64,000 bases of DNA, from contig JAFUCJ010000008.1 in the NCBI GenBank assembly GCA_017459705.1, positions 1-64,000 of the forward strand. Direction: 5' to 3'. Below, piece by piece: positions 1 through 64,000 of the stretch. Numbering within the stretch: position 1 is the first letter of the stretch; every line of letters starts with the position of its first letter. The notes beneath the pieces are model-generated. The model saw only the letters and a list, made by a program, of their open reading frames with translations. It ran no database searches and was not told the origin of the DNA. A program made the position numbers and the translations under genes. The stretch is from Candidatus Saccharimonadota bacterium (GTDB lineage Bacteria > Patescibacteriota > Saccharimonadia > Saccharimonadales > Saccharimonadaceae).

Positions 1-160
1 CCCATCCGGCGTGAGACGCGCGAATTTCCTGTTAAGAAATCCACTTTTTCTATCCCGGCGTGAAGCGAAGCGGAGCAGAATTAGAGTGTTTTGGCTATCA
101 ACGAAACAAGTCCAGCTGAGAAAAAGTACCTTTGGGCTGGCGGCGACGGGGAGTACGGGG

Positions 161-189
161 TTGATCTTATCTTACAGATATGCTAAGGT
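161..189 (+). promoter_or_regulatory. Sigma70-type promoter with extended -10, micro-ORF module 1
   Basis: TTGATC (161-166) and TAAGGT (184-189) are separated by 17 bases, and TATGC precedes the -10, giving an extended -10 (TGC). Nearly the same promoter recurs at 5136-5164 and 45418-45446. It would start transcription near base 196, about 50 bases before the micro-ORF at 246. Bases 1-160 hold no gene I can support. Confidence 0.6.
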
Positions 190-245
190 GAATGTGTGGG
201 GCTGCAATTTAATAGCTAGAGTGGCAAGAAGAAAGGAGGTTTAGG

Positions 246-317
246 ATGCTTGAAATAAGCCTATTCTTCGGTTTAATCAAGATAAAATTTGTTCCCACTA
301 AGCGTAGGAACAAATAA
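246..317 (+). CDS. Micro-ORF 1, 23-aa hydrophobic-basic peptide
   Basis: ATG at 246 follows a strong ribosome binding site (AAAGGAGGT, centred about 10 bases upstream) and a promoter at 161-189. The product reads MLEISLFFGLIKIKFV followed by a basic tail PTKRRNK: one short hydrophobic stretch with a charged end. The whole module (upstream GTTTTGGCTA stretch, promoter, GGGG-containing leader, AGGAGG, micro-ORF, then an AAACCTA...TATTCTACC stretch after the stop) is repeated at 5105-5320, where the encoded peptide is different. It could be a leader peptide, a small membrane peptide or a type I toxin-like peptide. No homologue is recognised. Confidence 0.45.
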   Translation: MLEISLFFGLIKIKFVPTKRRNK

Positions 318-350
318 CAAAACCTACTAATATTCTACCACCCCCGAGCA

Positions 351-383
351 AAAAATACAAGACCCTTTTCGGGTATCTTGTCG
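351..383 (-). terminator. Hairpin with T-run on the minus strand
   Basis: ACAAGA-CCC pairs with GGG-(TA)-TCTTGT around a TTTTC loop. On the minus strand it is followed by TATTTTTT. It would end a minus-strand transcript, but no minus-strand gene is visible to its right before 548, so its purpose is unclear. Apart from this hairpin and the promoter at 449-477, the stretch 318-548 shows nothing. Confidence 0.4.
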
Positions 384-448
384 CCCATTAGGGTTAGCGG
401 TCCCACCATACGACATTGAAAAATCCACATTTAGTGTGCAAAACCCAC

Positions 449-477
449 TTGACACCACCACATCTAGCGTCTATAAT
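449..477 (+). promoter_or_regulatory. Perfect consensus sigma70 promoter
   Basis: TTGACA (449-454), a 17-base spacer and TATAAT (472-477). The predicted start is near 484. The leader contains a GATAAC/GTTATC hairpin and GAGGT before the gene at 549. A full consensus suggests strong constitutive expression. Confidence 0.8.
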
Positions 478-548
478 AGATATTAACGATAACCATAAAG
501 TTATCACGAGGTAATACAAATAATCGCCCGGTGGGCAGAAAGATCATC

Positions 549-986
549 ATGAAGAAAATTATCTACAAGAGCCAAAACGACGCTGAGAACTACGACGCCA
601 AGCGTTTTGTCTCATCTCTTAATAAATACGCCAAGATTTCCGACAAGGACGTCGAAACCGCCCTCGCAGATTTCGAGCAGTATGAAACCATGCACGTATC
701 ATGTCTGGTCGAAGTGGGGATGAAACTTATCGCCGAGAAAGAAGGCGAAGCCAAGGCAAAAGAGTATTTTGATTCTCACGCCGAATACTTTGACGAAGGC
801 AAGTTCGAGCGTCTTCGCCGTATTACAGGTTACCTCGTAGGTACGCTCGACCGGTGGAATGACGCCAAGAAAGCTGAGGAACACGCTCGCGTCAAGCACT
901 CGGTCAATTCCGCGATTGATGACGCCGAGCGCATGGCTGCTCTCGAAGTCCAGGCCATGGAGCAAAACATCGCCTACGCTCGCTAA
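549..986 (+). CDS. Small protein with NrdD C-terminal-like motif
   Basis: The ATG at 549 gives 145 aa (MKKIIYKSQNDAEN...). An in-frame GTG at 531 would add six residues. The protein is charged and mostly helical. Near residues 96-125 it carries RRITGYLVGTLDRWNDAKKA and then RVKH, which resembles the C-terminal end of class III ribonucleotide reductases (NrdD: R.TGY....WN..K..E...R). The zinc-ligand cysteines and glycyl-radical site of NrdD are absent, so it is not a reductase. A role as a detached NrdD-tail-like or regulatory protein is inference only. A perfect consensus promoter (449-477) implies high expression. The stop codon touches the start of a large palindrome. Confidence 0.7.
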   Translation: MKKIIYKSQNDAENYDAKRFVSSLNKYAKISDKDVETALADFEQYETMHVSCLVEVGMKLIAEKEGEAKAKEYFDSHAEYFDEGKFERLRRITGYLVGTLDRWNDAKKAEEHARVKHSVNSAIDDAERMAALEVQAMEQNIAYAR

Positions 987-1176
987 TATGTTCAAGTAAT
1001 AATTCAAAACTGCAAATTTTGAAACATTAAAAATCTCCCATATAATTCTTACAACTCTACGGACCGACGAGAAAACTGCCAATTTTGGAGGAGGTCCGCC
1101 TAGTGTTGTAAGAATTATCTTGGCGGGATTTTTTCGTTGAGAAATTTGCAGTTTTGAATTATAATAGAAACATATT
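985..1176. repeat. 192-bp imperfect palindrome filling the gap before mutM
   Basis: The outer arms include 20 exactly complementary bases (1000-1019 with 1142-1161). Inner arms 1042-1059 and 1101-1118 match at 17 of 18, and CGGACC (1060-1065) pairs with GGTCCG (1093-1098). AATATGTT at 985 pairs with AACATATT ending at 1176, so the palindrome runs from the stop codon of the previous gene to the start codon of mutM. It could be a MITE-like insertion or one long RNA hairpin. TATAAT at 1160-1165 lies in its right arm and probably serves as the mutM -10 box. Confidence 0.75.
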
Positions 1177-2094
1177 ATGCCAGAGTTACCAGAGGTAGAA
1201 ACCATCCGCCGCGGCCTCAGCCAGTTCATCGTCAAGAAGAAACTGACTGGGACTGAGATTCTATGTGATAAATCTTTCCAGGGTGGCCCTGTCGCAGGCA
1301 TCGTCAACCGGGTCCGTCGCTTCGGTAAAGCCCTCATTATCGACCTAGACAACCAAAAATCCCTCATGATTCATCTCCGCATGACTGGACAACTGATCTA
1401 TGATGGCGAGGGCAGGGAACGCTACGCCGCCGGCCACCCCAGCGACAATTTCGTCGCCGCACTTCCTAATAAACAGACTCGCGTCATTCTTCATTTTGAC
1501 GCCGGCACCCTTTATTTCAACGACCAACGCAAATTCGGCTTTATCAAAGTCCTTCCTACCGCCGAAGTCGAGCACGACCCATTTATTAAGAAACTCGCCC
1601 CTGAGCCGTGGGACATGTCGGCCGACAATCTTTACGCCAAGTTACAACGTCATAAACATTCGTGTATCAAACCCACCATCCTAGACCAGACAATCATCTG
1701 CGGTCTCGGCAATATTTATGCGGACGAGTCGCTGTTTCAGGCCAGAATCCACCCCGAGCGAAAGTGTGGCACCATCACTAGGACGGAAGTTGCCCGTCTC
1801 CTCGCGGCAGCAAAAGACGTCATGGAAAAGTCCATCACCTCTGGCGGCTCCACCATGGCCACCTATGTCAAAGCCGACGGCGAAAAGGGCGACTACCTAG
1901 AAAAATTCGCCCAAGTTTTTCACCGTGACGGCAAACCCTGCCTAGTTTGTGGCACTACTATTATCAAGTTCAAAGTCGCCGGCCGGGGCACGCATATTTG
2001 TCCCCACTGCCAGCGTCCACCTCTGTCCGAAGCCGAAGCAAGCGCCTGTGATTCTTCCGACAAAATCCCTCAAAAGGAGCCGACAAATGCTTAA
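1177..2094 (+). CDS. mutM: Formamidopyrimidine-DNA glycosylase (MutM/Fpg)
   Basis: This bifunctional glycosylase/AP lyase removes 8-oxoguanine and formamidopyrimidines from DNA. The start MPELPEVETIRRG is the canonical family N-terminus: Pro2 becomes the catalytic N-terminal proline and Glu3 is conserved. A helix-two-turn-helix segment (GLGNIYADE, about residues 170-180) and a C-terminal zinc finger with two CxxC pairs (CLVC, CPHC) are complete. At 305 aa it is slightly longer than the usual 270-290, with a hydrophilic tail. There is no Shine-Dalgarno site; TATAAT ends 11 bases before the ATG, so a very short or absent leader is likely. It overlaps the next gene by 8 bases. Confidence 0.96.
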   Translation: MPELPEVETIRRGLSQFIVKKKLTGTEILCDKSFQGGPVAGIVNRVRRFGKALIIDLDNQKSLMIHLRMTGQLIYDGEGRERYAAGHPSDNFVAALPNKQTRVILHFDAGTLYFNDQRKFGFIKVLPTAEVEHDPFIKKLAPEPWDMSADNLYAKLQRHKHSCIKPTILDQTIICGLGNIYADESLFQARIHPERKCGTITRTEVARLLAAAKDVMEKSITSGGSTMATYVKADGEKGDYLEKFAQVFHRDGKPCLVCGTTIIKFKVAGRGTHICPHCQRPPLSEAEASACDSSDKIPQKEPTNA

Positions 2095-2692
2095 AATCTT
2101 TACCGGCGACGACCGCGTTAAGGCTATGCAGGAAATAGAAAGGGAACTCGGCGACGGACACGAAACTATCGACGCCGCCAACCTTACCGTGAGTGACCTA
2201 CCCACCGTCTTCTATGGCACCTCACTTTTTGCTAGCACCCGCAATATCCTCATTCGTGATTTTGCCGCCGAGAAGCCCCTCTTTACTGAGCTGCCTAAAT
2301 ATCTAAACACTCCTCACAACATCATTCTATTCGAGACCAAACTCGACAAGCGCTCCGCCATCTACAAGGAAATCAAGGACAAGGTGCTAGTGAAAGAGTT
2401 CAAGCTGCCTGAGCCAAGCTACACCGTAGTATTTGACATTTACCGGACCGCCAAGCGCGATGGTGTCAAGGCCGTCAAAATGTTACAACAAATCAAACCC
2501 ACCGAAGACCCGATTATGTTTACCGGTCTACTCGCCTCCCAGGCCATCAAGGATTTTGCCGCCAACCCACGGGGAATCAAAGAACGCCGCGTCCTTGCCG
2601 AACTCGCCAAAACCGACCTACAACAAAAAACCACGCCAATAGATGCGTGGTTGTTGATAGAAAGTTTCCTACTTAGAATTGCGTTATGCTAA
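2087..2692 (+). CDS. holA: Short DNA polymerase III delta subunit-like protein
   Basis: The start at 2087 is chosen because AAGGAG lies 8 bases upstream and the ATG overlaps the mutM stop, which suggests coupling. The 201-aa product begins MLKIFTGDDRVKAMQEIERE and continues with a region like the HolA N-terminal and middle domains (PTVFYGTSLFASTRNILIRD, then NIILFETKLDKRSAIYKEI). HolA opens the sliding clamp within the clamp-loader complex. Typical HolA is about 340 aa, so this version lacks much of the C-terminal collar domain, as is often the case in reduced genomes. The assignment is by overall pattern, not by a catalytic motif. Confidence 0.7.
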   Translation: MLKIFTGDDRVKAMQEIERELGDGHETIDAANLTVSDLPTVFYGTSLFASTRNILIRDFAAEKPLFTELPKYLNTPHNIILFETKLDKRSAIYKEIKDKVLVKEFKLPEPSYTVVFDIYRTAKRDGVKAVKMLQQIKPTEDPIMFTGLLASQAIKDFAANPRGIKERRVLAELAKTDLQQKTTPIDAWLLIESFLLRIALC

Positions 2693-2938
2693 TTTCACAC
2701 CATGTGCTTTCGCAAAAGCGTAGAGCGCGGCCTTGCGGCGTGAGGCAGTGTTCTTTTTTAGTAAATCCTTCTTCGCAGCCTTGTCATACTCGGCCTGAGC
2801 CTTAGCCAAACTTTCTTTGGATGGGGCATCACGAAAAGCCTTTACGGCGGATTTAATATCTTTCTTGATTGCTACGTTGTGTTCTGTACGCTTCGTCGCC
2901 TGACGAGCTGCTTTCTTGGCAGATTTGATTATTGGCAT
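2684..2938 (-). CDS. rpsT: 30S ribosomal protein bS20
   Basis: An 84-aa, Lys/Ala-rich, all-helical protein beginning MPIIKSAKKAARQATKR, with the family pattern of basic helices and a SRRKAALYAFAKAHG end. bS20 binds 16S rRNA in the small subunit body. It is convergent with holA and the two coding ends overlap by 9 bases. TATATA lies just upstream of the ATG on the minus strand. Confidence 0.95.
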   Translation of the reverse strand: MPIIKSAKKAARQATKRTEHNVAIKKDIKSAVKAFRDAPSKESLAKAQAEYDKAAKKDLLKKNTASRRKAALYAFAKAHGVKLA

Positions 2939-3032
2939 TTTATCCCTATATATACATTAAAAATTATTGACTTACCTACATTATACCGCATTTACCCCAA
3001 AAAGTAAAGCCTAAATCTCCGAAGTATATTGC

Positions 3033-3061
3033 TTGCACGATTTCAACGCTTATGCTATCAT
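3033..3061 (+). promoter_or_regulatory. Promoter of the DHH-fold gene
   Basis: TTGCAC (3033-3038), 17-base spacer ending TATGC, TATCAT (3056-3061): the same extended -10 layout as elsewhere in the window. It places transcription start near 3068 and so favours the ATG at 3080 over an upstream in-frame TTG. Confidence 0.6.
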
Positions 3062-3079
3062 AGTAATAGAAAGATCAAC

Positions 3080-4855
3080 ATGCCAGGAAATCAAACAAAC
3101 ACCAGCAACGCCCCAGTCTCCGTCCCCGCACCATCCGGGACGAGCGTTATTGTTCAGCCTGACGCCCCTATCATCCCCGACCCCGACTCCATTTCTGACT
3201 CGGAGCCTGCGCAGGACGCCCCGACCGACAACGCAATCATCTCCGACGTTGCGAATCGTATCAACGACGCTCATAACATTCTCATCGCACTTTCATCCGA
3301 TCCGTCCGTCGACGAAATGTCCGCCGCCATTGGACTTTCGCTCGTCCTCGATCGTGCCGGCAAACGCGCCACCGCGATTTATTCTGGCCAGACACCCAAT
3401 GCTCTCGAATTCTTGAAACCCGAGGAAACCTTCGAGTCTAGCGCCGACACCCTCCAAGATTTCGTCATCGCCATCAACAAAGACAAAGCCGACCATCTCC
3501 GCTACAAGCTCGACGGTGACTATGTCAAGATTTTTATCACCCCGTACAAGACCCGTGTCTCCGAGGATGATTTGGAGTTCTCCTATGGCGATTTCAATAT
3601 CGACCTCGTAGTGTCCCTCAATGTTGCTAACGGTGTCGATCTCGATTCCGCTCTCCGCGAATATGGTCGCATCATGCACGACGCCACAGTTATCAATATC
3701 ACTACTGGCAATCCTGGCAAATTCGGCGAAATCGAGTGGAGCAATAAATCCGCCAGTTCCGTTTCTGAGCTTGTTACGCGTTTACTTATGTCTATGAGTC
3801 GGCGGCTCTCCATCGAACCGGACGACGCCACCGCGCTTCTTACCGGTATTGTTGCTGCAACCAACCATTTTTCTAACGCCAGAACTACGGCCGAGTCGAT
3901 GCGTATTTCCTCCGAGCTTCTGAAAAAAGGCGCCAACCAACAACTCATCTCTGAGCATATCACCGAAGCCGTAGACAACAATCTCTTTACGGTCTCCGGT
4001 CTCGGTAGTGCTGGTAATTCCGACGACCGTCGCGAGGAGCCCGCAGCTCTCAGTATTGAACATGGCAGTAGTAGCGAACCATCCAAGCCAGAAGAACCAG
4101 AGCCAGAATCTAAGCCAGATCTCTCATCCGATTCAAATACAGGTGGCGTCACTATCAGTAGTTCCGATGGCGAATCCTCAGGCTCGTTACTTGGTCAGCC
4201 CGAGCCATCTTCCGCTGAAATGGGCCTTATATCCTCAGATTCTCCCGAGAAGATTGTAGCTCCGTCTTCGGATTTCTTGGCTAGCAGTGACGAATCCGCG
4301 AGCGGCAATAAATACGGCCAGATGCTCGAAGCCGCCCTCGCCGAAACCAATTTGTCCTCCCACGAGACCACGCCGACCACCCCAGTCATGTCGCCACAGG
4401 AAGTCGACGCCATGCTTTCACCGACCACTCCTGCTATCTCTCTACCTACGCCAACTCCTGCCCCGACTACGCCAGAGCCCAACCCCGCGCCCAGTATGTC
4501 GGAACCAACTATCGCCAGTCCTGCGGCCGCGCCTGATTTTGGTGCAAATCCTGCCGTCAGCTTTGCCCCCACGGTCCCCACTGAGCCTGAAATCAACGGC
4601 GTCCCCGAGATGAACTTCAATATGCCCGACGACATTTTGCCACCACCTCCGGCGCCATCCATCGACGCCAATCTACCACCGATGCCCGATGTCTTGCCAA
4701 CTGATCTGAACGCCCCGACTTTTGCGCCGACCGCGTCGCCATTGAATACACCGACTGCGCCTAGTGTCCCGGCGGCCCCAGACTTGCCATCTGCGCCAAC
4801 CACTCCACCCCAGGCCGATGCCGGCGCTTTCAAGATTCCGACTGCAAACCCTTGA
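3080..4855 (+). CDS. DHH-fold protein with lost catalytic motifs and a long disordered tail
   Basis: 591 aa from the ATG at 3080. Residues about 45-265 follow the order of NrnA/RecJ-type DHH phosphoesterases: a first motif (ILIALSSDPSVDEMSAAIGL, where active enzymes have H..PD.DA.GS), a DLVVSLN second motif (normally ending in Asp), and VINITTGNPGKFG where active enzymes have the DHH triad. All three metal-binding motifs are altered, so hydrolysis is unlikely. From about residue 270 to the end the protein is Pro/Ser/Thr/Glu-rich, low complexity and probably disordered. It may have become a binding or scaffold protein. The next feature is tRNA-Asp, whose -35 box overlaps this gene's stop. Confidence 0.8.
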   Translation: MPGNQTNTSNAPVSVPAPSGTSVIVQPDAPIIPDPDSISDSEPAQDAPTDNAIISDVANRINDAHNILIALSSDPSVDEMSAAIGLSLVLDRAGKRATAIYSGQTPNALEFLKPEETFESSADTLQDFVIAINKDKADHLRYKLDGDYVKIFITPYKTRVSEDDLEFSYGDFNIDLVVSLNVANGVDLDSALREYGRIMHDATVINITTGNPGKFGEIEWSNKSASSVSELVTRLLMSMSRRLSIEPDDATALLTGIVAATNHFSNARTTAESMRISSELLKKGANQQLISEHITEAVDNNLFTVSGLGSAGNSDDRREEPAALSIEHGSSSEPSKPEEPEPESKPDLSSDSNTGGVTISSSDGESSGSLLGQPEPSSAEMGLISSDSPEKIVAPSSDFLASSDESASGNKYGQMLEAALAETNLSSHETTPTTPVMSPQEVDAMLSPTTPAISLPTPTPAPTTPEPNPAPSMSEPTIASPAAAPDFGANPAVSFAPTVPTEPEINGVPEMNFNMPDDILPPPPAPSIDANLPPMPDVLPTDLNAPTFAPTASPLNTPTAPSVPAAPDLPSAPTTPPQADAGAFKIPTANP

Positions 4856-4880
4856 TTTTCTTCATGAAGTGCGTTATAAT
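4852..4880 (+). promoter_or_regulatory. tRNA-Asp promoter
   Basis: TTGATT (4852-4857), 17-base spacer, TATAAT (4875-4880), ending 11 bases before the tRNA. The -35 box overlaps the stop codon of the preceding gene. Confidence 0.75.
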
Positions 4881-4891
4881 AGGAAAGTAGT

Positions 4892-4968
4892 GGATTCGTA
4901 GCTCAGTTGGTTAGAGCGCTGCCCTGTCACGGCAGAGGTCGCGAGTTCGAGTCTCGTCGGATCCGCCA
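4892..4968 (+). tRNA. tRNA-Asp (GTC)
   Basis: 77 bases including an encoded CCA. The acceptor stem GGATTCG pairs with CGGATCC with one G-T pair. The D arm (GCTC/GAGC), the anticodon stem CTGCC/GGCAG with loop CTGTCAC (anticodon GTC), and a T arm with TTCGAGT are all complete. Confidence 0.97.
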
Positions 4969-4982
4969 GTATATAATAAAAT

Positions 4983-5011
4983 AAGTCCCATAGGGACTCA
5001 TTTTTATTTTG
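4983..5011 (+). terminator. Intrinsic terminator after tRNA-Asp
   Basis: AGTCCC-TA-GGGACT-type hairpin followed by CATTTTTATTTTG. It is well placed to end the tRNA-Asp transcript. The remaining stretch to 5135 shows no gene. Confidence 0.75.
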
Positions 5012-5135
5012 TACCAACTGGATTTGACGAGCCACCTCCGTCGACCCAACACCTCTCAGATTTTCACCAAGACAAATAAAAGATATTTTGTATTTAGACC
5101 CGGAGCGTTTTGGCTAATTATCAGAGTCTGCTATC

Positions 5136-5164
5136 TTGAACCTCAGCGTAAGATATGCTACACT
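5136..5164 (+). promoter_or_regulatory. Extended -10 promoter, micro-ORF module 2
   Basis: TTGAAC (5136-5141), 17-base spacer ending TATGC, TACACT (5159-5164). It matches the promoter of micro-ORF module 1 in layout and partly in sequence. Confidence 0.6.
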
Positions 5165-5215
5165 AATACCATGGGGCCGTATTTTTAAAATAAGCGCGGG
5201 GAGAAAGGAGGGTTT

Positions 5216-5296
5216 ATGGAAAACTTTGATGTTGACTATATAATAGTCAAACTAAAAAAGAAATCTTCTTCCGTTAAAACAGAAGAAGATAACTAA
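5216..5296 (+). CDS. Micro-ORF 2, 26-aa charged peptide
   Basis: ATG at 5216 follows GAAAGGAGGG with ideal spacing and a promoter 50 bases upstream. The peptide is MENFDVDYIIVKLKKK followed by SSSVKTEEDN. Flanks before and after match those of the micro-ORF at 246-317 (GTTTTGGCTA upstream; AAACCTA then CTATTCTACCGC after the stop), although the peptides differ. The pairing suggests that the module, rather than this exact peptide, is conserved. From 5297 to 5393 there is only the short promoter region of the next gene. Confidence 0.45.
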   Translation: MENFDVDYIIVKLKKKSSSVKTEEDN

Positions 5297-5393
5297 ACCT
5301 AAAACTATTCTACCGCACACTATTATAAATGTCAATACCTTTGGCTTACACCTTAGGCTATTGAGCGGCCTCATAGCATAAATATATTATACC

Positions 5394-5927
5394 ATGAAAA
5401 AGATTATCCTAAAATGCAAACTCGAAAATCGGGAGCGCTTCGAAGACAAGCTCTCCGACATTGACTTAGATTTTGGTGCGATTTATTGGCAACATGATAG
5501 GGTATATGTGCCGAGGGGGTACAGGTCAAACATGAATTATCCACGCCTCATCATGCGGACCGACCTTCGCGCCATCGACGAACCACCGAAATACTACCTG
5601 ATTTTGCGTCGCCATATTGTTGATTCTGGCGTCGACATAGTGGAGGAGACCCCGATTGCAGATTATGCCACTACGGCAAATATCATCTTGCAACTCGGCT
5701 TCCGACAGGCCGGCGAAGTCTCACGCCGCCGCCAGGAACTCTCGATGGGCGAGGGCACGGCTATCTACCTTGATGAAATCGACGGCCGGGACGAAACTTA
5801 CGCCAAAATCGAATCCGTCCTCACCGATGGCGATTCCGTCACCGAGGCCAGAAGCGACCTCGAGCAGACTCTCACTACCCTCGGCGAGCACGACATTGTT
5901 AATCAGCCATATATAGAAATACTATAA
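5394..5927 (+). CDS. CYTH-domain triphosphate-binding protein
   Basis: 177 aa. CYTH enzymes (class IV adenylate cyclases, thiamine triphosphatases, tripolyphosphatases) bind triphosphates in a charged beta tunnel with a metal ion. The order of elements fits: an N-terminal KCKLE strand, a DRVYV segment, RLIMR, YYLILRRHIV, VEETPI, a helix with LGFRQAGEVSRRRQEL, and YLDEIDGRDETYAKIE, matching the family's lgF...kkR and lD.v..lg.f.EiE patterns. The usual ExExK is reduced to KCKLE, so the activity is uncertain. ATTATA just before the ATG suggests a leaderless mRNA. The 3' end overlaps the convergent KwaB-like gene by 6 bases. Confidence 0.75.
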   Translation: MKKIILKCKLENRERFEDKLSDIDLDFGAIYWQHDRVYVPRGYRSNMNYPRLIMRTDLRAIDEPPKYYLILRRHIVDSGVDIVEETPIADYATTANIILQLGFRQAGEVSRRRQELSMGEGTAIYLDEIDGRDETYAKIESVLTDGDSVTEARSDLEQTLTTLGEHDIVNQPYIEIL

Positions 5928-7034
5928 CCCTCGCGGCGGTTCACCATCCGGTTCGCCGAGTAGCTTTTTCGACTTGATCTCGTATCGCTTTCCATTGACT
6001 GGCGACACATAATAATCCTCGTTTAGTAGATTCACGAACATAGTCAAATCTTTATCGTCCATAATGATAATCGAGCCATCATCGTCCGTCATCAGTTCGA
6101 GCTGCATCTCGTCTGCGTAGTCGAGTAGCTTATCCTGCGGCATCTCCTCTGCGATATCCATCGCCTGCACTTTTTTCAGGATCGGCTTCTTGTCGGCGAG
6201 CAGGGCGTCCAGCGTCAGACCCTCAGCAAACGACAACTTGTATTTCTCAATCAACTCTTTGGCCTTAGCTTCGGCAATCACTTGCGACTTGTAATCATAT
6301 TGGAACAGATTTTCAAACTTCGCCTGGCTGAACACTACAATCGTATCGTCTATAATTGCCACCTGATTGTCTTCCGGCATTTTGAGCGCGATTTCAGCCG
6401 AGAACGGCTCAAACGACTCGCCGTTTATCTCCCATGAAGTCGCACCTTTCAGCGCTGACGACGCCGGCAGCAACTTGGCAATATAAAATGTCTTCGTGCC
6501 GTCACCCCCAGGATAGGTAAACTTCACGATGATGCCCTTAATTTTCTTGAAATCATACTCGTTCTCGGAGAAATAGTCGATATCCTTGTATTCGTTTTCA
6601 ATCAGATGAATCAGAGTCTCCGCTCGTCCCACTTTGGATAGGGAAGTATGGTAAATCACTTTGTCTTCACCGTCAGCCTTTTCATACTGACGACATTCTA
6701 GCCCCTTGTCGGCTTCCTCAATCACATAGTGTACCGCTTCCTGCATAAACATCGACTTTACCGCGCCAGTCAACTTGTCGGAGTACTTAATCTTGTATGG
6801 GGTATAGTTTTTGTTAAACAAAAACAACTCCGCCGATACATTATTCTTGACCTCATCAACCTCATTCGCCCATTGGAAAACATCAAAATCCTCCCCAGTT
6901 CCAGCCCATTCCGGTACGCTTCCGGCATCCGTACTAGCACCTTCATCTGGCGAAGTAGGCGCCTGTGTTTCTTCCGCCACCTCTGTTTCTTCGGCCACTT
7001 CTACATCCACTCGGTCAGTCTCATTTTCTTCCAT
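5922..7034 (-). CDS. KwaB-like DUF4868 protein
   Basis: 370 aa from the ATG at 7034, which has GGAG 8 bases upstream. The first 45 residues are acidic and low complexity. Residues about 60-360 match the layout of DUF4868, the family of KwaB from the Kiwa phage-defence system: a core ending in AIIDDTIVVFSQAKFENLFQ, a helical segment, and a C-terminal FVNLLNEDYYVSPVNGKRYE followed by KSKKLL, close to the family ending. In Kiwa, KwaB works with the membrane protein KwaA. No KwaA-like gene is adjacent here, so this is an orphan homologue or has another partner. The family call is from pattern recognition. Confidence 0.65.
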   Translation of the reverse strand: MEENETDRVDVEVAEETEVAEETQAPTSPDEGASTDAGSVPEWAGTGEDFDVFQWANEVDEVKNNVSAELFLFNKNYTPYKIKYSDKLTGAVKSMFMQEAVHYVIEEADKGLECRQYEKADGEDKVIYHTSLSKVGRAETLIHLIENEYKDIDYFSENEYDFKKIKGIIVKFTYPGGDGTKTFYIAKLLPASSALKGATSWEINGESFEPFSAEIALKMPEDNQVAIIDDTIVVFSQAKFENLFQYDYKSQVIAEAKAKELIEKYKLSFAEGLTLDALLADKKPILKKVQAMDIAEEMPQDKLLDYADEMQLELMTDDDGSIIIMDDKDLTMFVNLLNEDYYVSPVNGKRYEIKSKKLLGEPDGEPPRGL

Positions 7035-7683
7035 AATTATCTCCACTTATTTTGTTATATTATACCATAGGTTGGAACATTCAAGGCACTTTTTGTCAGC
7101 ATAATGAGATTTAAGCCAGATTTAGTCCAAGCTGGCAAAAGGTGCCCTAAGCGTTCGTCCCTATCGTTCGGTTATTATACAATAATCCAGAAAAATAGCA
7201 ACGATAAGTTGTTCGGTCAAAAACAGGGAAGTTTTCCACAAAATGTGCAAAACTCGCATTTTGTCAAAAAAGTCCAAAAAAGCACTTGCAATTTCAAATT
7301 TTTTAATATATACTTGAATCAGTGGAAGTTACAACAACAAAACCACAAACAAACACAACAATATAAACAGCACATTAAAAAAGTTTGAGGCCAGCCAACT
7401 AGGAGTTTCATCGCGCATTATAGAAGCGAGATGCGATAAAACAATCGTGCGCACCTTCCTTAAACACACCTCCCAATAAAACTCTAAAAGGCCACCATAC
7501 ATAGTAATATATATGGCAAAGGCTTGTGCACAATAAGTCTCTCAACGGCCATGATTATATGATCCGCCTTGCGCGAATCGAATCGTGGTAGATTAATTGT
7601 GAATACAATCAAACAAACATCAAACAGAAACAAACCCGTTGAAATTTCTAGTTGATTGGTCTCAAACGATGTATAATATAGGT
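7035..7683. other. 650-bp gene-free region before rsmH
   Basis: The left end holds the -10 region of the KwaB-like gene (TATAAT on -, about 7060). A + promoter lies at 7286-7314. Downstream of it comes an A/C-rich, G-poor stretch (about 7325-7380), then GC-richer sequence to 7600. A second -10 (TATAAT 7672-7677) sits directly before rsmH. Open frames here have no ribosome binding sites or family features and look non-coding. Confidence 0.6.
7286..7314 (+). promoter_or_regulatory. Upstream promoter of the division cluster
   Basis: TTGCAA (7286-7291), 17-base spacer, TATACT (7309-7314). It would give a roughly 360-base leader before rsmH, in addition to the leaderless start from TATAAT at 7672-7677. 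Confidence 0.5.
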
Positions 7684-8559
7684 ATGGAGAAACTACATAC
7701 CCCAGTATTATTATCCGAAGTCTTAGCAGGACTCCGTCCACAAGCAGGTGAGTCATATTTAGATCTCACTGCGGGTTACGGTGGTCATGCTGAAAAAATT
7801 TTGGATGTAACACGGAATTATAAAGATTCAGTCTTGGTGGATCGTGATGAATTTGCTGCCGGTTATTTAGCGCAGAAGTTTCAGGGCACGCCCCCCACGA
7901 TTATAAACACAGATTTTTATAGTGCGGTGCTACAGCTTTTACAGTGTGGAAGGACTTTTGATATGATACTTGCGGATTTTGGAGTTTCTTCGTTGCAACT
8001 GGACCGACCAGACCGTGGTTTTTCATTCCGCGAATCTGGCCCGCTAGATATGCGCATGGACCGACGTCAAACATTGACAGCAAGTGACATTGTGAATCAT
8101 TACAACGCTAGGGACCTTGCCGAGATTTTCGTGAAGTACGGAGAAGAGACTCCCGGTCGCGCGAAAATGCTCGCCACGGAAATCATCTCTCACCGTCCCG
8201 TCACGGATACGAAGCAGCTTGCTGATATTATCGCGAGGAAGTCGAAACATAGTCGGACCCATCCCGCCACTAGGATTTTCCAGGCCATCCGTATTGCCGT
8301 CAATGACGAACTCGGGATTATCGAGCGCACTCTGTCGCTACTTCCCAGGCTCATGAATCCGGGCGGACGACTCGCGATTATTACTTTTCATAGTCTCGAA
8401 GATCGTCTCGTCAAAGATTTCATGAGGGCCGCATCGAGCTTCGGCGAGGAATCGGCTCTTGCCATCGAGACCAAAAAACCCATTGTTGCAACACCTGCGG
8501 AGTTAGTTATCAACCCGCGCGCGCGTAGTAGCAAACTGCGAGTTGCTGTGCGGAATTGA
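7684..8559 (+). CDS. rsmH: 16S rRNA m4C1402 methyltransferase RsmH (MraW)
   Basis: 291 aa. It methylates N4 of C1402 in 16S rRNA and is often the first gene of the dcw cluster. The start at 7684 (MEKLHTPVLLSEVL) is canonical. An in-frame upstream ATG would lie before the -10 box TATAAT at 7672-7677, so a leaderless mRNA is likely. Visible motifs are the SAM loop DLTAGYGGHA (about residues 27-36), ADFGVSSLQLD, DRGFSFR..GPLDMRMD and the C-terminal ITFHSLEDRLVKDFM. mraZ is not present upstream. The first 300 bases use less C/G at third positions than the rest. Confidence 0.96.
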   Translation: MEKLHTPVLLSEVLAGLRPQAGESYLDLTAGYGGHAEKILDVTRNYKDSVLVDRDEFAAGYLAQKFQGTPPTIINTDFYSAVLQLLQCGRTFDMILADFGVSSLQLDRPDRGFSFRESGPLDMRMDRRQTLTASDIVNHYNARDLAEIFVKYGEETPGRAKMLATEIISHRPVTDTKQLADIIARKSKHSRTHPATRIFQAIRIAVNDELGIIERTLSLLPRLMNPGGRLAIITFHSLEDRLVKDFMRAASSFGEESALAIETKKPIVATPAELVINPRARSSKLRVAVRN

Positions 8560-8593
8560 TAAAATAAAAACAACAAACAAAAAGGAGGCAAAT

Positions 8594-8659
8594 ATGCCAA
8601 AACAAATATTAGTTGCTAACAAATCACGCAAGCAGACCATCAAAGTCAACTTCCGTTAA
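8594..8659 (+). CDS. Micro-ORF 3, 21-aa basic peptide between rsmH and ftsL
   Basis: AAAAAGGAGGCAAAT precedes the ATG at 8594, the strongest ribosome binding site in this operon. The peptide is MPKQILVANKSRKQTIKVNFR. The same frame after the TAA continues with plausible basic residues (GIAKAVRLALGKRKRKP) to a TGA at 8726, so this could also be a small protein cut by a stop. A leader-peptide role for the downstream structured region is possible. No homologue is recognised. Confidence 0.45.
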   Translation: MPKQILVANKSRKQTIKVNFR

Positions 8660-8951
8660 GGAATAGCAAAAGCCGTTCGGTTGGCCCTCGGCAAGCGTAA
8701 GCGAAAACCAACCTTGTATGTATGACCCTGGTGGGGATCCCACAGTATCCCCACCGCCAAGGATAAAACTGCGATATGGACCATACGGTCCACCAAATGG
8801 AGTTTTTGTTGAAGGGTGTGGAGTGTATGACCTTCCCGGGGCAACATTCGCGAGTTACTTATAGCTCTGCTCGCAATGACCCCGGACTATGGAATCCGAC
8901 AACAAACAACAATAAATAATAATCAAGAAAACAAAAACAAAGCGAGGAAAA
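8660..8951 (+). other. Structured untranslated stretch before ftsL
   Basis: The 292-base gap inside the operon holds several hairpins: GGTTGG...CCAACC (8679-8713), GGTGGGGA...TCCCCACC (about 8731-8757), TGGACC/GGTCCA (about 8777-8792). The 8-mer GTATGACC occurs twice (8719-8726 and 8824-8831), with AATGACCCC near 8875. It ends in an A-rich stretch and GCGAGGAAAA before the ftsL ATG. It looks like an intra-operon regulatory RNA, but no known class is recognised. Confidence 0.4.
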
Positions 8952-9305
8952 ATGTTAACTAATACGACTTATGTGTCCAGGAGAGAAACCGCCTTTGCTG
9001 GCAGCTTCGCCCGTGGTCGCAACACCGTCCGCCATACTAAACGTAGCTTAGGCTCAATTTCACAAATCGTCATTATCAGTTTAATTACGCTCATCTTCGG
9101 CCTAATCTATGTCGCCGAAGGTACCAAAGCCACCTCGTTTGACTATGAAATCTCCGCTGTCGAGTCTGAAATCTCCGAAATGACTGCTCGCCGTGACGAC
9201 CTCGCCGTCGAAAAAGCCCGCCTCACTTCCGTCGCCGCCGCCAAATCTAGCACAGTTGCTATGAACATGGAAGACGCCACCGCAACTGGCTACGCCACAG
9301 AATAG
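8952..9305 (+). CDS. ftsL: FtsL/DivIC-like division protein
   Basis: 117 aa with a basic cytoplasmic N-terminus, one membrane helix (IVIISLITLIFGLIYV, about residues 39-55) and an extracytoplasmic heptad-like coiled coil (about 65-95). Size, topology and position between rsmH and ftsI match FtsL, which bridges FtsQ/FtsB to FtsW-FtsI. Sequence conservation in FtsL is low, so the call rests on topology and location. GCGAGGAAAA upstream is the ribosome binding site. Confidence 0.75.
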   Translation: MLTNTTYVSRRETAFAGSFARGRNTVRHTKRSLGSISQIVIISLITLIFGLIYVAEGTKATSFDYEISAVESEISEMTARRDDLAVEKARLTSVAAAKSSTVAMNMEDATATGYATE

Positions 9306-9321
9306 TGATATAATAATATAT

Positions 9322-11118
9322 ATGCCTCGCATTAGGATACTAAAATACATTACCCTCGGCCTGCTCGGCATTATTGCCGTGCGGCTGTTTTTTATCCAAA
9401 TCATCGAGCACGACGCTTGGGTGGCAAAGGCGAGCGAGCAGCACACTATGCTCGAAACCATCACGGCGAAGCGCGGCGAGATTTACATGATGGATCATGG
9501 CGAGCCGGTGGCGGTGGTCATGAACCAGACCACCTACCAGGTCATCATCGATCCGGCCATCACCCCTCGCGACAAGCTTCAATCCACCCTTGACAAATAC
9601 GCAAAAGATTATATAACTGCAAACCTTGATGAAGTTTATGCTATCGAGGGGCTTCGTTACTACGTTGTCGCCAAAAACGTCCCGTATTCCGCCGCCACCA
9701 AAATCGCTGCCGAGGGGCTTAGTAGTGTCTGGTTGAAAGAAGGCAACAGTCGTGTTTACCCCGAAGGCGAAATGGCCTCCACGGTTCTCGGTTTTGTCAA
9801 TGCCGACGGTCTCGGGCAGTACGGCGTCGAAGGCTCGCTTAATCACATCCTGACCGGCAAAGATGGGCTACTCAGAACCATCTCCGACGTCAACAACGTC
9901 GCTCTCTCTATCGGCGACGACAACGTCAAGATTCCCGCCGAGGATGGACAGAGCGTTGTCTTATCTATTGACCGCGGCCTCGAAAAAGGCACCGAGGAAC
10001 GCATCGCCGCCGCTCTTGAACATAGCGAGGCTACCAACGCGGCAGTTCTCATCATGAATCCAAATACCGGCGAAGTCGTCGCGATGACCGCCTTGCCAAA
10101 TTACGACCCTGCCCACTACGGCAACGTCAAAGACGCCTCGGCCTATATCAATCAAGTCACCGAGGTTCCATACGAACCTGCCTCGATTTGCAAAAACTTC
10201 GCCTACTCCGCCGCTATCAACGAGGGTAAAATGACTCCCGACACCACCTATTTCAACGAACATTACGTCTATGTCGACGGGTGGAAAATCGACAACGCCC
10301 AGATGAATAGTTTTCTCTACGGCGAAATCGACATGCGTACGGCGCTCTACTGGTCACTCAACTCTGGCTCGATTCAGGCGTTAAAGTTTCTTGGCGACGA
10401 CCCAGCAAGTATCAATCAAAAGGGGAGGGAATTACTTTTCGACTATTATTACAATAAGTTCCAGTTAGGACACAACACAGGTATCGAGCTCATCGAAGCT
10501 GAGGGCTTCATACCCGACCCCAACGAGGGCTGGGGTCGCGACTCAACCTATGCCAACATGACTTTCGGGCAAAATCTCGGTATCACTATGATTCAGACCG
10601 CACGGGCTTTCTCCGCAGTAGTCAACGGCGGCTACCTTTATACCCCCACGGTCGTGAAAGGTGTCTTAAAGGACGGCGAAATCGTCGCATTGGATACTGC
10701 ACCGACGGGTGACGCCGCTTGGGGGACCCCCACGTCAGCGCGAGTGGGGGAAGATGCGGCGGCAGGACCCGTCGGCGAGCGTATCTTGACTGAGCAGACT
10801 TCCGCCACTATGCGTTCTATGCTCATCAATAACCGCGATTATAAGGTTCGCGCCGGTATCGACCGTTTTGGCTATGCCGTCGGCGGCAAATCTGGTACCG
10901 CTCAGGTCGTGAGAGGTGGCGCCTACGACGATACTTTTGCGGAGTTAGTCGGTTCTTACATGGGCTTCGTCGGTCCTGCCGGTGAATTGCCGCGCTATGT
11001 TGTCATGGTCAAGATGTGGGGCGAAGGCAAAAGCGTCGGCTCTGGCGACGCCATGGATCTCTTCGATTCATTGCAAAATTATCTCATCGACTACTACAAG
11101 ATTAAACCCAATCTATGA
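9322..11118 (+). CDS. ftsI: Penicillin-binding protein FtsI (septal transpeptidase)
   Basis: 598 aa class B PBP. One N-terminal membrane helix (about residues 8-25) is followed by the dimerisation domain and a transpeptidase domain with Ser288 in SICK (SxxK), S345-L-N (SxN) and K523-S-G (KTG-type). It cross-links septal murein and works with FtsW encoded downstream. TATAAT (9309-9314) ends 7 bases before the ATG, so the mRNA should be leaderless. Residues about 461-485 (GDAAWGTPTSARVGEDAAAG) are encoded by a 74-bp palindromic repeat that also occurs twice in topA. It lies on a surface segment ahead of the KSG motif. Confidence 0.96.
   Translation: MPRIRILKYITLGLLGIIAVRLFFIQIIEHDAWVAKASEQHTMLETITAKRGEIYMMDHGEPVAVVMNQTTYQVIIDPAITPRDKLQSTLDKYAKDYITANLDEVYAIEGLRYYVVAKNVPYSAATKIAAEGLSSVWLKEGNSRVYPEGEMASTVLGFVNADGLGQYGVEGSLNHILTGKDGLLRTISDVNNVALSIGDDNVKIPAEDGQSVVLSIDRGLEKGTEERIAAALEHSEATNAAVLIMNPNTGEVVAMTALPNYDPAHYGNVKDASAYINQVTEVPYEPASICKNFAYSAAINEGKMTPDTTYFNEHYVYVDGWKIDNAQMNSFLYGEIDMRTALYWSLNSGSIQALKFLGDDPASINQKGRELLFDYYYNKFQLGHNTGIELIEAEGFIPDPNEGWGRDSTYANMTFGQNLGITMIQTARAFSAVVNGGYLYTPTVVKGVLKDGEIVALDTAPTGDAAWGTPTSARVGEDAAAGPVGERILTEQTSATMRSMLINNRDYKVRAGIDRFGYAVGGKSGTAQVVRGGAYDDTFAELVGSYMGFVGPAGELPRYVVMVKMWGEGKSVGSGDAMDLFDSLQNYLIDYYKIKPNL
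10702..10775. repeat. 74-bp palindromic element, copy 1 (inside ftsI)
   Basis: The outer arms CCGACGGGT and ACCCGTCGG are exactly complementary. Inside are GCCGC/GCGGC and CCCCCAC/GTGGGGG. The same element lies at 55836-55909 and 56796-56869 in topA. Relative to the topA copies, paired positions change together (C-G to T-A, A-T to G-C, C-G to T-A), so the fold is maintained. It is in frame and translated. Confidence 0.85.
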
Positions 11119-11130
11119 TATAATATTACT

Positions 11131-12153
11131 ATGAGCATTAATGATGAAATGTTTTATGGACTTTTGTTAGCTCTCGCCGGCTTCTTACTCTCGATGCTTC
11201 TGACCCCACTCTATACGCACTTCGCCTACAAATACCACTTCTGGAAAAAACAGAAAACCACCACCGTCGACGGCAAATCTCTCCCGATTATGTCCAAGCT
11301 CCATGCGCACAAGTTCAAGCGTGCCTTTCCTACCATGGCAGGACTCATTGGCGTCGTGGCAGTTACGGCCGTGACCTGGATTTTCAATCTTGACCGCGGG
11401 CAGACTTGGCTACCTCTGGTCGGCTTCCTCGGCGGTTCATTCGTCGGTGTTATTGACGACTCCATCAATATCTTTGGCTCCGGGCGCGGCGCCGCAGGGC
11501 TTCGGGGGCCGGTCAAGTTTTTTCTTATCACCATGGTCGGGCTTGCCCTTGGCTGGTTCTTTGCCTTCAAACTTGGCTGGACATCCATTTTGATTCCGTT
11601 CGTTGGCAATATCGAAATCGGCATCGTCCCCATGATTCTAGTTTTTGCCTTTGCCGTGGTGGCCACCAGTAATGCCGTCAACATTACGGACGGCCTCGAT
11701 GGTCTATCTGGTGGGCTCGCCATGTTGGCGTACGGTGCCTTTGGCGTAATCGCGATGTTCCAGGGCAACGTCTTACTCTTTGGTTTCTGTATGACGGTCG
11801 TCGGCTGGCTACTTAGTTATATTTGGTTCAACGTGCCGCCCGCGCGTTTCATGATGGGGGACACCGGCTCATTTGCCCTCGGTGCCGGGCTCGGCGTTGT
11901 CGCTATGATGACGAACTCCTTCTTACTTTTGCCGGTCATAGGCCTCATGTTCGTCGTTGAGACGGGTTCTTCACTCATTCAACTCATATCCAAAAAGTTC
12001 TTCGGTAGAAAAGTCTTCATCTCCGCTCCGCTTCATCATCACCTCGAAGCCAAAGGTTGGGGCGAAGCCAAAATCGTCATGCGCTTTTGGATTATGGCCG
12101 GCGTTTGCGCATTACTTGGTGTATTCCTAGCGGCGGTCGGGGGTGCACTATAA
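11131..12153 (+). CDS. mraY: Phospho-MurNAc-pentapeptide translocase MraY
   Basis: 340 aa with about ten membrane helices. It transfers phospho-MurNAc-pentapeptide to undecaprenyl phosphate, making lipid I at the inner face of the membrane. Signature segments are GGSFVGVIDDSINIF, NAVNITDGLDGLSGG (catalytic Asp region), FMMGDTGSFALGAGLG and APLHHHLEAKGW (HHH motif). TATAAT (11119-11124), 6 bases before the ATG, overlaps the ftsI 3' end, giving this gene its own leaderless promoter. Confidence 0.97.
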   Translation: MSINDEMFYGLLLALAGFLLSMLLTPLYTHFAYKYHFWKKQKTTTVDGKSLPIMSKLHAHKFKRAFPTMAGLIGVVAVTAVTWIFNLDRGQTWLPLVGFLGGSFVGVIDDSINIFGSGRGAAGLRGPVKFFLITMVGLALGWFFAFKLGWTSILIPFVGNIEIGIVPMILVFAFAVVATSNAVNITDGLDGLSGGLAMLAYGAFGVIAMFQGNVLLFGFCMTVVGWLLSYIWFNVPPARFMMGDTGSFALGAGLGVVAMMTNSFLLLPVIGLMFVVETGSSLIQLISKKFFGRKVFISAPLHHHLEAKGWGEAKIVMRFWIMAGVCALLGVFLAAVGGAL

Positions 12154-12154
12154 C

Positions 12155-13378
12155 ATGCGCAAACACAAATCCGATCTCATTATCCTTTTCACCACCCTCG
12201 GACTGATGGCACTCGGCCTCATCGTGATTTACGCTATTGGCCCGATGCGCGCCAATGTCCTCAATTCTACTTACGGTAGTAATTACGGCGCCAATGATTT
12301 TTTTATTGGCCAACTTCGCTCAGTAGCCATTTCGACGGTCGCATTTTTCTTGGCGTTCAAGGTAATTCCGTATCGACTCCTGCGACGTTTTGCTAAGCCC
12401 ATCATGATTTTTGCCCTTGCGCTCTCGGCGCTTCTCTGGGTCTTGGCCGCGGTCGGCTCTTCGCTAGCCAAATGCGAACTCGGCGAATGTCGTTGGTATA
12501 ATCTCGGGCCTATCAGTTTTCAACCTGCCGAATTCCTCAAACTTGCCCTAGTGATTTATCTTGCCGATTTTCTTGCCCGCAAGAAAGAAGAGGGGACTAT
12601 TGGCCGGCTTCGCGAGTTCTGGCTACCTTTTGGTCTCGTTTGTGGCGCTTCGCTTGCTCTTGTAGTGGTGGCGCAGGGCGACCTCGGTACCGGCGTTACA
12701 CTCGTCGCTATTATTTTTGCGATGTTGCTCGTGTCGGGAATATCGCTTTGGCAATTTCTTATCGTCTTTTTCGCGGTGATTATCATCGCTGTCGGCGCCG
12801 TCCGTATGTCTAGCCACCGCATGCAACGCGTTGATGCTTGGGTCGCAACGCTGACGGGCGGCGAAAGCTCCGACTCTACTTATCATATCGAGAACGCCAT
12901 GCTCGCCATCGGTACTGGTGGACTTACTGGCGTGGGCATTGGCAATTCCGTCCAGGCTACCGGCTACCTCCCGGAATCTATCAATGATTCGGTTTTTGCT
13001 ATTATGGGCGAGACCTTTGGTTTCGTCGGTCTTTTTCTCATTCTGGCGGTTTTCGGGGCGATGTTGATGCGTTTGTTGCGAGTTGCAGGCCATACCAGCC
13101 CACCCGATGAGCGTTTTGCAGTAGTGGGAGTTTTCGCCTGGGTTCTGGCCGGTGTCGTCGTCAATATTATGGCCATGACGAGCCTTGTGCCAGTCACCGG
13201 CATTACCTTGCCGCTCCTATCTTACGGCGGTACGAGTATGTTATTTATTGCTTACGCATTAGGTCTCACTTTACAAATTTCGTGTTATACTAGTAGAGAG
13301 GAAGTAAAAAATGAAGATATTGGTAGTCGGGGGCGGCTCAGGGGGGCACATTACGCCAGCCGTCGCCGTAGTGCGTGA
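12155..13378 (+). CDS. ftsW: SEDS glycosyltransferase FtsW
   Basis: 407 aa with ten membrane helices. It polymerises lipid II at the septum together with FtsI. Family segments include YNLGPISFQPAEFLKLALVIYLADFLA, GDLGTGVTLVAIIFAML, NDSVFAIMGETFGFVG and LPLLSYGGTSMLF. The ATG at 12155 begins one base after the mraY stop; an in-frame GTG at 12143 is less likely. The last 22 codons overlap the start of murG by 68 bases, so the hydrophilic FtsW tail is constrained by the murG reading frame. Confidence 0.95.
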   Translation: MRKHKSDLIILFTTLGLMALGLIVIYAIGPMRANVLNSTYGSNYGANDFFIGQLRSVAISTVAFFLAFKVIPYRLLRRFAKPIMIFALALSALLWVLAAVGSSLAKCELGECRWYNLGPISFQPAEFLKLALVIYLADFLARKKEEGTIGRLREFWLPFGLVCGASLALVVVAQGDLGTGVTLVAIIFAMLLVSGISLWQFLIVFFAVIIIAVGAVRMSSHRMQRVDAWVATLTGGESSDSTYHIENAMLAIGTGGLTGVGIGNSVQATGYLPESINDSVFAIMGETFGFVGLFLILAVFGAMLMRLLRVAGHTSPPDERFAVVGVFAWVLAGVVVNIMAMTSLVPVTGITLPLLSYGGTSMLFIAYALGLTLQISCYTSREEVKNEDIGSRGRLRGAHYASRRRSA

Positions 13379-14537
13379 AATATTAGAGCAGAGGCCTCGT
13401 GCGAAGGTCGAGTTTTGGACTGACCGCAAATATTACAGCAACGTCACCAAACTCACCACCGAACTCGGTGTCTCCTGGGCGGATTCCCGTGAGGACCGCC
13501 GCGGCTCGTTTGTTCGTGTTCGCAAACTTCCTGCCGGGAAGTTCCATCGCTACGCTGGGTGGAAGTTCACCGATTACTTCACGCGTTTTCAAGTCACTTT
13601 TCGTGATATTATTATTGGCAACATCTGTGGTTTTTGCGGTTTCATTGCCGGACTTGCTACGACCTTTGTGCGACTTCTCCCGAAATCTTCGCGACCCGAC
13701 GTAATTTTCTTGAAGGGCGGCTTCGTCGGTTTGCCAGTTGGTCTAGTGGCACGTTTGTTTAAGATTCCGTACCTCATTCATGAATCCGATACCGTAGCCG
13801 GTCTTGCCAACCGCCTACTTATGAAGCATGCTCATACGGTAGCTTTCGGTATGCCGCTATCCGACGAAGTGCTTGCATCGCATCCTAATTATGTCTGGAC
13901 TGGCACACCGGTCGGCCCCGAGTACCGTCCAGTCACTGAGTCGCGTAAGCGTGCACTCAAAAAAGCCTTTTCCTTTAACGAAAATAAGCCGCTCGTAGTG
14001 ATTACTGGCGGCTCTCAGGGTGCCGAGAATCTCAACCTTGCTGTCCGCGATATTTTGCCTGAACTTCTCAAAATCGCATCCGTCGGACTCGTCGCCGGGC
14101 GTCGTCATTACGAGGATATGGTCGATCTCAAAAAATACGAAAACTGGGATCACGCTTCGCTCGAATCCAACTTTCGCATGTGGGAGTTCAATACGGCCAT
14201 GAATGAACTCATGGGCGCCGCTGATGTCGTCGTGTCGCGTGCTGGGGCCACCACCATCGCCGAGCTAGCACGCCTCGAAAAGCCAGTTATCGTCGTGCCG
14301 TTTGAGTTTCTTCCTGGTAGTCACCAAGTCAAGAATGCCGAGCGCCTTGCTGCTTCTGGCGCAGTTGTCATGCTAAAAGACGCCGATATGATGCAAGACA
14401 CCACGAAGTTGCTAGACGAGATTCGTCATCTTATCCGCTCACCGAAGCTGTGTGCTGACCTCGCGACAAATCTATCGCACGAGGCTCGCGCCGACGCCGC
14501 GAAGAGGCTTGCGGATTTGATTTTGGAGGCCGCCTAA
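13311..14537 (+). CDS. murG: UDP-GlcNAc : lipid I transferase MurG
   Basis: 408 aa GT-B enzyme that makes lipid II. N-terminal GGGSGGHITPA is the lipid-binding glycine loop, HESDTVAGLANRLL is a family segment, and the C-domain has GGSQGAENLN, SRAGATTIAELA and VPFEFLPGSHQVKNAERL. AGAGAGGAAG upstream of the ATG is the ribosome binding site, inside ftsW. A segment of about 40 residues (near 85-125) longer than in classical MurG adds a hydrophobic helix (DIIIGNICGFCGFIAGL). Confidence 0.95.
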   Translation: MKILVVGGGSGGHITPAVAVVREILEQRPRAKVEFWTDRKYYSNVTKLTTELGVSWADSREDRRGSFVRVRKLPAGKFHRYAGWKFTDYFTRFQVTFRDIIIGNICGFCGFIAGLATTFVRLLPKSSRPDVIFLKGGFVGLPVGLVARLFKIPYLIHESDTVAGLANRLLMKHAHTVAFGMPLSDEVLASHPNYVWTGTPVGPEYRPVTESRKRALKKAFSFNENKPLVVITGGSQGAENLNLAVRDILPELLKIASVGLVAGRRHYEDMVDLKKYENWDHASLESNFRMWEFNTAMNELMGAADVVVSRAGATTIAELARLEKPVIVVPFEFLPGSHQVKNAERLAASGAVVMLKDADMMQDTTKLLDEIRHLIRSPKLCADLATNLSHEARADAAKRLADLILEAA

Positions 14538-14538
14538 T

Positions 14539-15084
14539 ATGAAAACTGGGCGGGCTATTGGGGCTGAACGTGAGCCTCTCGAAAAGGCTTCCGAGCGCAT
14601 CGAAGCTCATCGCAAGATTCGTCGTCAACAGACTCTCCGGATTGTTTTTTCTACTATTGGCATCGCATTGGTAGCGTCAGGGTTGTTTTTCGTTGGCACG
14701 TTTTTCTTTCGTGAAAGGGAATCATCGCCTACTTCCGTTTCGGTCGTAATTCCGTATGCCCCCACTATACCAGTCGAGGACCAGGACACAGGTGCCGCCG
14801 ACAAGCATCTCACTAGCCGTATGCGGGAGTACATAGGTCAGCTCGAAGCCGATCTCCGTGAACTAGGACTAGTACCAGTGAAAGCCGTCATCCCATCCGG
14901 CGCGATTCGCGAAGTCGATTTTTATCTCGAAGGCCACCCCGGCTTCGTCAAAACCACCATTGATCGCGGTTCCGGAGTTACCGCCGAGGATACCGACCGC
15001 ATGCTTCGCTACCTCGCAGGACAGGGCATCGACTCGTTTGAATATATCGACGTGCGTATCGACGGCAAAGCCTATTGGAAATAA
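14539..15084 (+). CDS. ftsQ: FtsQ/DivIB-like division protein
   Basis: 181 aa. About 35 basic cytoplasmic residues are followed by one membrane helix (about 36-56) and an extracytoplasmic domain ending FEYIDVRIDGKAYWK, which matches the conserved FtsQ C-terminal strand (yIDVR..gkayyk). It is shorter than usual FtsQ and a full POTRA domain is not obvious. It starts one base after the murG stop and is the last gene of the cluster. The call rests on location, topology and the C-terminal strand. Confidence 0.7.
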   Translation: MKTGRAIGAEREPLEKASERIEAHRKIRRQQTLRIVFSTIGIALVASGLFFVGTFFFRERESSPTSVSVVIPYAPTIPVEDQDTGAADKHLTSRMREYIGQLEADLRELGLVPVKAVIPSGAIREVDFYLEGHPGFVKTTIDRGSGVTAEDTDRMLRYLAGQGIDSFEYIDVRIDGKAYWK

Positions 15085-15145
15085 CCGTTTTTTATTCAAA
15101 AAGTCTACTCTTACTGTCCGCTGCATCGCCGACATGCCAACCCCC

Positions 15146-15362
15146 TAAACTCTTTTCAGAACCGGACTCGGAACTTTGTAAGTTTTACAAAATCTGGCAG
15201 GTGCGAGCTCCTTAGCTACGGTCATCATCTATTCCTATTTATTGCATAATGCCGCACACGAAAAGCGGGACTGCTTATTTATTACAGCAGTCCCGCTCGC
15301 ACACTGAGATTTTGGTAAAACTTACAATATCCGAATCTGGTTAATGTTCTGAAAAGCGTTTA
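15146..15362. repeat. 217-bp imperfect palindrome with nested hairpin
   Basis: The outer 17 bases (15146-15162 and 15346-15362) are complementary at 16 of 17. Complementarity continues inward (TTGTAAGTTTTAC with GTAAAACTTACAA; CAAAATCT with AGATTTTG; GTGCGAG with CTCGCAC-like) to about 15211/15298. The centre holds a perfect 12-bp hairpin (15264-15275 with 15286-15297). There is no T-run, so it is not an ordinary terminator. It lies between the dcw cluster and the prophage. Confidence 0.75.
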
Positions 15363-15826
15363 GAGGTTAGCATGCTCGCCAGAGTCCAGCTGAGAAAAAT
15401 TGTAGCGGGTGACACCCCAGAAAGGGAACTGTTCGGTTTTTGTTCGGGTACATTTCATGCTCTTTTTGTTCGGTTTTTGTTCGGTAAAAAAAACGAACAA
15501 AAAAACAATCAAGCGCCTAAGTTTCTTCCGTCCGCAGGGAAAAACGCAAAAATAGGGAAATACAAGGGAAATGTGAAAAATCTCAAAAACCCGCCAAAAA
15601 TCCCAAAAATCCGGCCTCCGGACCGCCCGCCGCCCAGGCTCGCCACCAGTCAACATCCTAAATACTTAAAAATCCAACCCACACCTCGAGCCGCTAGATT
15701 ACATTTAGAGGTCGTCAGTCTATGCGTTGCGGGGTCGGTAAAACACAGAACCCCCACAATTCCCCTTACTTAACAGAGTTTTTCACCTTGTAGCCGGATG
15801 ACTTTGTCTCCCGCCATACGGACCTG
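15363..15826. other. Gene-free stretch left of the prophage
   Basis: No frame here has a ribosome binding site or recognisable product. It contains GTTCGGTTTTTGTTCGG at 15431-15447 and again (plus T) at 15468-15485; an identical 18-mer lies at 20995-21012, just right of the prophage. The second copy forms a hairpin with CGAACAAAAA near 15496. A 17-base motif at 15383-15399 is identical to 109-125. The rest is A-rich, then GC-rich (15600-15720). Confidence 0.5.
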
Positions 15827-15858
15827 TAATGACGTAAAATCTATATTGTGCGACATTA
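15827..15858 (+). repeat. Left attachment-like site (dif-like)
   Basis: 32 bases: TAATGACG, A-rich segment, TCTATATTGT, G, CGACATTA. The ends are near-inverted (TAATGaCG / CGACATTA). Read as 11-6-11 the centre is TCTATA and the right arm TTGTGCGACAT. It lies 26 bases before the rep start and matches the right site except in the left arm, as expected for hybrid Xer sites. Confidence 0.7.
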
Positions 15859-15884
15859 AGGCTATATATAAAAGAAAGGTATTT

Positions 15885-16451
15885 ATGTCAGGAAAATTAG
15901 AAAAACATGAGCAAGAACGGGGTACGTTCTTCTGTTCCGTAACTCATGACCTTGCTCTTGCCGAAGAAATGATTAAGGGGTTGCCCGATTTTACGTCTTA
16001 CGCCTATATTAGACATGAACCTGATACCGAAGAAGGCACTCCGCATGTCCATTTTCTCGTTAGAAATAATGGCACTCGCTCTGTCAAACAGATAGCAAAT
16101 AAATTGGGCATATCACCGCAATATGTTCAAGTTTGCCGCAAAGTAGTGGCTTTTCGCCGGTATATGCTGCACTTAGATAATGACGAGAAAATAAAGTACT
16201 CAATAGACGATATTCACACAAACCGTATAAGCGATTTTAAAGCGGCCATACTAGGGAATAGTGAGGGTGATGTATATGATTTATTCAAATCGTTCCGTTC
16301 CCTTTCTTGTGGCGAAAAAACTGCGGACGAGTTTATTCAAGAAAATTATGCGGAAATGTCACGCATGGCTTTTTCTCAAAAAATAAAAACCTTTGAGATT
16401 ATTCTCAAAATAGAAAAGAGTTCATTAGAGAGCCGAGCACGTACTACCTGA
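15885..16451 (+). CDS. HUH rolling-circle replication initiator (Rep_2-like)
   Basis: 188 aa from the ATG at 15885, with AAAGG upstream. It carries the HUH metal motif H54-V-H56 in PHVHFLV and a probable nicking tyrosine Y93 in FRRYMLHLDN, the order seen in plasmid/phage Rep_2-type initiators. Such proteins nick the plus strand at the origin and drive rolling-circle replication. Earlier in-frame starts lie inside the attachment-like repeat and are less likely. The last codons fall inside a perfect hairpin (16433-16465). Confidence 0.85.
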   Translation: MSGKLEKHEQERGTFFCSVTHDLALAEEMIKGLPDFTSYAYIRHEPDTEEGTPHVHFLVRNNGTRSVKQIANKLGISPQYVQVCRKVVAFRRYMLHLDNDEKIKYSIDDIHTNRISDFKAAILGNSEGDVYDLFKSFRSLSCGEKTADEFIQENYAEMSRMAFSQKIKTFEIILKIEKSSLESRARTT

Positions 16452-16465
16452 CAGTACGTGCTCGG
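16433..16465. other. Perfect 13-bp hairpin at the rep 3' end
   Basis: CCGAGCACGTACT (16433-16445) pairs exactly with AGTACGTGCTCGG (16453-16465) around a 7-base loop. No T-run follows. In a single-stranded phage genome such a hairpin could be a replication origin, the packaging signal, or a terminator. The rep stop codon lies in the loop. Confidence 0.65.
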
Positions 16466-16515
16466 TGTACGGTGTACAGAGAGCATAAGAGTAATAAAAG
16501 AAAGGAAAAGTTATT

Positions 16516-16728
16516 ATGCAAAACATTAAAGTAATAAGTGGAATCGGTAAGCAGTCAAAGAAACCATATGAGTGTTTACAGATAGTCATAGGAGATTATA
16601 GCACCCTTATCTTCCCTACTAAAATTGAAATGATGTATATTAAAACTATTTTAAAGCGTCAAGCACATCAAGAATTCAGAGATTCAGACGAAAGTGAGTT
16701 AGATGGCACCGAAGTCACCGCAGAGTAG
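16516..16728 (+). CDS. Small phage protein, possible ssDNA-binding
   Basis: 70 aa with ribosome binding site AAAGGAAAAG. The first 55 residues are mixed beta-like with several lysines, and the end is acidic (DSDESELDGTEVTAE), similar in style to single-stranded DNA-binding proteins. Inoviruses place such a gene (gV) right after the replication gene. Function is inferred from position and composition only. Confidence 0.6.
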   Translation: MQNIKVISGIGKQSKKPYECLQIVIGDYSTLIFPTKIEMMYIKTILKRQAHQEFRDSDESELDGTEVTAE

Positions 16729-16825
16729 TATAGATATTAAACAGATTGAAAGTATAATTGAGCAACGTGCTTGTAAGGGATTCCGTCCTGAACGCACTGG
16801 TAAACATAAGAAAGGTAGAAAATGA
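16703..16825 (+). CDS. 40-aa basic phage protein
   Basis: ATG at 16703 lies inside the end of the preceding gene, and the stop overlaps the next start as ATGA. The product is MAPKSPQSSIDIKQIESIIE plus a basic tail (RACKGFRPERTGKHKKGRK). Tight overlaps on both sides support a real gene. Function is unknown; the basic tail would suit nucleic acid binding. Confidence 0.55.
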   Translation: MAPKSPQSSIDIKQIESIIEQRACKGFRPERTGKHKKGRK

Positions 16826-17028
16826 CTAAAATAATGATAGACGAGGTCAAGGGCGAATCTGACGATATTCCTGACGAGCAACTGAGATATTATAACGACG
16901 TCTTTAAGTTAGCCACTCAACCCATGACTTCCATTGCTGAGCGTGGATTTATGCTAAAAGTTATTGACAATTTGTTCAAAGCGGGGTATTATAGATATAA
17001 GCAAAGTGCTTACGTAAAAACAGCATAA
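16822..17028 (+). CDS. Small phage protein of unknown function
   Basis: 68 aa, overlapping the previous gene by 4 bases (ATGA), with AAAGGTAG upstream. It has an acidic N-terminal third and an amphipathic helical remainder (TSIAERGFMLKVIDNLFKAG). No membrane segment. Not recognised. Confidence 0.6.
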   Translation: MTKIMIDEVKGESDDIPDEQLRYYNDVFKLATQPMTSIAERGFMLKVIDNLFKAGYYRYKQSAYVKTA

Positions 17029-17040
17029 GGATTAAAACTT

Positions 17041-17232
17041 ATGGGTGAGGGAGCAGCAGCAGGTATGAGCGGATTTATTTCCCAACTTACCACTGGTATT
17101 ACTTCTGATATACTCTGGACGGAAATCGGTAAAGCAGCACCGTTCCTAATCGCTATCTTCGTGGTTGCGGTTGGGTATCGTCTTGTTCGCAAGCTTGTGA
17201 AATCCGGTTCTAAGCTCAAAGCTAATATCTAG
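17041..17232 (+). CDS. Major coat protein-like (pVIII-like)
   Basis: 63 aa: a small-residue-rich N-terminus, an amphipathic stretch (FISQLTTGITSDILWTEI), one membrane helix (APFLIAIFVVAVGYRLV, about residues 33-49) and a lysine-rich C-terminus. This is the layout of mature filamentous phage major coat proteins, whose basic C-terminus contacts the DNA. A separate signal peptide is not evident. AAGGATTAAAACTT precedes the ATG, and a hairpin follows the stop, as is common after gVIII. Confidence 0.75.
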   Translation: MGEGAAAGMSGFISQLTTGITSDILWTEIGKAAPFLIAIFVVAVGYRLVRKLVKSGSKLKANI

Positions 17233-17242
17233 TAGTTGGGCG

Positions 17243-17268
17243 GCGACTGCCTAGAAACAGAAAGTCGC
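17243..17268 (+). terminator. Hairpin after the coat-like gene
   Basis: GCGACT (17243-17248) pairs with AGTCGC (17263-17268). It follows the coat-like gene by 10 bases. The T-run is missing, so it may stabilise or partly terminate the coat mRNA. The 138 bases to the next gene otherwise show nothing clear. Confidence 0.4.
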
Positions 17269-17370
17269 AAAATGTATGACCTTAGTGGTGCTCTATTGGG
17301 GTTAAATGGCCATAAAGTTTGAATATGAAACCAGCCACTTTCCACCTATTATTTAAGTGAGATTATTGAA

Positions 17371-17496
17371 GTGTTTGAGTTATTTGAATCATTTTTCTGG
17401 GAAACTGCGACCGCTATGACTAGCGTTATTGTCCCTATTTTGGCTCTATTTCTAGTTTTCCGTCTTGTACATGACTTGCTTTGGGGAAGGGGTTAA
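17371..17496 (+). CDS. 41-aa single-helix membrane protein
   Basis: GTG start at 17371, stop TAA 17494-17496. The product has an acidic N-terminus (FELFESFFWETATA), one membrane helix (MTSVIVPILALFLVFRLV) and a short basic end. Size and location suit a minor tip protein (pVII/pIX-like). The start and ribosome site are weak, so the call is tentative. Confidence 0.5.
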   Translation: MFELFESFFWETATAMTSVIVPILALFLVFRLVHDLLWGRG

Positions 17497-17501
17497 AGTG
17501 A

Positions 17502-17723
17502 ATGTTGACCTTCCTAATACTGGCTGTAATATTCTTATCAGCAGCACTAGTTTTTATAATTATTCCAACGATAAAAGGACTAGGCAAAGATACTACATCT
17601 ATGACGGAGTTGCCCACATGGAATCTTCTACTTATAGTCAATATGGGTATGATTACTCTGGCACTTGCCTTAACACTGGGGATTTGGTCTATAAGCCGGA
17701 ACTTCGGGTTTACTATCCCTTAG
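17502..17723 (+). CDS. Phage membrane protein with two helices
   Basis: 73 aa. One helix at the N-terminus (LTFLILAVIFLSAALVFIII) and one near residues 43-63 (LLIVNMGMITLALALTLGIW). It starts 5 bases after the previous stop, with GGGG and AAAG upstream. Probably a minor coat or assembly protein; not recognised in detail. Confidence 0.6.
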   Translation: MLTFLILAVIFLSAALVFIIIPTIKGLGKDTTSMTELPTWNLLLIVNMGMITLALALTLGIWSISRNFGFTIP

Positions 17724-17794
17724 CAAGTTTTTGTGTTATTTGTTTTCTGCTTATAATGATTTATCGCATATTTATTAAGAGGTTATTACCATGA
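17618..17794 (+). CDS. Possible overlapping 58-aa membrane protein
   Basis: In another frame than 17502-17723, ATG 17618 opens 58 codons whose stop overlaps the pIII-like start as ATGA. It has a Ser/Tyr-rich N-terminus and one C-terminal membrane helix (ASFCVICFLLIMIYRIFI) with a basic end. The ATGA junction and helix support it; the heavy overlap argues against it. Confidence 0.3.
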   Translation: MESSTYSQYGYDYSGTCLNTGDLVYKPELRVYYPLASFCVICFLLIMIYRIFIKRLLP

Positions 17795-18810
17795 AAGGAT
17801 TGAAATGGAAACGATTCGCAAAATTAGGTGTGCTCTTAATGAGCTTGTTTGCTATATTCGTTACAAATTCGGTAAATACTAGTGCCTTAGGTTTTAAGTA
17901 CGATTTATCACTTGATATTACTGATGGGTGGGTATCTTCCACTTCTTCTGACGTTACTCATTTTCAGAAAGCCGGTCAAGATTGGTGGGTTAATCGTCAT
18001 GGCGATTTTAATTATCTTTATCTTTATACTTCGCAGGAGATTCCGGCCAATAGTCTTGTTTCTCTTGACATCACTTATTCTTACAATTCAGAAAATTACG
18101 CTGGGGCTTTGTATTATTATGGTCTAGCTTTTCGGGATTCTCGTACACTTCTTTTTGACTCTTGCTCTAATATCAACCCTGCATATTATACTGAGGTTGG
18201 TAAGACTATTTCAACCTTTACTTGTCATTATGTCTATCACCAATCTTCTGCTTCCCATATTATTGATACTGTTCCTAACTCTCACATTGTCGTTCCTGTA
18301 CAAGGTTGGGGTAACGTCGTTCCTTTTATTAATATTGTGATACACCAGCCAAAAGTTTCCGTATTGACTAATGATGGTTTATCTGAGAATGATAGAACTT
18401 GGCTAGAAAATGCCTTACAAACTAGTAGTGGTGATACTGCACAAGTTGTTCAAGAACTGAAACAACAAAATCAGCAAGACCAACAAGACCGCCAAGATTT
18501 ACAAGACTCTCAATCAGACGCCGATTCTTCTGCTGACGATTCAAGCCAGCAGGCAGAAGCCACCGGTTCAACATTGCTTCAAGCATTTACAAGTTTCGTC
18601 GGTGCGTTAACTTCTGCCAATCCGTCAGATTGTAACATTGATTTTAATATAATGGGTTACATTAATGGCGGTCGTGTGAATCTTTGTCAATTAAATATTC
18701 CGCCTGCTTTACAAACTATTAGCAGTATAATACTAATAGGCTTCTGTGTTCCATTGTCTATCGCTACTGCAAAGAAAATAATTGGTTTATTTAGGAGTTT
18801 TCAGTCATAA
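17791..18810 (+). CDS. pIII-like adsorption/tip protein
   Basis: 339 aa. Signal peptide (MKGLKWKRFAKLGVLLMSLF, cut near residue 32), a Tyr/Ser-rich extracellular domain (about 35-205), a Gln/Asp/Ser-rich low-complexity linker (about 222-258), a C-terminal domain with a cysteine pair (DCNID, LCQLNI) and a final membrane helix (ISSIILIGFCVPLSIATAKK). This domain order is that of filamentous phage pIII: secretion, receptor binding, flexible linker, membrane-anchored C-domain. The receptor domain resembles nothing I recognise and would decide host binding. Confidence 0.75.
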   Translation: MKGLKWKRFAKLGVLLMSLFAIFVTNSVNTSALGFKYDLSLDITDGWVSSTSSDVTHFQKAGQDWWVNRHGDFNYLYLYTSQEIPANSLVSLDITYSYNSENYAGALYYYGLAFRDSRTLLFDSCSNINPAYYTEVGKTISTFTCHYVYHQSSASHIIDTVPNSHIVVPVQGWGNVVPFINIVIHQPKVSVLTNDGLSENDRTWLENALQTSSGDTAQVVQELKQQNQQDQQDRQDLQDSQSDADSSADDSSQQAEATGSTLLQAFTSFVGALTSANPSDCNIDFNIMGYINGGRVNLCQLNIPPALQTISSIILIGFCVPLSIATAKKIIGLFRSFQS

Positions 18811-19088
18811 TGTTTGGAGATATAGTAAAAATTGCCGCAAAAACTGCTTTAATTGCTGTCATTACGGCTGCAATTATTGCCTTATTCGTTAATGTCCAAA
18901 TTCCTGGATTAGATTTCACTTTGCTCGGTCAAGCCTTAGGAAAAGGTTTAGCGATTCTCTATCACTGGGTGCCCGGTTCTAATATTATAGTTCCTGTTGC
19001 CTTCGCAATGTTTGGGTTACAGTTGTCTATAATGCTATTTGAGTTTGCCATGGTTGCAGTGCGTTGGGTAATGAAAGTGAACGAGTAA
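18810..19088 (+). CDS. pVI-like minor coat protein (DUF2523-like)
   Basis: 92 aa. It shares one base with the pIII-like stop and its own stop overlaps the Zot start (TAATG). Three hydrophobic segments (about residues 9-30, 40-55, 61-85) match pVI/DUF2523 proteins, which lie between the pIII and pI genes in inoviruses and hold pIII on the virion tip. Confidence 0.65.
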   Translation: MFGDIVKIAAKTALIAVITAAIIALFVNVQIPGLDFTLLGQALGKGLAILYHWVPGSNIIVPVAFAMFGLQLSIMLFEFAMVAVRWVMKVNE

Positions 19089-19801
19089 TGCGTGTATATT
19101 GGGATACATTTCCTAAGAAATGGGATAGACCCGAAAAGGGGCAGTTCCCTACTGGTTCAAGAGTATATAAAGGCTATCAGGGCAGCGGAAAATCGCTCTC
19201 AATGGTAAAATATGCCCTAGATGTTTCTAAGGCGTACCCAAATTGTCAAGTTTTTAGTAATATGATTATCAAGGGCATTGATAATTTTCACTTGATTAAT
19301 AATGACAATGATTTGAAAATGGCTCTGAGTTTGAAAAATGGTAGAGATGGGGTTCTCGTCCTGTTGGACGAAGCCCATCTCTACTTTGGCAAGAAATCTG
19401 GCATACCTCTTGATGTTTTAACTGCTATTTCTCAGCAACGTAAAGACCGTCGCAGGCTCGTTTTTTCTTCCCAAATCTGGGAAGAATTGGATATTTCTCT
19501 CCGTAAACAGGTCAAAGAAATCGTTAGCTGTTCGTGTCATTTTGGTTTTTTACAAATAAATACTATTTCTGACGGTGAAACTCTCAGTTATGACAAAATG
19601 CTTGGCGAATATGTTGCCAAAAAGATTAGAACCGAAATTTTCAAACATAATACTGAATTGTACAATTCTTATGATACATATCAGAAGATTATTACTAATC
19701 AAGAGTATAGTTCTCTTGCCGTTCCCTCTCGCCCTACTGCTGTTATTTCAAATCAACAAAATACTTCTGGTTTCTTTTCTTTTCGGAAAAGTAAATCATA
19801 A
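19088..19801 (+). CDS. Zot/pI-like assembly ATPase
   Basis: 237 aa from the ATG at 19088, which overlaps the previous stop. Walker A is GYQGSGKSLS (residues 29-38) and Walker B VLVLLDEAHLYF (about 94-105), followed by SQQRKDRR and a sensor-like LVFSSQIWEELD: the Zonular occludens toxin/pI family, hallmark of inoviruses. pI drives virion extrusion through the membrane. The usual membrane helix and periplasmic C-domain of pI are missing, giving a short cytoplasmic form. Confidence 0.88.
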   Translation: MRVYWDTFPKKWDRPEKGQFPTGSRVYKGYQGSGKSLSMVKYALDVSKAYPNCQVFSNMIIKGIDNFHLINNDNDLKMALSLKNGRDGVLVLLDEAHLYFGKKSGIPLDVLTAISQQRKDRRRLVFSSQIWEELDISLRKQVKEIVSCSCHFGFLQINTISDGETLSYDKMLGEYVAKKIRTEIFKHNTELYNSYDTYQKIITNQEYSSLAVPSRPTAVISNQQNTSGFFSFRKSKS

Positions 19802-19829
19802 AATTGAAAAACTATGTTAAAATTGAGAG

Positions 19830-20315
19830 ATGGATATATTGGCAATTTTTCTGGCGTTAATATTGCTTGCAATGTTAACGCAACCGTTTTTCGTAGAAAA
19901 ACGGAAGTATAGATATAACAGCAAAAAATATATTATGACTCGTGCGGAAGCCGACTTGTACCGCAAACTTTTGGTGCTATATGGCAAAAATTATATAATA
20001 GCCCCACAAGTAAGGCTTTCTTCCCTGCTTAATGAAAAGGTCAAGGGTCAAAATTGGCGTGCTGCTTTGGCTCATGTGAATCAAAAAAGCGTTGATTTTG
20101 TGGTTCTTGATAAACAGAATCTTGAAATAAGGGCTGTTATTGAGTGTGACGATTATACTCATAACAAAAAAGACCGACAATTTCGTGATTCCGAAGTAAA
20201 TCGCATACTGGGTGACGCAGCGATTCCCTTTTATCGTTTGAAGAATAGCTTGCATAAAGACGCAAATCAAATAAAAAAAGATATTGACAAACAAAAGCAA
20301 GAGCGGTATACTTAA
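19830..20315 (+). CDS. Membrane-anchored DUF2726 protein (PD-(D/E)XK-like)
   Basis: 161 aa. An N-terminal membrane helix (MDILAIFLALILLAMLTQPF) is followed by a DUF2726-like domain: TRAEADLYRKLL, IAPQVRLSSLL, KSVDFVVLD, AVIECDDYTHNKKDRQFRDSEVN and IPFYRL. DUF2726 resembles very-short-patch-repair-type nuclease folds. As the last gene before the right repeat it sits in the usual cargo position and could serve superinfection exclusion or host defence; that role is inference. Confidence 0.7.
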   Translation: MDILAIFLALILLAMLTQPFFVEKRKYRYNSKKYIMTRAEADLYRKLLVLYGKNYIIAPQVRLSSLLNEKVKGQNWRAALAHVNQKSVDFVVLDKQNLEIRAVIECDDYTHNKKDRQFRDSEVNRILGDAAIPFYRLKNSLHKDANQIKKDIDKQKQERYT

Positions 20316-20340
20316 AATATACTTATTAAAACGCCGTTTT

Positions 20341-20372
20341 TAATGTCGGAGTTTCTATATTGTACGACATTA
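20341..20372 (+). repeat. Right attachment-like site (dif-like)
   Basis: TAATGTCG (20341-20348) is the exact inverse of CGACATTA (20365-20372), with TCTATATTGTA between. Against the left site, the central TCTATA and the right arm are nearly identical and the left arm differs. The bases 20316-20340 and 20373-20469 hold no gene. Confidence 0.7.
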
Positions 20373-20469
20373 CAACTCCAACCAAAAAGACGATAAAATA
20401 TACGTCAAAATAAGTTCAAAGTATAGCCGCAGGCGGATAAATTACCCACCTACGGCTATATTCTAATGT

Positions 20470-23400
20470 TTATTTCTGGACCGACAAGAATCCATCCATC
20501 GAATTGTCGCGCTTGGCGAAGTTATCTGGGTTGGCCGTCGACTTATGTAGGTCAATTCGTTTTTCAGACGGCTCGATGACAGCAGTAGATTTTTCTTGAT
20601 AGACGACTTCTGGCCGCAGTGGAGCATCACCCTCAGAAGAGTTCGCGGTAGGACTCACAAGAGATTCAACAGGAGAATCGACGGAAGGGCGAACAGGGGA
20701 ACTAACAGGGGAATTACCAAGTACTTTTTTACCACGGCGTCGTTCCTTATTATGCTTTTTCTTGGCGTCGTTTCCCTGCTTGCCAGCATCCTGTTTGGTA
20801 ACATCAGACTTGTTGGTACCCTGCTTAGGGACAGGGTTTTTCCCTTGCTGCTTACTGGCAGTATCGCTATTTCCCTCTCGCTCGGCGATGATTCGCGCGA
20901 GATCTTTTAGTCCCGGACGATCTTTGCCTTCGGCAACATTTGGTGACATCTTGGTTCGCCGAAAATCTCCCTGAGGCGTCGGCGAAAACTTAAAGTTCGG
21001 TTTTTGTTCGGTACGACTATATCCGGTACCGAAATCAGCATTAGCCATGTCGTCCGTCGTAGCCGTGAAGTTCCCCGCCATGCCGGCTTCCCGCCCAGAA
21101 TCAGACAATTCCTGCTTGTATTTCTCGCTTTGCTCGATAGTCTCGCGAATCTCAGCCTCTACTGCGGCTCGCGGGCGCGCGTAATTTTCGCGTGACCAGG
21201 CGACAATAGCATCGAAATTATCTGCCGGCGTATCTGGTATCGACAGGGTAGTTGCCGAGAAAGCCGGGACTTTTTCGCCATTGATAATCATCGAGATAAT
21301 GAAATGTCGGTTGTTGAGTTGCAATAAATCTGACGCTTCGAATGTCGGCTCAAATTGTTTGACCAGTACCGGTGCATCATCTGCCGACACGCGGAATGAA
21401 ATCGTCGTACCTACGTTGCCGAATACCGCATCGCGCACCGAATCAGTCATCTGGGCGACATACTGGTTTGCTACCGTAAGGTTTAGTCCGTATTTGCGCG
21501 CCTCCGACAATATCACCGCGAAAGAATCCGTCGCGAAGTTCTGAAACTCATCGACATACAGATAGAATGGCCGCCTATCTTCGACCAGCGCAATATCTGA
21601 CCGCGACATCGCCGCTAATTGTACTTTGGTGACGAGAAACGACCCCAGGATTGCGGCATTATCTTCGCCGATTAACCCCTTAGACAGGTTTACGACTAGA
21701 ATCTTACCCTCGTCCATGATGCGCCGCACGTCAAAAGATGACTTTGGCTGGCCGATAATGTTACGAATGATTGGGTTTGCCGTGAACGCCCCCACCTTAT
21801 TGAGCACCGGCGCGATGGACTCGTTGACTTGCTTGTCGTTCCACTGCCCGAATTCGTGTTTCCAGAATTGCAGGACTGTCACGTCAGTACAATAATCCAA
21901 AGTCTCTTTGCGAAAATCCCGGTCCGTCAGCATTCGCGAAATATCGAGCAGGGTTGCCGACGGTCGGTCGAGCAGCGCTAGCAGGGTATAACGGAGGATA
22001 TGTTCAAGTCGTGGGCCCCACGAATCGCCAAACATACGTTTCAGCACGCCGATTACCTCGGAACAGATATTCGGCTTGCGCGATGGATCGTAGACTTCGA
22101 GCGGGTTAAATGCTACCGGATATGCCGTATCTGCCGGGTTGAAATACACCACGTCCTTAATTCGGGACTCTGGTACGAATTTGAGATTGTCAATTGCAAA
22201 ATCACCATGCGGATCTATGATGCAGTACCCCTGATTATAAAACACATCCGACAAGGCCAACAGTTCCAGCATGCCACTTTTGCCGGCGCCGGTCTGCCCG
22301 ATAATATACACATGCCTAGACCTATCACGGCGAGTTAGCCCAAATTGATGATTGATGCCGCGGAAATTCGTCAGCCCGAAAGCAGAGATGTTCTCGTCTA
22401 GATGAGGATTCCCCGTCAGTACTGGTAATTTCGCCGGTGGCTCGGCTGTCTTGGATGAAGCCCAGACGATATTCGGTGTCTCGACCGAGGTGTGTGGCAG
22501 ATGATAGACCGAGGCAAGCTCTGAAATGTTAAGAATAAAACCGTGGTCAGAAAATTGACGCAACTTATAAGCGTCCATATCCGCATGGTTGAACGATCCA
22601 CCCACCTGCTTGAAGCCATTCAAGTTGGTTGAATTGTACTGTTTGAATGTCCCAACGAGCGCCTGCATGTTGAGCTTGGCGTCGATTTCATTCTGTCCGA
22701 GATACGCCAGGCGGATTTTGACCTCGTAACCTAGTTTCGTAGCCTTCTCTTCGGCTTTGGAAATCTGTGTTTTGACACGTTCAGATAACTCGACCTTGGG
22801 GGCTTCGGAGCTTGTGCCGCCGGATGGTGGCCGGAAAAGTGCGCCGAGCGCCTCTACCATCCAGACCCAATCTGGACCCACGCCACCAAAGATTGTCTTT
22901 TTGCTGTTTTTAACGCGCGACACCCACTTGTCGGTCGTCGTCTTGTGCCAATCGTCCGGAATCGGGCGCACTAAAATCTGAATCCACATTTCCTCAGAAT
23001 GGTCCGGGTCGAGTTTCGCCAGCGTCCCCGTAATCCCTGCTAGCGGATCTACCTCGAATGTGTCAAATGTCTTGATCGGCAAAGCGTCGTTCTCCACTAG
23101 CCCCAGTTCCGCACTGTAATTTACTGGGTATTTCGTTCGGTCATCGACGTAATCCTCATTCATCTTGTAAATCTGCACGGTCGGATACTGCGAATAAATC
23201 TGCCCCTCGACGAAGCTCTGTAAAATCTTCGGTACCCACACATAGAAGCGAATCTGTCCCGCCGTCGAAACAATCTCAAATGACAAATGCTCCTGCACAC
23301 CGCCGCTGTTTTTTAGTTCTTCCTTGTCACGCAAGATGCCGTGGAGCGAAGCAAACATCTGCTCTGCCGCTAGTTCTTTCTTGTCGTTGGTGCGTGGTAT

Positions 23401-23544
23401 TTCGAGCATCAGAAGCACCGAATCGACATTTAGTACTTTAAGTTTATTGAGCTTTTTGTAATTCCGATAGGTTAAAAAAGCCAAAATCCCGACCACAGGA
23501 ATCCAGAAAATTGGCATAAGAATAAAATGTATAACCGTGTCCAT
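20470..23544 (-). CDS. TraG/VirD4-like DNA-transfer ATPase
   Basis: 1024 aa. N-terminal membrane helix (IHFILMPIFWIPVVGILAFL), a roughly 380-residue domain of the kind found in CPR conjugation-type ATPases, then an AAA domain with Walker A GQTGAGKSG (about residue 420) and Walker B FYLYVDEFQNF (about 665), followed by ARKYGLNLTVANQY. The C-terminal 220 residues are Lys/Ser/Pro-rich and disordered. Such proteins couple DNA or protein cargo to type IV secretion or pilus-like machines. TATAAT ends 7 bases before the ATG (leaderless). It is the first gene right of the prophage, on the opposite strand to the left flank. Confidence 0.85.
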   Translation of the reverse strand: MDTVIHFILMPIFWIPVVGILAFLTYRNYKKLNKLKVLNVDSVLLMLEIPRTNDKKELAAEQMFASLHGILRDKEELKNSGGVQEHLSFEIVSTAGQIRFYVWVPKILQSFVEGQIYSQYPTVQIYKMNEDYVDDRTKYPVNYSAELGLVENDALPIKTFDTFEVDPLAGITGTLAKLDPDHSEEMWIQILVRPIPDDWHKTTTDKWVSRVKNSKKTIFGGVGPDWVWMVEALGALFRPPSGGTSSEAPKVELSERVKTQISKAEEKATKLGYEVKIRLAYLGQNEIDAKLNMQALVGTFKQYNSTNLNGFKQVGGSFNHADMDAYKLRQFSDHGFILNISELASVYHLPHTSVETPNIVWASSKTAEPPAKLPVLTGNPHLDENISAFGLTNFRGINHQFGLTRRDRSRHVYIIGQTGAGKSGMLELLALSDVFYNQGYCIIDPHGDFAIDNLKFVPESRIKDVVYFNPADTAYPVAFNPLEVYDPSRKPNICSEVIGVLKRMFGDSWGPRLEHILRYTLLALLDRPSATLLDISRMLTDRDFRKETLDYCTDVTVLQFWKHEFGQWNDKQVNESIAPVLNKVGAFTANPIIRNIIGQPKSSFDVRRIMDEGKILVVNLSKGLIGEDNAAILGSFLVTKVQLAAMSRSDIALVEDRRPFYLYVDEFQNFATDSFAVILSEARKYGLNLTVANQYVAQMTDSVRDAVFGNVGTTISFRVSADDAPVLVKQFEPTFEASDLLQLNNRHFIISMIINGEKVPAFSATTLSIPDTPADNFDAIVAWSRENYARPRAAVEAEIRETIEQSEKYKQELSDSGREAGMAGNFTATTDDMANADFGTGYSRTEQKPNFKFSPTPQGDFRRTKMSPNVAEGKDRPGLKDLARIIAEREGNSDTASKQQGKNPVPKQGTNKSDVTKQDAGKQGNDAKKKHNKERRRGKKVLGNSPVSSPVRPSVDSPVESLVSPTANSSEGDAPLRPEVVYQEKSTAVIEPSEKRIDLHKSTANPDNFAKRDNSMDGFLSVQK

Positions 23545-23552
23545 ATATACTA

Positions 23553-24581
23553 TTATAACACAGTATATAAGTTCTTATCTATCTTCTTGAACATGGACTT
23601 ATTTTGTAGATTCAATAAAATTGTGGTTTCCTTGACCTTGCGCGTCCGAAGTACTTGTTTTACGATTTCTTCGCGCGTTAAAGGCTTGCCGGCCTTTTCG
23701 AGGATGCCAGTGATAATCTCTGAGATAGTTCCCTTCTTGTAGCCCCAACTAGACAAGGCGTAAATCCCCCGCCCAATCAACACGAAACGCGGGTCCTTGA
23801 TCAGCTCATTATGAATTGCCTGCACGGTGACGTTCTTGCGCTTAAAATTAGACTCCTTAATCTCATTTGCGATATCCGAGAAATGCATCGGCTCCTTGTG
23901 GGTTTCGAGAATTACAAAAATCTTGTCGCGAATGTTGCGTGGGTTGACTGACGGCCACTTGGCTAGCCCCCAGACACCGTTCAGGGTGGCGAGTAGTTTT
24001 GAGATTGACGCTACGGCCTTAATATGGTCAGGATGCTCATAATCTAGCACTTCGTCAAGTTGCTCCAGAGTCATCGGCTCCTTGTTCTTGCGGATCACTT
24101 CTACGATTGTGTCAACGCGCTCGCGGATTTCGAGTGAGCTGCCATATTCGGCAATGCCTACCGCCGCATTGTAGCGGTCGTTTTCTTCTACTACGGTCAG
24201 ATTTTTGGCAAACGTTGCAATAAAACAAATACCGGCTCTTTCGTGTGCCGTGGCGTCTTTGCCATAGACCTTATTTGCAAGGTCAGAAAGTTTTGCGACG
24301 CGCCCCATTTCCGTGAGATTCCGGACCAATAGTTTCTCAGCGGCGGCGAGTTCTGGGATGTGGTTTTCTTCGGCGGAAACCCGCAAGTGGATCAAAATCG
24401 CCTTTTCGAGTTGTCGCACGCGTTCGCGCGTAATCGACAACATTTCACCAATTTCTTCAAGTGTCTGCTTGTTAGTTTTGAGGCCAAATCGGCGTGATAT
24501 GATTTCTCTTTCGCGGTCTTGTTCGATGATTTTGAGGCTTCCTGATATTGCTTTTTTCAGGATTTCCGCATTTTGGTCCAT
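23553..24581 (-). CDS. Sigma-region-4 / HARE-HTH transcription protein
   Basis: 342 aa. Residues about 20-65 (EREIISRRFGLKTNKQTLEEIGEMLSITRERVRQLEKAIL) are a sigma70 region 4 helix-turn-helix, the -35-binding element. Two or three further winged-helix segments follow (EPMTLEQLDEVLDYEHPDHI, EPMHFSDIANEIKESNF, KPLTREEIVKQVLRTRKVKE), like the HARE-HTH domain of RNA polymerase delta. There is no region 2, so it is not a full sigma factor. It is probably an RNA polymerase-associated regulator. Confidence 0.75.
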   Translation of the reverse strand: MDQNAEILKKAISGSLKIIEQDREREIISRRFGLKTNKQTLEEIGEMLSITRERVRQLEKAILIHLRVSAEENHIPELAAAEKLLVRNLTEMGRVAKLSDLANKVYGKDATAHERAGICFIATFAKNLTVVEENDRYNAAVGIAEYGSSLEIRERVDTIVEVIRKNKEPMTLEQLDEVLDYEHPDHIKAVASISKLLATLNGVWGLAKWPSVNPRNIRDKIFVILETHKEPMHFSDIANEIKESNFKRKNVTVQAIHNELIKDPRFVLIGRGIYALSSWGYKKGTISEIITGILEKAGKPLTREEIVKQVLRTRKVKETTILLNLQNKSMFKKIDKNLYTVL

Positions 24582-24752
24582 TCTGATCTTCCTTGTTTCA
24601 TCCCTGTTAATATTGATACTTATTGTTATTATATCATAGTTTACGTATTATGTCAATCACGAAACATAATGAATTCTAATACTATTGTAGCACAATTTTT
24701 ACATTTGTGGAAAAAAATTGTAAAAACATAAACAGAATCGCAAAACTGTCTC

Positions 24753-25277
24753 CTATTGACCGACGAAAGCATCAATTTTATCGCAGACTTCGTTCAGAAT
24801 CTCCGGCAAAAGCACCTTTTCTTCTGGGGTGAAACGAGAGAGTACGAAATCCACATCGCCCATCCGGCATCGAAGCTCGTCGTTCCCCGTCCCGAGACGG
24901 ATTCGCGCGTAGTCTGACGTTCCGAGCGCCTTGTCGATAGATTTGAGTCCATTATTACCCCCGGCCGACCCACTCGCGCGGTATCGCACCTTGCCGAAAT
25001 CAAGGTCGAAATTATCGCAAATCACCAAAATATCGTGATTTGCTATCTTGTAATATCGCGCATACTCGGCTACCACCCGCCCGCTTTCGTTGTAAAAATC
25101 CTGTGGTTTGATAAACAAAACATCGCCGGACTGCCCCCTAGCAGCCCCTAGGAAGGGCTTGCCCTCAAAAGAGCCACCTACCCGCTTAAAATAAAAATCC
25201 AGCGCCAGAAAGCCGAAGTTATGCCTCGTAAAGTTATACCGCGCGCCCGGGTTACCAAGTCCAACTACTAATTTCAT
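24753..25277 (-). CDS. pth: Peptidyl-tRNA hydrolase
   Basis: 174 aa from the ATG at 25277 (MKLVVGLGNPGARYNFTRHNFGF). It frees tRNA from dropped-off peptidyl-tRNA. The catalytic His lies in TRHNFGF, substrate-binding Asn in FYNESG and GNNGLKS, and Asp in CDNFDLDFG. The start is fixed by the family N-terminus and by TATAAT 6 bases upstream, so the mRNA is leaderless; a longer in-frame extension would include the upstream terminator. Bases 24582-24752 hold only the preceding gene's promoter region. Confidence 0.96.
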   Translation of the reverse strand: MKLVVGLGNPGARYNFTRHNFGFLALDFYFKRVGGSFEGKPFLGAARGQSGDVLFIKPQDFYNESGRVVAEYARYYKIANHDILVICDNFDLDFGKVRYRASGSAGGNNGLKSIDKALGTSDYARIRLGTGNDELRCRMGDVDFVLSRFTPEEKVLLPEILNEVCDKIDAFVGQ

Positions 25278-25293
25278 ACCATTATTATACCAT

Positions 25294-25320
25294 AAAAACC
25301 CCGCTAGGAACCTAGCGGGG
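25294..25320 (-). terminator. Intrinsic terminator of the PIN-PhoH gene
   Basis: CCCCGCTAGG (25299-25308) pairs exactly with CCTAGCGGGG (25311-25320), followed on the minus strand by TTTTT. It separates the PIN-PhoH gene from pth. Confidence 0.85.
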
Positions 25321-25344
25321 GTACAGGAGTGATGATGACAAGAC

Positions 25345-27006
25345 TCAATCGTCGCATGACAGAACGCCAATGGGGCATCCTTGCATATCGTGCGGCTTGC
25401 TCTGTCGTTCTGCTATCAGGCGCACCAACTCGTGACGCTCTACCTCGTTTTTCAAAAGCGACACACGCGCCACTGTCGGCGTATCGTACAATAGGTACGT
25501 GGCATAGACGATGCCGTTATTATGCTCGTCCCGATACGGTGCGTGGATTTGCCTGATGTCGCCGGTGATAATGATTTTGCCGCCTTTACCGATACGCTTA
25601 ATCAGCATGTCAGCATCCGACGGACTCTGATCCTGAAACTCATCATACAGCACCAGCTCATAGGAGAAATCCAGCCCCTTCGCCTTCTCCACCGGGATAT
25701 TGCGGAAATACATTTGCCAGAGCAAGGAAATCCGCATCTGGATTCGGTCGCCGAATGAAAGATTCTCCGCATCCAACGAGAGGGCGTCTTCCCTCAGCGG
25801 CGCACCGCTGGCCCTGAACTTCAAGAACTCACGCTTGAAATACGAGTCGTCGTTTAGCAGGTAATTGCGAATGGCATTCCGGACCGGTCCCACATCCAGA
25901 ACCATCTTCTCGTTCAGGCCGCCGGGCAATGCCCCGAGTGTACCATGGTCGGCGCAAGGCACGATTACCATATTGATAAACTTTCCTGCCTCGCACGCCT
26001 TAATGCCATATACCGTCGGCAGATAAGTTTTGCCGGACCCGGCCGGCCCCGTACAGATTACCGCGGCGATTTTCGGGTTCAGCAACGACTCCATATACAT
26101 CGCCTGGCCGTCGCTCATGATTCTGCACGGCGCCTCGGAGATGTGCTTCAACTCGACAATCGCGTCCTCGTCACGATCGTACCGCCCGATATGGCGGAAA
26201 AACCTGTCCTCATGAGAGAGGTACTCTTGCGGTGCGCCGTCGTTAGTATCTGGCGCGAACACGATAAACTCGTTGGCCACAAGTGGCTTTTCGTCCGGCA
26301 AGTACAGTTCCCAAATTTCACGGTCCAACTTGTGTTCGTTCCAGAACTCGCGGAACACCTCTGCCGGTACAATGATTTTGCGGCGCCCTGTGTAGGGTTC
26401 GGGCAAATCATAGCTGTATCTGCTGGTCAGGATGCCACGCTCTCTCGCACGGATAGCCAGACCATTGTCGTTGGTGAGCAGTGTGACGTTGTCAGAGGTA
26501 TAATCGAGGCGAGTCGAGCTGTCTTTCCAGTCGATTCCACGTTCCATGCCGCCGAATGGACTGTGCTCACGTTCCCGGTGCATTTCCAGATGTGCTGCCG
26601 CCAGTGCCGTCAGGATAATCTGCCCATCATTGTCATCCTCGGCGGGCCGAAAGGGCAGCCCACCCTTGAAATCCGCATGCACCGGCAGAAACGACAACAG
26701 GCGTCCGTCGGGTAGTGCAATTGCCGCGTCCAGACTGTAAACATTGCGCAGGCAGGTCAGTTGTTTCTCGGCATACATCCGTGCATATTTCAGTACGGTG
26801 CGCGCCGCCCGCCCGCGATCGGTGTGCTCCTTCTTGAACCCAGAAAGCTCCCTTATGGCCGTCGACGGTAGTACCATGTGCGCATTGGCGAGGTCCACCG
26901 TCGGGTTCTTGAAGACGCGCGCCTCCCCTGCCTCGTCCGGTATGATTTCCGGATAGTCGACCAGTACATTGGTATCGATGACAAAAACCTTTCTTCGTTC
27001 TGACAT
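25345..27006 (-). CDS. PIN-PhoH fusion (RNase and ATPase)
   Basis: 553 aa from the ATG at 27006, preceded by AAGGAG. An N-terminal PIN domain (VFVIDTNVLVDYP; later Asp residues in DGQIILTAL and LLTNDNGLAIRA) supplies a ribonuclease fold. The C-terminal PhoH ATPase has Walker A GPAGSGKT (about residue 322) and Walker B LVLYDEFQDQ (about 455) and ends with GDIRQIHAPYRDE. PhoH2-type proteins unwind and cleave RNA. It is a single gene with its own terminator (25294-25320). Bases 27007-27176 show no gene. Confidence 0.92.
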   Translation of the reverse strand: MSERRKVFVIDTNVLVDYPEIIPDEAGEARVFKNPTVDLANAHMVLPSTAIRELSGFKKEHTDRGRAARTVLKYARMYAEKQLTCLRNVYSLDAAIALPDGRLLSFLPVHADFKGGLPFRPAEDDNDGQIILTALAAAHLEMHREREHSPFGGMERGIDWKDSSTRLDYTSDNVTLLTNDNGLAIRARERGILTSRYSYDLPEPYTGRRKIIVPAEVFREFWNEHKLDREIWELYLPDEKPLVANEFIVFAPDTNDGAPQEYLSHEDRFFRHIGRYDRDEDAIVELKHISEAPCRIMSDGQAMYMESLLNPKIAAVICTGPAGSGKTYLPTVYGIKACEAGKFINMVIVPCADHGTLGALPGGLNEKMVLDVGPVRNAIRNYLLNDDSYFKREFLKFRASGAPLREDALSLDAENLSFGDRIQMRISLLWQMYFRNIPVEKAKGLDFSYELVLYDEFQDQSPSDADMLIKRIGKGGKIIITGDIRQIHAPYRDEHNNGIVYATYLLYDTPTVARVSLLKNEVERHELVRLIAERQSKPHDMQGCPIGVLSCDD

Positions 27007-27176
27007 TTTTATCAACTCCTTTTAAGGTACTAAGTTTGAACTTACAAAAATGAGAGCCTTTTTCCGTCCCCCTTCCAGTAATTGCTCCCACTTACCCTTA
27101 TTATATTACATTATGCTACTTTTGGCGATAGAATCTCACCGCGATTCCAGTTCCGCGTGATTTCCGTTCGGTGACG

Positions 27177-28568
27177 TTAATCTTCATCTGGCTTCCCTTT
27201 CTGCCCATCACTCCGATACGAGAACATAATTGGCGTCCCCATAAACGGATACTTCTCTCGAATCTTGCGCTCCAAATATCGCTTCCACGACCAGTGAAGC
27301 AACGACAAATCATGGCCATGCACCACGAACCATGGTGGGCAAGTGTCGGTTTGTACGATGTACTTTGGCTTTGGATGGGTGTTTTTGAGCCCGGCTGGTG
27401 CATGCTCGACGACGGCCGCGGCGAGGATTTTGTTGAGTTCGGAAGTCTTGACCTCGGTATGTCTAGCAGCGTCAATCTCGGAAGCCAACTCGAAAATCTG
27501 AGTCACATTAGTCCCAGTTTCGGAACTGGTAATTACTACTGGTGCATAAGGGAGAAAATCGTAATCCTTTTCGAGGGCGTCAAGCAAGAAATCTGCCGCC
27601 GTGCGGTTTCCTACGTTCTCCTCACCGAAATAATTCGTCGGTTCAGCGCCGTCCAGCAAATCGCCTTTTGTCACGACCATGATGATACCTTTGCCCGCCT
27701 CGACAATCTGCCCTGCGAGCGATTGGTCGAGTTTGCTGTGCGGCTCAGTCGAATCGATAAGCAGGCAGCAAACGTCCGCCTCCTCGATTGCCGCGAGCGT
27801 CCGGACAGCCGAAAACTTCTCGATTCCCACTTCGCGCTTGCCTGGCTTCCGAAGCCCCGCCGTATCCAGAATCTCTATCTCGCGCCCCTTGTACTTGATG
27901 CGTACGCGATTAACGTCGCGCGTCGTACCCTGCCTAGAACTGACTACGGCCTGTTGTTTCTTGCCTAGGGTGTTAAAAAGTGACGATTTTCCCACATTTG
28001 GCCGTCCAATGAGGGCAATTTTAAGTGGACTAGCGGCGTCCGTTCGTGGCGACGAACCGGATGAACGCAGCCCGAGCAAAAGACATTCGGCCAAAATCTT
28101 CTCTTTCACCTCACGAATTCCCTGCCCAGTCGTCGCCGACACATACAACGTCCGCTCCGGTGCAACTCCTAGCGCTCGAAACTCCGTTATCGGCAACGAT
28201 TCACCAAGATCACACTTGTTTAGCACTAGATATACCGGCTTTTTCGAGCGCAGGGCGTCTTTGGCGATTTTTGCGTCGCGATGGTCGAAGTATTTACTGG
28301 AATCTAGCGTTACCAGTATCACATCTGCCGACTCGATGGCGTCGGCGATTTGGTCCTGGATGGACGCCTCGAAATCATCTGTCGGGTCTTTCAGCCCCGC
28401 CGTGTCTATCAGGATAAAAGAATCGTCAATCGTCGCCACTACGTTGTCGCGCGTCGTCCCCTCCTCGCGCGCTACGATGGCGATATTCTTATGCGCCATC
28501 CGATTCAAGATGCTCGATTTTCCGGCATTCGTCTGACCTATCAACGCTACAATCGGCATCCTACTCAT
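27177..28568 (-). CDS. der: Ribosome assembly GTPase Der (EngA)
   Basis: 463 aa with two tandem GTPase domains (G1 motifs GQTNAGKSS and GRPNVGKSS; G3 DTAGL twice; G4 NKCD and TKGD) and a C-terminal KH-like domain. It acts in 50S subunit maturation. The ATG at 28568 follows TATAAT by 6 bases (leaderless); MPIVAL three codons later is an alternative. The KH end is complete (GTPIMFSYRSDGQKGKPDED). Confidence 0.96.
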   Translation of the reverse strand: MSRMPIVALIGQTNAGKSSILNRMAHKNIAIVAREEGTTRDNVVATIDDSFILIDTAGLKDPTDDFEASIQDQIADAIESADVILVTLDSSKYFDHRDAKIAKDALRSKKPVYLVLNKCDLGESLPITEFRALGVAPERTLYVSATTGQGIREVKEKILAECLLLGLRSSGSSPRTDAASPLKIALIGRPNVGKSSLFNTLGKKQQAVVSSRQGTTRDVNRVRIKYKGREIEILDTAGLRKPGKREVGIEKFSAVRTLAAIEEADVCCLLIDSTEPHSKLDQSLAGQIVEAGKGIIMVVTKGDLLDGAEPTNYFGEENVGNRTAADFLLDALEKDYDFLPYAPVVITSSETGTNVTQIFELASEIDAARHTEVKTSELNKILAAAVVEHAPAGLKNTHPKPKYIVQTDTCPPWFVVHGHDLSLLHWSWKRYLERKIREKYPFMGTPIMFSYRSDGQKGKPDED

Positions 28569-28614
28569 ACTCCCATTATACCACAAAATACACAAAAAAT
28601 CAAGATGATGCGAA

Positions 28615-28643
28615 TCAAAAAATCTTCTCAATATCTAACTGAG
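28615..28643 (-). terminator. Terminator after tRNA-Glu
   Basis: On the minus strand CTTCTCA pairs with TGAGAAG, followed by ATTTTTTG. It ends the tRNA-Glu transcript. Confidence 0.75.
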
Positions 28644-28703
28644 AAGAATAATACATGGTAGATTCTATTATCCACGAGGCAAAGCTGTCAGGGCTCTCTC
28701 GAA

Positions 28704-28780
28704 TGGTGATTCCGGCGGGAGTCGAACCCGCGATTTTCTGGATGAGAACCAGACGTCCTAGACCACTAGACGACGGAACC
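28704..28780 (-). tRNA. tRNA-Glu (CTC)
   Basis: 77 bases on the minus strand with encoded CCA. The acceptor GGTTCCG pairs with CGGAATC with one wobble pair, the anticodon stem TCTGG/CCAGA encloses loop TTCTCAT (anticodon CTC), and the T arm contains GGTTCGACTCC. Expressed from a consensus promoter at 28790-28818. Confidence 0.95.
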
Positions 28781-28789
28781 AATACGCTA

Positions 28790-28818
28790 ATTATAGCAAG
28801 TTGGCGGCATGTTGTCAA
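28790..28818 (-). promoter_or_regulatory. Perfect consensus promoter of tRNA-Glu
   Basis: On the minus strand TTGACA, 17-base spacer, TATAAT; the -10 ends 9 bases before the tRNA. Confidence 0.85.
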
Positions 28819-28892
28819 CCTAGTTCCTAATTTTGCACCCCAAGTGCGCTAAATTATGATATAATCAGTGCATAAGGGGTGCACATCTTTTG

Positions 28893-30146
28893 TCAATATC
28901 TCACCGCTCCGTAGGTCGGCACCGCCTCGACGAATGTCTGTCCTGGCGCCAGAGCGATTTCGGCACCGCTCTCGTCATAGAAACGAATTTGCGCCTCTAC
29001 GGACGGCTTCTCCCAACGCCCATGGATGGCTATACCATTCTGAAAGACGTATGCTTCCCCACTCCCGACAGCCTTGATGTCCTCGTGGTAGTGGTCGTAT
29101 TCTGCGAGATGCTCTTCGACCATCATCACCGCCACCACAGACGGGGCCAGCTGCCTGAGCGTGCATCTGTCCTCCGGGTTCACCTCGCCCAGATTCTCAC
29201 CCGGACAATCATAGACTTCGTGTGCCGCTCCGGTCGCGTAACTACGCAGGTATGTGTTGCTAGAACTATCATAATTATATCGCACGTTAAATGTTGCCCA
29301 CCCACCAAAATCCATCGCCATCTCCGTTACTCGCGGCGACATATCTGAGGTGTTTTTACTGGTCGCTTCGGTAATCACAAGCTTCTCGGCCACGGTCGCG
29401 TCGATTCTTGCTCGCTCCGATTCCGCCGGCGTCATCCGTGTAAAGCCCTTAACATCCGACGAAGTATATCCCATATCCGAACTAAATTGTGCTAAATACG
29501 CCCCAGTCGTGAATAGGTTATTCCAGAGGCGAGACCCGTACGACCCGCGGTACATGTAGACATAATTTTCTGATAAATCTTTGTAGCCACCGGCTCTTAC
29601 GGCCTGAATCGCGTCATACGCCCCGCCAGCATGGACGATCGTACAATCAAATGGTGTATCCCATTGCAAATAATATATACGCAAGCTCCGGATTGGCCCA
29701 ATTACCGCAGAGGACGGCTGTTGATAAATTGCCGCAAAACGCGTAATCCCTGCTTCAGCAATTGCTTCGAATACTACACCCGCCTGGGTGAGTCCAGCTT
29801 GCGGTCGTGCGCCATCAGTTCCATTTGGCGTCTGGATGCAATAAGTCGGAGCAGTCTTGTCGGCCTCGCTCGCCACCGGTAGACCGGTCAAGTTGCTGTA
29901 TACTCCCTCTGCTGGCCTTGTCGACGGAATGATTGGGAAACTCAAATCCGGCAGAGTTTCCTCCGGCAACACGAATGGTACGATAAACATCGCGATACCA
30001 GCCAGTAGCGCCACCCCACCCATGATTGATAGAATAAGCCAAGACTTACTTGATTTTTTCGTTGCGTTCTTGCTCGTGTCGTGCTGTGGCTCGGCTTTCA
30101 CTTCCGATACCGTGTCGACTGAGTCAGTTTTTGTTGCGTTTTCCAT
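28893..30146 (-). CDS. Membrane-anchored DUF3048 protein (YerB-like)
   Basis: 417 aa. About 35 hydrophilic residues, one membrane helix (LILSIMGGVALLAGIAMFIV), then an extracytoplasmic DUF3048 domain: LTGLPV, RPQAGLTQAGVVFEAIAEAGITRFAAIYQ, IGPIRSLRIYYLQWD, and a C-terminal domain with FQNGIAIHGRWEKP and APGQTFVEAVP. The family is secreted or membrane-bound, of unknown activity. A TAGAAT -10-like box lies 7 bases before the ATG. Confidence 0.85.
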   Translation of the reverse strand: MENATKTDSVDTVSEVKAEPQHDTSKNATKKSSKSWLILSIMGGVALLAGIAMFIVPFVLPEETLPDLSFPIIPSTRPAEGVYSNLTGLPVASEADKTAPTYCIQTPNGTDGARPQAGLTQAGVVFEAIAEAGITRFAAIYQQPSSAVIGPIRSLRIYYLQWDTPFDCTIVHAGGAYDAIQAVRAGGYKDLSENYVYMYRGSYGSRLWNNLFTTGAYLAQFSSDMGYTSSDVKGFTRMTPAESERARIDATVAEKLVITEATSKNTSDMSPRVTEMAMDFGGWATFNVRYNYDSSSNTYLRSYATGAAHEVYDCPGENLGEVNPEDRCTLRQLAPSVVAVMMVEEHLAEYDHYHEDIKAVGSGEAYVFQNGIAIHGRWEKPSVEAQIRFYDESGAEIALAPGQTFVEAVPTYGAVRY

Positions 30147-30217
30147 TAATTATATTCTATCACAAAAAATAACATAAAAACATACACAAAATAAAAAGGT
30201 TGTGTTATAATGGGGCT

Positions 30218-31285
30218 ATGGTCAGGAATACATTCAACATAACAAGAATTGGCGGTCTCGCAGTCGCGGCTATGTCGCTCCTTGCGCCCGCGTTTATTAA
30301 TCATAATACTTTCGCTACGACGATTTGTACTACCGATCCAGATACCGGTGTCAAGACTTGCACCTGCGACGGTACAGGCTCATGTGCCAATAATGGCACC
30401 TTTCAGGTCTCGGTCGACGAGATTTTGACTGTAAATGTCGCTCGCCCGACCACTTGGGCCGAAGGTGAGGTTGACACTTTGCTTACCAACCTCGTGCCTC
30501 TGACCGTCTCTACGAATAACGTCGCCGGTTTTCAGGCTACCATGACCACCAATACAGATTATGTTGAAAATTCCGCTACTGGTACTGATCTTGTCAATAC
30601 CGACTCTCGTTTTAGCTCCGCGAAAATCGCCACTTTGTCCGCCGCTACCGCAAAAAGCGCTTTTCCTACCGATCGTTGGGGCTTCGCCGTCCTATCATCC
30701 GGTAGCAGTTTAGCTGATAGCACTACATTCTCCCCACTCGTAGCTAAGAATGCATCCGCCCCAGCCCTCGTTTCTCACGCTGAGGAGGCCGGTACAGTTA
30801 CGAACGACATTTATTTTGGCGCGAAGTCAAGCTCATCGATGCCATCCGGTACATACGCCGAGACGGTCCTGATTAGCGTTGTTTCCGGCGTACATGATAG
30901 TACCGAGCCGACCACACCAGATAATCCATCTACTCCTACCCCATCCGACCCAGCTGAGCCTGACGAACCCCAAGTCGCCTACAATAATAACGGTACCGCC
31001 GGTACTGCGACTGGGCGCACCGTCTACACCAACAATTACAATTCTGGCACTGGTTCTACCGCAACGGAAAACACCTATTCCGAAGTCACTCGTGGCAACA
31101 ATACCAGCAATTACAGCGGTTATGCTTACCCACAAGGTGAGACCAATACCGTCGCTACCATCAACGAGGGTACTCCTCTCGCAACTGGACTAGCAGTTAC
31201 GGCCGCTGTCGCCGCTACCGCCGGAGTCGTGTTCTTCATCCTGGCCAAACGCAAGAAGGATGACGACGACGAAGAGGAATGTTAA
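30218..31285 (+). CDS. Secreted surface protein with C-terminal anchor
   Basis: 355 aa from the ATG at 30218; TATAAT precedes it by 6 bases (leaderless). Signal peptide (about residues 1-34), a CTCDGTGSC cysteine segment, a Thr/Ser/Ala-rich domain, a Pro/Thr/Asp-rich spacer, then an Asn/Tyr/Gly-rich stretch. The end is TPLATG, a membrane helix (LAVTAAVAATAGVVFFIL), AKRKK and an acidic tail. This resembles a sortase sorting signal, but the motif is P-L-A-T-G rather than LPXTG. A sortase is encoded at 35320-36525. It may be an adhesin or surface-layer component. Confidence 0.75.
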   Translation: MVRNTFNITRIGGLAVAAMSLLAPAFINHNTFATTICTTDPDTGVKTCTCDGTGSCANNGTFQVSVDEILTVNVARPTTWAEGEVDTLLTNLVPLTVSTNNVAGFQATMTTNTDYVENSATGTDLVNTDSRFSSAKIATLSAATAKSAFPTDRWGFAVLSSGSSLADSTTFSPLVAKNASAPALVSHAEEAGTVTNDIYFGAKSSSSMPSGTYAETVLISVVSGVHDSTEPTTPDNPSTPTPSDPAEPDEPQVAYNNNGTAGTATGRTVYTNNYNSGTGSTATENTYSEVTRGNNTSNYSGYAYPQGETNTVATINEGTPLATGLAVTAAVAATAGVVFFILAKRKKDDDDEEEC

Positions 31286-31286
31286 C

Positions 31287-31320
31287 AAAATAACCCCGCT
31301 TAGGCGGGGGTTATTTTTAT
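31287..31320. terminator. Bidirectional terminator
   Basis: AACCCCGC-TTAG-GCGGGGGTT with ATTTTTAT on one side and TTATTTTG on the other strand. It serves both the surface protein gene (+) and gltX (-), whose ends face each other here. Confidence 0.8.
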
Positions 31321-32756
31321 ATACTTCGCGCGACTTTATTTAGTCGGGCGAGAGTCGTCTCTCGACCTAGCACTTCTAGCGTCAGGTTCAGTGCGGGCGA
31401 GAAAGCCGCGAACGATACCGCGATGCGAATAAGCGAAAATAGCTCTGCCGGCTTTTTCTCCGTCTCGACGAGCAATTCATTGAGCGCATTTTGCAGGTTA
31501 TCTGCCGTCCATTCCTTTACGTCAGACAGTTTAGCGATACATTTTTTCATTAAATCTTCCAGCTCCGCTTCGGAGAGTTTTTTGAGGAACTTGTTGGCTT
31601 TTAGCATCTCCATATCCACTTCTGGATCGGAAAAGAAATAGGCGCTTATTTCGCGAATATCAGAGAGGGTCTTCAAACGATCATAGATAATCGAGAGGAC
31701 TTTCACGCGATAATCTTCCGACCAGGAAGCGGCATCTTCTGGCCAGAAGTTTGCCGTGCGGTCATAGAGCGCCCTGGCACCCTGTTCGTCAAAAATACGG
31801 CGGATCCACTGACCATTCATCCAGAGTAGCTTTGTCTCGTCGTAGCGTGCGCCGGAGTTTTGAATCCGGTCGAGCGAGAATCTTTCAATTAACTCGTCTT
31901 TCGTGTAGATTTCCTGCTCGGTGCCATCATTCCATCCGAGGCACGCGAGATAATTCAACATCGCCTCTGGTAATACTCCGTCGTCACGATACTCAGTCAC
32001 CGACTTCGCGCCGTCGCGCTTGCCGAGCTTTTTGTTGCCCTGTGGTGCGAGGATGTGAGGTAAAGACACGAAGACCGGGCGTTCTAATCCGAGCGCTTCG
32101 TAGAGCGCCAGATAATTTGGTGTACTGGACAAATATTCCACCCCACGCATGACATGGGTGACGCCCATTTCGGCATCGTCTACGATATGCCCGAAATTAT
32201 AGGTAGGGTAGCCATCTGCCTTGATGAGGATGATATCGTCCAACACTTCTGGTCCAGTATGCATTTCGCCCATCACGACATCAGTCCAGGAGTAATCCTT
32301 GGGTTCAGTCTTGAACCGAATCGGCATCCCCGGTTCCCACTCGGGCGGGTTATCTGGACGGAAATTACGATAAAGAAATGGTATTTTTTCGCGGTTGCAC
32401 TGCTCGCGATACTCGGCGATTTTCTCAGATGGTGTCGGGTCGGCATAGGCACGTCCTGAGGCAAGTAATTTTTTCGCCCAAGCTAGATAGTGATCTTTGC
32501 GCTCACTTTGAAAATACGGTTCGTGCGGACCACCTACGAGCGGGCCCTCATCCCACATTAGCCCGAGCCACTGCAACGTATCCTCGATTAGCTCCGTCGC
32601 ACCCTCGACGTACCGCTCGCGATCGGTATCTTCAATACGTAAGATGATTTTCCCGCCCGTCTGCCGCGCAAATAAATACGGATAAATGGCAGAACGCACG
32701 TTCCCGATATGGATATAGCCGGTCGGGCTCGGCGCAAACCTTGTGACATTTTTCAT
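31317..32756 (-). CDS. gltX: Glutamyl-tRNA synthetase
   Basis: 479 aa from the ATG at 32756 (MKNVTRFAPSPTGYIHIGN), with TATAAT 7 bases upstream (leaderless). Class I signatures are SPTGYIHIGN (HIGH) and GKKLGKRDG (KMSKS). It charges tRNA-Glu, and in organisms without GlnRS also tRNA-Gln; which applies is not visible here. The C-terminal anticodon-binding domain is complete. Confidence 0.96.
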   Translation of the reverse strand: MKNVTRFAPSPTGYIHIGNVRSAIYPYLFARQTGGKIILRIEDTDRERYVEGATELIEDTLQWLGLMWDEGPLVGGPHEPYFQSERKDHYLAWAKKLLASGRAYADPTPSEKIAEYREQCNREKIPFLYRNFRPDNPPEWEPGMPIRFKTEPKDYSWTDVVMGEMHTGPEVLDDIILIKADGYPTYNFGHIVDDAEMGVTHVMRGVEYLSSTPNYLALYEALGLERPVFVSLPHILAPQGNKKLGKRDGAKSVTEYRDDGVLPEAMLNYLACLGWNDGTEQEIYTKDELIERFSLDRIQNSGARYDETKLLWMNGQWIRRIFDEQGARALYDRTANFWPEDAASWSEDYRVKVLSIIYDRLKTLSDIREISAYFFSDPEVDMEMLKANKFLKKLSEAELEDLMKKCIAKLSDVKEWTADNLQNALNELLVETEKKPAELFSLIRIAVSFAAFSPALNLTLEVLGRETTLARLNKVARSI

Positions 32757-32775
32757 GCTACATATTATAGCACTT

Positions 32776-33828
32776 TTACAAGGATACCGCAATCGCCTTG
32801 ATTTGCTTCTTGGTGAGCGAACCAGAGGTAGTTTTTAGCTTATAGACAGTGCCGCCATTCACCCAGCATGCATCACTGCCACTGATAAATAGCGTCAGCC
32901 CTTGTTCAACTACCTGCGAATAATCGTCGCCATAAGTCCCCTTGACATAATTCGCAACTAGTGCGCTAGAGTCCCACGAGGATTTTTCTTCAATCAGTGT
33001 AAAAGCCTCATTGGTCGAAGAGTTGCGAAAATTCAGGGTAATCTTGCCATCTTCCGAGGTAATATCCGAAAGACTGTAATCGCGTGGCACATACGACGGA
33101 TACTTGGCATCAATGCCAGATTGCATCGCGGCCACTTTTAAGGATATATTTGGCGTGCTCTGGTTGACAAAATAAACAATCGCAAATACCGCCGCTGCCG
33201 CACAGGCCAGCGCAAGCACTACTCGGTAGAAACCAAAATGTACTCGACCGCGCGACTTCTTGTGGTGGACCGTTGATTTTTTGGATTTCTGCGTGGTTGA
33301 TTTCTTAACTTCATCAATAGCCTCTTGGATGGCCTTTTCTTTTTGTGTTGCGGCCAAATGTACCTCGACTGTCTGCGCCACCTCCTCTTGGCGGCCTATC
33401 ACATCCTTCAAGGCTTCCTCGACGTCTTTCTTGTCGGTTTCTGGTTCGATGAGTACTGGCGCTACTGCGATTTTCACCTCTTGTTTCGAAGGAACTATGG
33501 ATTCGACGGTCTGGGCGATTTCTCTTTCTAGTAAATCTACTCGCTTACTGCTATGCAGGATAATCTCGGGCGTTTTTGCTGGCTCGGCTTCTGGCAACTC
33601 TACCGACTGCTCTTTGACCGGCTCGACCTCTGGTAGTTCCACTAGCTGCTCTTTGACTGGCTCGGCCTCAGGCAACTCTACTAATTGCTTTGTCGACTTG
33701 TCATCGACTTTTTGGCCGGTTGTTTTCTTATTGTTGGTCCGCTTGACATTTCTGCGGCTATGCGCCGTAGAAGACTGCACCTTCCGATGCGCCGAACTCG
33801 CTTTCTTTTTGGGGGCAGCTTTTGCCAT
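32776..33828 (-). CDS. Membrane protein with charged repeats
   Basis: 350 aa. A Lys/Arg/Ala/Ser-rich N-terminus (about 1-45) is followed by three imperfect 13-residue repeats (QLVELPEAEPVKE type, about 48-85), an acidic helical region, a basic stretch, one membrane helix (VVLALACAAAAVFAIVYFV, about 209-227) and a C-terminal extracytoplasmic domain (YPSYVPRDYSLSDITSEDGK ... ending KTTSGSLTKKQIKAIAVSL) that resembles DUF4367-type sensor domains. Function unknown. It lies 19 bases upstream of gltX. Confidence 0.7.
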   Translation of the reverse strand: MAKAAPKKKASSAHRKVQSSTAHSRRNVKRTNNKKTTGQKVDDKSTKQLVELPEAEPVKEQLVELPEVEPVKEQSVELPEAEPAKTPEIILHSSKRVDLLEREIAQTVESIVPSKQEVKIAVAPVLIEPETDKKDVEEALKDVIGRQEEVAQTVEVHLAATQKEKAIQEAIDEVKKSTTQKSKKSTVHHKKSRGRVHFGFYRVVLALACAAAAVFAIVYFVNQSTPNISLKVAAMQSGIDAKYPSYVPRDYSLSDITSEDGKITLNFRNSSTNEAFTLIEEKSSWDSSALVANYVKGTYGDDYSQVVEQGLTLFISGSDACWVNGGTVYKLKTTSGSLTKKQIKAIAVSL

Positions 33829-33911
33829 TTTTACCTCGCTTTAATACTTATATTTATAATACACGTTCGTGCGCCAAAAATCAAGACTATTTTTATGGTA
33901 TAATAATATAT

Positions 33912-35333
33912 ATGGATTTTGAAAAACGCATGCGACGCCAAAGTTTCCGCGTCATCATCTCAGAAGTCATCATGGTTGTTACGGTGATCGTGATGGTGGC
34001 AGTGCTCGCGCTTGTGGTGTCCGGTTATTGGCTAGGCTCCGACTTTAAGGTCGAGCGCCAAGGTATGCTCCAAATTAATTCCCTCCCGACTGGCGCTAGT
34101 GTGGCGGTGGATGGCGACGCTCCATGGTACCAGCGCACCAATACCTCCAAAGTCTTGTCTAGTGGCGAGCATCATATTGTGTTGACGCGTGACGGGTACG
34201 ATTCCTGGGAAAAGACCGTCGACATCCGCGAGGGTCTACTCTACCGCCTGCACTATCCGCGGCTATTTCTCGCAGACCGCGACGAGACTAGCGTTTACGA
34301 TGCTACCGCGACTACCTATGCGACCGTATCGAAGGACACCAATACTATGCTACTCGTAAATCCTACTACTGATTGGACGCTACTAAAACTCGATAGCGAC
34401 AGCCTGGAATCAAAACATCTCGACATTGCTCCTTATTTCGACTCGGTGAGCTTAGCTCCCGACGCTACGGCTGGTCTCTATTCCGGCAGCATCATATCGA
34501 GTCAATGGAGTGGTGATAATGCTCATCTTTTGATTCAGTCCCGCTCCGGCGACTCTGACGAGTGGGTTCTCCTCGATATCAAGAATCCTAAAAATAGCAT
34601 CAATCTCACTCGTGAATTCGCCACAAACTTTACCGATATGCGGATTTATGATGATTCCGCTAGCCAGCTATTAGTCGTCCGCAATAATAATCTTCATCGC
34701 ATCGACGTCTCGGCGCGCCAGATTTCCGCCGCCATCATTAAAAATGTTCAGTTCTATGATTTTTACGACCGCGAAATCGTTTATGTAGCAAGTACGGAAG
34801 TTGCAACCGACCAGACGACCGCCGATAAAACTTACGAGATCGGCATCGTCGACAATGGCGACATTACGACCTTCTCCGAGATTGCCGCCGATGCCACCAC
34901 TCGTGCCTATCTCAGCCGGTTTTACGACTCCAAATATCTCACCGTAGTCACAGGCGGCCGTGTTTCCGTATATCAGCGCGACGCGATAAAGGAACCGACC
35001 ATCTATGAGGCAGATTTCACCCCGACCGACATTAAGATTTCACTGGGTGGCGATTTCGTTTTTCTAAGTAGTGGCACGCAGGTTGCGGTTGTCGATATGG
35101 AGTCGCTACGCCTAGTCAATTGGGCGCTCGACACAGCGAAATATCATTGGCTTGACTCGCACATGCTCTATACTGTCAACGATGGTGCGCTCTCTGTCTA
35201 TGATTACGACGGACTCAACCACCGCACGCTGTCCACGGGTGCTTCCAGTAGATTTCCAGTCGCCATCACGAACGATAGGTGGCTTTACTATTTTTCCGAT
35301 AATGAAATCATGAGGGAAATTATTGCCCGGTAA
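33912..35333 (+). CDS. PEGA-domain membrane protein with propeller-like domain
   Basis: 473 aa from the ATG at 33912 (TATAAT 7 bases upstream). One N-terminal membrane helix (VIMVVTVIVMVAVLALVVSGYWL), then a PEGA domain (GMLQINSLPTGASVAVDGD ... LSSGEHHIVLTRDGYDSWEK, about 45-110), then about 350 residues of repeated beta strands like a beta propeller. PEGA domains are extracytoplasmic modules often found in surface assemblies. It overlaps the convergent sortase gene by 14 bases. Confidence 0.8.
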   Translation: MDFEKRMRRQSFRVIISEVIMVVTVIVMVAVLALVVSGYWLGSDFKVERQGMLQINSLPTGASVAVDGDAPWYQRTNTSKVLSSGEHHIVLTRDGYDSWEKTVDIREGLLYRLHYPRLFLADRDETSVYDATATTYATVSKDTNTMLLVNPTTDWTLLKLDSDSLESKHLDIAPYFDSVSLAPDATAGLYSGSIISSQWSGDNAHLLIQSRSGDSDEWVLLDIKNPKNSINLTREFATNFTDMRIYDDSASQLLVVRNNNLHRIDVSARQISAAIIKNVQFYDFYDREIVYVASTEVATDQTTADKTYEIGIVDNGDITTFSEIAADATTRAYLSRFYDSKYLTVVTGGRVSVYQRDAIKEPTIYEADFTPTDIKISLGGDFVFLSSGTQVAVVDMESLRLVNWALDTAKYHWLDSHMLYTVNDGALSVYDYDGLNHRTLSTGASSRFPVAITNDRWLYYFSDNEIMREIIAR

Positions 35334-36525
35334 GGAAGTTCCAGATTCGCTCGAAGAATGACGGTTCATTTGACGGCAGTTCGAGCGAACCATCATCCGT
35401 GATTATCGTTGCTTCGTTTGCTGATTGTTCCGCGCGCTCAGCCTCATCATAAACCGGGGAAATCTGCTCGCCGGTCACTAGCAACCGATACCTCGACGTC
35501 CCCAGCGGCGTACAAGTGACCAATGTAATCAAGGGCTTGTCGGTTTGCACTACGAGCGCCGCTACATTGGTCGGCTCGACCACCTCTTTCTTCGTCACTC
35601 TGTATGTATATCGTACCGACTCGTAGTTGACGTAGATGAGGTCGCCATCTTCTAGGCGCTCCAACCCTGAGAAGATATATTTATAAGGATTCGCCGTATA
35701 GACATCTCCCGCCGAATGACCGGTAATGATAAAATTGCCAATTTCTCCCGGATATGCGCTCGCCCCATTGATGCGGTAATGCGCCACACCGTTATTCATC
35801 GCATCGTATATGTCGCCAAGCCCTACGTTGAATCGTATTGGTACGTCGATATTCAGTTTTGGAATGATGAGTCGTGGGTCGCTGGATACGGTCTGCGTGA
35901 TGGTCGGGTCTAGCGCTTCAATCGACGAAGCCGGCGCGTTGCCAGGGGAAACATACGCCATGATGGGTGCGAAAATCAGGCGGTTGTACTGCAAAAACAA
36001 AATCGTTAGCGTTACGGTCAAACCCGCAATTACTGGTATAAACTTGCGAAATCTCCGTGATTTTTTTGCGTTGTCGGTGGCTTTCTTGCGGATTGCCTGT
36101 CGTAATTTGCCGCCCCTGTTATCGGAAGATTGATAGGCGCTTATTTGTGGTAATTTGAGACCGGTTTTGTTGCTATTTCCCCTCCCGGCCTTGGCGAGGG
36201 CATACACGATTTCCTCCTCCTCCGCTTGCGCTCGGGCATCTCTCAAGCGCTCCTTGGCAATATACTCACGCGCCGCGTTGGAGTAGTAGTCGTTGTAGTA
36301 TTTCTGATAGTAGTTTTGCCATGCCGAGTGATAGCGTTTCCATGATTCGGAATTGATTTTGCTGTCAAATGACTGGTCTTTCAGGTGGCTTGGATCATTC
36401 GGTGTACCGCTTTCGGAGTTTTTGGTAGCACTAGAATAAGCCGCCAGAACCTTTTTCCTGGCGATTTGTGCCGCCGCTTGCCGCCCAGGGTCGAGATTTA
36501 ACTGCCCACCGGTACTAGAATCCAT
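35320..36525 (-). CDS. Sortase with long cytoplasmic N-terminus
   Basis: 401 aa. About 160 hydrophilic residues (Tyr-rich YHSAWQNYYQKYYNDYYSNA) precede one membrane helix (about 163-182) and a C-terminal sortase domain with His270 in ITGHSAG, Cys338 in LVTCTPLG, and an Arg a few residues later in SRYRLLV. Sortases cleave sorting signals and attach proteins to the wall or to one another. The N-terminal extension is unusually long. TATAAT lies 6 bases before the ATG. A candidate substrate is the protein at 30218-31285. Confidence 0.92.
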   Translation of the reverse strand: MDSSTGGQLNLDPGRQAAAQIARKKVLAAYSSATKNSESGTPNDPSHLKDQSFDSKINSESWKRYHSAWQNYYQKYYNDYYSNAAREYIAKERLRDARAQAEEEEIVYALAKAGRGNSNKTGLKLPQISAYQSSDNRGGKLRQAIRKKATDNAKKSRRFRKFIPVIAGLTVTLTILFLQYNRLIFAPIMAYVSPGNAPASSIEALDPTITQTVSSDPRLIIPKLNIDVPIRFNVGLGDIYDAMNNGVAHYRINGASAYPGEIGNFIITGHSAGDVYTANPYKYIFSGLERLEDGDLIYVNYESVRYTYRVTKKEVVEPTNVAALVVQTDKPLITLVTCTPLGTSRYRLLVTGEQISPVYDEAERAEQSANEATIITDDGSLELPSNEPSFFERIWNFLTGQ

Positions 36526-36569
36526 AATAAAATTATAGCATAAAATGCAAAAATATGGTACAATTATAT

Positions 36570-36605
36570 GTACGGGGCCACTAACCCCCCTTGGTGGCCC
36601 TGTAC
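36570..36605 (+). promoter_or_regulatory. Leader hairpin of tRNA-Leu
   Basis: GTACGGGGCCAC (36570-36581) pairs with GTGGCCCTGTAC (36594-36605) with one wobble pair, between TACAAT (36559-36564, the likely -10) and the tRNA. It is probably trimmed away during 5' maturation. Confidence 0.5.
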
Positions 36606-36619
36606 CTTATTCTTTATTT

Positions 36620-36706
36620 GGGCGAATGGCGGAACTGGTAGACGCGCTAGACTCAAAATCTTGTGACAGCAATGTCGTGAGGGTTCAAGTCCCTCTTCGC
36701 CCACCA
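36620..36706 (+). tRNA. tRNA-Leu (CAA)
   Basis: 87 bases with a long variable arm and encoded CCA. The acceptor GGGCGAA pairs exactly with TTCGCCC; anticodon loop CTCAAAA (CAA). One T-T mismatch occurs in the anticodon stem (CTAGA/TCTTG). Class II shape and GGTTCAAGTCC T arm are normal. The defence island begins directly after it. Confidence 0.93.
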
Positions 36707-36747
36707 AGTGCATTTTTTCCGGAATTGCATTGCTTTGAAAGCAGATT

Positions 36748-36782
36748 AAAGGGTTCTCTCCATCTGAAAGTGACCCTTTTTT
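36748..36782 (+). terminator. Terminator after tRNA-Leu
   Basis: AAAGGGT pairs with ACCCTTT, followed by TTTG, with a partly paired inner loop. Confidence 0.6.
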
Positions 36783-36815
36783 GATTGTTAATTTCGAGGT
36801 TCAAGAACAATTTTC

Positions 36816-36998
36816 GTGCCAAAATGTCTTTTTCTATTGGATTTCCGGCTTTCATCTTTAAACTCGCTGAATTTAGTAGGTTCAAGATGTGGCAAAAAAT
36901 ATTACGGTTATCCTGCGTTATCGCGTGAAGATAATAAGACGGAGATTTGTCCGGGGTGCGGATTAGAAGAAGCTATCCTGCAATTTCTGCTTCAATAA
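36816..36998 (+). CDS. Small zinc-ribbon-like protein or fragment
   Basis: 60 aa. The C-terminal half (RCGKKYYGYPALSREDNKTE, then ICPGCGLEEAI) has the pattern of a small protein family common in phages and plasmids (ALSR.DN.T.IC..CG..EA). The first 25 residues do not fit the family and there is no good ribosome site, so this may be a remnant of a gene cut by rearrangement. It overlaps the end of the helicase gene on the other strand by 26 bases. Confidence 0.35.
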   Translation: MPKCLFLLDFRLSSLNSLNLVGSRCGKKYYGYPALSREDNKTEICPGCGLEEAILQFLLQ

Positions 36999-39489
36999 TT
37001 TCGTCGGCCTGATTTCTAGTAACGACAGTATCGAAGAGGCCGATATTTTCATCTCCGTCATGAGCCGAGCGCCCACCAGCATATTCGAGCGAAGAATCCT
37101 CAAAACGACGGAATTGTGCAATTGCGGCATTGATTTCTGTTTGTTTGAATACCCCCACTTCGCACATTTGGTCGAACTCGCGAACGGTAAGCCCAGTTAC
37201 TTTTGTGAATAGGTCTGGTTCAATATTACGAATCACATCGATTAACGCTTGTTCGCGATAATCTGTAAGATACATGAATACCGGGATGCGTGAAACGAAC
37301 TTGAGCAGCTTTTCGCGCAGTTTCTTTTTAAAACTAAGTCGCTCTTTCTTTTCTTCATCCTCTTCTTTCTTTTCTTCTTTAGTGGCTTCGCGACCTTCTT
37401 CAGCACGCTTCTTCTTAGCTTCGTGAACAGCCTTTTCGCGACTGATTGTTTTAGTAAGATCGCCACGCAGATTACGGAAATCTTCTATTTTTTCGAGCGC
37501 AGACATGATGTCCGGATTATTTAGAACCTTCTCTAGGACTACTGTTGTAGTATCAATTAAATTCGCATTTTGCCACTTACGAGCAAGCATTGTCGAAGCA
37601 GTACCGTAAGTCGAGATGTCGAGAATCTCCGTCGCTTTCAGGCGTTGCATAGAAACGCCGTCGAAACACAGAATCGGTAAGAATTCGATAAACTCTTCAA
37701 GACGTTCTTCCGGACGGCGCTTATCGTCAATGCTGCATAAACCCTCGCTATAATCCGCCACAAGCTTTAAGGCACGGCTTGGCGCAAAGTCTAGAATATA
37801 GCAAAGTGGTTTAAGGATGTTCTCGCGCATAGGATCATCGGCGTCTTTCATCACCCACGGGCTTTGCGCGCGGAAAGCGGTCTGGAAATAAGTTTCCGGC
37901 TTATCAGTATTACGAAGAAGCAAAACTCCACTCCAAGGTTTCACGGTAACGCCAGTCGTAAGCTTGCCGCAGGAAAGTGTAATAGTTCTCGTCTCAATGC
38001 CATTCCTAATCTCTCGCATAACCGGCTCTTTGGCGTGGGCGCCACCTGGTGTATCGCTACCAGCCGCGCGAACAATCTTGTAGTTCTGGAAAAACGGATC
38101 GTTCTTCAACATTTTTTCCATTGCTTTACAGGACGCTACGCTAGGCAAGAACCAGAATGTATGTCGAAGCGTGGAAAGCAAGCGTGCGTCCTCAAACGGT
38201 AGCGCCGGTGCTTTATAATCAAACTGGTTCTCGACGGCCACTTCTAGGTCAATACCGTGTAAGATGTTTAAGAATTTCTGCACATCTTTTGCACGCTCAA
38301 AGACGTATTCGCCGTTTTCGTTCTTTTTAGCGGTAAAGAATTTGTTTAAATCAAACTCATTAAACTCGCCTTTCATAGCTACTTCGCGAAGCGATTCCGG
38401 CATTTGATATGTCAGCATAACGATTTGCGGCATCTCATCATAGGGGTTTTCTTCTGGACCTCTCCATTCTTTTTTCGCACGCTGTTCGTCGGCATAAGTC
38501 CAGTTGGAAATTTGATCTTCGCCAAAGTCGCCGTTCGCAAGTGCGCGGAAAGGCGTGCCGGAAAGATATAAGTAGCTCTTTACGCGAAGTGGCATAGTAC
38601 CTTCGAGTTCCTCAACGTCTTCGGACATGCCAGAATCGTCTTTCGTATCCGTAGTGTCGGTTAGCTCCGTTGCGGCATCGCGCCAGGCACCAAAATGATA
38701 TTCATCTACAAATAGGCAGTCCCATTCAATTTCGCGCATTTTTTGGTGGCGTTTTTTAACTCCACCGTCCTTAGACTTGCCGAGTACGTCTTGGTAACTT
38801 GCAAACCATACGACAGGTTTACTCTCGTCGATTCCGGCTTCTTCCCAAGTCTGTAAACCTTCGATAAATTGCCAACCTTCAAAATCTTCGTGGCCATACA
38901 AGTCCGACTTCCATTCTTGTTGAACGCTTGGCTTGTAAGTTAAGACGAGAATTCTATCCCAGCCCATCTTCTTGGCCAGTTGATAGGCGGTAAAGGTTTT
39001 ACCAAAGCGCATTTTCGCATTCCAAAGATAACGTGGCGGATCGTTTTCGTTCTGGTATTTTCCGAAGTATTCACTGGTTTCTTTTACGAATTTCTTTTGT
39101 TCTGGGCGCATCTCGAAATTAGCACGAAGAGTACCTGATTGTTGCGGCCTTTCTCGTTTGATTCCTTTGATAACTTGTTTGACGGTTTCGAGGTCGGTAT
39201 CGAAGAACTCGCCAGCTAGTCTCTTTACGCCAAAGTTTTCTAGCCATTTATGAACGAGATGATCTTTGAAGAACTCGCCACTTTCGGTAATCGCCGATTC
39301 GTAGTGAAGAATCTCGTATTGCTTATTAGGTGTTTTAACCAAGCCTTCTTCAATTCGTTCCTTGACCGCGTCAAAATCGTTGCCAGATTTTGCTACGCGT
39401 TCGGTATAGCCAACTTTTAGTCCGGGCTGTCCAGTAGCGCGATAAACGTAAATTTGAGGACGCTTGGCGTAGTTTAAGAAATTACTCAT
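36973..39489 (-). CDS. GIY-YIG-like nuclease fused to SF2 restriction helicase
   Basis: 838 aa from the ATG at 39489, which overlaps the previous stop (ATGA) and has GGAGG upstream. Residues about 8-110 (QIYVYRATGQPGLKVGYTER ... LAGEFFDT) look like a T5orf172/MUG113-type GIY-YIG nuclease. Then comes an SF2 helicase with the Walker A-like NAKMRFGKTF (about 157-166), DEYH box (about 260) and YLSGTPFRA motif III. The C-terminal third contains a Lys/Glu-rich coiled coil. It would translocate on and cut DNA for the methylases encoded upstream: last gene of a four-gene operon. Confidence 0.85.
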   Translation of the reverse strand: MSNFLNYAKRPQIYVYRATGQPGLKVGYTERVAKSGNDFDAVKERIEEGLVKTPNKQYEILHYESAITESGEFFKDHLVHKWLENFGVKRLAGEFFDTDLETVKQVIKGIKRERPQQSGTLRANFEMRPEQKKFVKETSEYFGKYQNENDPPRYLWNAKMRFGKTFTAYQLAKKMGWDRILVLTYKPSVQQEWKSDLYGHEDFEGWQFIEGLQTWEEAGIDESKPVVWFASYQDVLGKSKDGGVKKRHQKMREIEWDCLFVDEYHFGAWRDAATELTDTTDTKDDSGMSEDVEELEGTMPLRVKSYLYLSGTPFRALANGDFGEDQISNWTYADEQRAKKEWRGPEENPYDEMPQIVMLTYQMPESLREVAMKGEFNEFDLNKFFTAKKNENGEYVFERAKDVQKFLNILHGIDLEVAVENQFDYKAPALPFEDARLLSTLRHTFWFLPSVASCKAMEKMLKNDPFFQNYKIVRAAGSDTPGGAHAKEPVMREIRNGIETRTITLSCGKLTTGVTVKPWSGVLLLRNTDKPETYFQTAFRAQSPWVMKDADDPMRENILKPLCYILDFAPSRALKLVADYSEGLCSIDDKRRPEERLEEFIEFLPILCFDGVSMQRLKATEILDISTYGTASTMLARKWQNANLIDTTTVVLEKVLNNPDIMSALEKIEDFRNLRGDLTKTISREKAVHEAKKKRAEEGREATKEEKKEEDEEKKERLSFKKKLREKLLKFVSRIPVFMYLTDYREQALIDVIRNIEPDLFTKVTGLTVREFDQMCEVGVFKQTEINAAIAQFRRFEDSSLEYAGGRSAHDGDENIGLFDTVVTRNQADEIIEAEIAG

Positions 39490-40010
39490 TTTGAACCTCC
39501 AGCGCATAATGCTATTATTGAGACTATAAGAGATAGGATAGATAGCACAATTGGCGTCGATTTCAGGATAAACTCTTGCCACATTCCTGTCAGTTTTGTT
39601 TCAAATTTAGATTGCATTATATCAATAGATAATAATGTAGTCGCTATTTTTTCATTTTCTTCTTCTATAACCATTTCTGGTGTTTTTTCTCTTTCCACAC
39701 CATAATTATCAATATAGCCACCGCATCCACTTGGGATAACAGCTATATCTTGCAATTCGCTCTCTAGTTTCTTTTTATATTTTTTAATAAAATCTACTAC
39801 ATTTTTTCTACTAAGCCTTCTCAGAGTACTTGTCTGCCCGATAGTCCTCAAAGCCGAAGACAGTATAGCTACTGATCCATCCAAAATACTTTCCAGGTCA
39901 TCTATTGCCAGCATCCCCGTCATATCCCAATCACTAGAATCATATTTATGCTTTTTAATAAGAGCGCCTAATTTTTTCTCTGATTGCCGAAATACTTTTT
40001 CCATTCTCAT
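39486..40010 (-). CDS. Small tail-anchored membrane protein in the methylase operon
   Basis: 174 aa. A charged, helical cytoplasmic part (MRMEKVFRQSEKKLGALIKK ... LRRLSRKNVVDFIKKYKKKL) contains GCGGYIDNYG and ends in one strong membrane helix (TPIVLSILSLIVSIIALCAG). It starts directly after the methylase stop and shares 4 bases with the helicase start, so it is translated with them. Membrane proteins are not part of classical restriction-modification operons; it may be an effector or sensor. Not recognised. Confidence 0.75.
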   Translation of the reverse strand: MRMEKVFRQSEKKLGALIKKHKYDSSDWDMTGMLAIDDLESILDGSVAILSSALRTIGQTSTLRRLSRKNVVDFIKKYKKKLESELQDIAVIPSGCGGYIDNYGVEREKTPEMVIEEENEKIATTLLSIDIMQSKFETKLTGMWQEFILKSTPIVLSILSLIVSIIALCAGGSK

Positions 40011-41576
40011 CTACATCTCCTTTACTAATGATTCGATAAACTGACGCTCGTCATCAGTTATCTCGTATCGTTCATATAATTTTTCATCCGTCCACTCTCT
40101 ATCCATCGACAAATCGGGAATAAATGAATATGAGTTGGCAGTAATGTTCTGAGTGAGTTTTCGGAGCGATAAAAGGAACCTGAAAAATCGCGTTTTCGCA
40201 TACTTAGCCATATTATTCGCTTCTTCTTCGGTCTTATATGAGCCTACCACTAGATATGTCTCTGTACATGCGCTTCGTGGTAGTGCAACAATTGGCCTTG
40301 AAATAACCGTATCGGGATACGAGCCTATTCCGTGAGCCTTCGAGATAAGAACTTTGTATTTATCTATCAACTCCTTATTCTTTTGGATTTGACTTCTTTG
40401 TATGAACCCTTCTTGTTTGTTCGCATAGATTTTTACTTTGTCTGGATTATCAATGTTATCAAGCTTAACCTTTCCAGTAAGAGAGAAGGGGTTCCTATTT
40501 GTGACTCTATTGTTCAATGTATCTTCATGCAAAGCCTGCACTTTCCGTAGAATAGGGACAGCCGCATTCCATCTGATAAACGTATCGTATTCCGAAAGCG
40601 GACGCGTCATTGATGATTCTTCGTCATCTCGTAGTATAGTCGTAATTTTGCATTCCCCAGAGTATTTTGAGTCTCTTATGAAATACAAGACGCCGCCCTC
40701 AATCGAAACGCCTGGAAAACAATCGCTAGCATCTGGATAATCAAATAGCTCTTTAATATGGTTATCGTTAAGCATTTCTTCTCTAAAACTATCTAGACCT
40801 TTACCACCAGCAAACCATCTAGCCGGAATAATGAAAGAAATATATCTAGGATTGAGCTTTTTTGCTTGCTGAACGAAGTACTGATAAATTGGCATAGCCG
40901 AGGAACCGGTGCCACCACCATCGCTCAGCTGATATGGTGGATTTCCCACTATAACGTCGAATTTCATATTTTTAATCTCCTCTGGTTTTAAATGGATGAA
41001 GTTGTAGGCGTGTCGTTCTTGATTTTCGTTGCGGTCGAGCTCGCCACCTTCCTTGTTGCCGCAATAAATACAAGCCCCATTTTTATAGGAGTGTGGGCGG
41101 TTGTCGTAGGAGATATTGCCATTTTCGGTATCAAACTTCGCAATTGATTTGTCGCCGCTAGCGTTTTTAGAAGTGTATAAAGAGCGCCTACTCATAAGCG
41201 CGGTTAAGTCTGTAATCGCAACGCCGTAGAGCATATTTTTGAAGATATGTTGACGGCGAGCCTCTTCGTCTGGGAACTCGTCGCGAAGTCCTTCCATTAA
41301 ACGTTTCGCGATTTGGCGAAGGAAAACCCCAGTTTTGCAAGCCGGATCGAGCCATTTGAGCGAGCTATCGTGCCAAACTTCTTCCGGGAAAATATCTAGC
41401 ATCTTATCGACGAGCTCCGGTGGGGTGAAAACTTCATCAGACGATAAGTTTGCGATGCAAGTTAAGATGTCGGGGACGTGTCCTTTGCTTAGGATTTGGC
41501 GCACTAACGGAGCGGACGAGGGGCTTAGGCTTGCGATAGTCGCTTCGTTTTCTTGTTTTAATTTTTCTTCGTTCAT
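40011..41576 (-). CDS. Eco57I-type N6-adenine DNA methyltransferase
   Basis: 521 aa. SAM motif I is WLDPACKTGVFL (about residues 74-85), after an EVFTPPELV entry segment, and catalytic motif IV is NPPY (about 210-213) in DVIVGNPPYQLSDGGG. Between them lies CIYCGNKEGG, a short zinc-like turn. The C-terminal 250 residues resemble the target-recognition region of type IIG/Eco57I-like enzymes. Its start overlaps the stop of the first methylase by 4 bases. It probably modifies adenine in the recognition site of this system. Confidence 0.88.
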   Translation of the reverse strand: MNEEKLKQENEATIASLSPSSAPLVRQILSKGHVPDILTCIANLSSDEVFTPPELVDKMLDIFPEEVWHDSSLKWLDPACKTGVFLRQIAKRLMEGLRDEFPDEEARRQHIFKNMLYGVAITDLTALMSRRSLYTSKNASGDKSIAKFDTENGNISYDNRPHSYKNGACIYCGNKEGGELDRNENQERHAYNFIHLKPEEIKNMKFDVIVGNPPYQLSDGGGTGSSAMPIYQYFVQQAKKLNPRYISFIIPARWFAGGKGLDSFREEMLNDNHIKELFDYPDASDCFPGVSIEGGVLYFIRDSKYSGECKITTILRDDEESSMTRPLSEYDTFIRWNAAVPILRKVQALHEDTLNNRVTNRNPFSLTGKVKLDNIDNPDKVKIYANKQEGFIQRSQIQKNKELIDKYKVLISKAHGIGSYPDTVISRPIVALPRSACTETYLVVGSYKTEEEANNMAKYAKTRFFRFLLSLRKLTQNITANSYSFIPDLSMDREWTDEKLYERYEITDDERQFIESLVKEM

Positions 41577-42304
41577 ATCAGTTCTCCAAATAAGTTTGTT
41601 TGCTTACCCGCCTCTGGAACTCCGGGCGGCGCCTCTGTATCTTTATTCAGAAAACTAAAATCAATCGGCGTTAGACTGTCGTATTTAGTCATTGGGAAAG
41701 CCTCTATGGCTTTTTCAATGCCAGCTTCCATGTTTGTTAATGCGAAGACTTTGCGAATGAAGAAGTTTTTCATCGGAGTAGTATATTCGACAAAATAAAC
41801 CTGATCTTTACCGCCCAGCATATCTCCGACAATAAGGTTCGTGCGCATGATTTCGTTCATAGCGAGAATAAAGCCTCCCCCGCTTTTCTTCTTGAGGTAC
41901 TCAAAAACTATCGTCTGAAGGCGTTTTTTACATTCTTCAATATTATCTTCAGCGATATCTACGCCATAAATCGTTGAGAGGACTTTAAGGACTGAAAACT
42001 CACGATTCTTCGCATGCCACTCAACGCGGTCTTGGCGCAAACGTTCAAGGCGCTGACGCAGGATGGCCTCCAGAAAGTTGCCATTGCCACAAGCTGGCTC
42101 CAGGAACCGCCAGTACGGATTAGAAGTTGCCTGCGTCAGCGCCAGGATATTATTGACTTCTCGCGGCTGGGTGAAAACTTCGGCTCGTTCGCGAACTCGC
42201 GCTTTTGATTTAATTATCTTGGATTTTTTGTCGCCAGAAACATTGGCGGTATTTTTACCAGCAATGGGATTGGTCGTAGTTGGGCTTTTTGCTTTGTTCT
42301 GCAT
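41573..42304 (-). CDS. N-terminal methyltransferase-like subunit without NPPY
   Basis: 243 aa. It has RAEVFTQPREVNNIL and motif I FLEPACGNGNFLEAIL (about residues 68-83), and later NLIVGDML, but no NPPY, so it can bind SAM without an obvious catalytic loop. It ends in PGVPEAGKQTNLFGELI, similar to small HsdM-like subunits that partner a second methylase. It is the first gene of the operon and its leader (42305-42550) contains terminator-like hairpins. Confidence 0.75.
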   Translation of the reverse strand: MQNKAKSPTTTNPIAGKNTANVSGDKKSKIIKSKARVRERAEVFTQPREVNNILALTQATSNPYWRFLEPACGNGNFLEAILRQRLERLRQDRVEWHAKNREFSVLKVLSTIYGVDIAEDNIEECKKRLQTIVFEYLKKKSGGGFILAMNEIMRTNLIVGDMLGGKDQVYFVEYTTPMKNFFIRKVFALTNMEAGIEKAIEAFPMTKYDSLTPIDFSFLNKDTEAPPGVPEAGKQTNLFGELI

Positions 42305-42560
42305 ATAGACACCTTTCCACGGTGGCCATAACGCGAAAAATGCACGACTCTTATGTCGTGCATTTAATATCTAAAACGCAATAGGACACCGCATTAACGG
42401 TGTCTTATGTCGTCTTTCGTAAAAGCTTCCCAACCATGCGGAAATGCCTAACTATGCGGTGCCCTATAATGGACATTTGCTCATCATAGCTGGACAAAAG
42501 GATACTTTTACGAAATATACGAAATTAATTTGACATAAGACTCTTTAATTATATCACAAA
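42305..42560 (-). promoter_or_regulatory. Structured leader/attenuator of the methylase-helicase operon
   Basis: A minus-strand -10 box TATAAT lies near 42550-42556. The transcript begins with GTCTTATGTC (reverse of 42532-42541), then two hairpins: 42385-42404 (GACACCG/CGGTGTC) and 42339-42364 (AATGCACGAC/GTCGTGCATT), the second followed by five T, an intrinsic terminator just before the first gene. GACATAAGA, complementary to the 5' segment, occurs at both hairpins, so alternative pairings are possible. Confidence 0.5.
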
Positions 42561-42611
42561 GAGTATATATTTTAAAGGCATGACGGATATTATTCATATA
42601 TATATTAGTAT

Positions 42612-42660
42612 AAAAAAGAAGCTCCCGCGGTAGGTACCTTCGGCGCCGTGCGAGTGCTTC
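42612..42660 (-). terminator. Terminator of the CdiA-CT-like gene
   Basis: On the minus strand GAAGCACTCGC pairs with GCGGGAGCTTC (two weak positions) and is followed by TTTTTT. It follows the nuclease gene at 42676-43068. Confidence 0.7.
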
Positions 42661-42675
42661 GATACTTTCATTGTA

Positions 42676-43068
42676 TCAAATCAAGGCAGAAATGTCAATA
42701 ATTCGGCCTTGTTTTGTAATCATAATCAATTTTTTAATCTGCTTCCTGGATCTTGCCTGCATAATCAAGAATTTACGAGTATTGTCGTCACGTGCATTCT
42801 TCATGCGTGAGGTATCGATGATGATATTAGGAGATTGTTTGAGCGCTTTCTTGATGAGGTGTTCGAGCGAGTTTGCTGTTGAAGATTTCGGCGACTTAAT
42901 CTCGTATTCTACTCCATCGAGTAGGATGTCTGCGGTATGTAGATTCGATTCTTCTAGAAATTCGATATTATGACCGGCCATGGTAAGAATTTCTGCAACG
43001 CGCAACTCGTGTGACCAAAGCTTACGGCCAGATACGATGAAAGTACCTTTTTTCGGATTATTCTGCAT
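42676..43068 (-). CDS. Stand-alone CdiA-CT-like tRNase/nuclease
   Basis: 130 aa. Following an SHELRVAEILTMAGHNIEFL segment, Asp47 in TADILLDG and Glu56-x-Lys58 in YEIKSPK make a PD-(D/E)XK-type active site, and the end KQIKKLIMITKQGRIIDI fits the CdiA C-terminal tRNase fold. In contact-dependent inhibition this domain is the C-terminal toxin of a huge secreted protein; here it is alone, with no signal peptide and no obvious immunity gene beside it. It has its own terminator. The family call is from pattern recognition. Confidence 0.65.
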   Translation of the reverse strand: MQNNPKKGTFIVSGRKLWSHELRVAEILTMAGHNIEFLEESNLHTADILLDGVEYEIKSPKSSTANSLEHLIKKALKQSPNIIIDTSRMKNARDDNTRKFLIMQARSRKQIKKLIMITKQGRIIDISALI

Positions 43069-43185
43069 AGATTCTATTATATCACTAGTTACATAATTTA
43101 TTGCTATTGTAATGAATGCCGAATGAAGGCGTTTTTTGTTTGCACTCTCGGCTCATGGCGCCCATGCTAATCCGCCTAGTCCACA

Positions 43186-43911
43186 CTATTTCAGCCGGCC
43201 ATTTACGATGGCGACAGTTCGTTCGGCGAAGTTTTCGTAGTCGTTTAGTATCACGGAGCTCCCGAACACGTCCTCAATTTTCGTAGAGTATGTAATCAAA
43301 TCGTTCTCCGCAACTCTTGCGAGATAATAATCCGCGTATTCCGCACTATCGTTAAAAGCCACCCCTGGCTCTTTGAGGCTAAGTAATACGACGAGCGTCT
43401 TGTCCGGAGTATGGTAGAAAACGCCCGGATCATCGGTCGATAGCTTGACATACTTGCTCAGGTTATGCTCGGTTATCGTCTCCCATTTGCAAAACGAGCC
43501 GTCGGCCCTATAGTACGGTACCTGATCAAAAATGATAAAAATCTGAAAATATGGGATTCCATTTGTGCGCAAGTTAGCGGTTTCACCGAGCATGTTCTCA
43601 AAATAATTATTGCTGTTCTGGGAATAATTCCGCATCACGAACTTCACGGCGTATCCCGCTACCGGTTTACCTTGCCGACTAATCGTAATATCAACCCTTT
43701 TTGGATAGTATCTTCCCTCGACACAGTTCTCTTTGTCGTCGTCAAGACCCTGCGACTCCACCGTATACTCGGCCCCGAACCTTTCTTGCAAATCTCTGGC
43801 AATGGCACCATGAATCGCTTTAAGTTTCGCCGTGCTTCTTGACGTCTTCACTGTGAGATAGGCCTTAAAAGAATCCTTTACGGCATCTAGAAATTGTTCC
43901 TTGGTTAGCAT
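43186..43911 (-). CDS. Probable type II restriction endonuclease
   Basis: 241 aa from the ATG at 43911, with AAGGAGG upstream, one base after the methylase stop. The likely PD-(D/E)XK core is RYYPKRVDITISRQGKPVAGYAVKFVM (Asp in RVDI, Lys in VKF), followed by NSNNYFENMLGETANLRTNGIPYFQIFIIF. Directly following a methylase, such a gene is its partner nuclease. The recognition site is not predictable. Confidence 0.75.
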   Translation of the reverse strand: MLTKEQFLDAVKDSFKAYLTVKTSRSTAKLKAIHGAIARDLQERFGAEYTVESQGLDDDKENCVEGRYYPKRVDITISRQGKPVAGYAVKFVMRNYSQNSNNYFENMLGETANLRTNGIPYFQIFIIFDQVPYYRADGSFCKWETITEHNLSKYVKLSTDDPGVFYHTPDKTLVVLLSLKEPGVAFNDSAEYADYYLARVAENDLITYSTKIEDVFGSSVILNDYENFAERTVAIVNGRLK

Positions 43912-43912
43912 T

Positions 43913-45382
43913 TTACGCCTCCTTTTCCAATAATTTATAATTGATAAACTTCGCAACATCCTTTGAAGAATACGCATAATAACCTCCACTTTTATATTTA
44001 CCGAGTAGCGCAACATACTTGCAGAAATCCTCGCTTGCCAGAATCCGTTTGAAAGTGCTCATGGGAATAGTATCACTCACGATATAGAGTCCACTATACA
44101 CACCAGTACCGCGCCCCGCCTCGACAATCTTCACGTCTTTCACAGTCCTAATCAGCGCGTTTATTGCGAGCTTGTCTCTGTATGTATCCTTGATAGCTTG
44201 GCTCCTGCCAAAAGCATACCAACGTTCGTTGCCCTTCTCGCCGTCGCGCCGCAATAGACGCTCCTTCTGACTTAGCAGGTATTGCCTGACATTACTGTCG
44301 CCAAAAAGTTCTTTTTCACTGTATAGCTCACCCTGCTGGTTGTACGGATAGAGGATTTTTGTCCACCTAGCACAGGAGGCCTTGACTGCTGGGATAATAT
44401 ATTTTGAATCAAATCCAAAATCATGCACAAAAACGTCATCGGCCAGCGTCGCGTAGCCATTCTTGACGGCGAAATCATGTTTTGCGTCGCATTCAATAAC
44501 CGCCCTGAGCGACGCCAGCGAATCTTTATCAGCAAAGTAGAACTTACCATCAACAACGTAATCCTTGGTGTTAAGCGAGCTTATTTCTACGGGCGATAAT
44601 GTCCTAGCGTCAAATTCGGCATACTCAATACTCTTACGATTATTACCTTTCTTCAAGCAGACTATCGTTGTATAAGTTGTCGACTTAAACGCTTGAAAAT
44701 GCTTCAAATCACAAACACTCACTAGTAAATTGTTTTCCGTCAAGAACTTGCGCATTTCTGATCCCGCCAGGCTTGTGTAGAAAGAGGATGGTGTAATGTA
44801 CGCAAGCGTCCCAGCCCTATTTAACATTTTGATTCCAATCTCGTAAAAAAGTATATACGAATCAGTCATCCCAGTCCGGCAAAATAAATGCTCCTTCGTT
44901 GCAAAAGTCTTTTCGTCCAAATTGTGAATCCTGACGTACGGCGGGTTACCTACAACATAATCCATTTTCCCATCAAATTCGCTGATTTCTACCGTATTGC
45001 CATGAACGAAGTCCCATTTGACGCCATCTATGCCATAGGCAGCCACGACTATATTGCATCGCATCAGGCACGTTGCGAGCTCGTCCTCATCTATGTCTAT
45101 CGCATGAATATAATGTTCCAAATCCGCCCGCAAACCGTCCTTGTCGTCAGATTGTCGTAGATACTCCTTGCAATATCTGTCCACGATATGTATCACGAAT
45201 TGACCGTCGCCGCAACTGTTTTCCATGACATGTTTTTTCAAGATGCCGGCGCCAGTATATCCCGCTCTATCCAAGATAATCTCCACTAGGTAGTCTGGCG
45301 TGTATATTTTCCCTCGGTGTTTCAACTTAATAAATTCGTCTGAGACGTTGCGGTCTTTGTATAGGGAGTATCTATGGTTCAC
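43913..45382 (-). CDS. Type II N6-adenine methyltransferase
   Basis: 489 aa. An entry segment RGKIYTPDYLVEIIL, motif I ENSCGDGQFVIHIV (about residues 49-62), AIDIDEDELATC, and catalytic NPPY (about 145-148) in YVVGNPPYVRIHNLDEK. The C-terminal half is a target-recognition domain with GKYKSGGYYAYSSKDV near the end, typical of TaqI-like gamma-class methylases. It protects host DNA from the nuclease encoded next. Confidence 0.9.
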   Translation of the reverse strand: MNHRYSLYKDRNVSDEFIKLKHRGKIYTPDYLVEIILDRAGYTGAGILKKHVMENSCGDGQFVIHIVDRYCKEYLRQSDDKDGLRADLEHYIHAIDIDEDELATCLMRCNIVVAAYGIDGVKWDFVHGNTVEISEFDGKMDYVVGNPPYVRIHNLDEKTFATKEHLFCRTGMTDSYILFYEIGIKMLNRAGTLAYITPSSFYTSLAGSEMRKFLTENNLLVSVCDLKHFQAFKSTTYTTIVCLKKGNNRKSIEYAEFDARTLSPVEISSLNTKDYVVDGKFYFADKDSLASLRAVIECDAKHDFAVKNGYATLADDVFVHDFGFDSKYIIPAVKASCARWTKILYPYNQQGELYSEKELFGDSNVRQYLLSQKERLLRRDGEKGNERWYAFGRSQAIKDTYRDKLAINALIRTVKDVKIVEAGRGTGVYSGLYIVSDTIPMSTFKRILASEDFCKYVALLGKYKSGGYYAYSSKDVAKFINYKLLEKEA

Positions 45383-45417
45383 TCCCTAATTATATCATAA
45401 ACCCGTAGCATATAGGC

Positions 45418-45446
45418 TTGATTTTTCATTAAACATATGCTAAGGT
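45418..45446 (+). promoter_or_regulatory. Extended -10 promoter before the glycosyltransferase
   Basis: TTGATT (45418-45423), 17-base spacer ending TATGC, TAAGGT (45441-45446), as in the micro-ORF module at 161-189. The predicted start is at or near the ATG at 45453. Confidence 0.6.
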
Positions 45447-45537
45447 AACAATATGGGGTTTGGCCACCATGTTCACCATATCTACCATATCTACCATATC
45501 TATCATGTTCGCCGTCCCCACCATATTATATACAACC

Positions 45538-46830
45538 ATGAAAATCGCTATTTTCACCGATTGCTATCTGGATCTTACCGGCGGCATCGTGACGGTCATC
45601 AACTCCGAGAAACAGGAGTTGGAGCGCCGCGGTCATACCGTCTACATTTTCAGCAGTGCCTATCCGCGTTCCAATAAGGCGCGTCAGGAGCTGGCGCGGG
45701 AGCATATTTTCCCGGTTCCCACCTGTAAACTATGGGGTCGCGGCGCCGCGCCGATTGCCCGTCGTTCCGCCGTGATCGAGAAATGGCTAGCCAAGCATCA
45801 TCCAGAACTGCGTCAATTCGATGTTTTTTATGTGCACTACGAGGCTGGTTGCTCAATCGCGGGGCTTCGCCTCGGTCGTAAACTCCACATTCCCACCGTG
45901 CAGGTCATGCATGGTCGCGAGGACATGGGCGAAGCACTAATTATTCCGCCCGGATTCCGGACTTTCGTCGCCACGATGCTGGACTGGTTTCACTCCTGGT
46001 ATTTGCCGCACCCAGTCAAAGTCGCCAAAGACAACTATCTCGCTACCACCGTAGCCAAAGCGAAAATGTGGAGTATTATGGTCAACCATGCGAATTCGGC
46101 CGACTATGTCATTACGCCATCGGATTTTTTTCGCGAGATGTTGATTCACTACGGCGTCACGCGTCCTATCGAGCCGCTTCATCATGGTATCGCCGATCGC
46201 TATACCATGCTGGCAGTTACCAAGAAGTCTCTCATGCCGGGTGAGCCATTACAAATCATTTGGCACTCGCGACTTTCCCCCGAGAAACGCATCATGCCTT
46301 TCCTCGAAGCGCTCTCGATTCTGCAGTCTGAATCCGACTCGCGTCATTTTCCGACTATTATTATGAAAAACCGCACAAAACTCGCCCCAGTTTACCATCT
46401 GGACGTTTATGGCGATGGCCCGGAGATCATCAACGCAAGACCTTATGCGAAGGTTCATCACCTGAACGTTACTTTTCATGGTGCCAAGAAGTTCGAGCAT
46501 ATTTGGGAGCAGTTGCGACAAGCGCACCTTGACGTGCTTGTGTCGTACAATTATGACACCTTCGGTATGTCGCTCATCGAGGCGGAGGCGGCCGGCGTGC
46601 CAACCCTCATCGCCGACCCAGATCTCGAAGAGATCGTTCCCTCGGGAGGCTTCGTGCTTACGAAATTACCTTCACCAGTGGCCATCGCCGAATCTCTCAG
46701 CAATCTTATCGCCCATCCGGAACGCATCGCCGACATGAGCGAAACCATGCTCGCTCATCGCCACGAACTCAAAATCTCCACCAAAATCAATCACCTAGAA
46801 CGCTTGTTTAATGATATAATTGACTCATGA
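45538..46830 (+). CDS. GT4 family glycosyltransferase
   Basis: 430 aa from the ATG at 45538 (MKIAIFTDCYLDLTGGIVTVINSEKQELERRGHTV). GT-B fold: the TGGIVT loop binds the acceptor side, and HSRLSPEKRI plus the E-x7-E type segment GMSLIEAEAAGVPTLI binds the sugar nucleotide. Similar enzymes add glucose or mannose to diacylglycerol or phosphatidylinositol. It overlaps the CDP-alcohol phosphatidyltransferase by 4 bases, suggesting a shared role in glycolipid synthesis. The upstream 85 bases contain a His-codon-rich frame. Confidence 0.85.
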   Translation: MKIAIFTDCYLDLTGGIVTVINSEKQELERRGHTVYIFSSAYPRSNKARQELAREHIFPVPTCKLWGRGAAPIARRSAVIEKWLAKHHPELRQFDVFYVHYEAGCSIAGLRLGRKLHIPTVQVMHGREDMGEALIIPPGFRTFVATMLDWFHSWYLPHPVKVAKDNYLATTVAKAKMWSIMVNHANSADYVITPSDFFREMLIHYGVTRPIEPLHHGIADRYTMLAVTKKSLMPGEPLQIIWHSRLSPEKRIMPFLEALSILQSESDSRHFPTIIMKNRTKLAPVYHLDVYGDGPEIINARPYAKVHHLNVTFHGAKKFEHIWEQLRQAHLDVLVSYNYDTFGMSLIEAEAAGVPTLIADPDLEEIVPSGGFVLTKLPSPVAIAESLSNLIAHPERIADMSETMLAHRHELKISTKINHLERLFNDIIDS

Positions 46831-47456
46831 AATACTACGTCGCTGACTTACTTACCCTGATACGTTTCATCCTGACCGTCATCCTCTTTGTGATGTGTTT
46901 TGCGGGTGGTTCTCTTGCCGCGGCTTTCTGTATTTTTATTCTGGGCGAGCTCACCGACGCTTTCGACGGTACGGCAGCTACCAAGTGGCCTTTCCCTAAA
47001 AATAAGACCCCAAAGTATCGCAAATATGCCGCCAAATACGACATGTGGACTGATACTCTGCTCGCTGTCGCTATGATTTTGTTTTTTATCCTTCGCGTCA
47101 ACTTGGTGGCTGGACTAGTTATCGGCGTCGGTTACTCTCTACTTGCTACTATCGTCGACCTCATCGTCTACGGTAAACTTTTCGGTCACCCCGACGACGC
47201 GCATCAGCGCTCACTCTTACGTCGCAACTTCCCTCTTGCCAAAAAAATCATCCTCGCCCGCCGCAACCTCTATCTCGCGCTCATGTTTGCTGTTGCCGCC
47301 TGGACACTTTACGCCTCCGAGTGGCCCCTCGGCGTCAAAATCGCTATCACGATTATTGCCTGCGCCGTTAGTCTGTTTCTCTGGTTCTTTCTTTCCCAGC
47401 GCCGTCACAATATCTCGCGTGATGCGGTAGATATCGAACGCCGGCTAAGCAAATAG
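46827..47456 (+). CDS. CDP-alcohol phosphatidyltransferase
   Basis: 209 aa with about six membrane helices. The signature runs TDAFDGTAATKW, an insertion of about 12 residues, then KYDMWTDTLL, so the metal-binding D-x2-D-G and D-x3-D are present but the usual spacing is enlarged and the conserved Arg is absent. It joins a CDP-diacylglycerol lipid to an alcohol such as glycerol phosphate or inositol phosphate. Its own TATAAT lies 6 bases before the ATG inside the glycosyltransferase gene. Confidence 0.8.
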   Translation: MKYYVADLLTLIRFILTVILFVMCFAGGSLAAAFCIFILGELTDAFDGTAATKWPFPKNKTPKYRKYAAKYDMWTDTLLAVAMILFFILRVNLVAGLVIGVGYSLLATIVDLIVYGKLFGHPDDAHQRSLLRRNFPLAKKIILARRNLYLALMFAVAAWTLYASEWPLGVKIAITIIACAVSLFLWFFLSQRRHNISRDAVDIERRLSK

Positions 47457-48224
47457 CCCCGCCACCGTCGCTTCGTATATTTTGCCCGGATTATATAGGT
47501 TGAGCGTCGCAATATGCGCCGCCGCTTCTCCCATCCAGAGTGATATGGGGGAATATGCGGTTTTATCAAGCGGAAAAACTACTACTCTGCCATCTTTCGC
47601 GACAATTATTTGCCCATTCTGCAAAGTAACTATCCCCACGGGAAAACTCACGGTGAACTTATGTAGCGCTTCCGTCACTTGCAAAAGTGACTGCGTCAAA
47701 GTGAGCATCTTGGGGTAATACACTGCACGAAACAGTTTAATCAGTTGCGCTAGTGACCCCATAATTAGCAAATTTTCGTTCATCAGGGTCCTTTCGTCGC
47801 AGTTTTCGGCCAAAATATCTACTGCGTCGCGCGTAATTAGCACAGGCTTTGCGGAAGATTGACAGGCGCTTACTACCGCCTTACCAGTGATGCTATTCTT
47901 GGATAAATCACCGATTATTAGGTTAAAATCCGCCACATCCAGCGCAGAAAGTAGTTCCTCGCTACTCGCGAACGACCCGGACTCGGTGGATTTTAGAAAT
48001 ACGATATTGGGCAGTTCTGGTAATTTTCCGGCGAGCGCGTCTGGAAGTATTAGCCGCGTTTCCTTGATTTGGTATTTTTTCTCAATAAACTCGGCAGTTT
48101 TGACTGATGTCCGAAAGTTTTGCGCGTTGCCACCGATGATATTGAGTGTCCCCAATTTCTGCTCCGGCACATTCCAGAGCAAGTCGTCGTACGGATTTTT
48201 GTCGATTCTCTGCAAATAATCCAT
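47445..48224 (-). CDS. Ribokinase-fold protein, uncertain function
   Basis: 259 aa from the ATG at 48224 (GGAG upstream; overlaps the xth stop). The order LNIIGGNAQNFRTSVKTAEF, DFNLIIGDLSKNSITGKAVV, PVLITRDAVDIL and VVFPLDKTAY resembles NAD(P)H-hydrate dehydratase (YjeF C-domain) and related small-molecule kinases, but the usual GTGD catalytic motif is not seen. Metabolite repair is possible; not firmly assigned. Last gene of the dnaE-smpB-xth operon. It overlaps the convergent CDP-alcohol transferase gene by 12 bases. Confidence 0.55.
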   Translation of the reverse strand: MDYLQRIDKNPYDDLLWNVPEQKLGTLNIIGGNAQNFRTSVKTAEFIEKKYQIKETRLILPDALAGKLPELPNIVFLKSTESGSFASSEELLSALDVADFNLIIGDLSKNSITGKAVVSACQSSAKPVLITRDAVDILAENCDERTLMNENLLIMGSLAQLIKLFRAVYYPKMLTLTQSLLQVTEALHKFTVSFPVGIVTLQNGQIIVAKDGRVVVFPLDKTAYSPISLWMGEAAAHIATLNLYNPGKIYEATVAGLFA

Positions 48225-49129
48225 TATATCTCCAATGTTATTGAGATTGGACAATGGTCCGACCCGGTTACATTTTCATAAATCTCAGCATCCAGTAGTT
48301 TGCTCTCGAGCGCACCAGAAACGAAGAAATAATCAATCCGCCACCCTACGTTGTTTTCGCGCGCCTTACCCCAATGACTCCACCAGGTGTACCTCTGTGA
48401 ATCTGGATGTAATTCGCGAAAAGTATCCATGAAATCAGCGCCTATGATTTTCCCGACGCCCTCACGCTCCTCGTCGGTAAAACCGGCGTTGTGGTGGTTG
48501 GTTTTTGGTCGTGCGAGATCTATCTCCGTGTGGGCCGCATTGAAATCTCCGCACACTACCACTGGCTTTGTCCTTTCAAGCTCTTTTAGTAGTTGCAAAA
48601 ACTCCGGGTCCCAACTCTCGTGGCGAAGCTTAAGCCTAGATAAATCCGGCTTCGAATTTGGCGTATAGACGTTCACTAGAAAGAATTTGTCGAATTCCAT
48701 CGCCAAGATTCGCCCTTCTGATGCGCCTATGTCGCCCAAGGAATCGCTACCATTGTTTTTCGAAGCATGTATGTTTTGATTTGCGAGTCCAAAAATGTAT
48801 ATTCCTGACGACCCCGACAGGTTCGCCTCGTCAGAGGCGGTTCTGCCGGCGGTCCAGCGTATGACATTTTTGGCGAGCAAGTCAGCTGAGAAAAGCAATG
48901 GTAGCGATTCTTCGCGTAACAGCGTAGCAGTACCGCTATACCCGGCCCTCTTTGCTGGATTCCACGCAACTTTATACCCCGGAAAATCATACTCGACTTG
49001 TTCTGGCTTGGCCTTAATCTCCTGCAAGCACAAAATATCCGGCTGATATTCATTGAGAAACTTCTGCAATGCTCCTTTACGCAAAACCGCCCTCACCCCG
49101 TTGACATTCCAAGAGAAAATCCTAAGCAT
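48224..49129 (-). CDS. xth: Exodeoxyribonuclease III / AP endonuclease with palindromic insertion
   Basis: 301 aa from the ATG at 49129 (GGGG-rich ribosome site; overlaps smpB by 8 bases). It cleaves DNA 5' of abasic sites. Signatures: WNVNGVRA, CLQEIKA (metal Glu), NVYTPN, GDFNAAHTEID, WRIDYFF and GSDHCPI. Residues about 74-130 (between REESLPLLFSADL and ASEGRILAMEF) form an insertion absent from typical XthA and encoded by a 170-bp palindrome (48741-48910). The catalytic residues lie outside it, so the enzyme should work. Confidence 0.93.
   Translation of the reverse strand: MLRIFSWNVNGVRAVLRKGALQKFLNEYQPDILCLQEIKAKPEQVEYDFPGYKVAWNPAKRAGYSGTATLLREESLPLLFSADLLAKNVIRWTAGRTASDEANLSGSSGIYIFGLANQNIHASKNNGSDSLGDIGASEGRILAMEFDKFFLVNVYTPNSKPDLSRLKLRHESWDPEFLQLLKELERTKPVVVCGDFNAAHTEIDLARPKTNHHNAGFTDEEREGVGKIIGADFMDTFRELHPDSQRYTWWSHWGKARENNVGWRIDYFFVSGALESKLLDAEIYENVTGSDHCPISITLEI
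48741..48910. repeat. 170-bp palindrome inserted in frame in xth
   Basis: GAATCGCTACCATTG (48741-48755) pairs exactly with CAATGGTAGCGATTC (48896-48910). AAAAATGT near 48791 pairs with ACATTTTT near 48864, and CGCCTC/GAGGCG forms a hairpin at the centre (48824-48839). It encodes about 57 residues of xth. It differs in sequence from the 74-bp element of ftsI and topA. Confidence 0.75.
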
Positions 49130-49538
49130 ATCTTCCCCTTTCAATGTCACGCTTTTTAATGCTTTCACGCTTGTCGTATTTCTTCTTACCTTTGCCTACG
49201 GCAATCACGAGCTTAATGTGCCGCGCTCCACCCAGCAACTTTACTGGCACGAGTGATAGCCCCGCTTGCTTTTCGCGTTCTAAGGCAATAATCTGTTTTT
49301 TAGTAGCAAGCAGTTTTATATTCCTGGCTGTTTCTGCACCAAGCGTTAAATTATTGAGCCACAGTTCCCCACCGCGCAAAGTCACAAAAGAACCTTTGAG
49401 CTGCACGTGATGATCACGAATCGCGCGCACCTCTGGCCCCGCCAGCGCCATACCGCAAGTTAGCTCGTCGCCCAGCACATAATCAAAACGCGCCTTGCGA
49501 TTTACAGTTACCATGTCTGACACTTGTTTTTTCTTCAT
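49122..49538 (-). CDS. smpB: SsrA-binding protein SmpB
   Basis: 138 aa. The OB-fold family pattern is complete: NRKARFDYVLGDELTCGMALAGPEVRAIR, then GELWLNNL and RNIKLLATKKQI, with a basic tail KGKKKYDKRESIKKRDIERG. It brings tmRNA to stalled ribosomes. It starts 3 bases after the dnaE stop and overlaps xth by 8 bases. The tmRNA gene itself is not in the window. Confidence 0.96.
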   Translation of the reverse strand: MKKKQVSDMVTVNRKARFDYVLGDELTCGMALAGPEVRAIRDHHVQLKGSFVTLRGGELWLNNLTLGAETARNIKLLATKKQIIALEREKQAGLSLVPVKLLGGARHIKLVIAVGKGKKKYDKRESIKKRDIERGRYA

Positions 49539-49541
49539 ATT

Positions 49542-52500
49542 CTATACTACCTTTACCTTATCTTCACCCAGTAATTCTTTCAGATTTTTGACTAGCGACT
49601 GATTCGCATCCACCCGGAAAGGCATCCGGAGCGGGCGCTTGCTCTCCCCCTCGCGGAGAACTAGTACCACGTCGGTAAAACCTAGATTGATATCGGCCAA
49701 CCGTCGGATTGCTGTCAGAGTTGCAGTGTCCTCTGGATTGTCGATCAAAATATACAAACGTTCTTTGCGGGGGTCTTTCGGTGGCGCCGCTAGCACCCGC
49801 ACGTCGTCTATTTGTTTCGGGGCATCGCTAGGCGCCCTCCTGCCACCGCCCGCTGCACCTCCTCGGTATACCCGTTCGGCAGAAGTCTTAGAGGCTCTGC
49901 GAAAAGTCTTTTCTGGCGCTTTTGCCGGCGCGGCGAGTTTGGTGCCAGTCGGCTGATATGACTCCAAAACGTCATCTGACACTAGCTCTACCACTTCGGC
50001 TAGTACCTTGGCTTCGCTCGTTAGATTTCCGTCCTTGTCGGCGGCGTTGATCTTACCCTGCACGCGCACTACGTTATCCACTTCAAGTTTCGCGCCGTGC
50101 TCAGCGAACACCGACGGAAACACGATAAACTCCGTCTCGGTGGTCTTATTCTCCATTTTGATAAACGCCATTTTATCGCCTTTTTTAGTCAAAATCGTAC
50201 GTACCGCCGTGATAATCCCGCCAATCGTCACGAGTTTGCCGTTATTTTCAGGTGTAATCAGCTCCATCGGGTGAGTTTGCTCGTTGAAATACGTATCGTA
50301 CTTATCTAACGGATGTGCCGAAAGATACAGCCCCATCAGGTCGCGTTCCCACAAAAGCTGTTCTTTCTCCGGAAACTGGGTAGGTGCTTTTTTGATTTCC
50401 ACCTCTGGCACTACGCCAGCTTCACCCATCAGACTAAACAAATCCATCTGACCCGAACCGACGTCTTTCTGACACTTCGCTCCGTAAGCCTGAATCGCCT
50501 CCAAATTAAATAGCAAATCAGACCTTGACGCGCCGAAACTGTCAAACGCCCCAGTTTTAATTGCGGCTTCCCATGATTTTTTGTTGAACTTTGTCGAGTC
50601 CACACGTTTCGCAAAATCACATACTGACTTGAACGGACCATTCTTGTCGCGCTCCGGGATCACATACTCCTCGACCAGCGCCTTGCCCATGCTCTTGATG
50701 CCAGATAGCCCAAACCGAATCGTGTTTTCGCCACCCACGATACCGAAATCACCGTACGATTGGTTGATGTCTGGCCCGAGGACCTTAATCCCCATCCGTT
50801 TACACTCGGCGATTTCAATCGCCAGCCGGTCGGTCCACCGCATATCCGCGGTCATCAGCGCCGCCATGAACGCATCGGGATAATGCGCTTTGAGATACGC
50901 TGTCCAGTAGGCCACTAGTGCATAACACGCCGCATGTGACTTGTTGAAACAATAGTTCGCAAAATCAAGCAGTTGCGCCCAGAAAGTTTCGGCAATTTCC
51001 TCAGTCGCCCCGCCAATTTTTACCGCGCCCTCGATAAATTGCGGTTTTACCTTTTTCATCATGTCGATTTTCTTTTTACCAACCGCTTTGCGGAGCGTAT
51101 CTGCTTGCCCACCGGTAAACCCGCACCATTCCTTCGAAATCTGCATGAACTGCTCCTGATAAATCATGATACCATAGGTGTTTTTGAGCGAATTTTCGAG
51201 ACCAGGATGGAGATAAGTAATCGGCTCCTCGCCATGCTTGCGTTTAATAAACGAATCAATAAACTGCATCGGGCCCGGGCGATACAGCGCCACCATAGCG
51301 ATAATATCCTCAAAAGTCGAGGCTTTCAGGTCGCGAAGGTACCGTTTCATGCCGGCAGATTCCAACTGGAATACGCCTGTTGTCTCGGCACGTTGCAATA
51401 GCTCATAGGTTTTTTGGTCGTCAAGCGGCACCGAGTACATATCCAGGTCATTATGGTAGACTTTGCGAATCATACGCAGCGCGTTGTTAATCACTGACAG
51501 GTTGGACAACCCGAGGAAGTCCATTTTAAGTAGCCCGATCTCCTCGACTTGACCCATTGGGAATTGTGCAGCGATTGGACCTTTGGCGGAAACTTCAAGC
51601 GGCAGAAACTTCACGAGATCATCTGGTGCGATAATCACGCCACAAGCGTGCACGCCGTGGTTTCTAATCGTCCCTTCGAGTTTTGACGCGAAATCTATCA
51701 CTTCGCGCGAGGTCGGATTAGTCTCGTACTCCTGTTTCAAATCCGGTACGTCGCGCACTGCATCCGCAAGTTTCACATGGTGCCCCATTACTGGGTCGGG
51801 CACCATTTTGGCAAGTCGGTCCGCATCGGCGTACGGCACTTCTAGCACGCGCGCTACGTCGCGCACCGCGTTTTTAGCCATCATTTTACCAAAAGTCGCG
51901 ATATTACTCACTCGTCCATAACCGTATTTACGCGAGCAGTATTCAATCACCTCATCACGTCGCGTATCTTGAATATCCGTATCGATATCCGGCATCGAGA
52001 TACGGTCAGGATTCAAAAACCGCTCAAAAAGCAAGTCGTATTTCAGCGGGTCGAGCTCGGTAATGCGAAGTGCATAGGCGAGAATCGACCCAGCCGCACT
52101 ACCACGCCCCGGTCCGTACACGATACGCTGGGCCTTGCCCCAGTTGATGAAGTCCTGCACGATCAGGAAATACCCATTATACCCCATCTTATCTACCACT
52201 GATAGCTCGTAGTCGATACGCGGTAAGACCTTGTGCGCTTCGTCGCGCTCCTCGTCGGCCTTTTCGAGGAGTTTCCGGCACTCTGGCACCGGTATTTCGC
52301 TCGCCTCTTCGAAAGTTTTGCCGGCATAGCGATATGTAAGTCCCTGAAATACCAGACGGTCAAGATAGGTTTTTTCGTCCTCGTCAGTTGGAATCGGGAA
52401 CTTCGGAATCAAAATCCGCCCTAGTTGCAAATCCACGTTACAGCGCTCGGCGATACGCTTGGTATTGAGAATAGCCTCCGGGCAAGTGTCTTGCCAATGG

Positions 52501-53294
52501 CTGATAATCTCCTCGGCTGGAATGACGTGCAAATCATAATCTCGGAGCGTCATCCGGTTTTTGTCGGACAGGTTCGCCGCTGTGCCGATGCAGAGTAGCA
52601 CTTCGTGTGCCTCCTGGTCCTCTTTTTTGAGATAGTGGGCATCACAGGTCACTACGAGCGGCAGCCCCAGCTCCTCGGCGTGAGCCATGTGCCAGTCGTT
52701 GACTTTTTTCTGCTCCGCTGAATGTGTGGTCGAAAGTGGATGCCCGTGATCTTGCATTTCAAGATAAAAACGGTCCTTGTAGACATTCCGATACCAGTCA
52801 ATTAGCTCGTAAGCGCGTTTGTCATCTCCGGCGCGAATCGCCTCCGAGATTTCCGATCCCATACAACCAGACAAACAAATCACGCCCTCGCTGTATTTTT
52901 CCAAGTCCTCGTGGTCAGTTCGCGGTTTATAGTATTTACCTTCAATCTCGGCGTTACTCATGATACGACACAAGTTCTCGTAGCCGACATTGTTCATGGC
53001 AATCAGCGTGATGTGAAAACGCTGTTTGTCGTGCGCCGGATCCTTGTCGGTGCGCTTCCTTGCCGCTACATATGCTTCTAGCCCGAGCAAAGGCTTAATT
53101 CCAGCAGAGTTACACTCCTTGTAGAGTTCCACCAGCCCCGACATGGTGCCGTGATCCGTCACTGCTACCGCCTCCATCCCCTCCTCCTTGACAAACTGCA
53201 CCAAATCTGGTATTTTAGTCAAACCATCCAAAAGCGAGTAGTGGGTATGGTTGTGCAAATGCACAAAATCTGACGGTTTCAGCTTCGGTTCCAT
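49542..53294 (-). CDS. dnaE: DNA polymerase III alpha subunit
   Basis: 1250 aa from the ATG at 53294 (TATAAT 6 bases upstream, leaderless). N-terminal PHP domain (HLHNHTHYSLLDG, VTDHGTMSG), palm with catalytic aspartates in PDIDTDIQD, fingers, a helix-hairpin-helix region, and an OB domain (VTIGGIITAVRTILTKKGDK). The C-terminal 150 residues are less conserved. Replicative polymerase; heads the operon with smpB, xth and the ribokinase-fold gene. Confidence 0.97.
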   Translation of the reverse strand: MEPKLKPSDFVHLHNHTHYSLLDGLTKIPDLVQFVKEEGMEAVAVTDHGTMSGLVELYKECNSAGIKPLLGLEAYVAARKRTDKDPAHDKQRFHITLIAMNNVGYENLCRIMSNAEIEGKYYKPRTDHEDLEKYSEGVICLSGCMGSEISEAIRAGDDKRAYELIDWYRNVYKDRFYLEMQDHGHPLSTTHSAEQKKVNDWHMAHAEELGLPLVVTCDAHYLKKEDQEAHEVLLCIGTAANLSDKNRMTLRDYDLHVIPAEEIISHWQDTCPEAILNTKRIAERCNVDLQLGRILIPKFPIPTDEDEKTYLDRLVFQGLTYRYAGKTFEEASEIPVPECRKLLEKADEERDEAHKVLPRIDYELSVVDKMGYNGYFLIVQDFINWGKAQRIVYGPGRGSAAGSILAYALRITELDPLKYDLLFERFLNPDRISMPDIDTDIQDTRRDEVIEYCSRKYGYGRVSNIATFGKMMAKNAVRDVARVLEVPYADADRLAKMVPDPVMGHHVKLADAVRDVPDLKQEYETNPTSREVIDFASKLEGTIRNHGVHACGVIIAPDDLVKFLPLEVSAKGPIAAQFPMGQVEEIGLLKMDFLGLSNLSVINNALRMIRKVYHNDLDMYSVPLDDQKTYELLQRAETTGVFQLESAGMKRYLRDLKASTFEDIIAMVALYRPGPMQFIDSFIKRKHGEEPITYLHPGLENSLKNTYGIMIYQEQFMQISKEWCGFTGGQADTLRKAVGKKKIDMMKKVKPQFIEGAVKIGGATEEIAETFWAQLLDFANYCFNKSHAACYALVAYWTAYLKAHYPDAFMAALMTADMRWTDRLAIEIAECKRMGIKVLGPDINQSYGDFGIVGGENTIRFGLSGIKSMGKALVEEYVIPERDKNGPFKSVCDFAKRVDSTKFNKKSWEAAIKTGAFDSFGASRSDLLFNLEAIQAYGAKCQKDVGSGQMDLFSLMGEAGVVPEVEIKKAPTQFPEKEQLLWERDLMGLYLSAHPLDKYDTYFNEQTHPMELITPENNGKLVTIGGIITAVRTILTKKGDKMAFIKMENKTTETEFIVFPSVFAEHGAKLEVDNVVRVQGKINAADKDGNLTSEAKVLAEVVELVSDDVLESYQPTGTKLAAPAKAPEKTFRRASKTSAERVYRGGAAGGGRRAPSDAPKQIDDVRVLAAPPKDPRKERLYILIDNPEDTATLTAIRRLADINLGFTDVVLVLREGESKRPLRMPFRVDANQSLVKNLKELLGEDKVKVV

Positions 53295-53344
53295 ATTAAG
53301 ATTATAACACAAAATACGACCCTTATCGGGTCGTATTCGTACTA

Positions 53345-53674
53345 TTACTCAGTTTTCTTTTCTTCTTTTTTGGCTTCGGTTTTCTCTGCCTTGGCTTCGT
53401 TCTGTGATTTGCTTTCGTTCTCCGCCTTGGTAGATTCTTTCTTAGTTTCCGACTTCGCTTCCTTCTTGGCGCCGATTGTCGCCTCGACCTCGATTAATGG
53501 CTCTCTTTCTTTATCTTCACAATCGCAATCCTCGTCGCAATCGCACTCGTCATCACAACCCGCACTAGTCTTAGCTGAGATGAACTTCCCTGCGATAGCG
53601 CCGATCACTGCGCCGACTGCTGCTCCGAGGAAAAACTTTCCCGCACCGCTACTTTTCTTTTCAGAATCTGTCAT
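53345..53674 (-). CDS. YtxH-like small membrane protein
   Basis: 109 aa. One glycine-zipper helix (GKFFLGAAVGAVIGAIAGKF) as in YtxH proteins, then a Cys/Asp cluster (CDDECDCDEDCDCED) and a Lys/Glu/Ala-rich disordered tail. The acidic cysteine cluster could bind metal; that is inference. Its start overlaps the stop of the DUF948-like gene by 4 bases. Confidence 0.7.
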   Translation of the reverse strand: MTDSEKKSSGAGKFFLGAAVGAVIGAIAGKFISAKTSAGCDDECDCDEDCDCEDKEREPLIEVEATIGAKKEAKSETKKESTKAENESKSQNEAKAEKTEAKKEEKKTE

Positions 53675-53955
53675 TTTTTATTCTCCTTTGCTTCTGATTC
53701 TTTAATTTTGTCTTTGATTTTAGGATTAATGTACTTGTCCACCAGCATTTCCACTGTCCCCCCGATCGAAGTCATACCTTTGACATTGGTGACTACGTCG
53801 TTCGCGCTGTCGGCAATATATTGACCTTTGATTACCACTCGCTTCACTTCGTCGGAAACCTCCAAAAGTTTCAGCATCAGCACTATCCCCACTACTAGGA
53901 ATATAAATAATGTAATACTTAAAATCGCGACTAGTATCCACTCTGCAACGTTCAT
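53671..53955 (-). CDS. DUF948-like membrane protein
   Basis: 94 aa. One N-terminal membrane helix (WILVAILSITLFIFLVVGIVLML) is followed by an amphipathic helical region (about 32-60), as in small DUF948-like proteins that are often paired with a YtxH protein in stress operons. It overlaps the YtxH-like gene by 4 bases and follows galU by 9 bases, so the three are probably co-transcribed. Confidence 0.65.
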   Translation of the reverse strand: MNVAEWILVAILSITLFIFLVVGIVLMLKLLEVSDEVKRVVIKGQYIADSANDVVTNVKGMTSIGGTVEMLVDKYINPKIKDKIKESEAKENKK

Positions 53956-53964
53956 ATTATCTCC

Positions 53965-54840
53965 TTACTTATATTGTAGCACAAATTGTCTCACTTCGTC
54001 AGCATAATTAGTATTTCGCATGACATATTCGAGATGCGCCATAAAGTAGTTCTTCGGGTCGCCGGTGGTAATCCATTTGCCGGAGCTTTTTGCAACCACC
54101 ACGTCGCCAGTCTCGGCCAACTTAGTGATGGCATCTACGGTCCAGAGTTCACCATCGAGGCCAGTATTGGACGGCACGAGATAATCAAATACCTCTGGCG
54201 TTAATAGATAACGCCCATAACTCGTCAAATTGCTCGGGCTGAGGTCTGGCGTTTTGGGCTTCTCAACGATATGGCTGAGCGTGCCGTTGTCTTTTAGGGC
54301 AATCATGCCAAATTTGCTCCAAGTGGATTCCGGCATCTCCTGCGCCGCAATTACGGCCTTGGCGGTAGGGTGCTTCTCGTATTCCTCGATGAGTGTCTGC
54401 ACATCGCTCTTGCCCAGAATAAGATCATCACTATACATTACGATAAATGCATCCTCATTCTCGACGTACCTCTTGGCTGACACGATTGGTGAACCATTGC
54501 CATAAGGCAAGTTTACATCCTGCTCAATCACGGTAATCTTCGGGAAATCCAGAACTTCCTGTACTGGTTCAAAACGACTTGCTTTGCCCTGTTTTTCGAG
54601 CAGAGCCTTGACGTTGTCGGCCTTGCCGTGAAAATAATCTTCATAAATCTCGCGTGACTTCGTGTTTGGTGTCGCTACGATAATGATTTCCTCAATACCG
54701 GCCGCCACACATTCCTCGACGCACAGCTGCATTACTGGTTTGCTTCCGATCGGAATCATCGCTTTCGGAATAGTCTTGGTAATCGGTAAATACCGACTCG
54801 CAAACCCCGCATCGGTAATTATTGCTTTTTTGATAGACAT
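53965..54840 (-). CDS. galU: UTP-glucose-1-phosphate uridylyltransferase (GalU)
   Basis: 291 aa. It makes UDP-glucose, a donor for glycosyltransferases such as the one at 45538-46830. The N-terminal nucleotide loop is DAGFASRYLPITKTIPKAMIP, where the usual form is aGlGTR.LP.TK.iPKeMlP, so GLGT is replaced by GFAS. The metal Asp (VMYSDDL), VEKP and GKWITTGDP segments fit GalU. The loop change is unusual but keeps the Arg and Lys. Confidence 0.9.
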   Translation of the reverse strand: MSIKKAIITDAGFASRYLPITKTIPKAMIPIGSKPVMQLCVEECVAAGIEEIIIVATPNTKSREIYEDYFHGKADNVKALLEKQGKASRFEPVQEVLDFPKITVIEQDVNLPYGNGSPIVSAKRYVENEDAFIVMYSDDLILGKSDVQTLIEEYEKHPTAKAVIAAQEMPESTWSKFGMIALKDNGTLSHIVEKPKTPDLSPSNLTSYGRYLLTPEVFDYLVPSNTGLDGELWTVDAITKLAETGDVVVAKSSGKWITTGDPKNYFMAHLEYVMRNTNYADEVRQFVLQYK

Positions 54841-54907
54841 CTAGTCCTCCTTGAAACCTAATTATAGCACATATTCTCACGAAATAGCAAGATATCTCAG
54901 CACGAGC

Positions 54908-57460
54908 CTATTTCTGGGCGCTAGACTTTTTGGTGGTCGTAGCTTTCTTGCTACTTCCCTTGGCGACACTCGCCTTTTTCGCGGTACTAGTAGCTTTGCC
55001 ACGTCCGCCCCGTACTCTTCGCCGCGTTTTGGCGGCAGTTTTTGGCTTGTTTTCGAGCATTTCGCGCGCCTGCGCCTCGGTGATGGTCTTCGGATCTAGA
55101 TCCTTGGGTACTTTTACGTTATTGCGTCGCCCCGGCCCTTTGACATACGGACCGTACGCACCATTAATAATTTGTATCTCACCCCAGTCGGCAATCATCG
55201 AGTCAATCTTTCTCTGATATAGGGGCAACACGTCTTCCAGCGTCACGGTGTACGGGTCGAAATCTTTCATTGGAATATTATACTTGCCGCCTTTCAGGTA
55301 TGGCCCGAAAGGTCCATTGGCCGCAATCAACTCGGTCCCATCTGCCGCTTTCCCGAGCGTTCGCGGTAAAGCCGGCAGGGCTAATTGTTTTAGTGCGTGC
55401 TCTAGCGTAACCGTCTTGACTGATTTTCGCTTCGGTAGCGGTGCGAAACGTGGCTTCTCGCCGCATTCTTTTTCGTTATCGCCGAGCTGGATGAAGCCGC
55501 CATTTTTGCCCACTTTGGCATAGATTGGCTTCCCTGTCTCAGGATCATGCCCGAGGAGCCGCGCATTGTTATATCGCTCGACGCCATTAGCCATCAGTAC
55601 CGTATCGTGGAATGGTCCATAGAAATCTCTCAGCATCTTGACACGTTCCAACTTTGCGTCGGCCACTAGGTCGAGGTCCTTCTCGATATTCGCGGTAAAC
55701 TTATAGTCGACAATGTTCTTAAAATTATCCGTGAGAAACCCCGCGACTAACTCGCCAATCGGCGTTGGTATGAGTTTGCCCTTATTAGCGCCATGCTTCT
55801 CCTTGACGACGCTGCGAGTAATGGTAGTGGTCGCATCGGCGGGTGACGTCGCTTGGGGGACCCCCGCGCCCGCGTGCGTGGGGGAAGATGCGACGGCAGG
55901 ACCCGCCGAGGCTAAGATTGGCTCGACACTTAGTTCTACCACTTCGCGCTCTTCCCCCTCGCTCTCGCCCTTGACGACATACCCGCGCGCCTGGATCGCC
56001 GACATAATCGAGGCATAAGTAGACGGTCGCCCGATGCCGAGTTCTTCCAGTTTTTTTACCAACGAACCCTCGGTATATCTTGCCGGTGGCTTTGCGAAGT
56101 TCTGCCGTGCCGTCAAACTAAGGTAGTCTAGCGGGTCACCCTTCGCGACTTTCGGCAACTGTAAATCTTTCGAGTTGCCATATACTTTTAGAAAACCGTC
56201 AAATATCACCACTTCGCCTTTCGCGACGAATGTGTCGGCAGATTCTGTCGGTTCATGAACCGCGCCGATACGAATCGTGGTTTTTGCGACTCTGGCATTT
56301 GCCATCTGTGTTGCCACTGTGCGTGCCCAAATCAACTGGTACAACCGCTTCTCATAATCATTTTTTCCGGCCACCATGCGTCGCACGTCAGTCGGGCGAA
56401 TCGCCTCGTGAGCTTCCTGCGCCGAGGCATCTTTCGTCTTGAAATGGCGTGTTTTCAGATATTCGTCACCAAATTCGCTCTTGATGAACCCCGCAATTGC
56501 CCCTATCGCCTGCGAAGATAGGTTGAGCGAGTCGGTACGGTGATAGGTGATCAGACCAGCCTGATACAACCCCTGCGCCGCGCTCATCGTCGTCCGCGAC
56601 GAGAAACCGAGTTTCGCATTGGCTTCAATCTGCAACGCCGCCGTCGTGAAAGGCACCGGATTAGACTTCGTCCCCTCAGCCTCCTCCACTTCCGTCACCA
56701 CAAACTCCGCCCCCGCCAATCTTTCTAGTAAAGTTTTGGCCGCCTGCTCGTCTTGGGGGGCTTCGCCATCGTAGGCGGCCGAGAATTTGCATTCATCGGC
56801 GGGTGACGTCGCTTGGGGGACCCCCGCGCCCGCGTGCGTGGGGGAAGATGCGACGGCAGGACCCGCCGAGGAAATAGATTTTGCGGCAAACATCCCAGTC
56901 ACCTTAAAAGACGATTTGCTTTCAAATTTCTCGATATCCTTCTCTCGCTCTACTACTAGCCGGAGCGCCGGACTCTGCACACGTCCCGCGCTAATCGCCC
57001 CTGGCACCTTGCGCCTCACTATATCCGACAAATCATACCCCACTAGCATATCTAGTGTCTGCCTTGCCTGCTGGCTCGACACCATATTCATATCCACCGT
57101 GCGAGGATTTTTGATGGCGTTTTCTAGTGCTGGTTTTGTAATCTCGTGAAAAGTAATCCGCGCGGTGTCTTTCGGTAGCTTCAATACTTCCGTGAGGTGC
57201 CAAGATATCGATTCGCCCTCGCGATCCTCATCGGTTGCGAGCCATACGCGCTCCGCCGCCTTAGCTTCCTTTTTTAGTTCCGCAATAATCTGCTTGTGGC
57301 CCGGGTCTATCTCATAAGTCACATCGAAAGTCGACTTATCTACTTTGGTATCTTTCCGGATGTGCCCTACGCTCGCTAGCACCTTGAAATCACTTCCGAG
57401 GTACTTCTCTATCGTATGTGCCTTTGCGGGGCTCTCCACAATCACTAGATTTTTAGACAT
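54908..57460 (-). CDS. topA: DNA topoisomerase I with two palindromic insertions
   Basis: 850 aa. It relaxes negative supercoils. TOPRIM domain (VIVESPAKAHTIEKYLG, LATDEDREGESI), active-site Tyr in LITYHRTDSL (about residue 310), then C-terminal repeats of the Topo_C type (GPYLKGGKYNIP, GPYVKGPGRRNNV) and a Lys/Ala-rich tail instead of zinc fingers. Two stretches, residues about 197-222 and 517-542, are the same 24-residue peptide (SAGPAVASSPTHAGAG..) encoded by identical 78-bp palindromic repeats. Both lie in loops outside the active site. Confidence 0.95.
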   Translation of the reverse strand: MSKNLVIVESPAKAHTIEKYLGSDFKVLASVGHIRKDTKVDKSTFDVTYEIDPGHKQIIAELKKEAKAAERVWLATDEDREGESISWHLTEVLKLPKDTARITFHEITKPALENAIKNPRTVDMNMVSSQQARQTLDMLVGYDLSDIVRRKVPGAISAGRVQSPALRLVVEREKDIEKFESKSSFKVTGMFAAKSISSAGPAVASSPTHAGAGVPQATSPADECKFSAAYDGEAPQDEQAAKTLLERLAGAEFVVTEVEEAEGTKSNPVPFTTAALQIEANAKLGFSSRTTMSAAQGLYQAGLITYHRTDSLNLSSQAIGAIAGFIKSEFGDEYLKTRHFKTKDASAQEAHEAIRPTDVRRMVAGKNDYEKRLYQLIWARTVATQMANARVAKTTIRIGAVHEPTESADTFVAKGEVVIFDGFLKVYGNSKDLQLPKVAKGDPLDYLSLTARQNFAKPPARYTEGSLVKKLEELGIGRPSTYASIMSAIQARGYVVKGESEGEEREVVELSVEPILASAGPAVASSPTHAGAGVPQATSPADATTTITRSVVKEKHGANKGKLIPTPIGELVAGFLTDNFKNIVDYKFTANIEKDLDLVADAKLERVKMLRDFYGPFHDTVLMANGVERYNNARLLGHDPETGKPIYAKVGKNGGFIQLGDNEKECGEKPRFAPLPKRKSVKTVTLEHALKQLALPALPRTLGKAADGTELIAANGPFGPYLKGGKYNIPMKDFDPYTVTLEDVLPLYQRKIDSMIADWGEIQIINGAYGPYVKGPGRRNNVKVPKDLDPKTITEAQAREMLENKPKTAAKTRRRVRGGRGKATSTAKKASVAKGSSKKATTTKKSSAQK
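55834..55911. repeat. Palindromic element, copy 2 (inside topA)
   Basis: 78 bases identical to 56794-56871; the palindromic core is 55836-55909, with arms TCGGCGGGT and ACCCGCCGA. Nested GTCGC/GCGAC and CCCCCGCGC/GCGTGGGGG-type pairings. In frame, on the strand opposite to the ftsI reading. Confidence 0.9.
56794..56871. repeat. Palindromic element, copy 3 (inside topA)
   Basis: Identical over 78 bases to 55834-55911, core 56796-56869. Identity implies a recent duplication or gene conversion within topA. A 78-base unit is 26 codons, so insertion keeps the reading frame. Confidence 0.9.
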
Positions 57461-57496
57461 AACATATATATAATATCACACATTTGCCCACAAATC

Positions 57497-57539
57497 AAAA
57501 AGAGCTCAGGTATGGGTGGGCACTACCTGAGCTCTTTTT
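57497..57539 (-). terminator. Strong hairpin terminator
   Basis: AAAAAGAGCTCAGGTA (57497-57512) pairs exactly with TACCTGAGCTCTTTTT (57524-57539), 16 bp with an 11-base loop. T-runs on both strands make it bidirectional; it lies about 35 bases before the topA start on the same strand, insulating topA from the RNA gene. Confidence 0.9.
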
Positions 57540-57803
57540 GGCCCTTTAACGCTTCACTACTATACCGGGTGAACCCCGGAAGCGCGACCCACCTCACACA
57601 AAACGGGGCCCGCCGGTTAAAGGGATTGCTATACCTTTGAAATGATCCCTTTCTAAGTGGAGGTAATACTTATAACTCTAAACCATGAAGAAATTTAAAG
57701 CTCGAAAGGGTTTCAAAGGCACGCAATTTCTGCTATACTTATAACAGTATAGCGAAATTATAACTTATTTAGGTGCGGTGTAGGGCTTTTTGTCACCCTA
57801 ACT
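57497..57803 (-). ncRNA. Unassigned structured RNA of about 300 nt
   Basis: It starts from a perfect consensus promoter (57810-57838) and ends at a strong terminator (57497-57539). Hairpins visible on the minus strand: AATTTC-GCTATAC/GTATAGC-GAAATT (57725-57759); CCTTTGAAA/TTTCAAAGG plus CCCTTTC/GAAAGGG closing 57635-57719; CCCTTTAAC/GTTAAAGGG closing 57542-57624; CGCTTC-CGGG/CCCG-GAAGCG inside it. I see no RNase P core, SRP tetraloop region or tmRNA tRNA-like end. Lying between divergent topA and dprA, it is probably a stable, highly expressed RNA. Confidence 0.65.
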
Positions 57804-57809
57804 GTAATC

Positions 57810-57838
57810 ATTATAGCACACAGGAGAAAATATGTCAA
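57810..57838 (-). promoter_or_regulatory. Perfect consensus promoter of the structured RNA
   Basis: On the minus strand TTGACA (57833-57838), 17-base spacer, TATAAT (57810-57815). The -35 overlaps the dprA start codon, so RNA synthesis and dprA expression may interfere. A plus-strand -10 (CATTAT, 57808-57813) for dprA overlaps the minus -10. Confidence 0.85.
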
Positions 57839-58893
57839 CACTTTTTTCACACTTTTTTCAAAAAATCAACCAAATATCACCCCTAGAAGCCGATTATACA
57901 GAGGTGTTAGGCTCTATTGCGGTTATGCCTAAAACATTGTATTTTTATGGTAAAATGCCACAAAATGTGGTAAAAATGCAAAAATCCTCAACCACTCTAT
58001 CAACACAATCAGGAGATTTGTCAACCACGAAAGACCGATCACTAGCATCATCTGACAAGTCTCGTCCGAAAACCGTCGCCATCGTCGGCTCTCGCCGCAA
58101 TACCCACTATGGCGAAGAGGTCGCCTATAAGCTCGCCTACGAGCTGGGCAGGCACAACGTAGTCGTGGTGTCTGGGCTTGCGTATGGCATTGATTCAATC
58201 GGACACCAAGGCTGCCTGGACGCTGGTGGCGTCACCGTGGCGGTTCTCGGTACCCCTATCGACAAAATCTACCCAGCCGGCCACCTGAAACTCGCGGCTG
58301 AGATTATTGAAAAGGGTGGCGCCATCATCAGCGAATATCCCCCTCGTGCTGCCGCATACGAGAGCGCGCCGCTAGCTCCGGGCGAGTATATTTCTGACTC
58401 TGGTCGGCGCGAATATGACCCCAGATATTCTTTCCTGCATCGCAATCGTATTATTTCCGGACTCGCAGATATTGTCGTGGTGGTCGAGGCGGCCGAGAAA
58501 TCTGGCTCACTCAATACCGCGGCTCATGCCCTAGACCAAGGCAAAACCGTCTTTGCCGTCCCCGGCAACATTACAAGTCCATACTCCCAGGGTTGTAATA
58601 AACTTATCGCGGCGGGTGCTATCCCCTACACTTGCCCAGATGATGTCCTGCGCGAACTCTTCCCGGACGACTATGCACAAAAAATAAAACGTCACCAGCA
58701 ACTTAATCTTTTTGGCGACAATGACGTGGAGAGTAAAATCTTGCAAGCCCTTGCTGCCGGGGCGCGTTCTAGCGAGCAGATAATGGAACTGACTCATCTC
58801 CCGCCGGAAGTGTTCAACGAAGCCATCACCTTGCTCGAAATCAAATCTCGCATCCGCGCTCTCGGCATGGGCAATTGGGGGCTAATACGATAG
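57832..58893 (+). CDS. dprA: DNA processing protein DprA
   Basis: 353 aa; AGGAG lies 6 bases before the ATG. DprA loads RecA on incoming single-stranded DNA during natural transformation. The Rossmann-like core is present: VAIVGSRRNTHYGEEVAYKLAYEL, VSGLAYGIDSIGHQGCL, AVLGTPIDKIYP, FLHRNRIISGLADIVVVVEAAEKSGSLNTA and AVPGN. A C-terminal winged helix follows (about 300-353). There is an extra Ser/Thr-rich stretch near residues 52-75 and a roughly 20-residue insertion after SEYPPR. Supports competence in this organism. Confidence 0.95.
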   Translation: MSTLFSHFFQKINQISPLEADYTEVLGSIAVMPKTLYFYGKMPQNVVKMQKSSTTLSTQSGDLSTTKDRSLASSDKSRPKTVAIVGSRRNTHYGEEVAYKLAYELGRHNVVVVSGLAYGIDSIGHQGCLDAGGVTVAVLGTPIDKIYPAGHLKLAAEIIEKGGAIISEYPPRAAAYESAPLAPGEYISDSGRREYDPRYSFLHRNRIISGLADIVVVVEAAEKSGSLNTAAHALDQGKTVFAVPGNITSPYSQGCNKLIAAGAIPYTCPDDVLRELFPDDYAQKIKRHQQLNLFGDNDVESKILQALAAGARSSEQIMELTHLPPEVFNEAITLLEIKSRIRALGMGNWGLIR

Positions 58894-58901
58894 TGAAAAG
58901 C

Positions 58902-59582
58902 CTACTTTTTCTTTGTGTTGGCTCGCTTGGTGTTGCGCCCGCCAGCCTTGACGCTGGTTTTGGTGTTGGTTTTGGTACTGGCCTTAGCACTCGTACGCGG
59001 TTTTTTGCGAGCCTCCGAACGCGCCACCGAATCCTCGACGCGTTGCGAATGATTATGTACGCCGTAAATCATGCTGGTCACACCGACAATCAGCATGTAT
59101 GCACCGAAGAACCTCAGGAAAGTCATAATCTCAAACGTGCCCGAGTTTAGAATTACGAGTCCCATCACGCAGCCAATCACGCCCGCGAGTACGCGGATAA
59201 ACCGGTCGGTCGGGTCCACAGTGGACAGAAAACCGTGAAAAATATCAATCACGCCAGATACAAATACGTACAATGCAACTACCGCAAGGCTTAGCACCAG
59301 ATCACTCCGCGCCGCGAACAGTAGCGCAAGCGCCGCCGCCACGTCCACCAGCGCATCGACTACGGAATTGAGCCAACCCTTTTTCTTGGTTGAGGAGTAT
59401 AGCGCCGACAGCGCGTCTATAATTCCCATCCCGAGCAAGAACACGCTAGTCATCGCAATCACCGATTCATAATTGTTCATCCCGCCGAATAACAGCAAGA
59501 ATCCAAAAACGGCACCTAGTCCGCCCCTGAATACAAATGTAAGCCAATGTTTATCGATGAATCTGCGGTTGATATGCGCCAT
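58902..59582 (-). CDS. DUF308/HdeD-like membrane protein
   Basis: 226 aa with six membrane helices in the DUF308 pattern (repeated G..l...G......l....l.G). The last 45 residues are Lys/Thr/Ala-rich and basic (KASTKTNTKTSVKAGG..), cytoplasmic and perhaps DNA- or RNA-facing. HdeD relatives are linked to acid or envelope stress. The exact function is unknown. Confidence 0.75.
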   Translation of the reverse strand: MAHINRRFIDKHWLTFVFRGGLGAVFGFLLLFGGMNNYESVIAMTSVFLLGMGIIDALSALYSSTKKKGWLNSVVDALVDVAAALALLFAARSDLVLSLAVVALYVFVSGVIDIFHGFLSTVDPTDRFIRVLAGVIGCVMGLVILNSGTFEIMTFLRFFGAYMLIVGVTSMIYGVHNHSQRVEDSVARSEARKKPRTSAKASTKTNTKTSVKAGGRNTKRANTKKK

Positions 59583-59617
59583 AAAAACAAAATCCTTTAT
59601 TACTTATGTTTATTATA

Positions 59618-60637
59618 TCACACATGTCGGTATTTTTTGCGGAGATTCTCAACGATTTTCGTGATTTGATACTTTGCTGGTCGGAGTACTAGGTCGTGTG
59701 CTGGGATATAGCGCAATTCTTCACAGCCAAATGACCGCTTGAACTCGCTCACCCCATAAAATCGGTGTGATGTCTCCTCGCGCCCTACGATTCCCCATAG
59801 GTTATACCGAACGCAACCTCGCCTCCTGGCTTCGTCCATCGCCGCGAGATGAAGTAATGGCGCGGCGGAGTACTTGGTACCGAGTTCCGAAGATACACCG
59901 TAATGATAGCTCGCCTCAGCCCCATAGAAAATCATAAAGTTCTGCGCCAAAGTCTCGCCCTCGTATTTCGCGGTGTATATCAGCACCTCTCCGCCTTTGC
60001 GAAACGCTTCAAACTGTTTCCGCAGGAACGCATCGGAGAACGCTATATATTCTTGACGCTTGGCGTGCAATTTTTCCAATCGACAAAACTCGCGAATCGC
60101 TTCATCGTCATCCGAAACGTCTACTTCGATGTCTAGTTTTTCGGCTTTGCGCAATTTCCTCCGAAATCTTTGCGACGCACCCGCCAAGATCTCATCTCGT
60201 GACCGCGTAAGGTCGAGAATGCCCGCATACTCCACGGACAGATACATTGGCGCCGGTATTAGGCCGAGTTTTTGCATTGTGGCGAGGCTATGATCGTTCA
60301 GCGGCTCCTGTGGTCGCACTCTGACGAACACGCACTGATGGCGCTCCCCAGCCTTCTTGATGTCGGCAAAAATCTCCGTGAGTAGCTTCTGGTCTCCGTA
60401 ATCACAGAGCGGTCCACCGGCGATAGCGAGGTAAGTGCCACGTTTCGCGGTTTCTACCACTCCGGCGTATGCCCCCACGATTTGTCCGTCGCGTCGTACT
60501 AGTCGCCTTACGATTTGTTTACCGCGCGCCGCATGAAACTCGTAAAAATCCCATGATTGTAGAAAATTCGCCTCGGGCCGCGCCGCTACGAACCCGTCCC
60601 ATTCCTCGCGCGATCTTCCGTCGTCGATACGAATCAT
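59618..60637 (-). CDS. FemAB-type aminoacyltransferase 1
   Basis: 339 aa with tandem GNAT-like folds. FemX/A/B proteins add amino acids from aminoacyl-tRNA to the lipid II peptide, building cross-bridges. Typical segments: ANFLQSWDFYEFHAARGKQI, YLAIAGGPLCDYGD, CVFVRVRPQEPL, RSRDEILAGASQRFRRKLRKAEK, and LHLAAMDEARRRGCVRYNLWGI near the end. It overlaps the next FemAB gene by 4 bases. Confidence 0.9.
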   Translation of the reverse strand: MIRIDDGRSREEWDGFVAARPEANFLQSWDFYEFHAARGKQIVRRLVRRDGQIVGAYAGVVETAKRGTYLAIAGGPLCDYGDQKLLTEIFADIKKAGERHQCVFVRVRPQEPLNDHSLATMQKLGLIPAPMYLSVEYAGILDLTRSRDEILAGASQRFRRKLRKAEKLDIEVDVSDDDEAIREFCRLEKLHAKRQEYIAFSDAFLRKQFEAFRKGGEVLIYTAKYEGETLAQNFMIFYGAEASYHYGVSSELGTKYSAAPLLHLAAMDEARRRGCVRYNLWGIVGREETSHRFYGVSEFKRSFGCEELRYIPAHDLVLRPAKYQITKIVENLRKKYRHV

Positions 60638-61617
60638 AGATGCCTCCTTTTTCTCCTTGCGGCTTCCACCACGAAATCTTTCAGATATCCCATTCGCGAC
60701 AATACTAAATCATGCGCTGGAACGAACTCCACCACTTCGCCACCGAACCCGGTCTTAAACGTCGTCACTCCGGCGTAGCGGTGGTCAGGTTGCCTAGGTG
60801 GCGCAATCCCCCACAGATTAAATCGCTCAACCCCAGCCTTTTTCAGGTCCTGTATCACCCTCCATAATAAAGCATACGCCCCTGGCAATTTACGGTTCAA
60901 ATCTGTCGATGCCGCCTCGTAGTAATCGCCCTCACGTCCACCCCTGATGATGAGTCCGTAGGCGACCGGCGCCCGCTCTGGTGTCAATACTTTGTAGATC
61001 CAGATATTCCCTCGGAACGCTTCGCGCTCGGCCATCAGGACTTTCTCGGACGGCGGTACAAATCCTTGTCGCCTCGCTGTCGCCACCTGAGCTGCATGAA
61101 ACTCCTTAAAATCCGCCTCGCTGTCACCTTTTGTTACATAAAGCCCCAGTTTTTCGGCTCGTCGCACTTCGTAACGCGTCTGCCGACGCATATCCGCGAG
61201 TAGTTCGTCCTCTGACCGCGTCAAATCGAGCATAACCGTATGTTCTGCCGCAAGGTGCATAGGAGCCACCTTTAATCCTAAACGCCTGAGAAGTGCCAAA
61301 TTTGCTTCCTCCGCGCGAAGTTGTGGCCGCACCCTTACGAAAACGCACTTTTCGCGCCGCCCGGTCTCGGCTATTTTCGCAAAAATCTCCTGCACGTTGG
61401 CCTCATCCGTATAGTTGCAAAGCGGTCCGCAGGGGATTTCCAGATAACGACCACGTTTGGCATCTCGTACGACCATCAGCGCCCATCCCTTGCCACCGAA
61501 ATCATCAGTCACCACCTTGCATCCCAATATCTCGTTCATCTGGCCATACGCTGGCGACTGCAAAAAATTCGCTTCACTATACGCTTCTAGTATCTTTTTC
61601 CACTCCGTCTCGTTCAT
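60634..61617 (-). CDS. FemAB-type aminoacyltransferase 2
   Basis: 327 aa, a paralogue of the downstream FemAB (shared EANFLQSPAYGQMNE, YLEIPCGPLCNYTDE, CVFVRVRPQLRAEE, and RFNLWGIAPPRQPDHRYAGV). Two copies suggest two successive additions to the cross-bridge, as with FemA and FemB. It overlaps both neighbours by 4 bases, so the operon is tightly coupled. Confidence 0.9.
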   Translation of the reverse strand: MNETEWKKILEAYSEANFLQSPAYGQMNEILGCKVVTDDFGGKGWALMVVRDAKRGRYLEIPCGPLCNYTDEANVQEIFAKIAETGRREKCVFVRVRPQLRAEEANLALLRRLGLKVAPMHLAAEHTVMLDLTRSEDELLADMRRQTRYEVRRAEKLGLYVTKGDSEADFKEFHAAQVATARRQGFVPPSEKVLMAEREAFRGNIWIYKVLTPERAPVAYGLIIRGGREGDYYEAASTDLNRKLPGAYALLWRVIQDLKKAGVERFNLWGIAPPRQPDHRYAGVTTFKTGFGGEVVEFVPAHDLVLSRMGYLKDFVVEAARRKRRHL

Positions 61618-62714
61618 GCCGTCTCCTCTGTTATTTCGTATTTTTTAATGATTTCTCGCGCTTTTTTTAGCTCTCCGCGCGAATAGTAAGTCGGTATATT
61701 GACTATCTGCTTGGCCACTTCTGTCGCCACCTTGCACTTGCCTTCCGGGAACTTTACTTTTTGATAATATCTCTCTGGCGAAACTGGTTTCTCGTACCAA
61801 AATCCTGCAAAATGATACCCCGCTCGTTTTAATTCCGCCAAGCACTTTTCTCTGTCATGCACCAAGCAAAAATCTCTATCTACTCCACGACAAGTGGGGA
61901 GCTGTCGGAGTGCAATCTTCGCTTCGAAATACGGCATCCGCCTCGTGAAGTCCAACCTATTATCAGCGGATTTTTCTACGAAACGAAGCCCGAGCAATAT
62001 CCGCATCAAAAACCCGCCCAAGTGAACGTGTGCTAATCCCCTTACTGCTCCGGCAAATAGCGGGTAAAACCTCTCTCTTAATGAATCGGACAATTTTGGC
62101 CGACCGAGCGGCTGCCTATTCGTGGTCTTATAGATGGGCGGCGTCCGATATATCACTGCTCCCCCCGAGATTGCGTCTATGGCCTTGTCTTTGCCGAACG
62201 ACAGTATGGTCGCCGCCCCCACCGTGCCCGCTTCTCGCCCGTCTGGGTATCGTACCCCTGCCGAGTGTGCCAAATCTTCGATGATAATGAGGTTGTGCTT
62301 TCTCGCAAACTCTTCCACCGCTCCCATATCCACTGGTATTCCGAGGGTGTTCTGTACGATGATACCCTTGGTGTGGGCTCCTAAATCATCCGATTCGAGA
62401 GTATCAAGGTCGAAATTCAACGTCTCTCGGTTGATATCCGCATATACTGGTACGCATCCAGCCGCTTTGACCGCCTCAATCACCGCATAGCAGGTAAAAC
62501 CGTTCACAATGATACCATCACCCCGCTGAAAATAGGCTTTTAACGCTAATGCTAGCGCTGTGCGGCCATTCTTCGCGAGGATCGCCGTACCACCGTACTT
62601 TGCAGAGAGCGCCTCTCCTAGCGCCAAATAATCACGTCGGGAGCCAAAAGTCACCAAGTGCCGCCAAGCGTGCCGCTTGCGACTATTTAGTCCTAAGTAG
62701 TAGTGCTTCTTCAT
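61614..62714 (-). CDS. DegT/DnrJ/EryC1-family aminotransferase-like protein
   Basis: 366 aa PLP-fold type I. NGRTALALALKAY binds the phosphate, IIEDLAHSAG contains the cofactor Asp, and the Schiff-base Lys is in SFGKDKAIDAISGG. DegT enzymes transaminate keto-sugars, but here the gene sits in a murein cross-bridge operon and no sugar-nucleotide dehydratase is nearby; it could supply a modified amino acid or amino sugar. Overlaps FemAB 2 by 4 bases. Confidence 0.85.
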   Translation of the reverse strand: MKKHYYLGLNSRKRHAWRHLVTFGSRRDYLALGEALSAKYGGTAILAKNGRTALALALKAYFQRGDGIIVNGFTCYAVIEAVKAAGCVPVYADINRETLNFDLDTLESDDLGAHTKGIIVQNTLGIPVDMGAVEEFARKHNLIIIEDLAHSAGVRYPDGREAGTVGAATILSFGKDKAIDAISGGAVIYRTPPIYKTTNRQPLGRPKLSDSLRERFYPLFAGAVRGLAHVHLGGFLMRILLGLRFVEKSADNRLDFTRRMPYFEAKIALRQLPTCRGVDRDFCLVHDREKCLAELKRAGYHFAGFWYEKPVSPERYYQKVKFPEGKCKVATEVAKQIVNIPTYYSRGELKKAREIIKKYEITEETA

Positions 62715-62731
62715 GTCTCCTCCACTTGCCC

Positions 62732-63439
62732 CTATTTTGTCATCCGCATCACTAGCGAAGTGAGCGCTCGCGCCAAGCCCTCCGGGTCGGCAATATATGG
62801 CGCATGGGTCCAGTTTGCGTAAAACTTCAAATCCGCGTGAGGTAATTTCTCGTACATGGCTGTCGCCTGCCGTGGTGGCGTGGTGGTGTCTTTCTTGCCC
62901 CAGAGGAGAAAAGCTCGCGTTGTCACCTTAGACAAATCCAACGTCTTGTCGGATTCTAGCATATTGACCAGGGTCTTTTTCATGTTCTCTGGCGCGTGTG
63001 AATAATCTGTCGTGCCGGTCAATCGGTGAAAAACTTTGCCCACCAGCGGCAGTTTCTTGAAAGGTCGTCCGATTTTAGCAATCCGCTCCACGATTTGCTT
63101 CTTACGCGATGGCTCGTATATTCCGGCGCTATCTAGTAAGATTAGGTATTTTAGCTTCTGCGGGTTCTTGGCGCAGAGGTTTAGTAATATCCGTCCACCG
63201 TTCGAGTGCCCCAGGGCAATCGCCCCATCTGGTATTTGCTCATTGGCCCACGCCACATAGTCATCCACTGTCCAGACTTTATCGCTTGGCTCGGTCAACC
63301 CCGGCACTTTTAGCATCTTGATTTTTAGCCCATTCTCTCGCATGATAGAAAGGGTCGTATTCCATGGCTCCACCGTATAGGTCCACCCATGGATAATATA
63401 GAGGTTGGCCATGCGACCATCGTGTTTTTTGGCACTCAT
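62732..63439 (-). CDS. Alpha/beta hydrolase
   Basis: 235 aa from the ATG at 63439, which shares ATGA with the murF stop. HGWTYT oxyanion region, nucleophile Ser in LGHSNGG, Asp in WGKKDTTTPP, His in NWTHAPYIAD. No signal peptide, so cytoplasmic. Location between murF and the cross-bridge genes suggests a murein or lipid II-related ester or thioester substrate; that is inference. Confidence 0.85.
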   Translation of the reverse strand: MSAKKHDGRMANLYIIHGWTYTVEPWNTTLSIMRENGLKIKMLKVPGLTEPSDKVWTVDDYVAWANEQIPDGAIALGHSNGGRILLNLCAKNPQKLKYLILLDSAGIYEPSRKKQIVERIAKIGRPFKKLPLVGKVFHRLTGTTDYSHAPENMKKTLVNMLESDKTLDLSKVTTRAFLLWGKKDTTTPPRQATAMYEKLPHADLKFYANWTHAPYIADPEGLARALTSLVMRMTK

Positions 63440-64000
63440 GAATCTAGCCCCCATTTCTTGCGCCGCATCACGGCCGATTTTTCGCGTCGGCAGAGTTTCT
63501 GGGCGTCATGTGGGTCGGCGAGCAATTTCTCAATAATCCATTCCAGATATTGACTTCCCTTGAAAAATATAGTCTCGTTGCCTCTGATGTGTTTCTCAAT
63601 AAACGTTAGCGCCTTTTTCGGGTCAGTCGTAGCCACCGCCGAGACTCCGAGTTCCATCAGTTTTGGTGCTGTCCATTCCTTCGTGCGTCGCCCCACGAGC
63701 ACTACACGCTCCGGTTTCGCCTCAGCAATCAGTCCAGCTAGCCGCTCATGCTCGACCTGCTCCATTTCTCCCTGGTCCACAATATCGCCAATTACCAGCC
63801 ATTTATGCTCCGCGTGCATCCGCTTCATCATGTCTAGCGCCGACGCCATGCTGATCATATGGGCGTTATAGCTACTATCGATGATGTCGATACCTTTAAT
63901 CCCCTTGAAGTGCGACGATCGCCCCGGCGCAATTTCCATCCCTGTAAAATCCGGATTGAACTGCAATTTGAGATATTTCATCAAATCTTGCAATACGAAC
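63436..64000 (-). CDS. murF: Mur ligase C-terminal part (MurF-like), truncated by the window
   Basis: The frame continues without a stop to the right edge, so the N-terminal and part of the central domain lie outside. The visible 188 residues hold the C-terminal ligand-binding domain: GRSSHFKGIKGIDIIDSSYN (Mur ligase IDSYNANP-like motif), WLVIGDIVDQGEMEQVEHERLAGLIAE and NETIFFKGSQYLEWIIEKLL. MurF adds D-Ala-D-Ala to UDP-MurNAc-tripeptide. The last residues are basic. First visible gene of the cross-bridge operon. Confidence 0.85.
   Translation of the reverse strand, partial: FVLQDLMKYLKLQFNPDFTGMEIAPGRSSHFKGIKGIDIIDSSYNAHMISMASALDMMKRMHAEHKWLVIGDIVDQGEMEQVEHERLAGLIAEAKPERVVLVGRRTKEWTAPKLMELGVSAVATTDPKKALTFIEKHIRGNETIFFKGSQYLEWIIEKLLADPHDAQKLCRREKSAVMRRKKWGLDS

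Follow-up and report, generated by a model that had tools for sequence, protein, structure and literature searches.

A 74-bp palindrome lies in frame within the ftsI gene of a Candidatus Saccharimonadota bacterium (assembly GCA_017459705.1) and recurs twice within topA. The question is what this sequence is, and whether it forms part of the encoded proteins. The window is the first 64,000 nucleotides of contig JAFUCJ010000008.1. Within it, ftsI occupies positions 9322-11118 of the + strand and encodes 598 amino acids, and topA occupies 54908-57460 of the - strand and encodes 850. Pfam domains (transpeptidase and PBP dimer for FtsI; Topoisom_bac and Toprim for TopA) agree with the gene identities given in an earlier sequence-only reading. 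All three palindromes are located where that reading placed them, each as part of a 78-bp unit equal to 26 codons. Copy 1 (10700-10777, + strand) encodes approximately residues 460-485 of FtsI and is read on the + strand in the TGDAAWGTP... frame. Copy 2 (55834-55911, + strand) encodes approximately residues 517-542 of TopA in the SAGPAVASSP... frame. Copy 3 (56794-56871, + strand) has the same sequence as copy 2 and encodes approximately residues 197-222. As the reading had noted, the element strand relative to the gene is opposite in ftsI and topA, and the peptides, GDAAWGTPTSARVGEDAAAGP in FtsI and SAGPAVASSPTHAGAGVPQATSPA in TopA, are unrelated.

The two topA copies are identical at 78 of 78 bp; the identity ends abruptly at both boundaries, and the flanks are unrelated. 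Between the ftsI copy and this pair there are 12 differences. Six combine into three compensated base pairs of the outer helices (C-G to T-A, A-T to G-C, and C-G to T-A), five are in the apical region and are compensated only in part, and one is outside the palindrome. The claim that the differences occur at paired positions and preserve pairing is correct for the two outer helices and less so for the tip. The predicted folding of the copies is far below that of dinucleotide shuffles (z of -3.5 to -5.7; 0-1 of 200 shuffles folded equally well). The window contains other repeats. Two 69-nt direct repeats (60309-60377 and 61322-61390) are 72% identical and are found in neighboring - strand ORFs, which are possibly paralogous genes. 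Imperfect inverted repeats at 984-1177 and 48730-48921 have arms of 49 and 37 nt that are 78% complementary, and their sequence is unlike that of the hairpin element.

The 728-kb genome carries about 15 copies of the element. BLASTN against it returned 17 matches including fragments, 10 of which are full or near-full units. A covariance model, R1, built from a second subtype of the element, identified 14 copies. Additional hosts in this genome are obgE, xseA, mnmA, an rRNA pseudouridine synthase gene, ileS, murB, and a tsaE/tsaB fusion. R1 also found copies in 41 of 84 genomes of the same genus, with a maximum of 23 per genome. In a wider sample of the phylum, a second model, R2, matched 10 of 314 genera at E<=1e-5, the own genus included. 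Matches elsewhere in the phylum are rare, though some genomes have 2-5 copies; they share a GGGTGRC...GRCAGGACCC framework and the helices, and their tips differ. These counts are lower bounds due to strict filters, and the genomes sampled are species representatives that include many metagenome bins. The taxonomic spread of the element is wider than the sequence-only reading had inferred.

When named genomes were scanned with a DNA pattern, the matches listed were mostly to 'Candidatus Saccharibacteria', many of them from ruminant guts (goat, sheep, yak, buffalo, and roe-deer). Listed matches in Treponema, Streptomyces, Acidobacteria, and others were not significant by covariance model and are attributed to chance. 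Two pattern matches in viral contigs were likewise not backed by the covariance model, and no viral carrier was found. A search of Rfam 15 with the window and with the copy alone returned nothing at gathering score or with a significant E-value. Searches of the open-access literature turned up no account of such elements in Patescibacteria.

All copies share one fold composed of three stacked helices with a conserved AGG bulge and variable arms and tip, and the element is roughly 70-100 letters long across the family. In the + strand ftsI copy, the 5' arm of helix P1 (CCGACGGGT, 10702-10710) pairs with 10767-10775, as supported by pairing and covariation. The segment 10711-10718 follows, with a G-C pair (10711-10763), a conserved purine-purine mismatch (10712-10762), and the 5' arm of P2 (10713-10718, paired with 10756-10761). 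The conserved GGGGGACCCCC (10721-10731) is made up of invariant or nearly invariant columns, and its CCCCC (10727-10731) is the 5' arm of P3. The GGGGG at 10746-10750 is the 3' arm of P3. The remaining segment, 10756-10775, contains the 3' arm of P2, GGC, the AGG bulge (10764-10766), and the 3' arm of P1, including the conserved GGCAGGACCC. The family consensus is ACAT-NRRC-GGGTGAC-[P2]-GGGGGACCCCC-[tip]-GGGGGA-[P2']-GGCAGGACCC-GYYN-AGAG. P1 continues for five paired bases past GGGT and is followed by preferred unpaired flanks, while P3 begins with a near-invariant C5:G5 and ends in the variable tip. Three copies (L031, L205, and L208) form the apex of longer, imperfect inverted repeats.

Sequence varies in P2 and in the outer portion of P1, with pairing maintained. 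Cells in which both sides of a pair had changed numbered 127 in type B, compared with 44 in shuffles, and 69 compared with 21 in type A. This excess of about threefold is gone once partners are slid by one column. The junction of P1 and P2 is made up of a G-C pair, the purine-purine mismatch, a C-G pair, and the AGG bulge. At the mismatch, 148 copies have A.G, 17 have G.A, 4 have A.A, and 2 have G.G (Fisher p about 1e-17). Because the mismatch is kept and swapped as a unit, the data point to recognition of a folded molecule and not of palindromy alone. The recognized molecule leans weakly to DNA over RNA, given that G-U is infrequent at most of the variable pairs and that both orientations relative to the gene are used.

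The inserts were compared with homologous proteins in alignments of FtsI (29 congeners) and TopA (26 congeners). Most of these homologs have no insert at FtsI 460-485 or at TopA 197-222 and 517-542, and some have the same or other hairpin inserts at those sites. The sequence-only reading would have been refuted by the same peptides in relatives that lack the palindrome, and this was not observed among the aligned FtsI and TopA homologs. The precise insertion boundaries it had anticipated were not obtained. The ends are resolved only to a few residues, and the empty sites are between species and not within one. Around the insert segments, solved FtsI/PBP and TopA structures align poorly or with interruptions. 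In AlphaFold2 models, the inserts are predicted as coil with a pLDDT of about 27-33, between strands in TopA, and the adjoining parts of these domains mostly exceed 70. Values below 50 cover FtsI residues 459-483 and TopA residues 517-544 and 196-221. According to these models, the insert peptides sit in variable loops and are disordered.

Copies were counted as gene-borne on the basis of homology in the left and right flanks, each assessed on its own. This homology-defined frame test was adopted because a test based on ORFs is circular. Both flanks are in one frame in 71 of 74 gene-borne copies, where one third would be expected (binomial p about 3e-30). The p value overstates independence, as some copies are orthologous; among the three exceptions, L080 and L133 had only one another as the basis for the frame call. 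No stop is present in the used frame in 71 of 71 copies. All six frames are used, so the earlier claim that at least two are tolerated was an understatement. Two copies use the frame that would run into the conserved TGA, and each has TGG in its place. Bulky hydrophobic residues make up 13% of the used frames versus 20% of the open frames that these copies leave unused (p 5e-14). The core length is divisible by three in 50 of the 74 gene-borne copies versus 36 of 99 others (p 6e-5). In 21 in-frame copies it is not, which means that the frame must be restored by indels in the flanks or by imprecise ends. Together with the copy number in the own genome and the presence of the element in half of the sampled genus, these data support the proposal of a translated, in-frame repeat family analogous to that of Rickettsia.

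The frame, stop, and composition data are those of a translated insert that is kept in the protein. They are not expected if the element is removed from the message by intron-like splicing or skipped by the ribosome, in which case its sequence would be irrelevant to the protein. Bypass elements occur in some mitochondria, and a strong hairpin within housekeeping genes would suit either process. The 71 of 74 copies in frame, the absence of stops, the loss of TGA where it is read, the constrained composition, and the lack of an Rfam match make splicing or bypass hardly credible. Translation is itself inferred from this selection, without proteomics. The element could instead be a structured regulatory RNA that controls the stability or translation of the host mRNA, as its covariation and conserved internal loop would allow. 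Gene-borne copies are, however, found in both orientations relative to the gene (46 versus 28 of the 74). The host genes are also many and unrelated, and the element was undetected in about half of the congeners. A regulatory role is therefore very unlikely, and the 'regulatory' half of the earlier description, 'selfish or regulatory', is unsupported; the element is probably selfish.

Two further explanations concern how copies arise and how their arms are maintained. Palindromic, dispersed, single hairpins are also characteristic of REP/REPIN-type elements moved by a Y1 (RAYT) transposase. The Y1 family PF01797 was found in only 2 of 60 congeners searched (G024 and G065), both free of the element, and was not found in the own genome. 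The GTAG tag was not seen either, and a REP/REPIN identity can scarcely be upheld. Pairing could also be kept by local template switching, or quasipalindrome correction, and not by selection on the fold. There are few G-U intermediates in most of the variable pairs, three loci have partial tandem half-element copies (L006, L008, and L033), and two have deletion forms between GGGGGA repeats (L133 and L016). Template switching would, on the other hand, erase the A.G mismatch and the AGG bulge, both of which are kept phylum-wide, and it leaves the dispersed near-identical copies unexplained. It is unlikely to be the main explanation but may contribute to the evolution of the arms. The tandem halves and the GGGGGA deletions suggest that slippage also reshapes copies.

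The family is best described as short, non-autonomous, probably selfish mobile elements. The unit is a three-helix hairpin that is inferred to be recognized while folded, with the surviving copies filtered by frame and peptide. This reading is likely to be correct. It rests on the observed dispersal of near-identical copies with unrelated flanks, a single fold with compensatory change, in-frame insertion in genes, and an open used frame with few bulky hydrophobic residues; mobility itself is inferred and has not been observed. In the proposed mechanism, the unit would be copied and inserted in its folded state, either as single-stranded DNA at the replication fork, as an extruded cruciform, or through an RNA intermediate. 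The mobility enzyme would be supplied in trans. Insertions would land in either orientation and in any frame, and survivors would be those that keep the frame, lack stops, and add a flexible peptide to a surface loop. The element would then be translated as an inert, disordered linker.

No mobility enzyme has been identified. Reverse transcriptase (PF00078), as would be expected of an element driven by a group II intron or DGR, was not found in the element-rich genomes G004, G029, G033, G093, G103, and G105, which are draft assemblies. Y1 transposase and reverse transcriptase were both rejected as candidates, as their presence does not track the element.

Among known systems, the element is closest in kind to the Rickettsia palindromic elements (RPE), with no claim of homology. 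RPE are short palindromic repeats located in frame in genes that likely encode functional proteins (PMC3733652), and the Saccharibacteria element shares these features. It differs in phylum, in its three-helix fold, in the GGGTGRC and GRCAGGACCC motifs, in the swapping A.G mismatch, and in the use of all six frames shown here. Some RPE are CGTC-tagged REPs, a type without a dedicated transposase (PMC3733652), and the consensus of the present element differs from that description. In a 72-copy alignment, neither a GTAG nor a CGTC tag was found at the foot of a 5-13 bp stem; ACAT...AGAG flanks and GGGTGAC/GGCAGGACCC are present instead.

REP/REPIN elements with RAYT are similar in being dispersed, short, non-autonomous hairpins; here, gene-borne copies are common, and Y1 was not found in the element-bearing genomes searched. 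Like MITEs, the element is short, has inverted repeats, appears mobile, and lacks its own enzyme, but its internal fold is conserved through compensatory change. The BLASTN matches in the own genome are all short copies or fragments; no parent IS was found among them, and no target-site duplication was found in the absence of a close empty site. Mitochondrial coding palindromes of Nematomorpha are also translated inverted repeats inside genes. In these, both arms encode conserved protein (PMC6649704), whereas the Saccharibacteria insert is wholly absent from most homologs.

Other hairpin families are found in the same genus. F2 (core ATGTGTCCTANGGGACATGAAGACTTGGCCAGAGCGGCC...CACGC) is present in 24 of 84 congeners and was not found in the own genome. 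Its loci (L241, L242, L254, and L293-L322) have near-perfect arms, about 12-27 bp long, whose sequence changes from site to site. Insertion may have generated these arms by inverted copying of the target, and protein homology mostly left undecided which arm is native. A related short-core hairpin, F2b, is found in the first TopA loop at L249 and L252. In L249, the right arm encodes TFSAS and the left arm is its inverted copy; the TopA of L251 contains TFSAS as well and has a different insert at that loop. F3 is a third tip module (GGAGCGCGGCAGCGCGAG...GACGCG) found in L247, L251, L256, L263, and others. In L247 and L251, F3 is inside an outer stem of the type of the main family (F1), and F2-type tips are found in F1-type stems in L112, L114, and L318. 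Hairpin modules seem to be exchanged between families. F2 and F3 are found in the same TopA loops as the main family. It is possible, though doubtful at present, that the element is one family of a phylum-wide class of modular Patescibacteria hairpins that an undescribed enzyme moves in their folded state. If the F2 arms are inverted target copies, this would be a new mode of integration.

To our knowledge, mobile palindromes inside proteins are known mainly from Rickettsia. The same outcome is now observed in ultra-small Saccharibacteria, on a very different branch, in conserved housekeeping genes and in six frames. There are enough copies for a direct measurement of selection on frame, on stops, and on peptide composition. 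The family also offers a natural test of which loops of a protein tolerate about 26-30 foreign residues, and it is a warning for the annotation of these genomes. Finally, it provides a defined folded substrate for finding the unknown mobility enzyme.

Follow-up and report, generated by a model that had tools for sequence, protein, structure and literature searches.

A previously uncatalogued structured non-coding RNA class conserved across the Saccharibacteria order

A stretch of 64,000 nucleotides from a Candidatus Saccharimonadota genome (hereafter the window) carries on its minus strand an independent gene for a structured non-coding RNA of about 310 nt, which belongs to a previously uncatalogued class, is conserved across the Saccharibacteria order, and is usually present as a single copy; no transcript has been seen. 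Members of this class fold into a 5' hairpin, then a long stem (P1) that ends in a small hairpin bearing an ACCUCC-type loop, followed by a P2/P3 domain and, last, a terminator hairpin whose GCCCACC loop is invariant (Table 1). The RNA is a new class by every test that was run, and its function is unproven.

Table 1. Features of the RNA locus and its neighbours (positions in the window)
Feature	Position	Strand	Basis and remarks
Structured non-coding RNA gene	57804 to about 57493	minus	ends inferred from promoter and terminator; ~310 nt
Promoter TTGACA-17-TATAAT	57838-57810	minus	-35 at 57838-57833, -10 at 57815-57810; 12/12 match, TG ahead of the -10
P0, variable 5' hairpin	57778..57802	minus	predicted fold; 129/131 parsed homologues have a stem of 5 bp or more
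Conserved single-stranded stretch GCACCUAAAUAA	57765..57776	minus	alignments
Variable hairpin	57725..57759	minus	predicted fold and alignment; 13 bp in the first-pass annotation
P1, long irregular stem	57626..57726 (57726-57704 with 57653-57626)	minus	RNAalifold on same-genus alignment, and 41 distant homologues
Apical hairpin AAGU[AUUACCUCC]ACUU	57655..57671	minus	ACCUCC at 57664-57659; loop unpaired in predicted fold
P2, CCCUUUAAC (57624-57616) with GUUAAAGGG (57550-57542)	57542..57624	minus	encloses P3 and P4
P3, GCGGGCCC/GGGUCGCGC, one bulged base	57582..57613	minus	GGUGGG at 57593-57588 on the 3' side
Intrinsic terminator hairpin	57539-57497	minus	loop GCCCACCC at 57521-57514, complementary to GGUGGG
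dprA, divergent neighbour	57832..58893	plus	Pfam PF02481
topA, downstream neighbour	54908..57460	minus	Pfam

In a first-pass annotation of the window, made from sequence alone, a perfect promoter had been claimed without a strand being given; the claim held, with all features located on the minus strand. Its structural claims held as well: the 9-bp helix of CCCTTTAAC with GTTAAAGGG corresponds to P2, the helix of CCTTTGAAA and CCCTTTC corresponds to P1, the 57725-57759 hairpin is present in the fold, and the terminator hairpin was confirmed (folding z = -8.7). Between 57803 and 57490 the minus strand folds at -119.2 kcal/mol versus -79.8 ± 5.6 kcal/mol in 100 shuffles (z = -7.0), and the plus strand of the region is likewise more stable than its shuffles (z = -5.9). 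This strand is settled as the minus strand because U-G pairs (UG in 23 cells of one P2 pair, for example) would read A-C on the other strand. The annotated lack of a good coding frame was also borne out, as no ORF longer than 42 aa overlaps the gene and the one of 42 aa lies on the opposite strand, and a protein-gene reading of the locus was thus ruled out. A mobile-element reading was rejected since searches of plasmids, phages, and IMG/VR did not return the RNA.

Regulatory DNA is shared between the RNA gene and dprA: the -35 hexamer abuts or overlaps the start of dprA (57832), and the ribosome binding site of dprA falls within the promoter spacer.

Helix conservation is accompanied by compensatory changes and lies well above chance. 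For the same-genus alignment, 70 of the 93 matching genomes (own genome included) were aligned, and 49 of these 70 sequences remained after a 90% identity filter; RNAalifold returned 54 pairs, 24 of them with changes on both sides, and the loops and joints of the RNA showed very high conservation. Across genera (47 sequences), both-sided changes were observed at 14 of the 23 pairs of P2, P3, and the terminator stem, with 99.0% of cells paired. These values were reached by none of 500 shuffles, and slid controls paired at 30.5-51.0%. Important to note here is that this structure was partly derived from the same 47 sequences, which favours it. P2 alone had both-sided changes at seven of nine pairs (99.5% paired), and P3 at three of eight (98.9% paired). 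In 41 distant homologues, the sequence of P1 changes while its pairing is kept (536/561 cells), and 11 of its 14 pairs show changes on both sides. A lack of helix conservation in relatives would have refuted the first-pass reading, and this was not the case.

A plain GUGA[GGUGGG]UCAC hairpin was considered as P3 and dropped, as one homologue (L132) carries substitutions on both strands of the GACC/GGUC pairing. Distant members L270-L288 have, instead of P3, a larger insert between the P2 strands, with recurring motifs, for example CUAUCCAGUAG and GGAGUUUUGG.

Homologues were found by blastn in 93 of 99 same-genus genomes, and a pattern scan of named genomes gave at least 119 stretches, nearly all titled Candidatus Saccharibacteria. 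Covariance model R1 matched 67 of the 294 genomes of the order. Covariance model R2 rests on 47 of 61 core sequences, chosen for diversity (five removed at 93% identity and nine by hand, mostly with extended terminators; all seeds from the same order), and matched 257 of the 294 (254 of 291 of good quality) and 104 of 122 genera. Over a phylum sample, R2 matched 31 of 379 genomes, namely 31 of the 32 order members, and none of the 347 members outside the order (0/5 from other orders of the class and 0/342 others), which leaves room for relatives more distant still. A few genomes carry two copies, most only one.

One contig titled Candidatus Nomurabacteria (L208, 1430-1810) has a full RNA adjoining dprA; it may be a mislabelled bin, or the RNA may have spread past Saccharibacteria, both of which are possible. 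A pattern match in Nocardiopsis was taken as chance, as all other motifs are absent.

The most constant parts of the RNA include two loops, whose motifs were counted in the 133 distinct sequences of a set of 135; the outside-genus part was picked among model matches and therefore leans to recognisable members. CCUCC is present in all 133 homologues, usually within a closed loop that reads ACCUCC or, in many distant members, ACCCUCC. The stem of this apical loop carries ACU on its 3' side and forms a perfect 4-nt stem in 124 of 133. The ACCUCC in the window RNA matches the core of the 16S anti-Shine-Dalgarno. No 16S gene was found in the own assembly, and identity of the apical loop with the organism's own anti-Shine-Dalgarno is inferred.

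The second loop, GCCCACC in the terminator hairpin, is also found in 133 of 133 homologues, and its complement GGUGGG or GGGUGG occurs upstream of it in every one of them versus a mean of 14% in shuffles. According to a script, this G-rich element lies only in P3 in 99 homologues, only beside P2 in 17, and in both places in 17 (L275 was scored as P3, though it has the appearance of the joint type). We infer, with reasonable though incomplete support, a long-range pair between the terminator loop and the GGUGGG element in P3 or beside P2. Such a contact is favoured because the partner element can move while the loop stays constant, with the caveat that related sequences are not independent. In most members GGUGGG is also part of the P3 stem, and P3 and the long-range pair would therefore compete.

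A significant match to a known Rfam class would also have refuted the first-pass reading. In the search against Rfam 15, no family reached gathering level for the window RNA, and at E values up to 10 only chance-level matches were obtained, mostly on the terminator hairpin. The same threshold gave no convincing family match at the RNA in 20 outside-genus and 20 further loci. The annotation's statement that signatures of RNase P RNA, tmRNA, SRP RNA, and 6S RNA are missing held, as none of these models matched at the RNA. The own genome (728,099 bases in 10 contigs, 99.87% complete) encodes RNase P RNA (RF00010) at C3:7643-7996 with 221 bits and tmRNA (RF00023) at C3:11553-11909 with 89.6 bits (weaker tmRNA matches occur elsewhere, none at the RNA), which rules out either identity. 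For raiA (RF03072), the best match of 10.7 bits (cut-off 101.3) lies elsewhere in the genome, and the two scans of 20 loci each yielded none at E values up to 10. Neither 6S RNA (RF00013, E ≤ 10) nor SRP RNA (small and large models, RF00169 and RF01854) was matched anywhere in the own genome; the 6S model found only 8 of 14 control genomes. This nearly complete assembly is thus one in which no SRP RNA, 6S RNA, or 16S rRNA was detected, and a missing SRP RNA, should this hold for the lineage, would be a notable finding. The RNA was not recognised in the literature searched, from which subscription journals were mostly missing.

The Rfam negatives and the covariation together support the first-pass reading of a new or highly diverged housekeeping RNA. 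The "highly diverged" part remains open for SRP and 6S RNA because neither was detected anywhere in the genome. A housekeeping role is likely and fits because conservation is order-wide and the gene mostly single-copy; expression and essentiality would be inferred.

The neighbourhood of the gene is less constant. Of 132 loci, 113 have dprA adjoining the RNA in divergent orientation; in the other 19, which retain the RNA, no dprA was found. In one of these (L112), the preceding ORF looks like a peptidyl-tRNA hydrolase (named by eye). For topA, the same 132 loci give 38 with the gene downstream on the RNA strand, 19 with it upstream in the opposite orientation, and 75 in which it was not found; many of the flanks were short. 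The RNA is not considered a leader because it persists where dprA was not found alongside, nor a topA leader because of the low number of same-strand topA loci. The window has the topA start 37 nt beyond the RNA terminator, with a weak promoter-like site ahead of it at 57498-57470. As a separate observation, the topA coding region contains two identical copies (55834-55911 and 56794-56871) of a GC-rich, partly palindromic repeat of about 78 bp, each of which is translated into about 25 aa, and a third copy at 10700-10771 is 87.5% identical. This repeat resembles protein-coding palindromic elements.

C-rich-loop sRNAs are among the closest known systems. Such sRNAs are known from gram-positive bacteria (e.g., RsaE/RoxS and 6C). 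The likeness is a conserved C-rich hairpin loop complementary to the Shine-Dalgarno sequence, and the new RNA shows this feature, with CCUCC invariant and the loop predicted to be unpaired in the window RNA. In contrast to these sRNAs, its loop caps a long stem, the RNA measures about 310 nt, and it is found order-wide; no homology has been shown.

The most likely mechanism, in our opinion, is trans-acting Shine-Dalgarno binding via the C-rich loop, a possibility that is speculative and rests on inference only, with no target or partner seen. Purine-rich ribosome binding sites would be bound by the loop through its anti-Shine-Dalgarno core, thereby blocking or tuning translation initiation, while the remaining fold would present the loop and stabilise the RNA. 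Plausible targets exist for a loop presented in this way because Shine-Dalgarno-like 4-mers precede many ORF starts in the window (22/50 versus 26/301 internal ATGs; two ATGs were allowed per ORF, and 19/50 remain with the first ATG only). Against this mechanism, covariation of the invariant apical loop with a target cannot be shown, its invariance could instead serve tertiary contacts or protein binding, and many distant members have ACCCUCC in place of ACCUCC. The complete explanation, which combines a new class, the long-range pair, and trans action on translation, is our best one, yet we would lean slightly against its being correct as a whole. A bolder reading, inferred and not excluded, is also possible: the anti-Shine-Dalgarno core built into a presented loop might make the RNA a global translation regulator or a decoy of the 16S tail, with the contact between the terminator loop and the G-rich element acting as a structural lock or switch.

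The strongest rival is a compact stand-alone RNA or RNP core, similar to raiA or OLE, in which the C-rich loops would have no role beyond tertiary contacts or the binding of protein. This remains possible and is supported by the very high conservation in loops and joints, the likely long-range pair between loop and G-rich element, and the standard promoter and terminator. raiA is likewise a stand-alone, highly conserved RNA of about 200-300 nt with unknown biochemical function, and its conserved loop nucleotides form pseudoknots (PMC11751092). On the other hand, there is no raiA sequence or structure match, the new RNA was found here only in Saccharibacteria, and one would have to regard the likeness between apical loop and anti-Shine-Dalgarno as coincidence.

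A diverged 6S-like or Ms1-like RNA is unlikely; its binding of RNA polymerase would be inferred. The similar size class, the stand-alone gene, the expected strong transcription, and the lack of a detected 6S RNA in the own genome speak for it. 6S RNA has the shape of one long stem with a central bubble. The new RNA, by contrast, is multi-domain with a P2/P3 core and loop motifs, and no Rfam 6S family matched it.

It is very unlikely that the RNA is the missing SRP RNA of Saccharibacteria in unrecognised form. The distribution is of the housekeeping type, neither SRP model matches anything in the own genome, and a related Nanosynbacter genome was reported with only two ncRNAs (PMC8830319), which we counted in favour. 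The AGCAG-type motif is the SRP recognition motif; this motif occurs in just 1 of 133 homologues, and no SRP model matches the RNA. A cis element, either a topA leader or attenuator or an antisense regulator of the divergent dprA, has the arrangement in the window in its favour (same-strand topA just beyond the terminator, -35 hexamer at the dprA start) but is very unlikely given the loci in which topA was not found downstream on the same strand or the RNA is retained and no dprA was found.

The RNA is in no RNA family library tested, and its retention across an order of very small genomes indicates that it is probably important for survival. Saccharibacteria, which are tiny and live on bacterial hosts, thereby gain a concrete candidate housekeeping RNA. 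If the trans-acting reading is true, this lineage would use a stand-alone anti-Shine-Dalgarno loop for translation control, an idea that is now testable.
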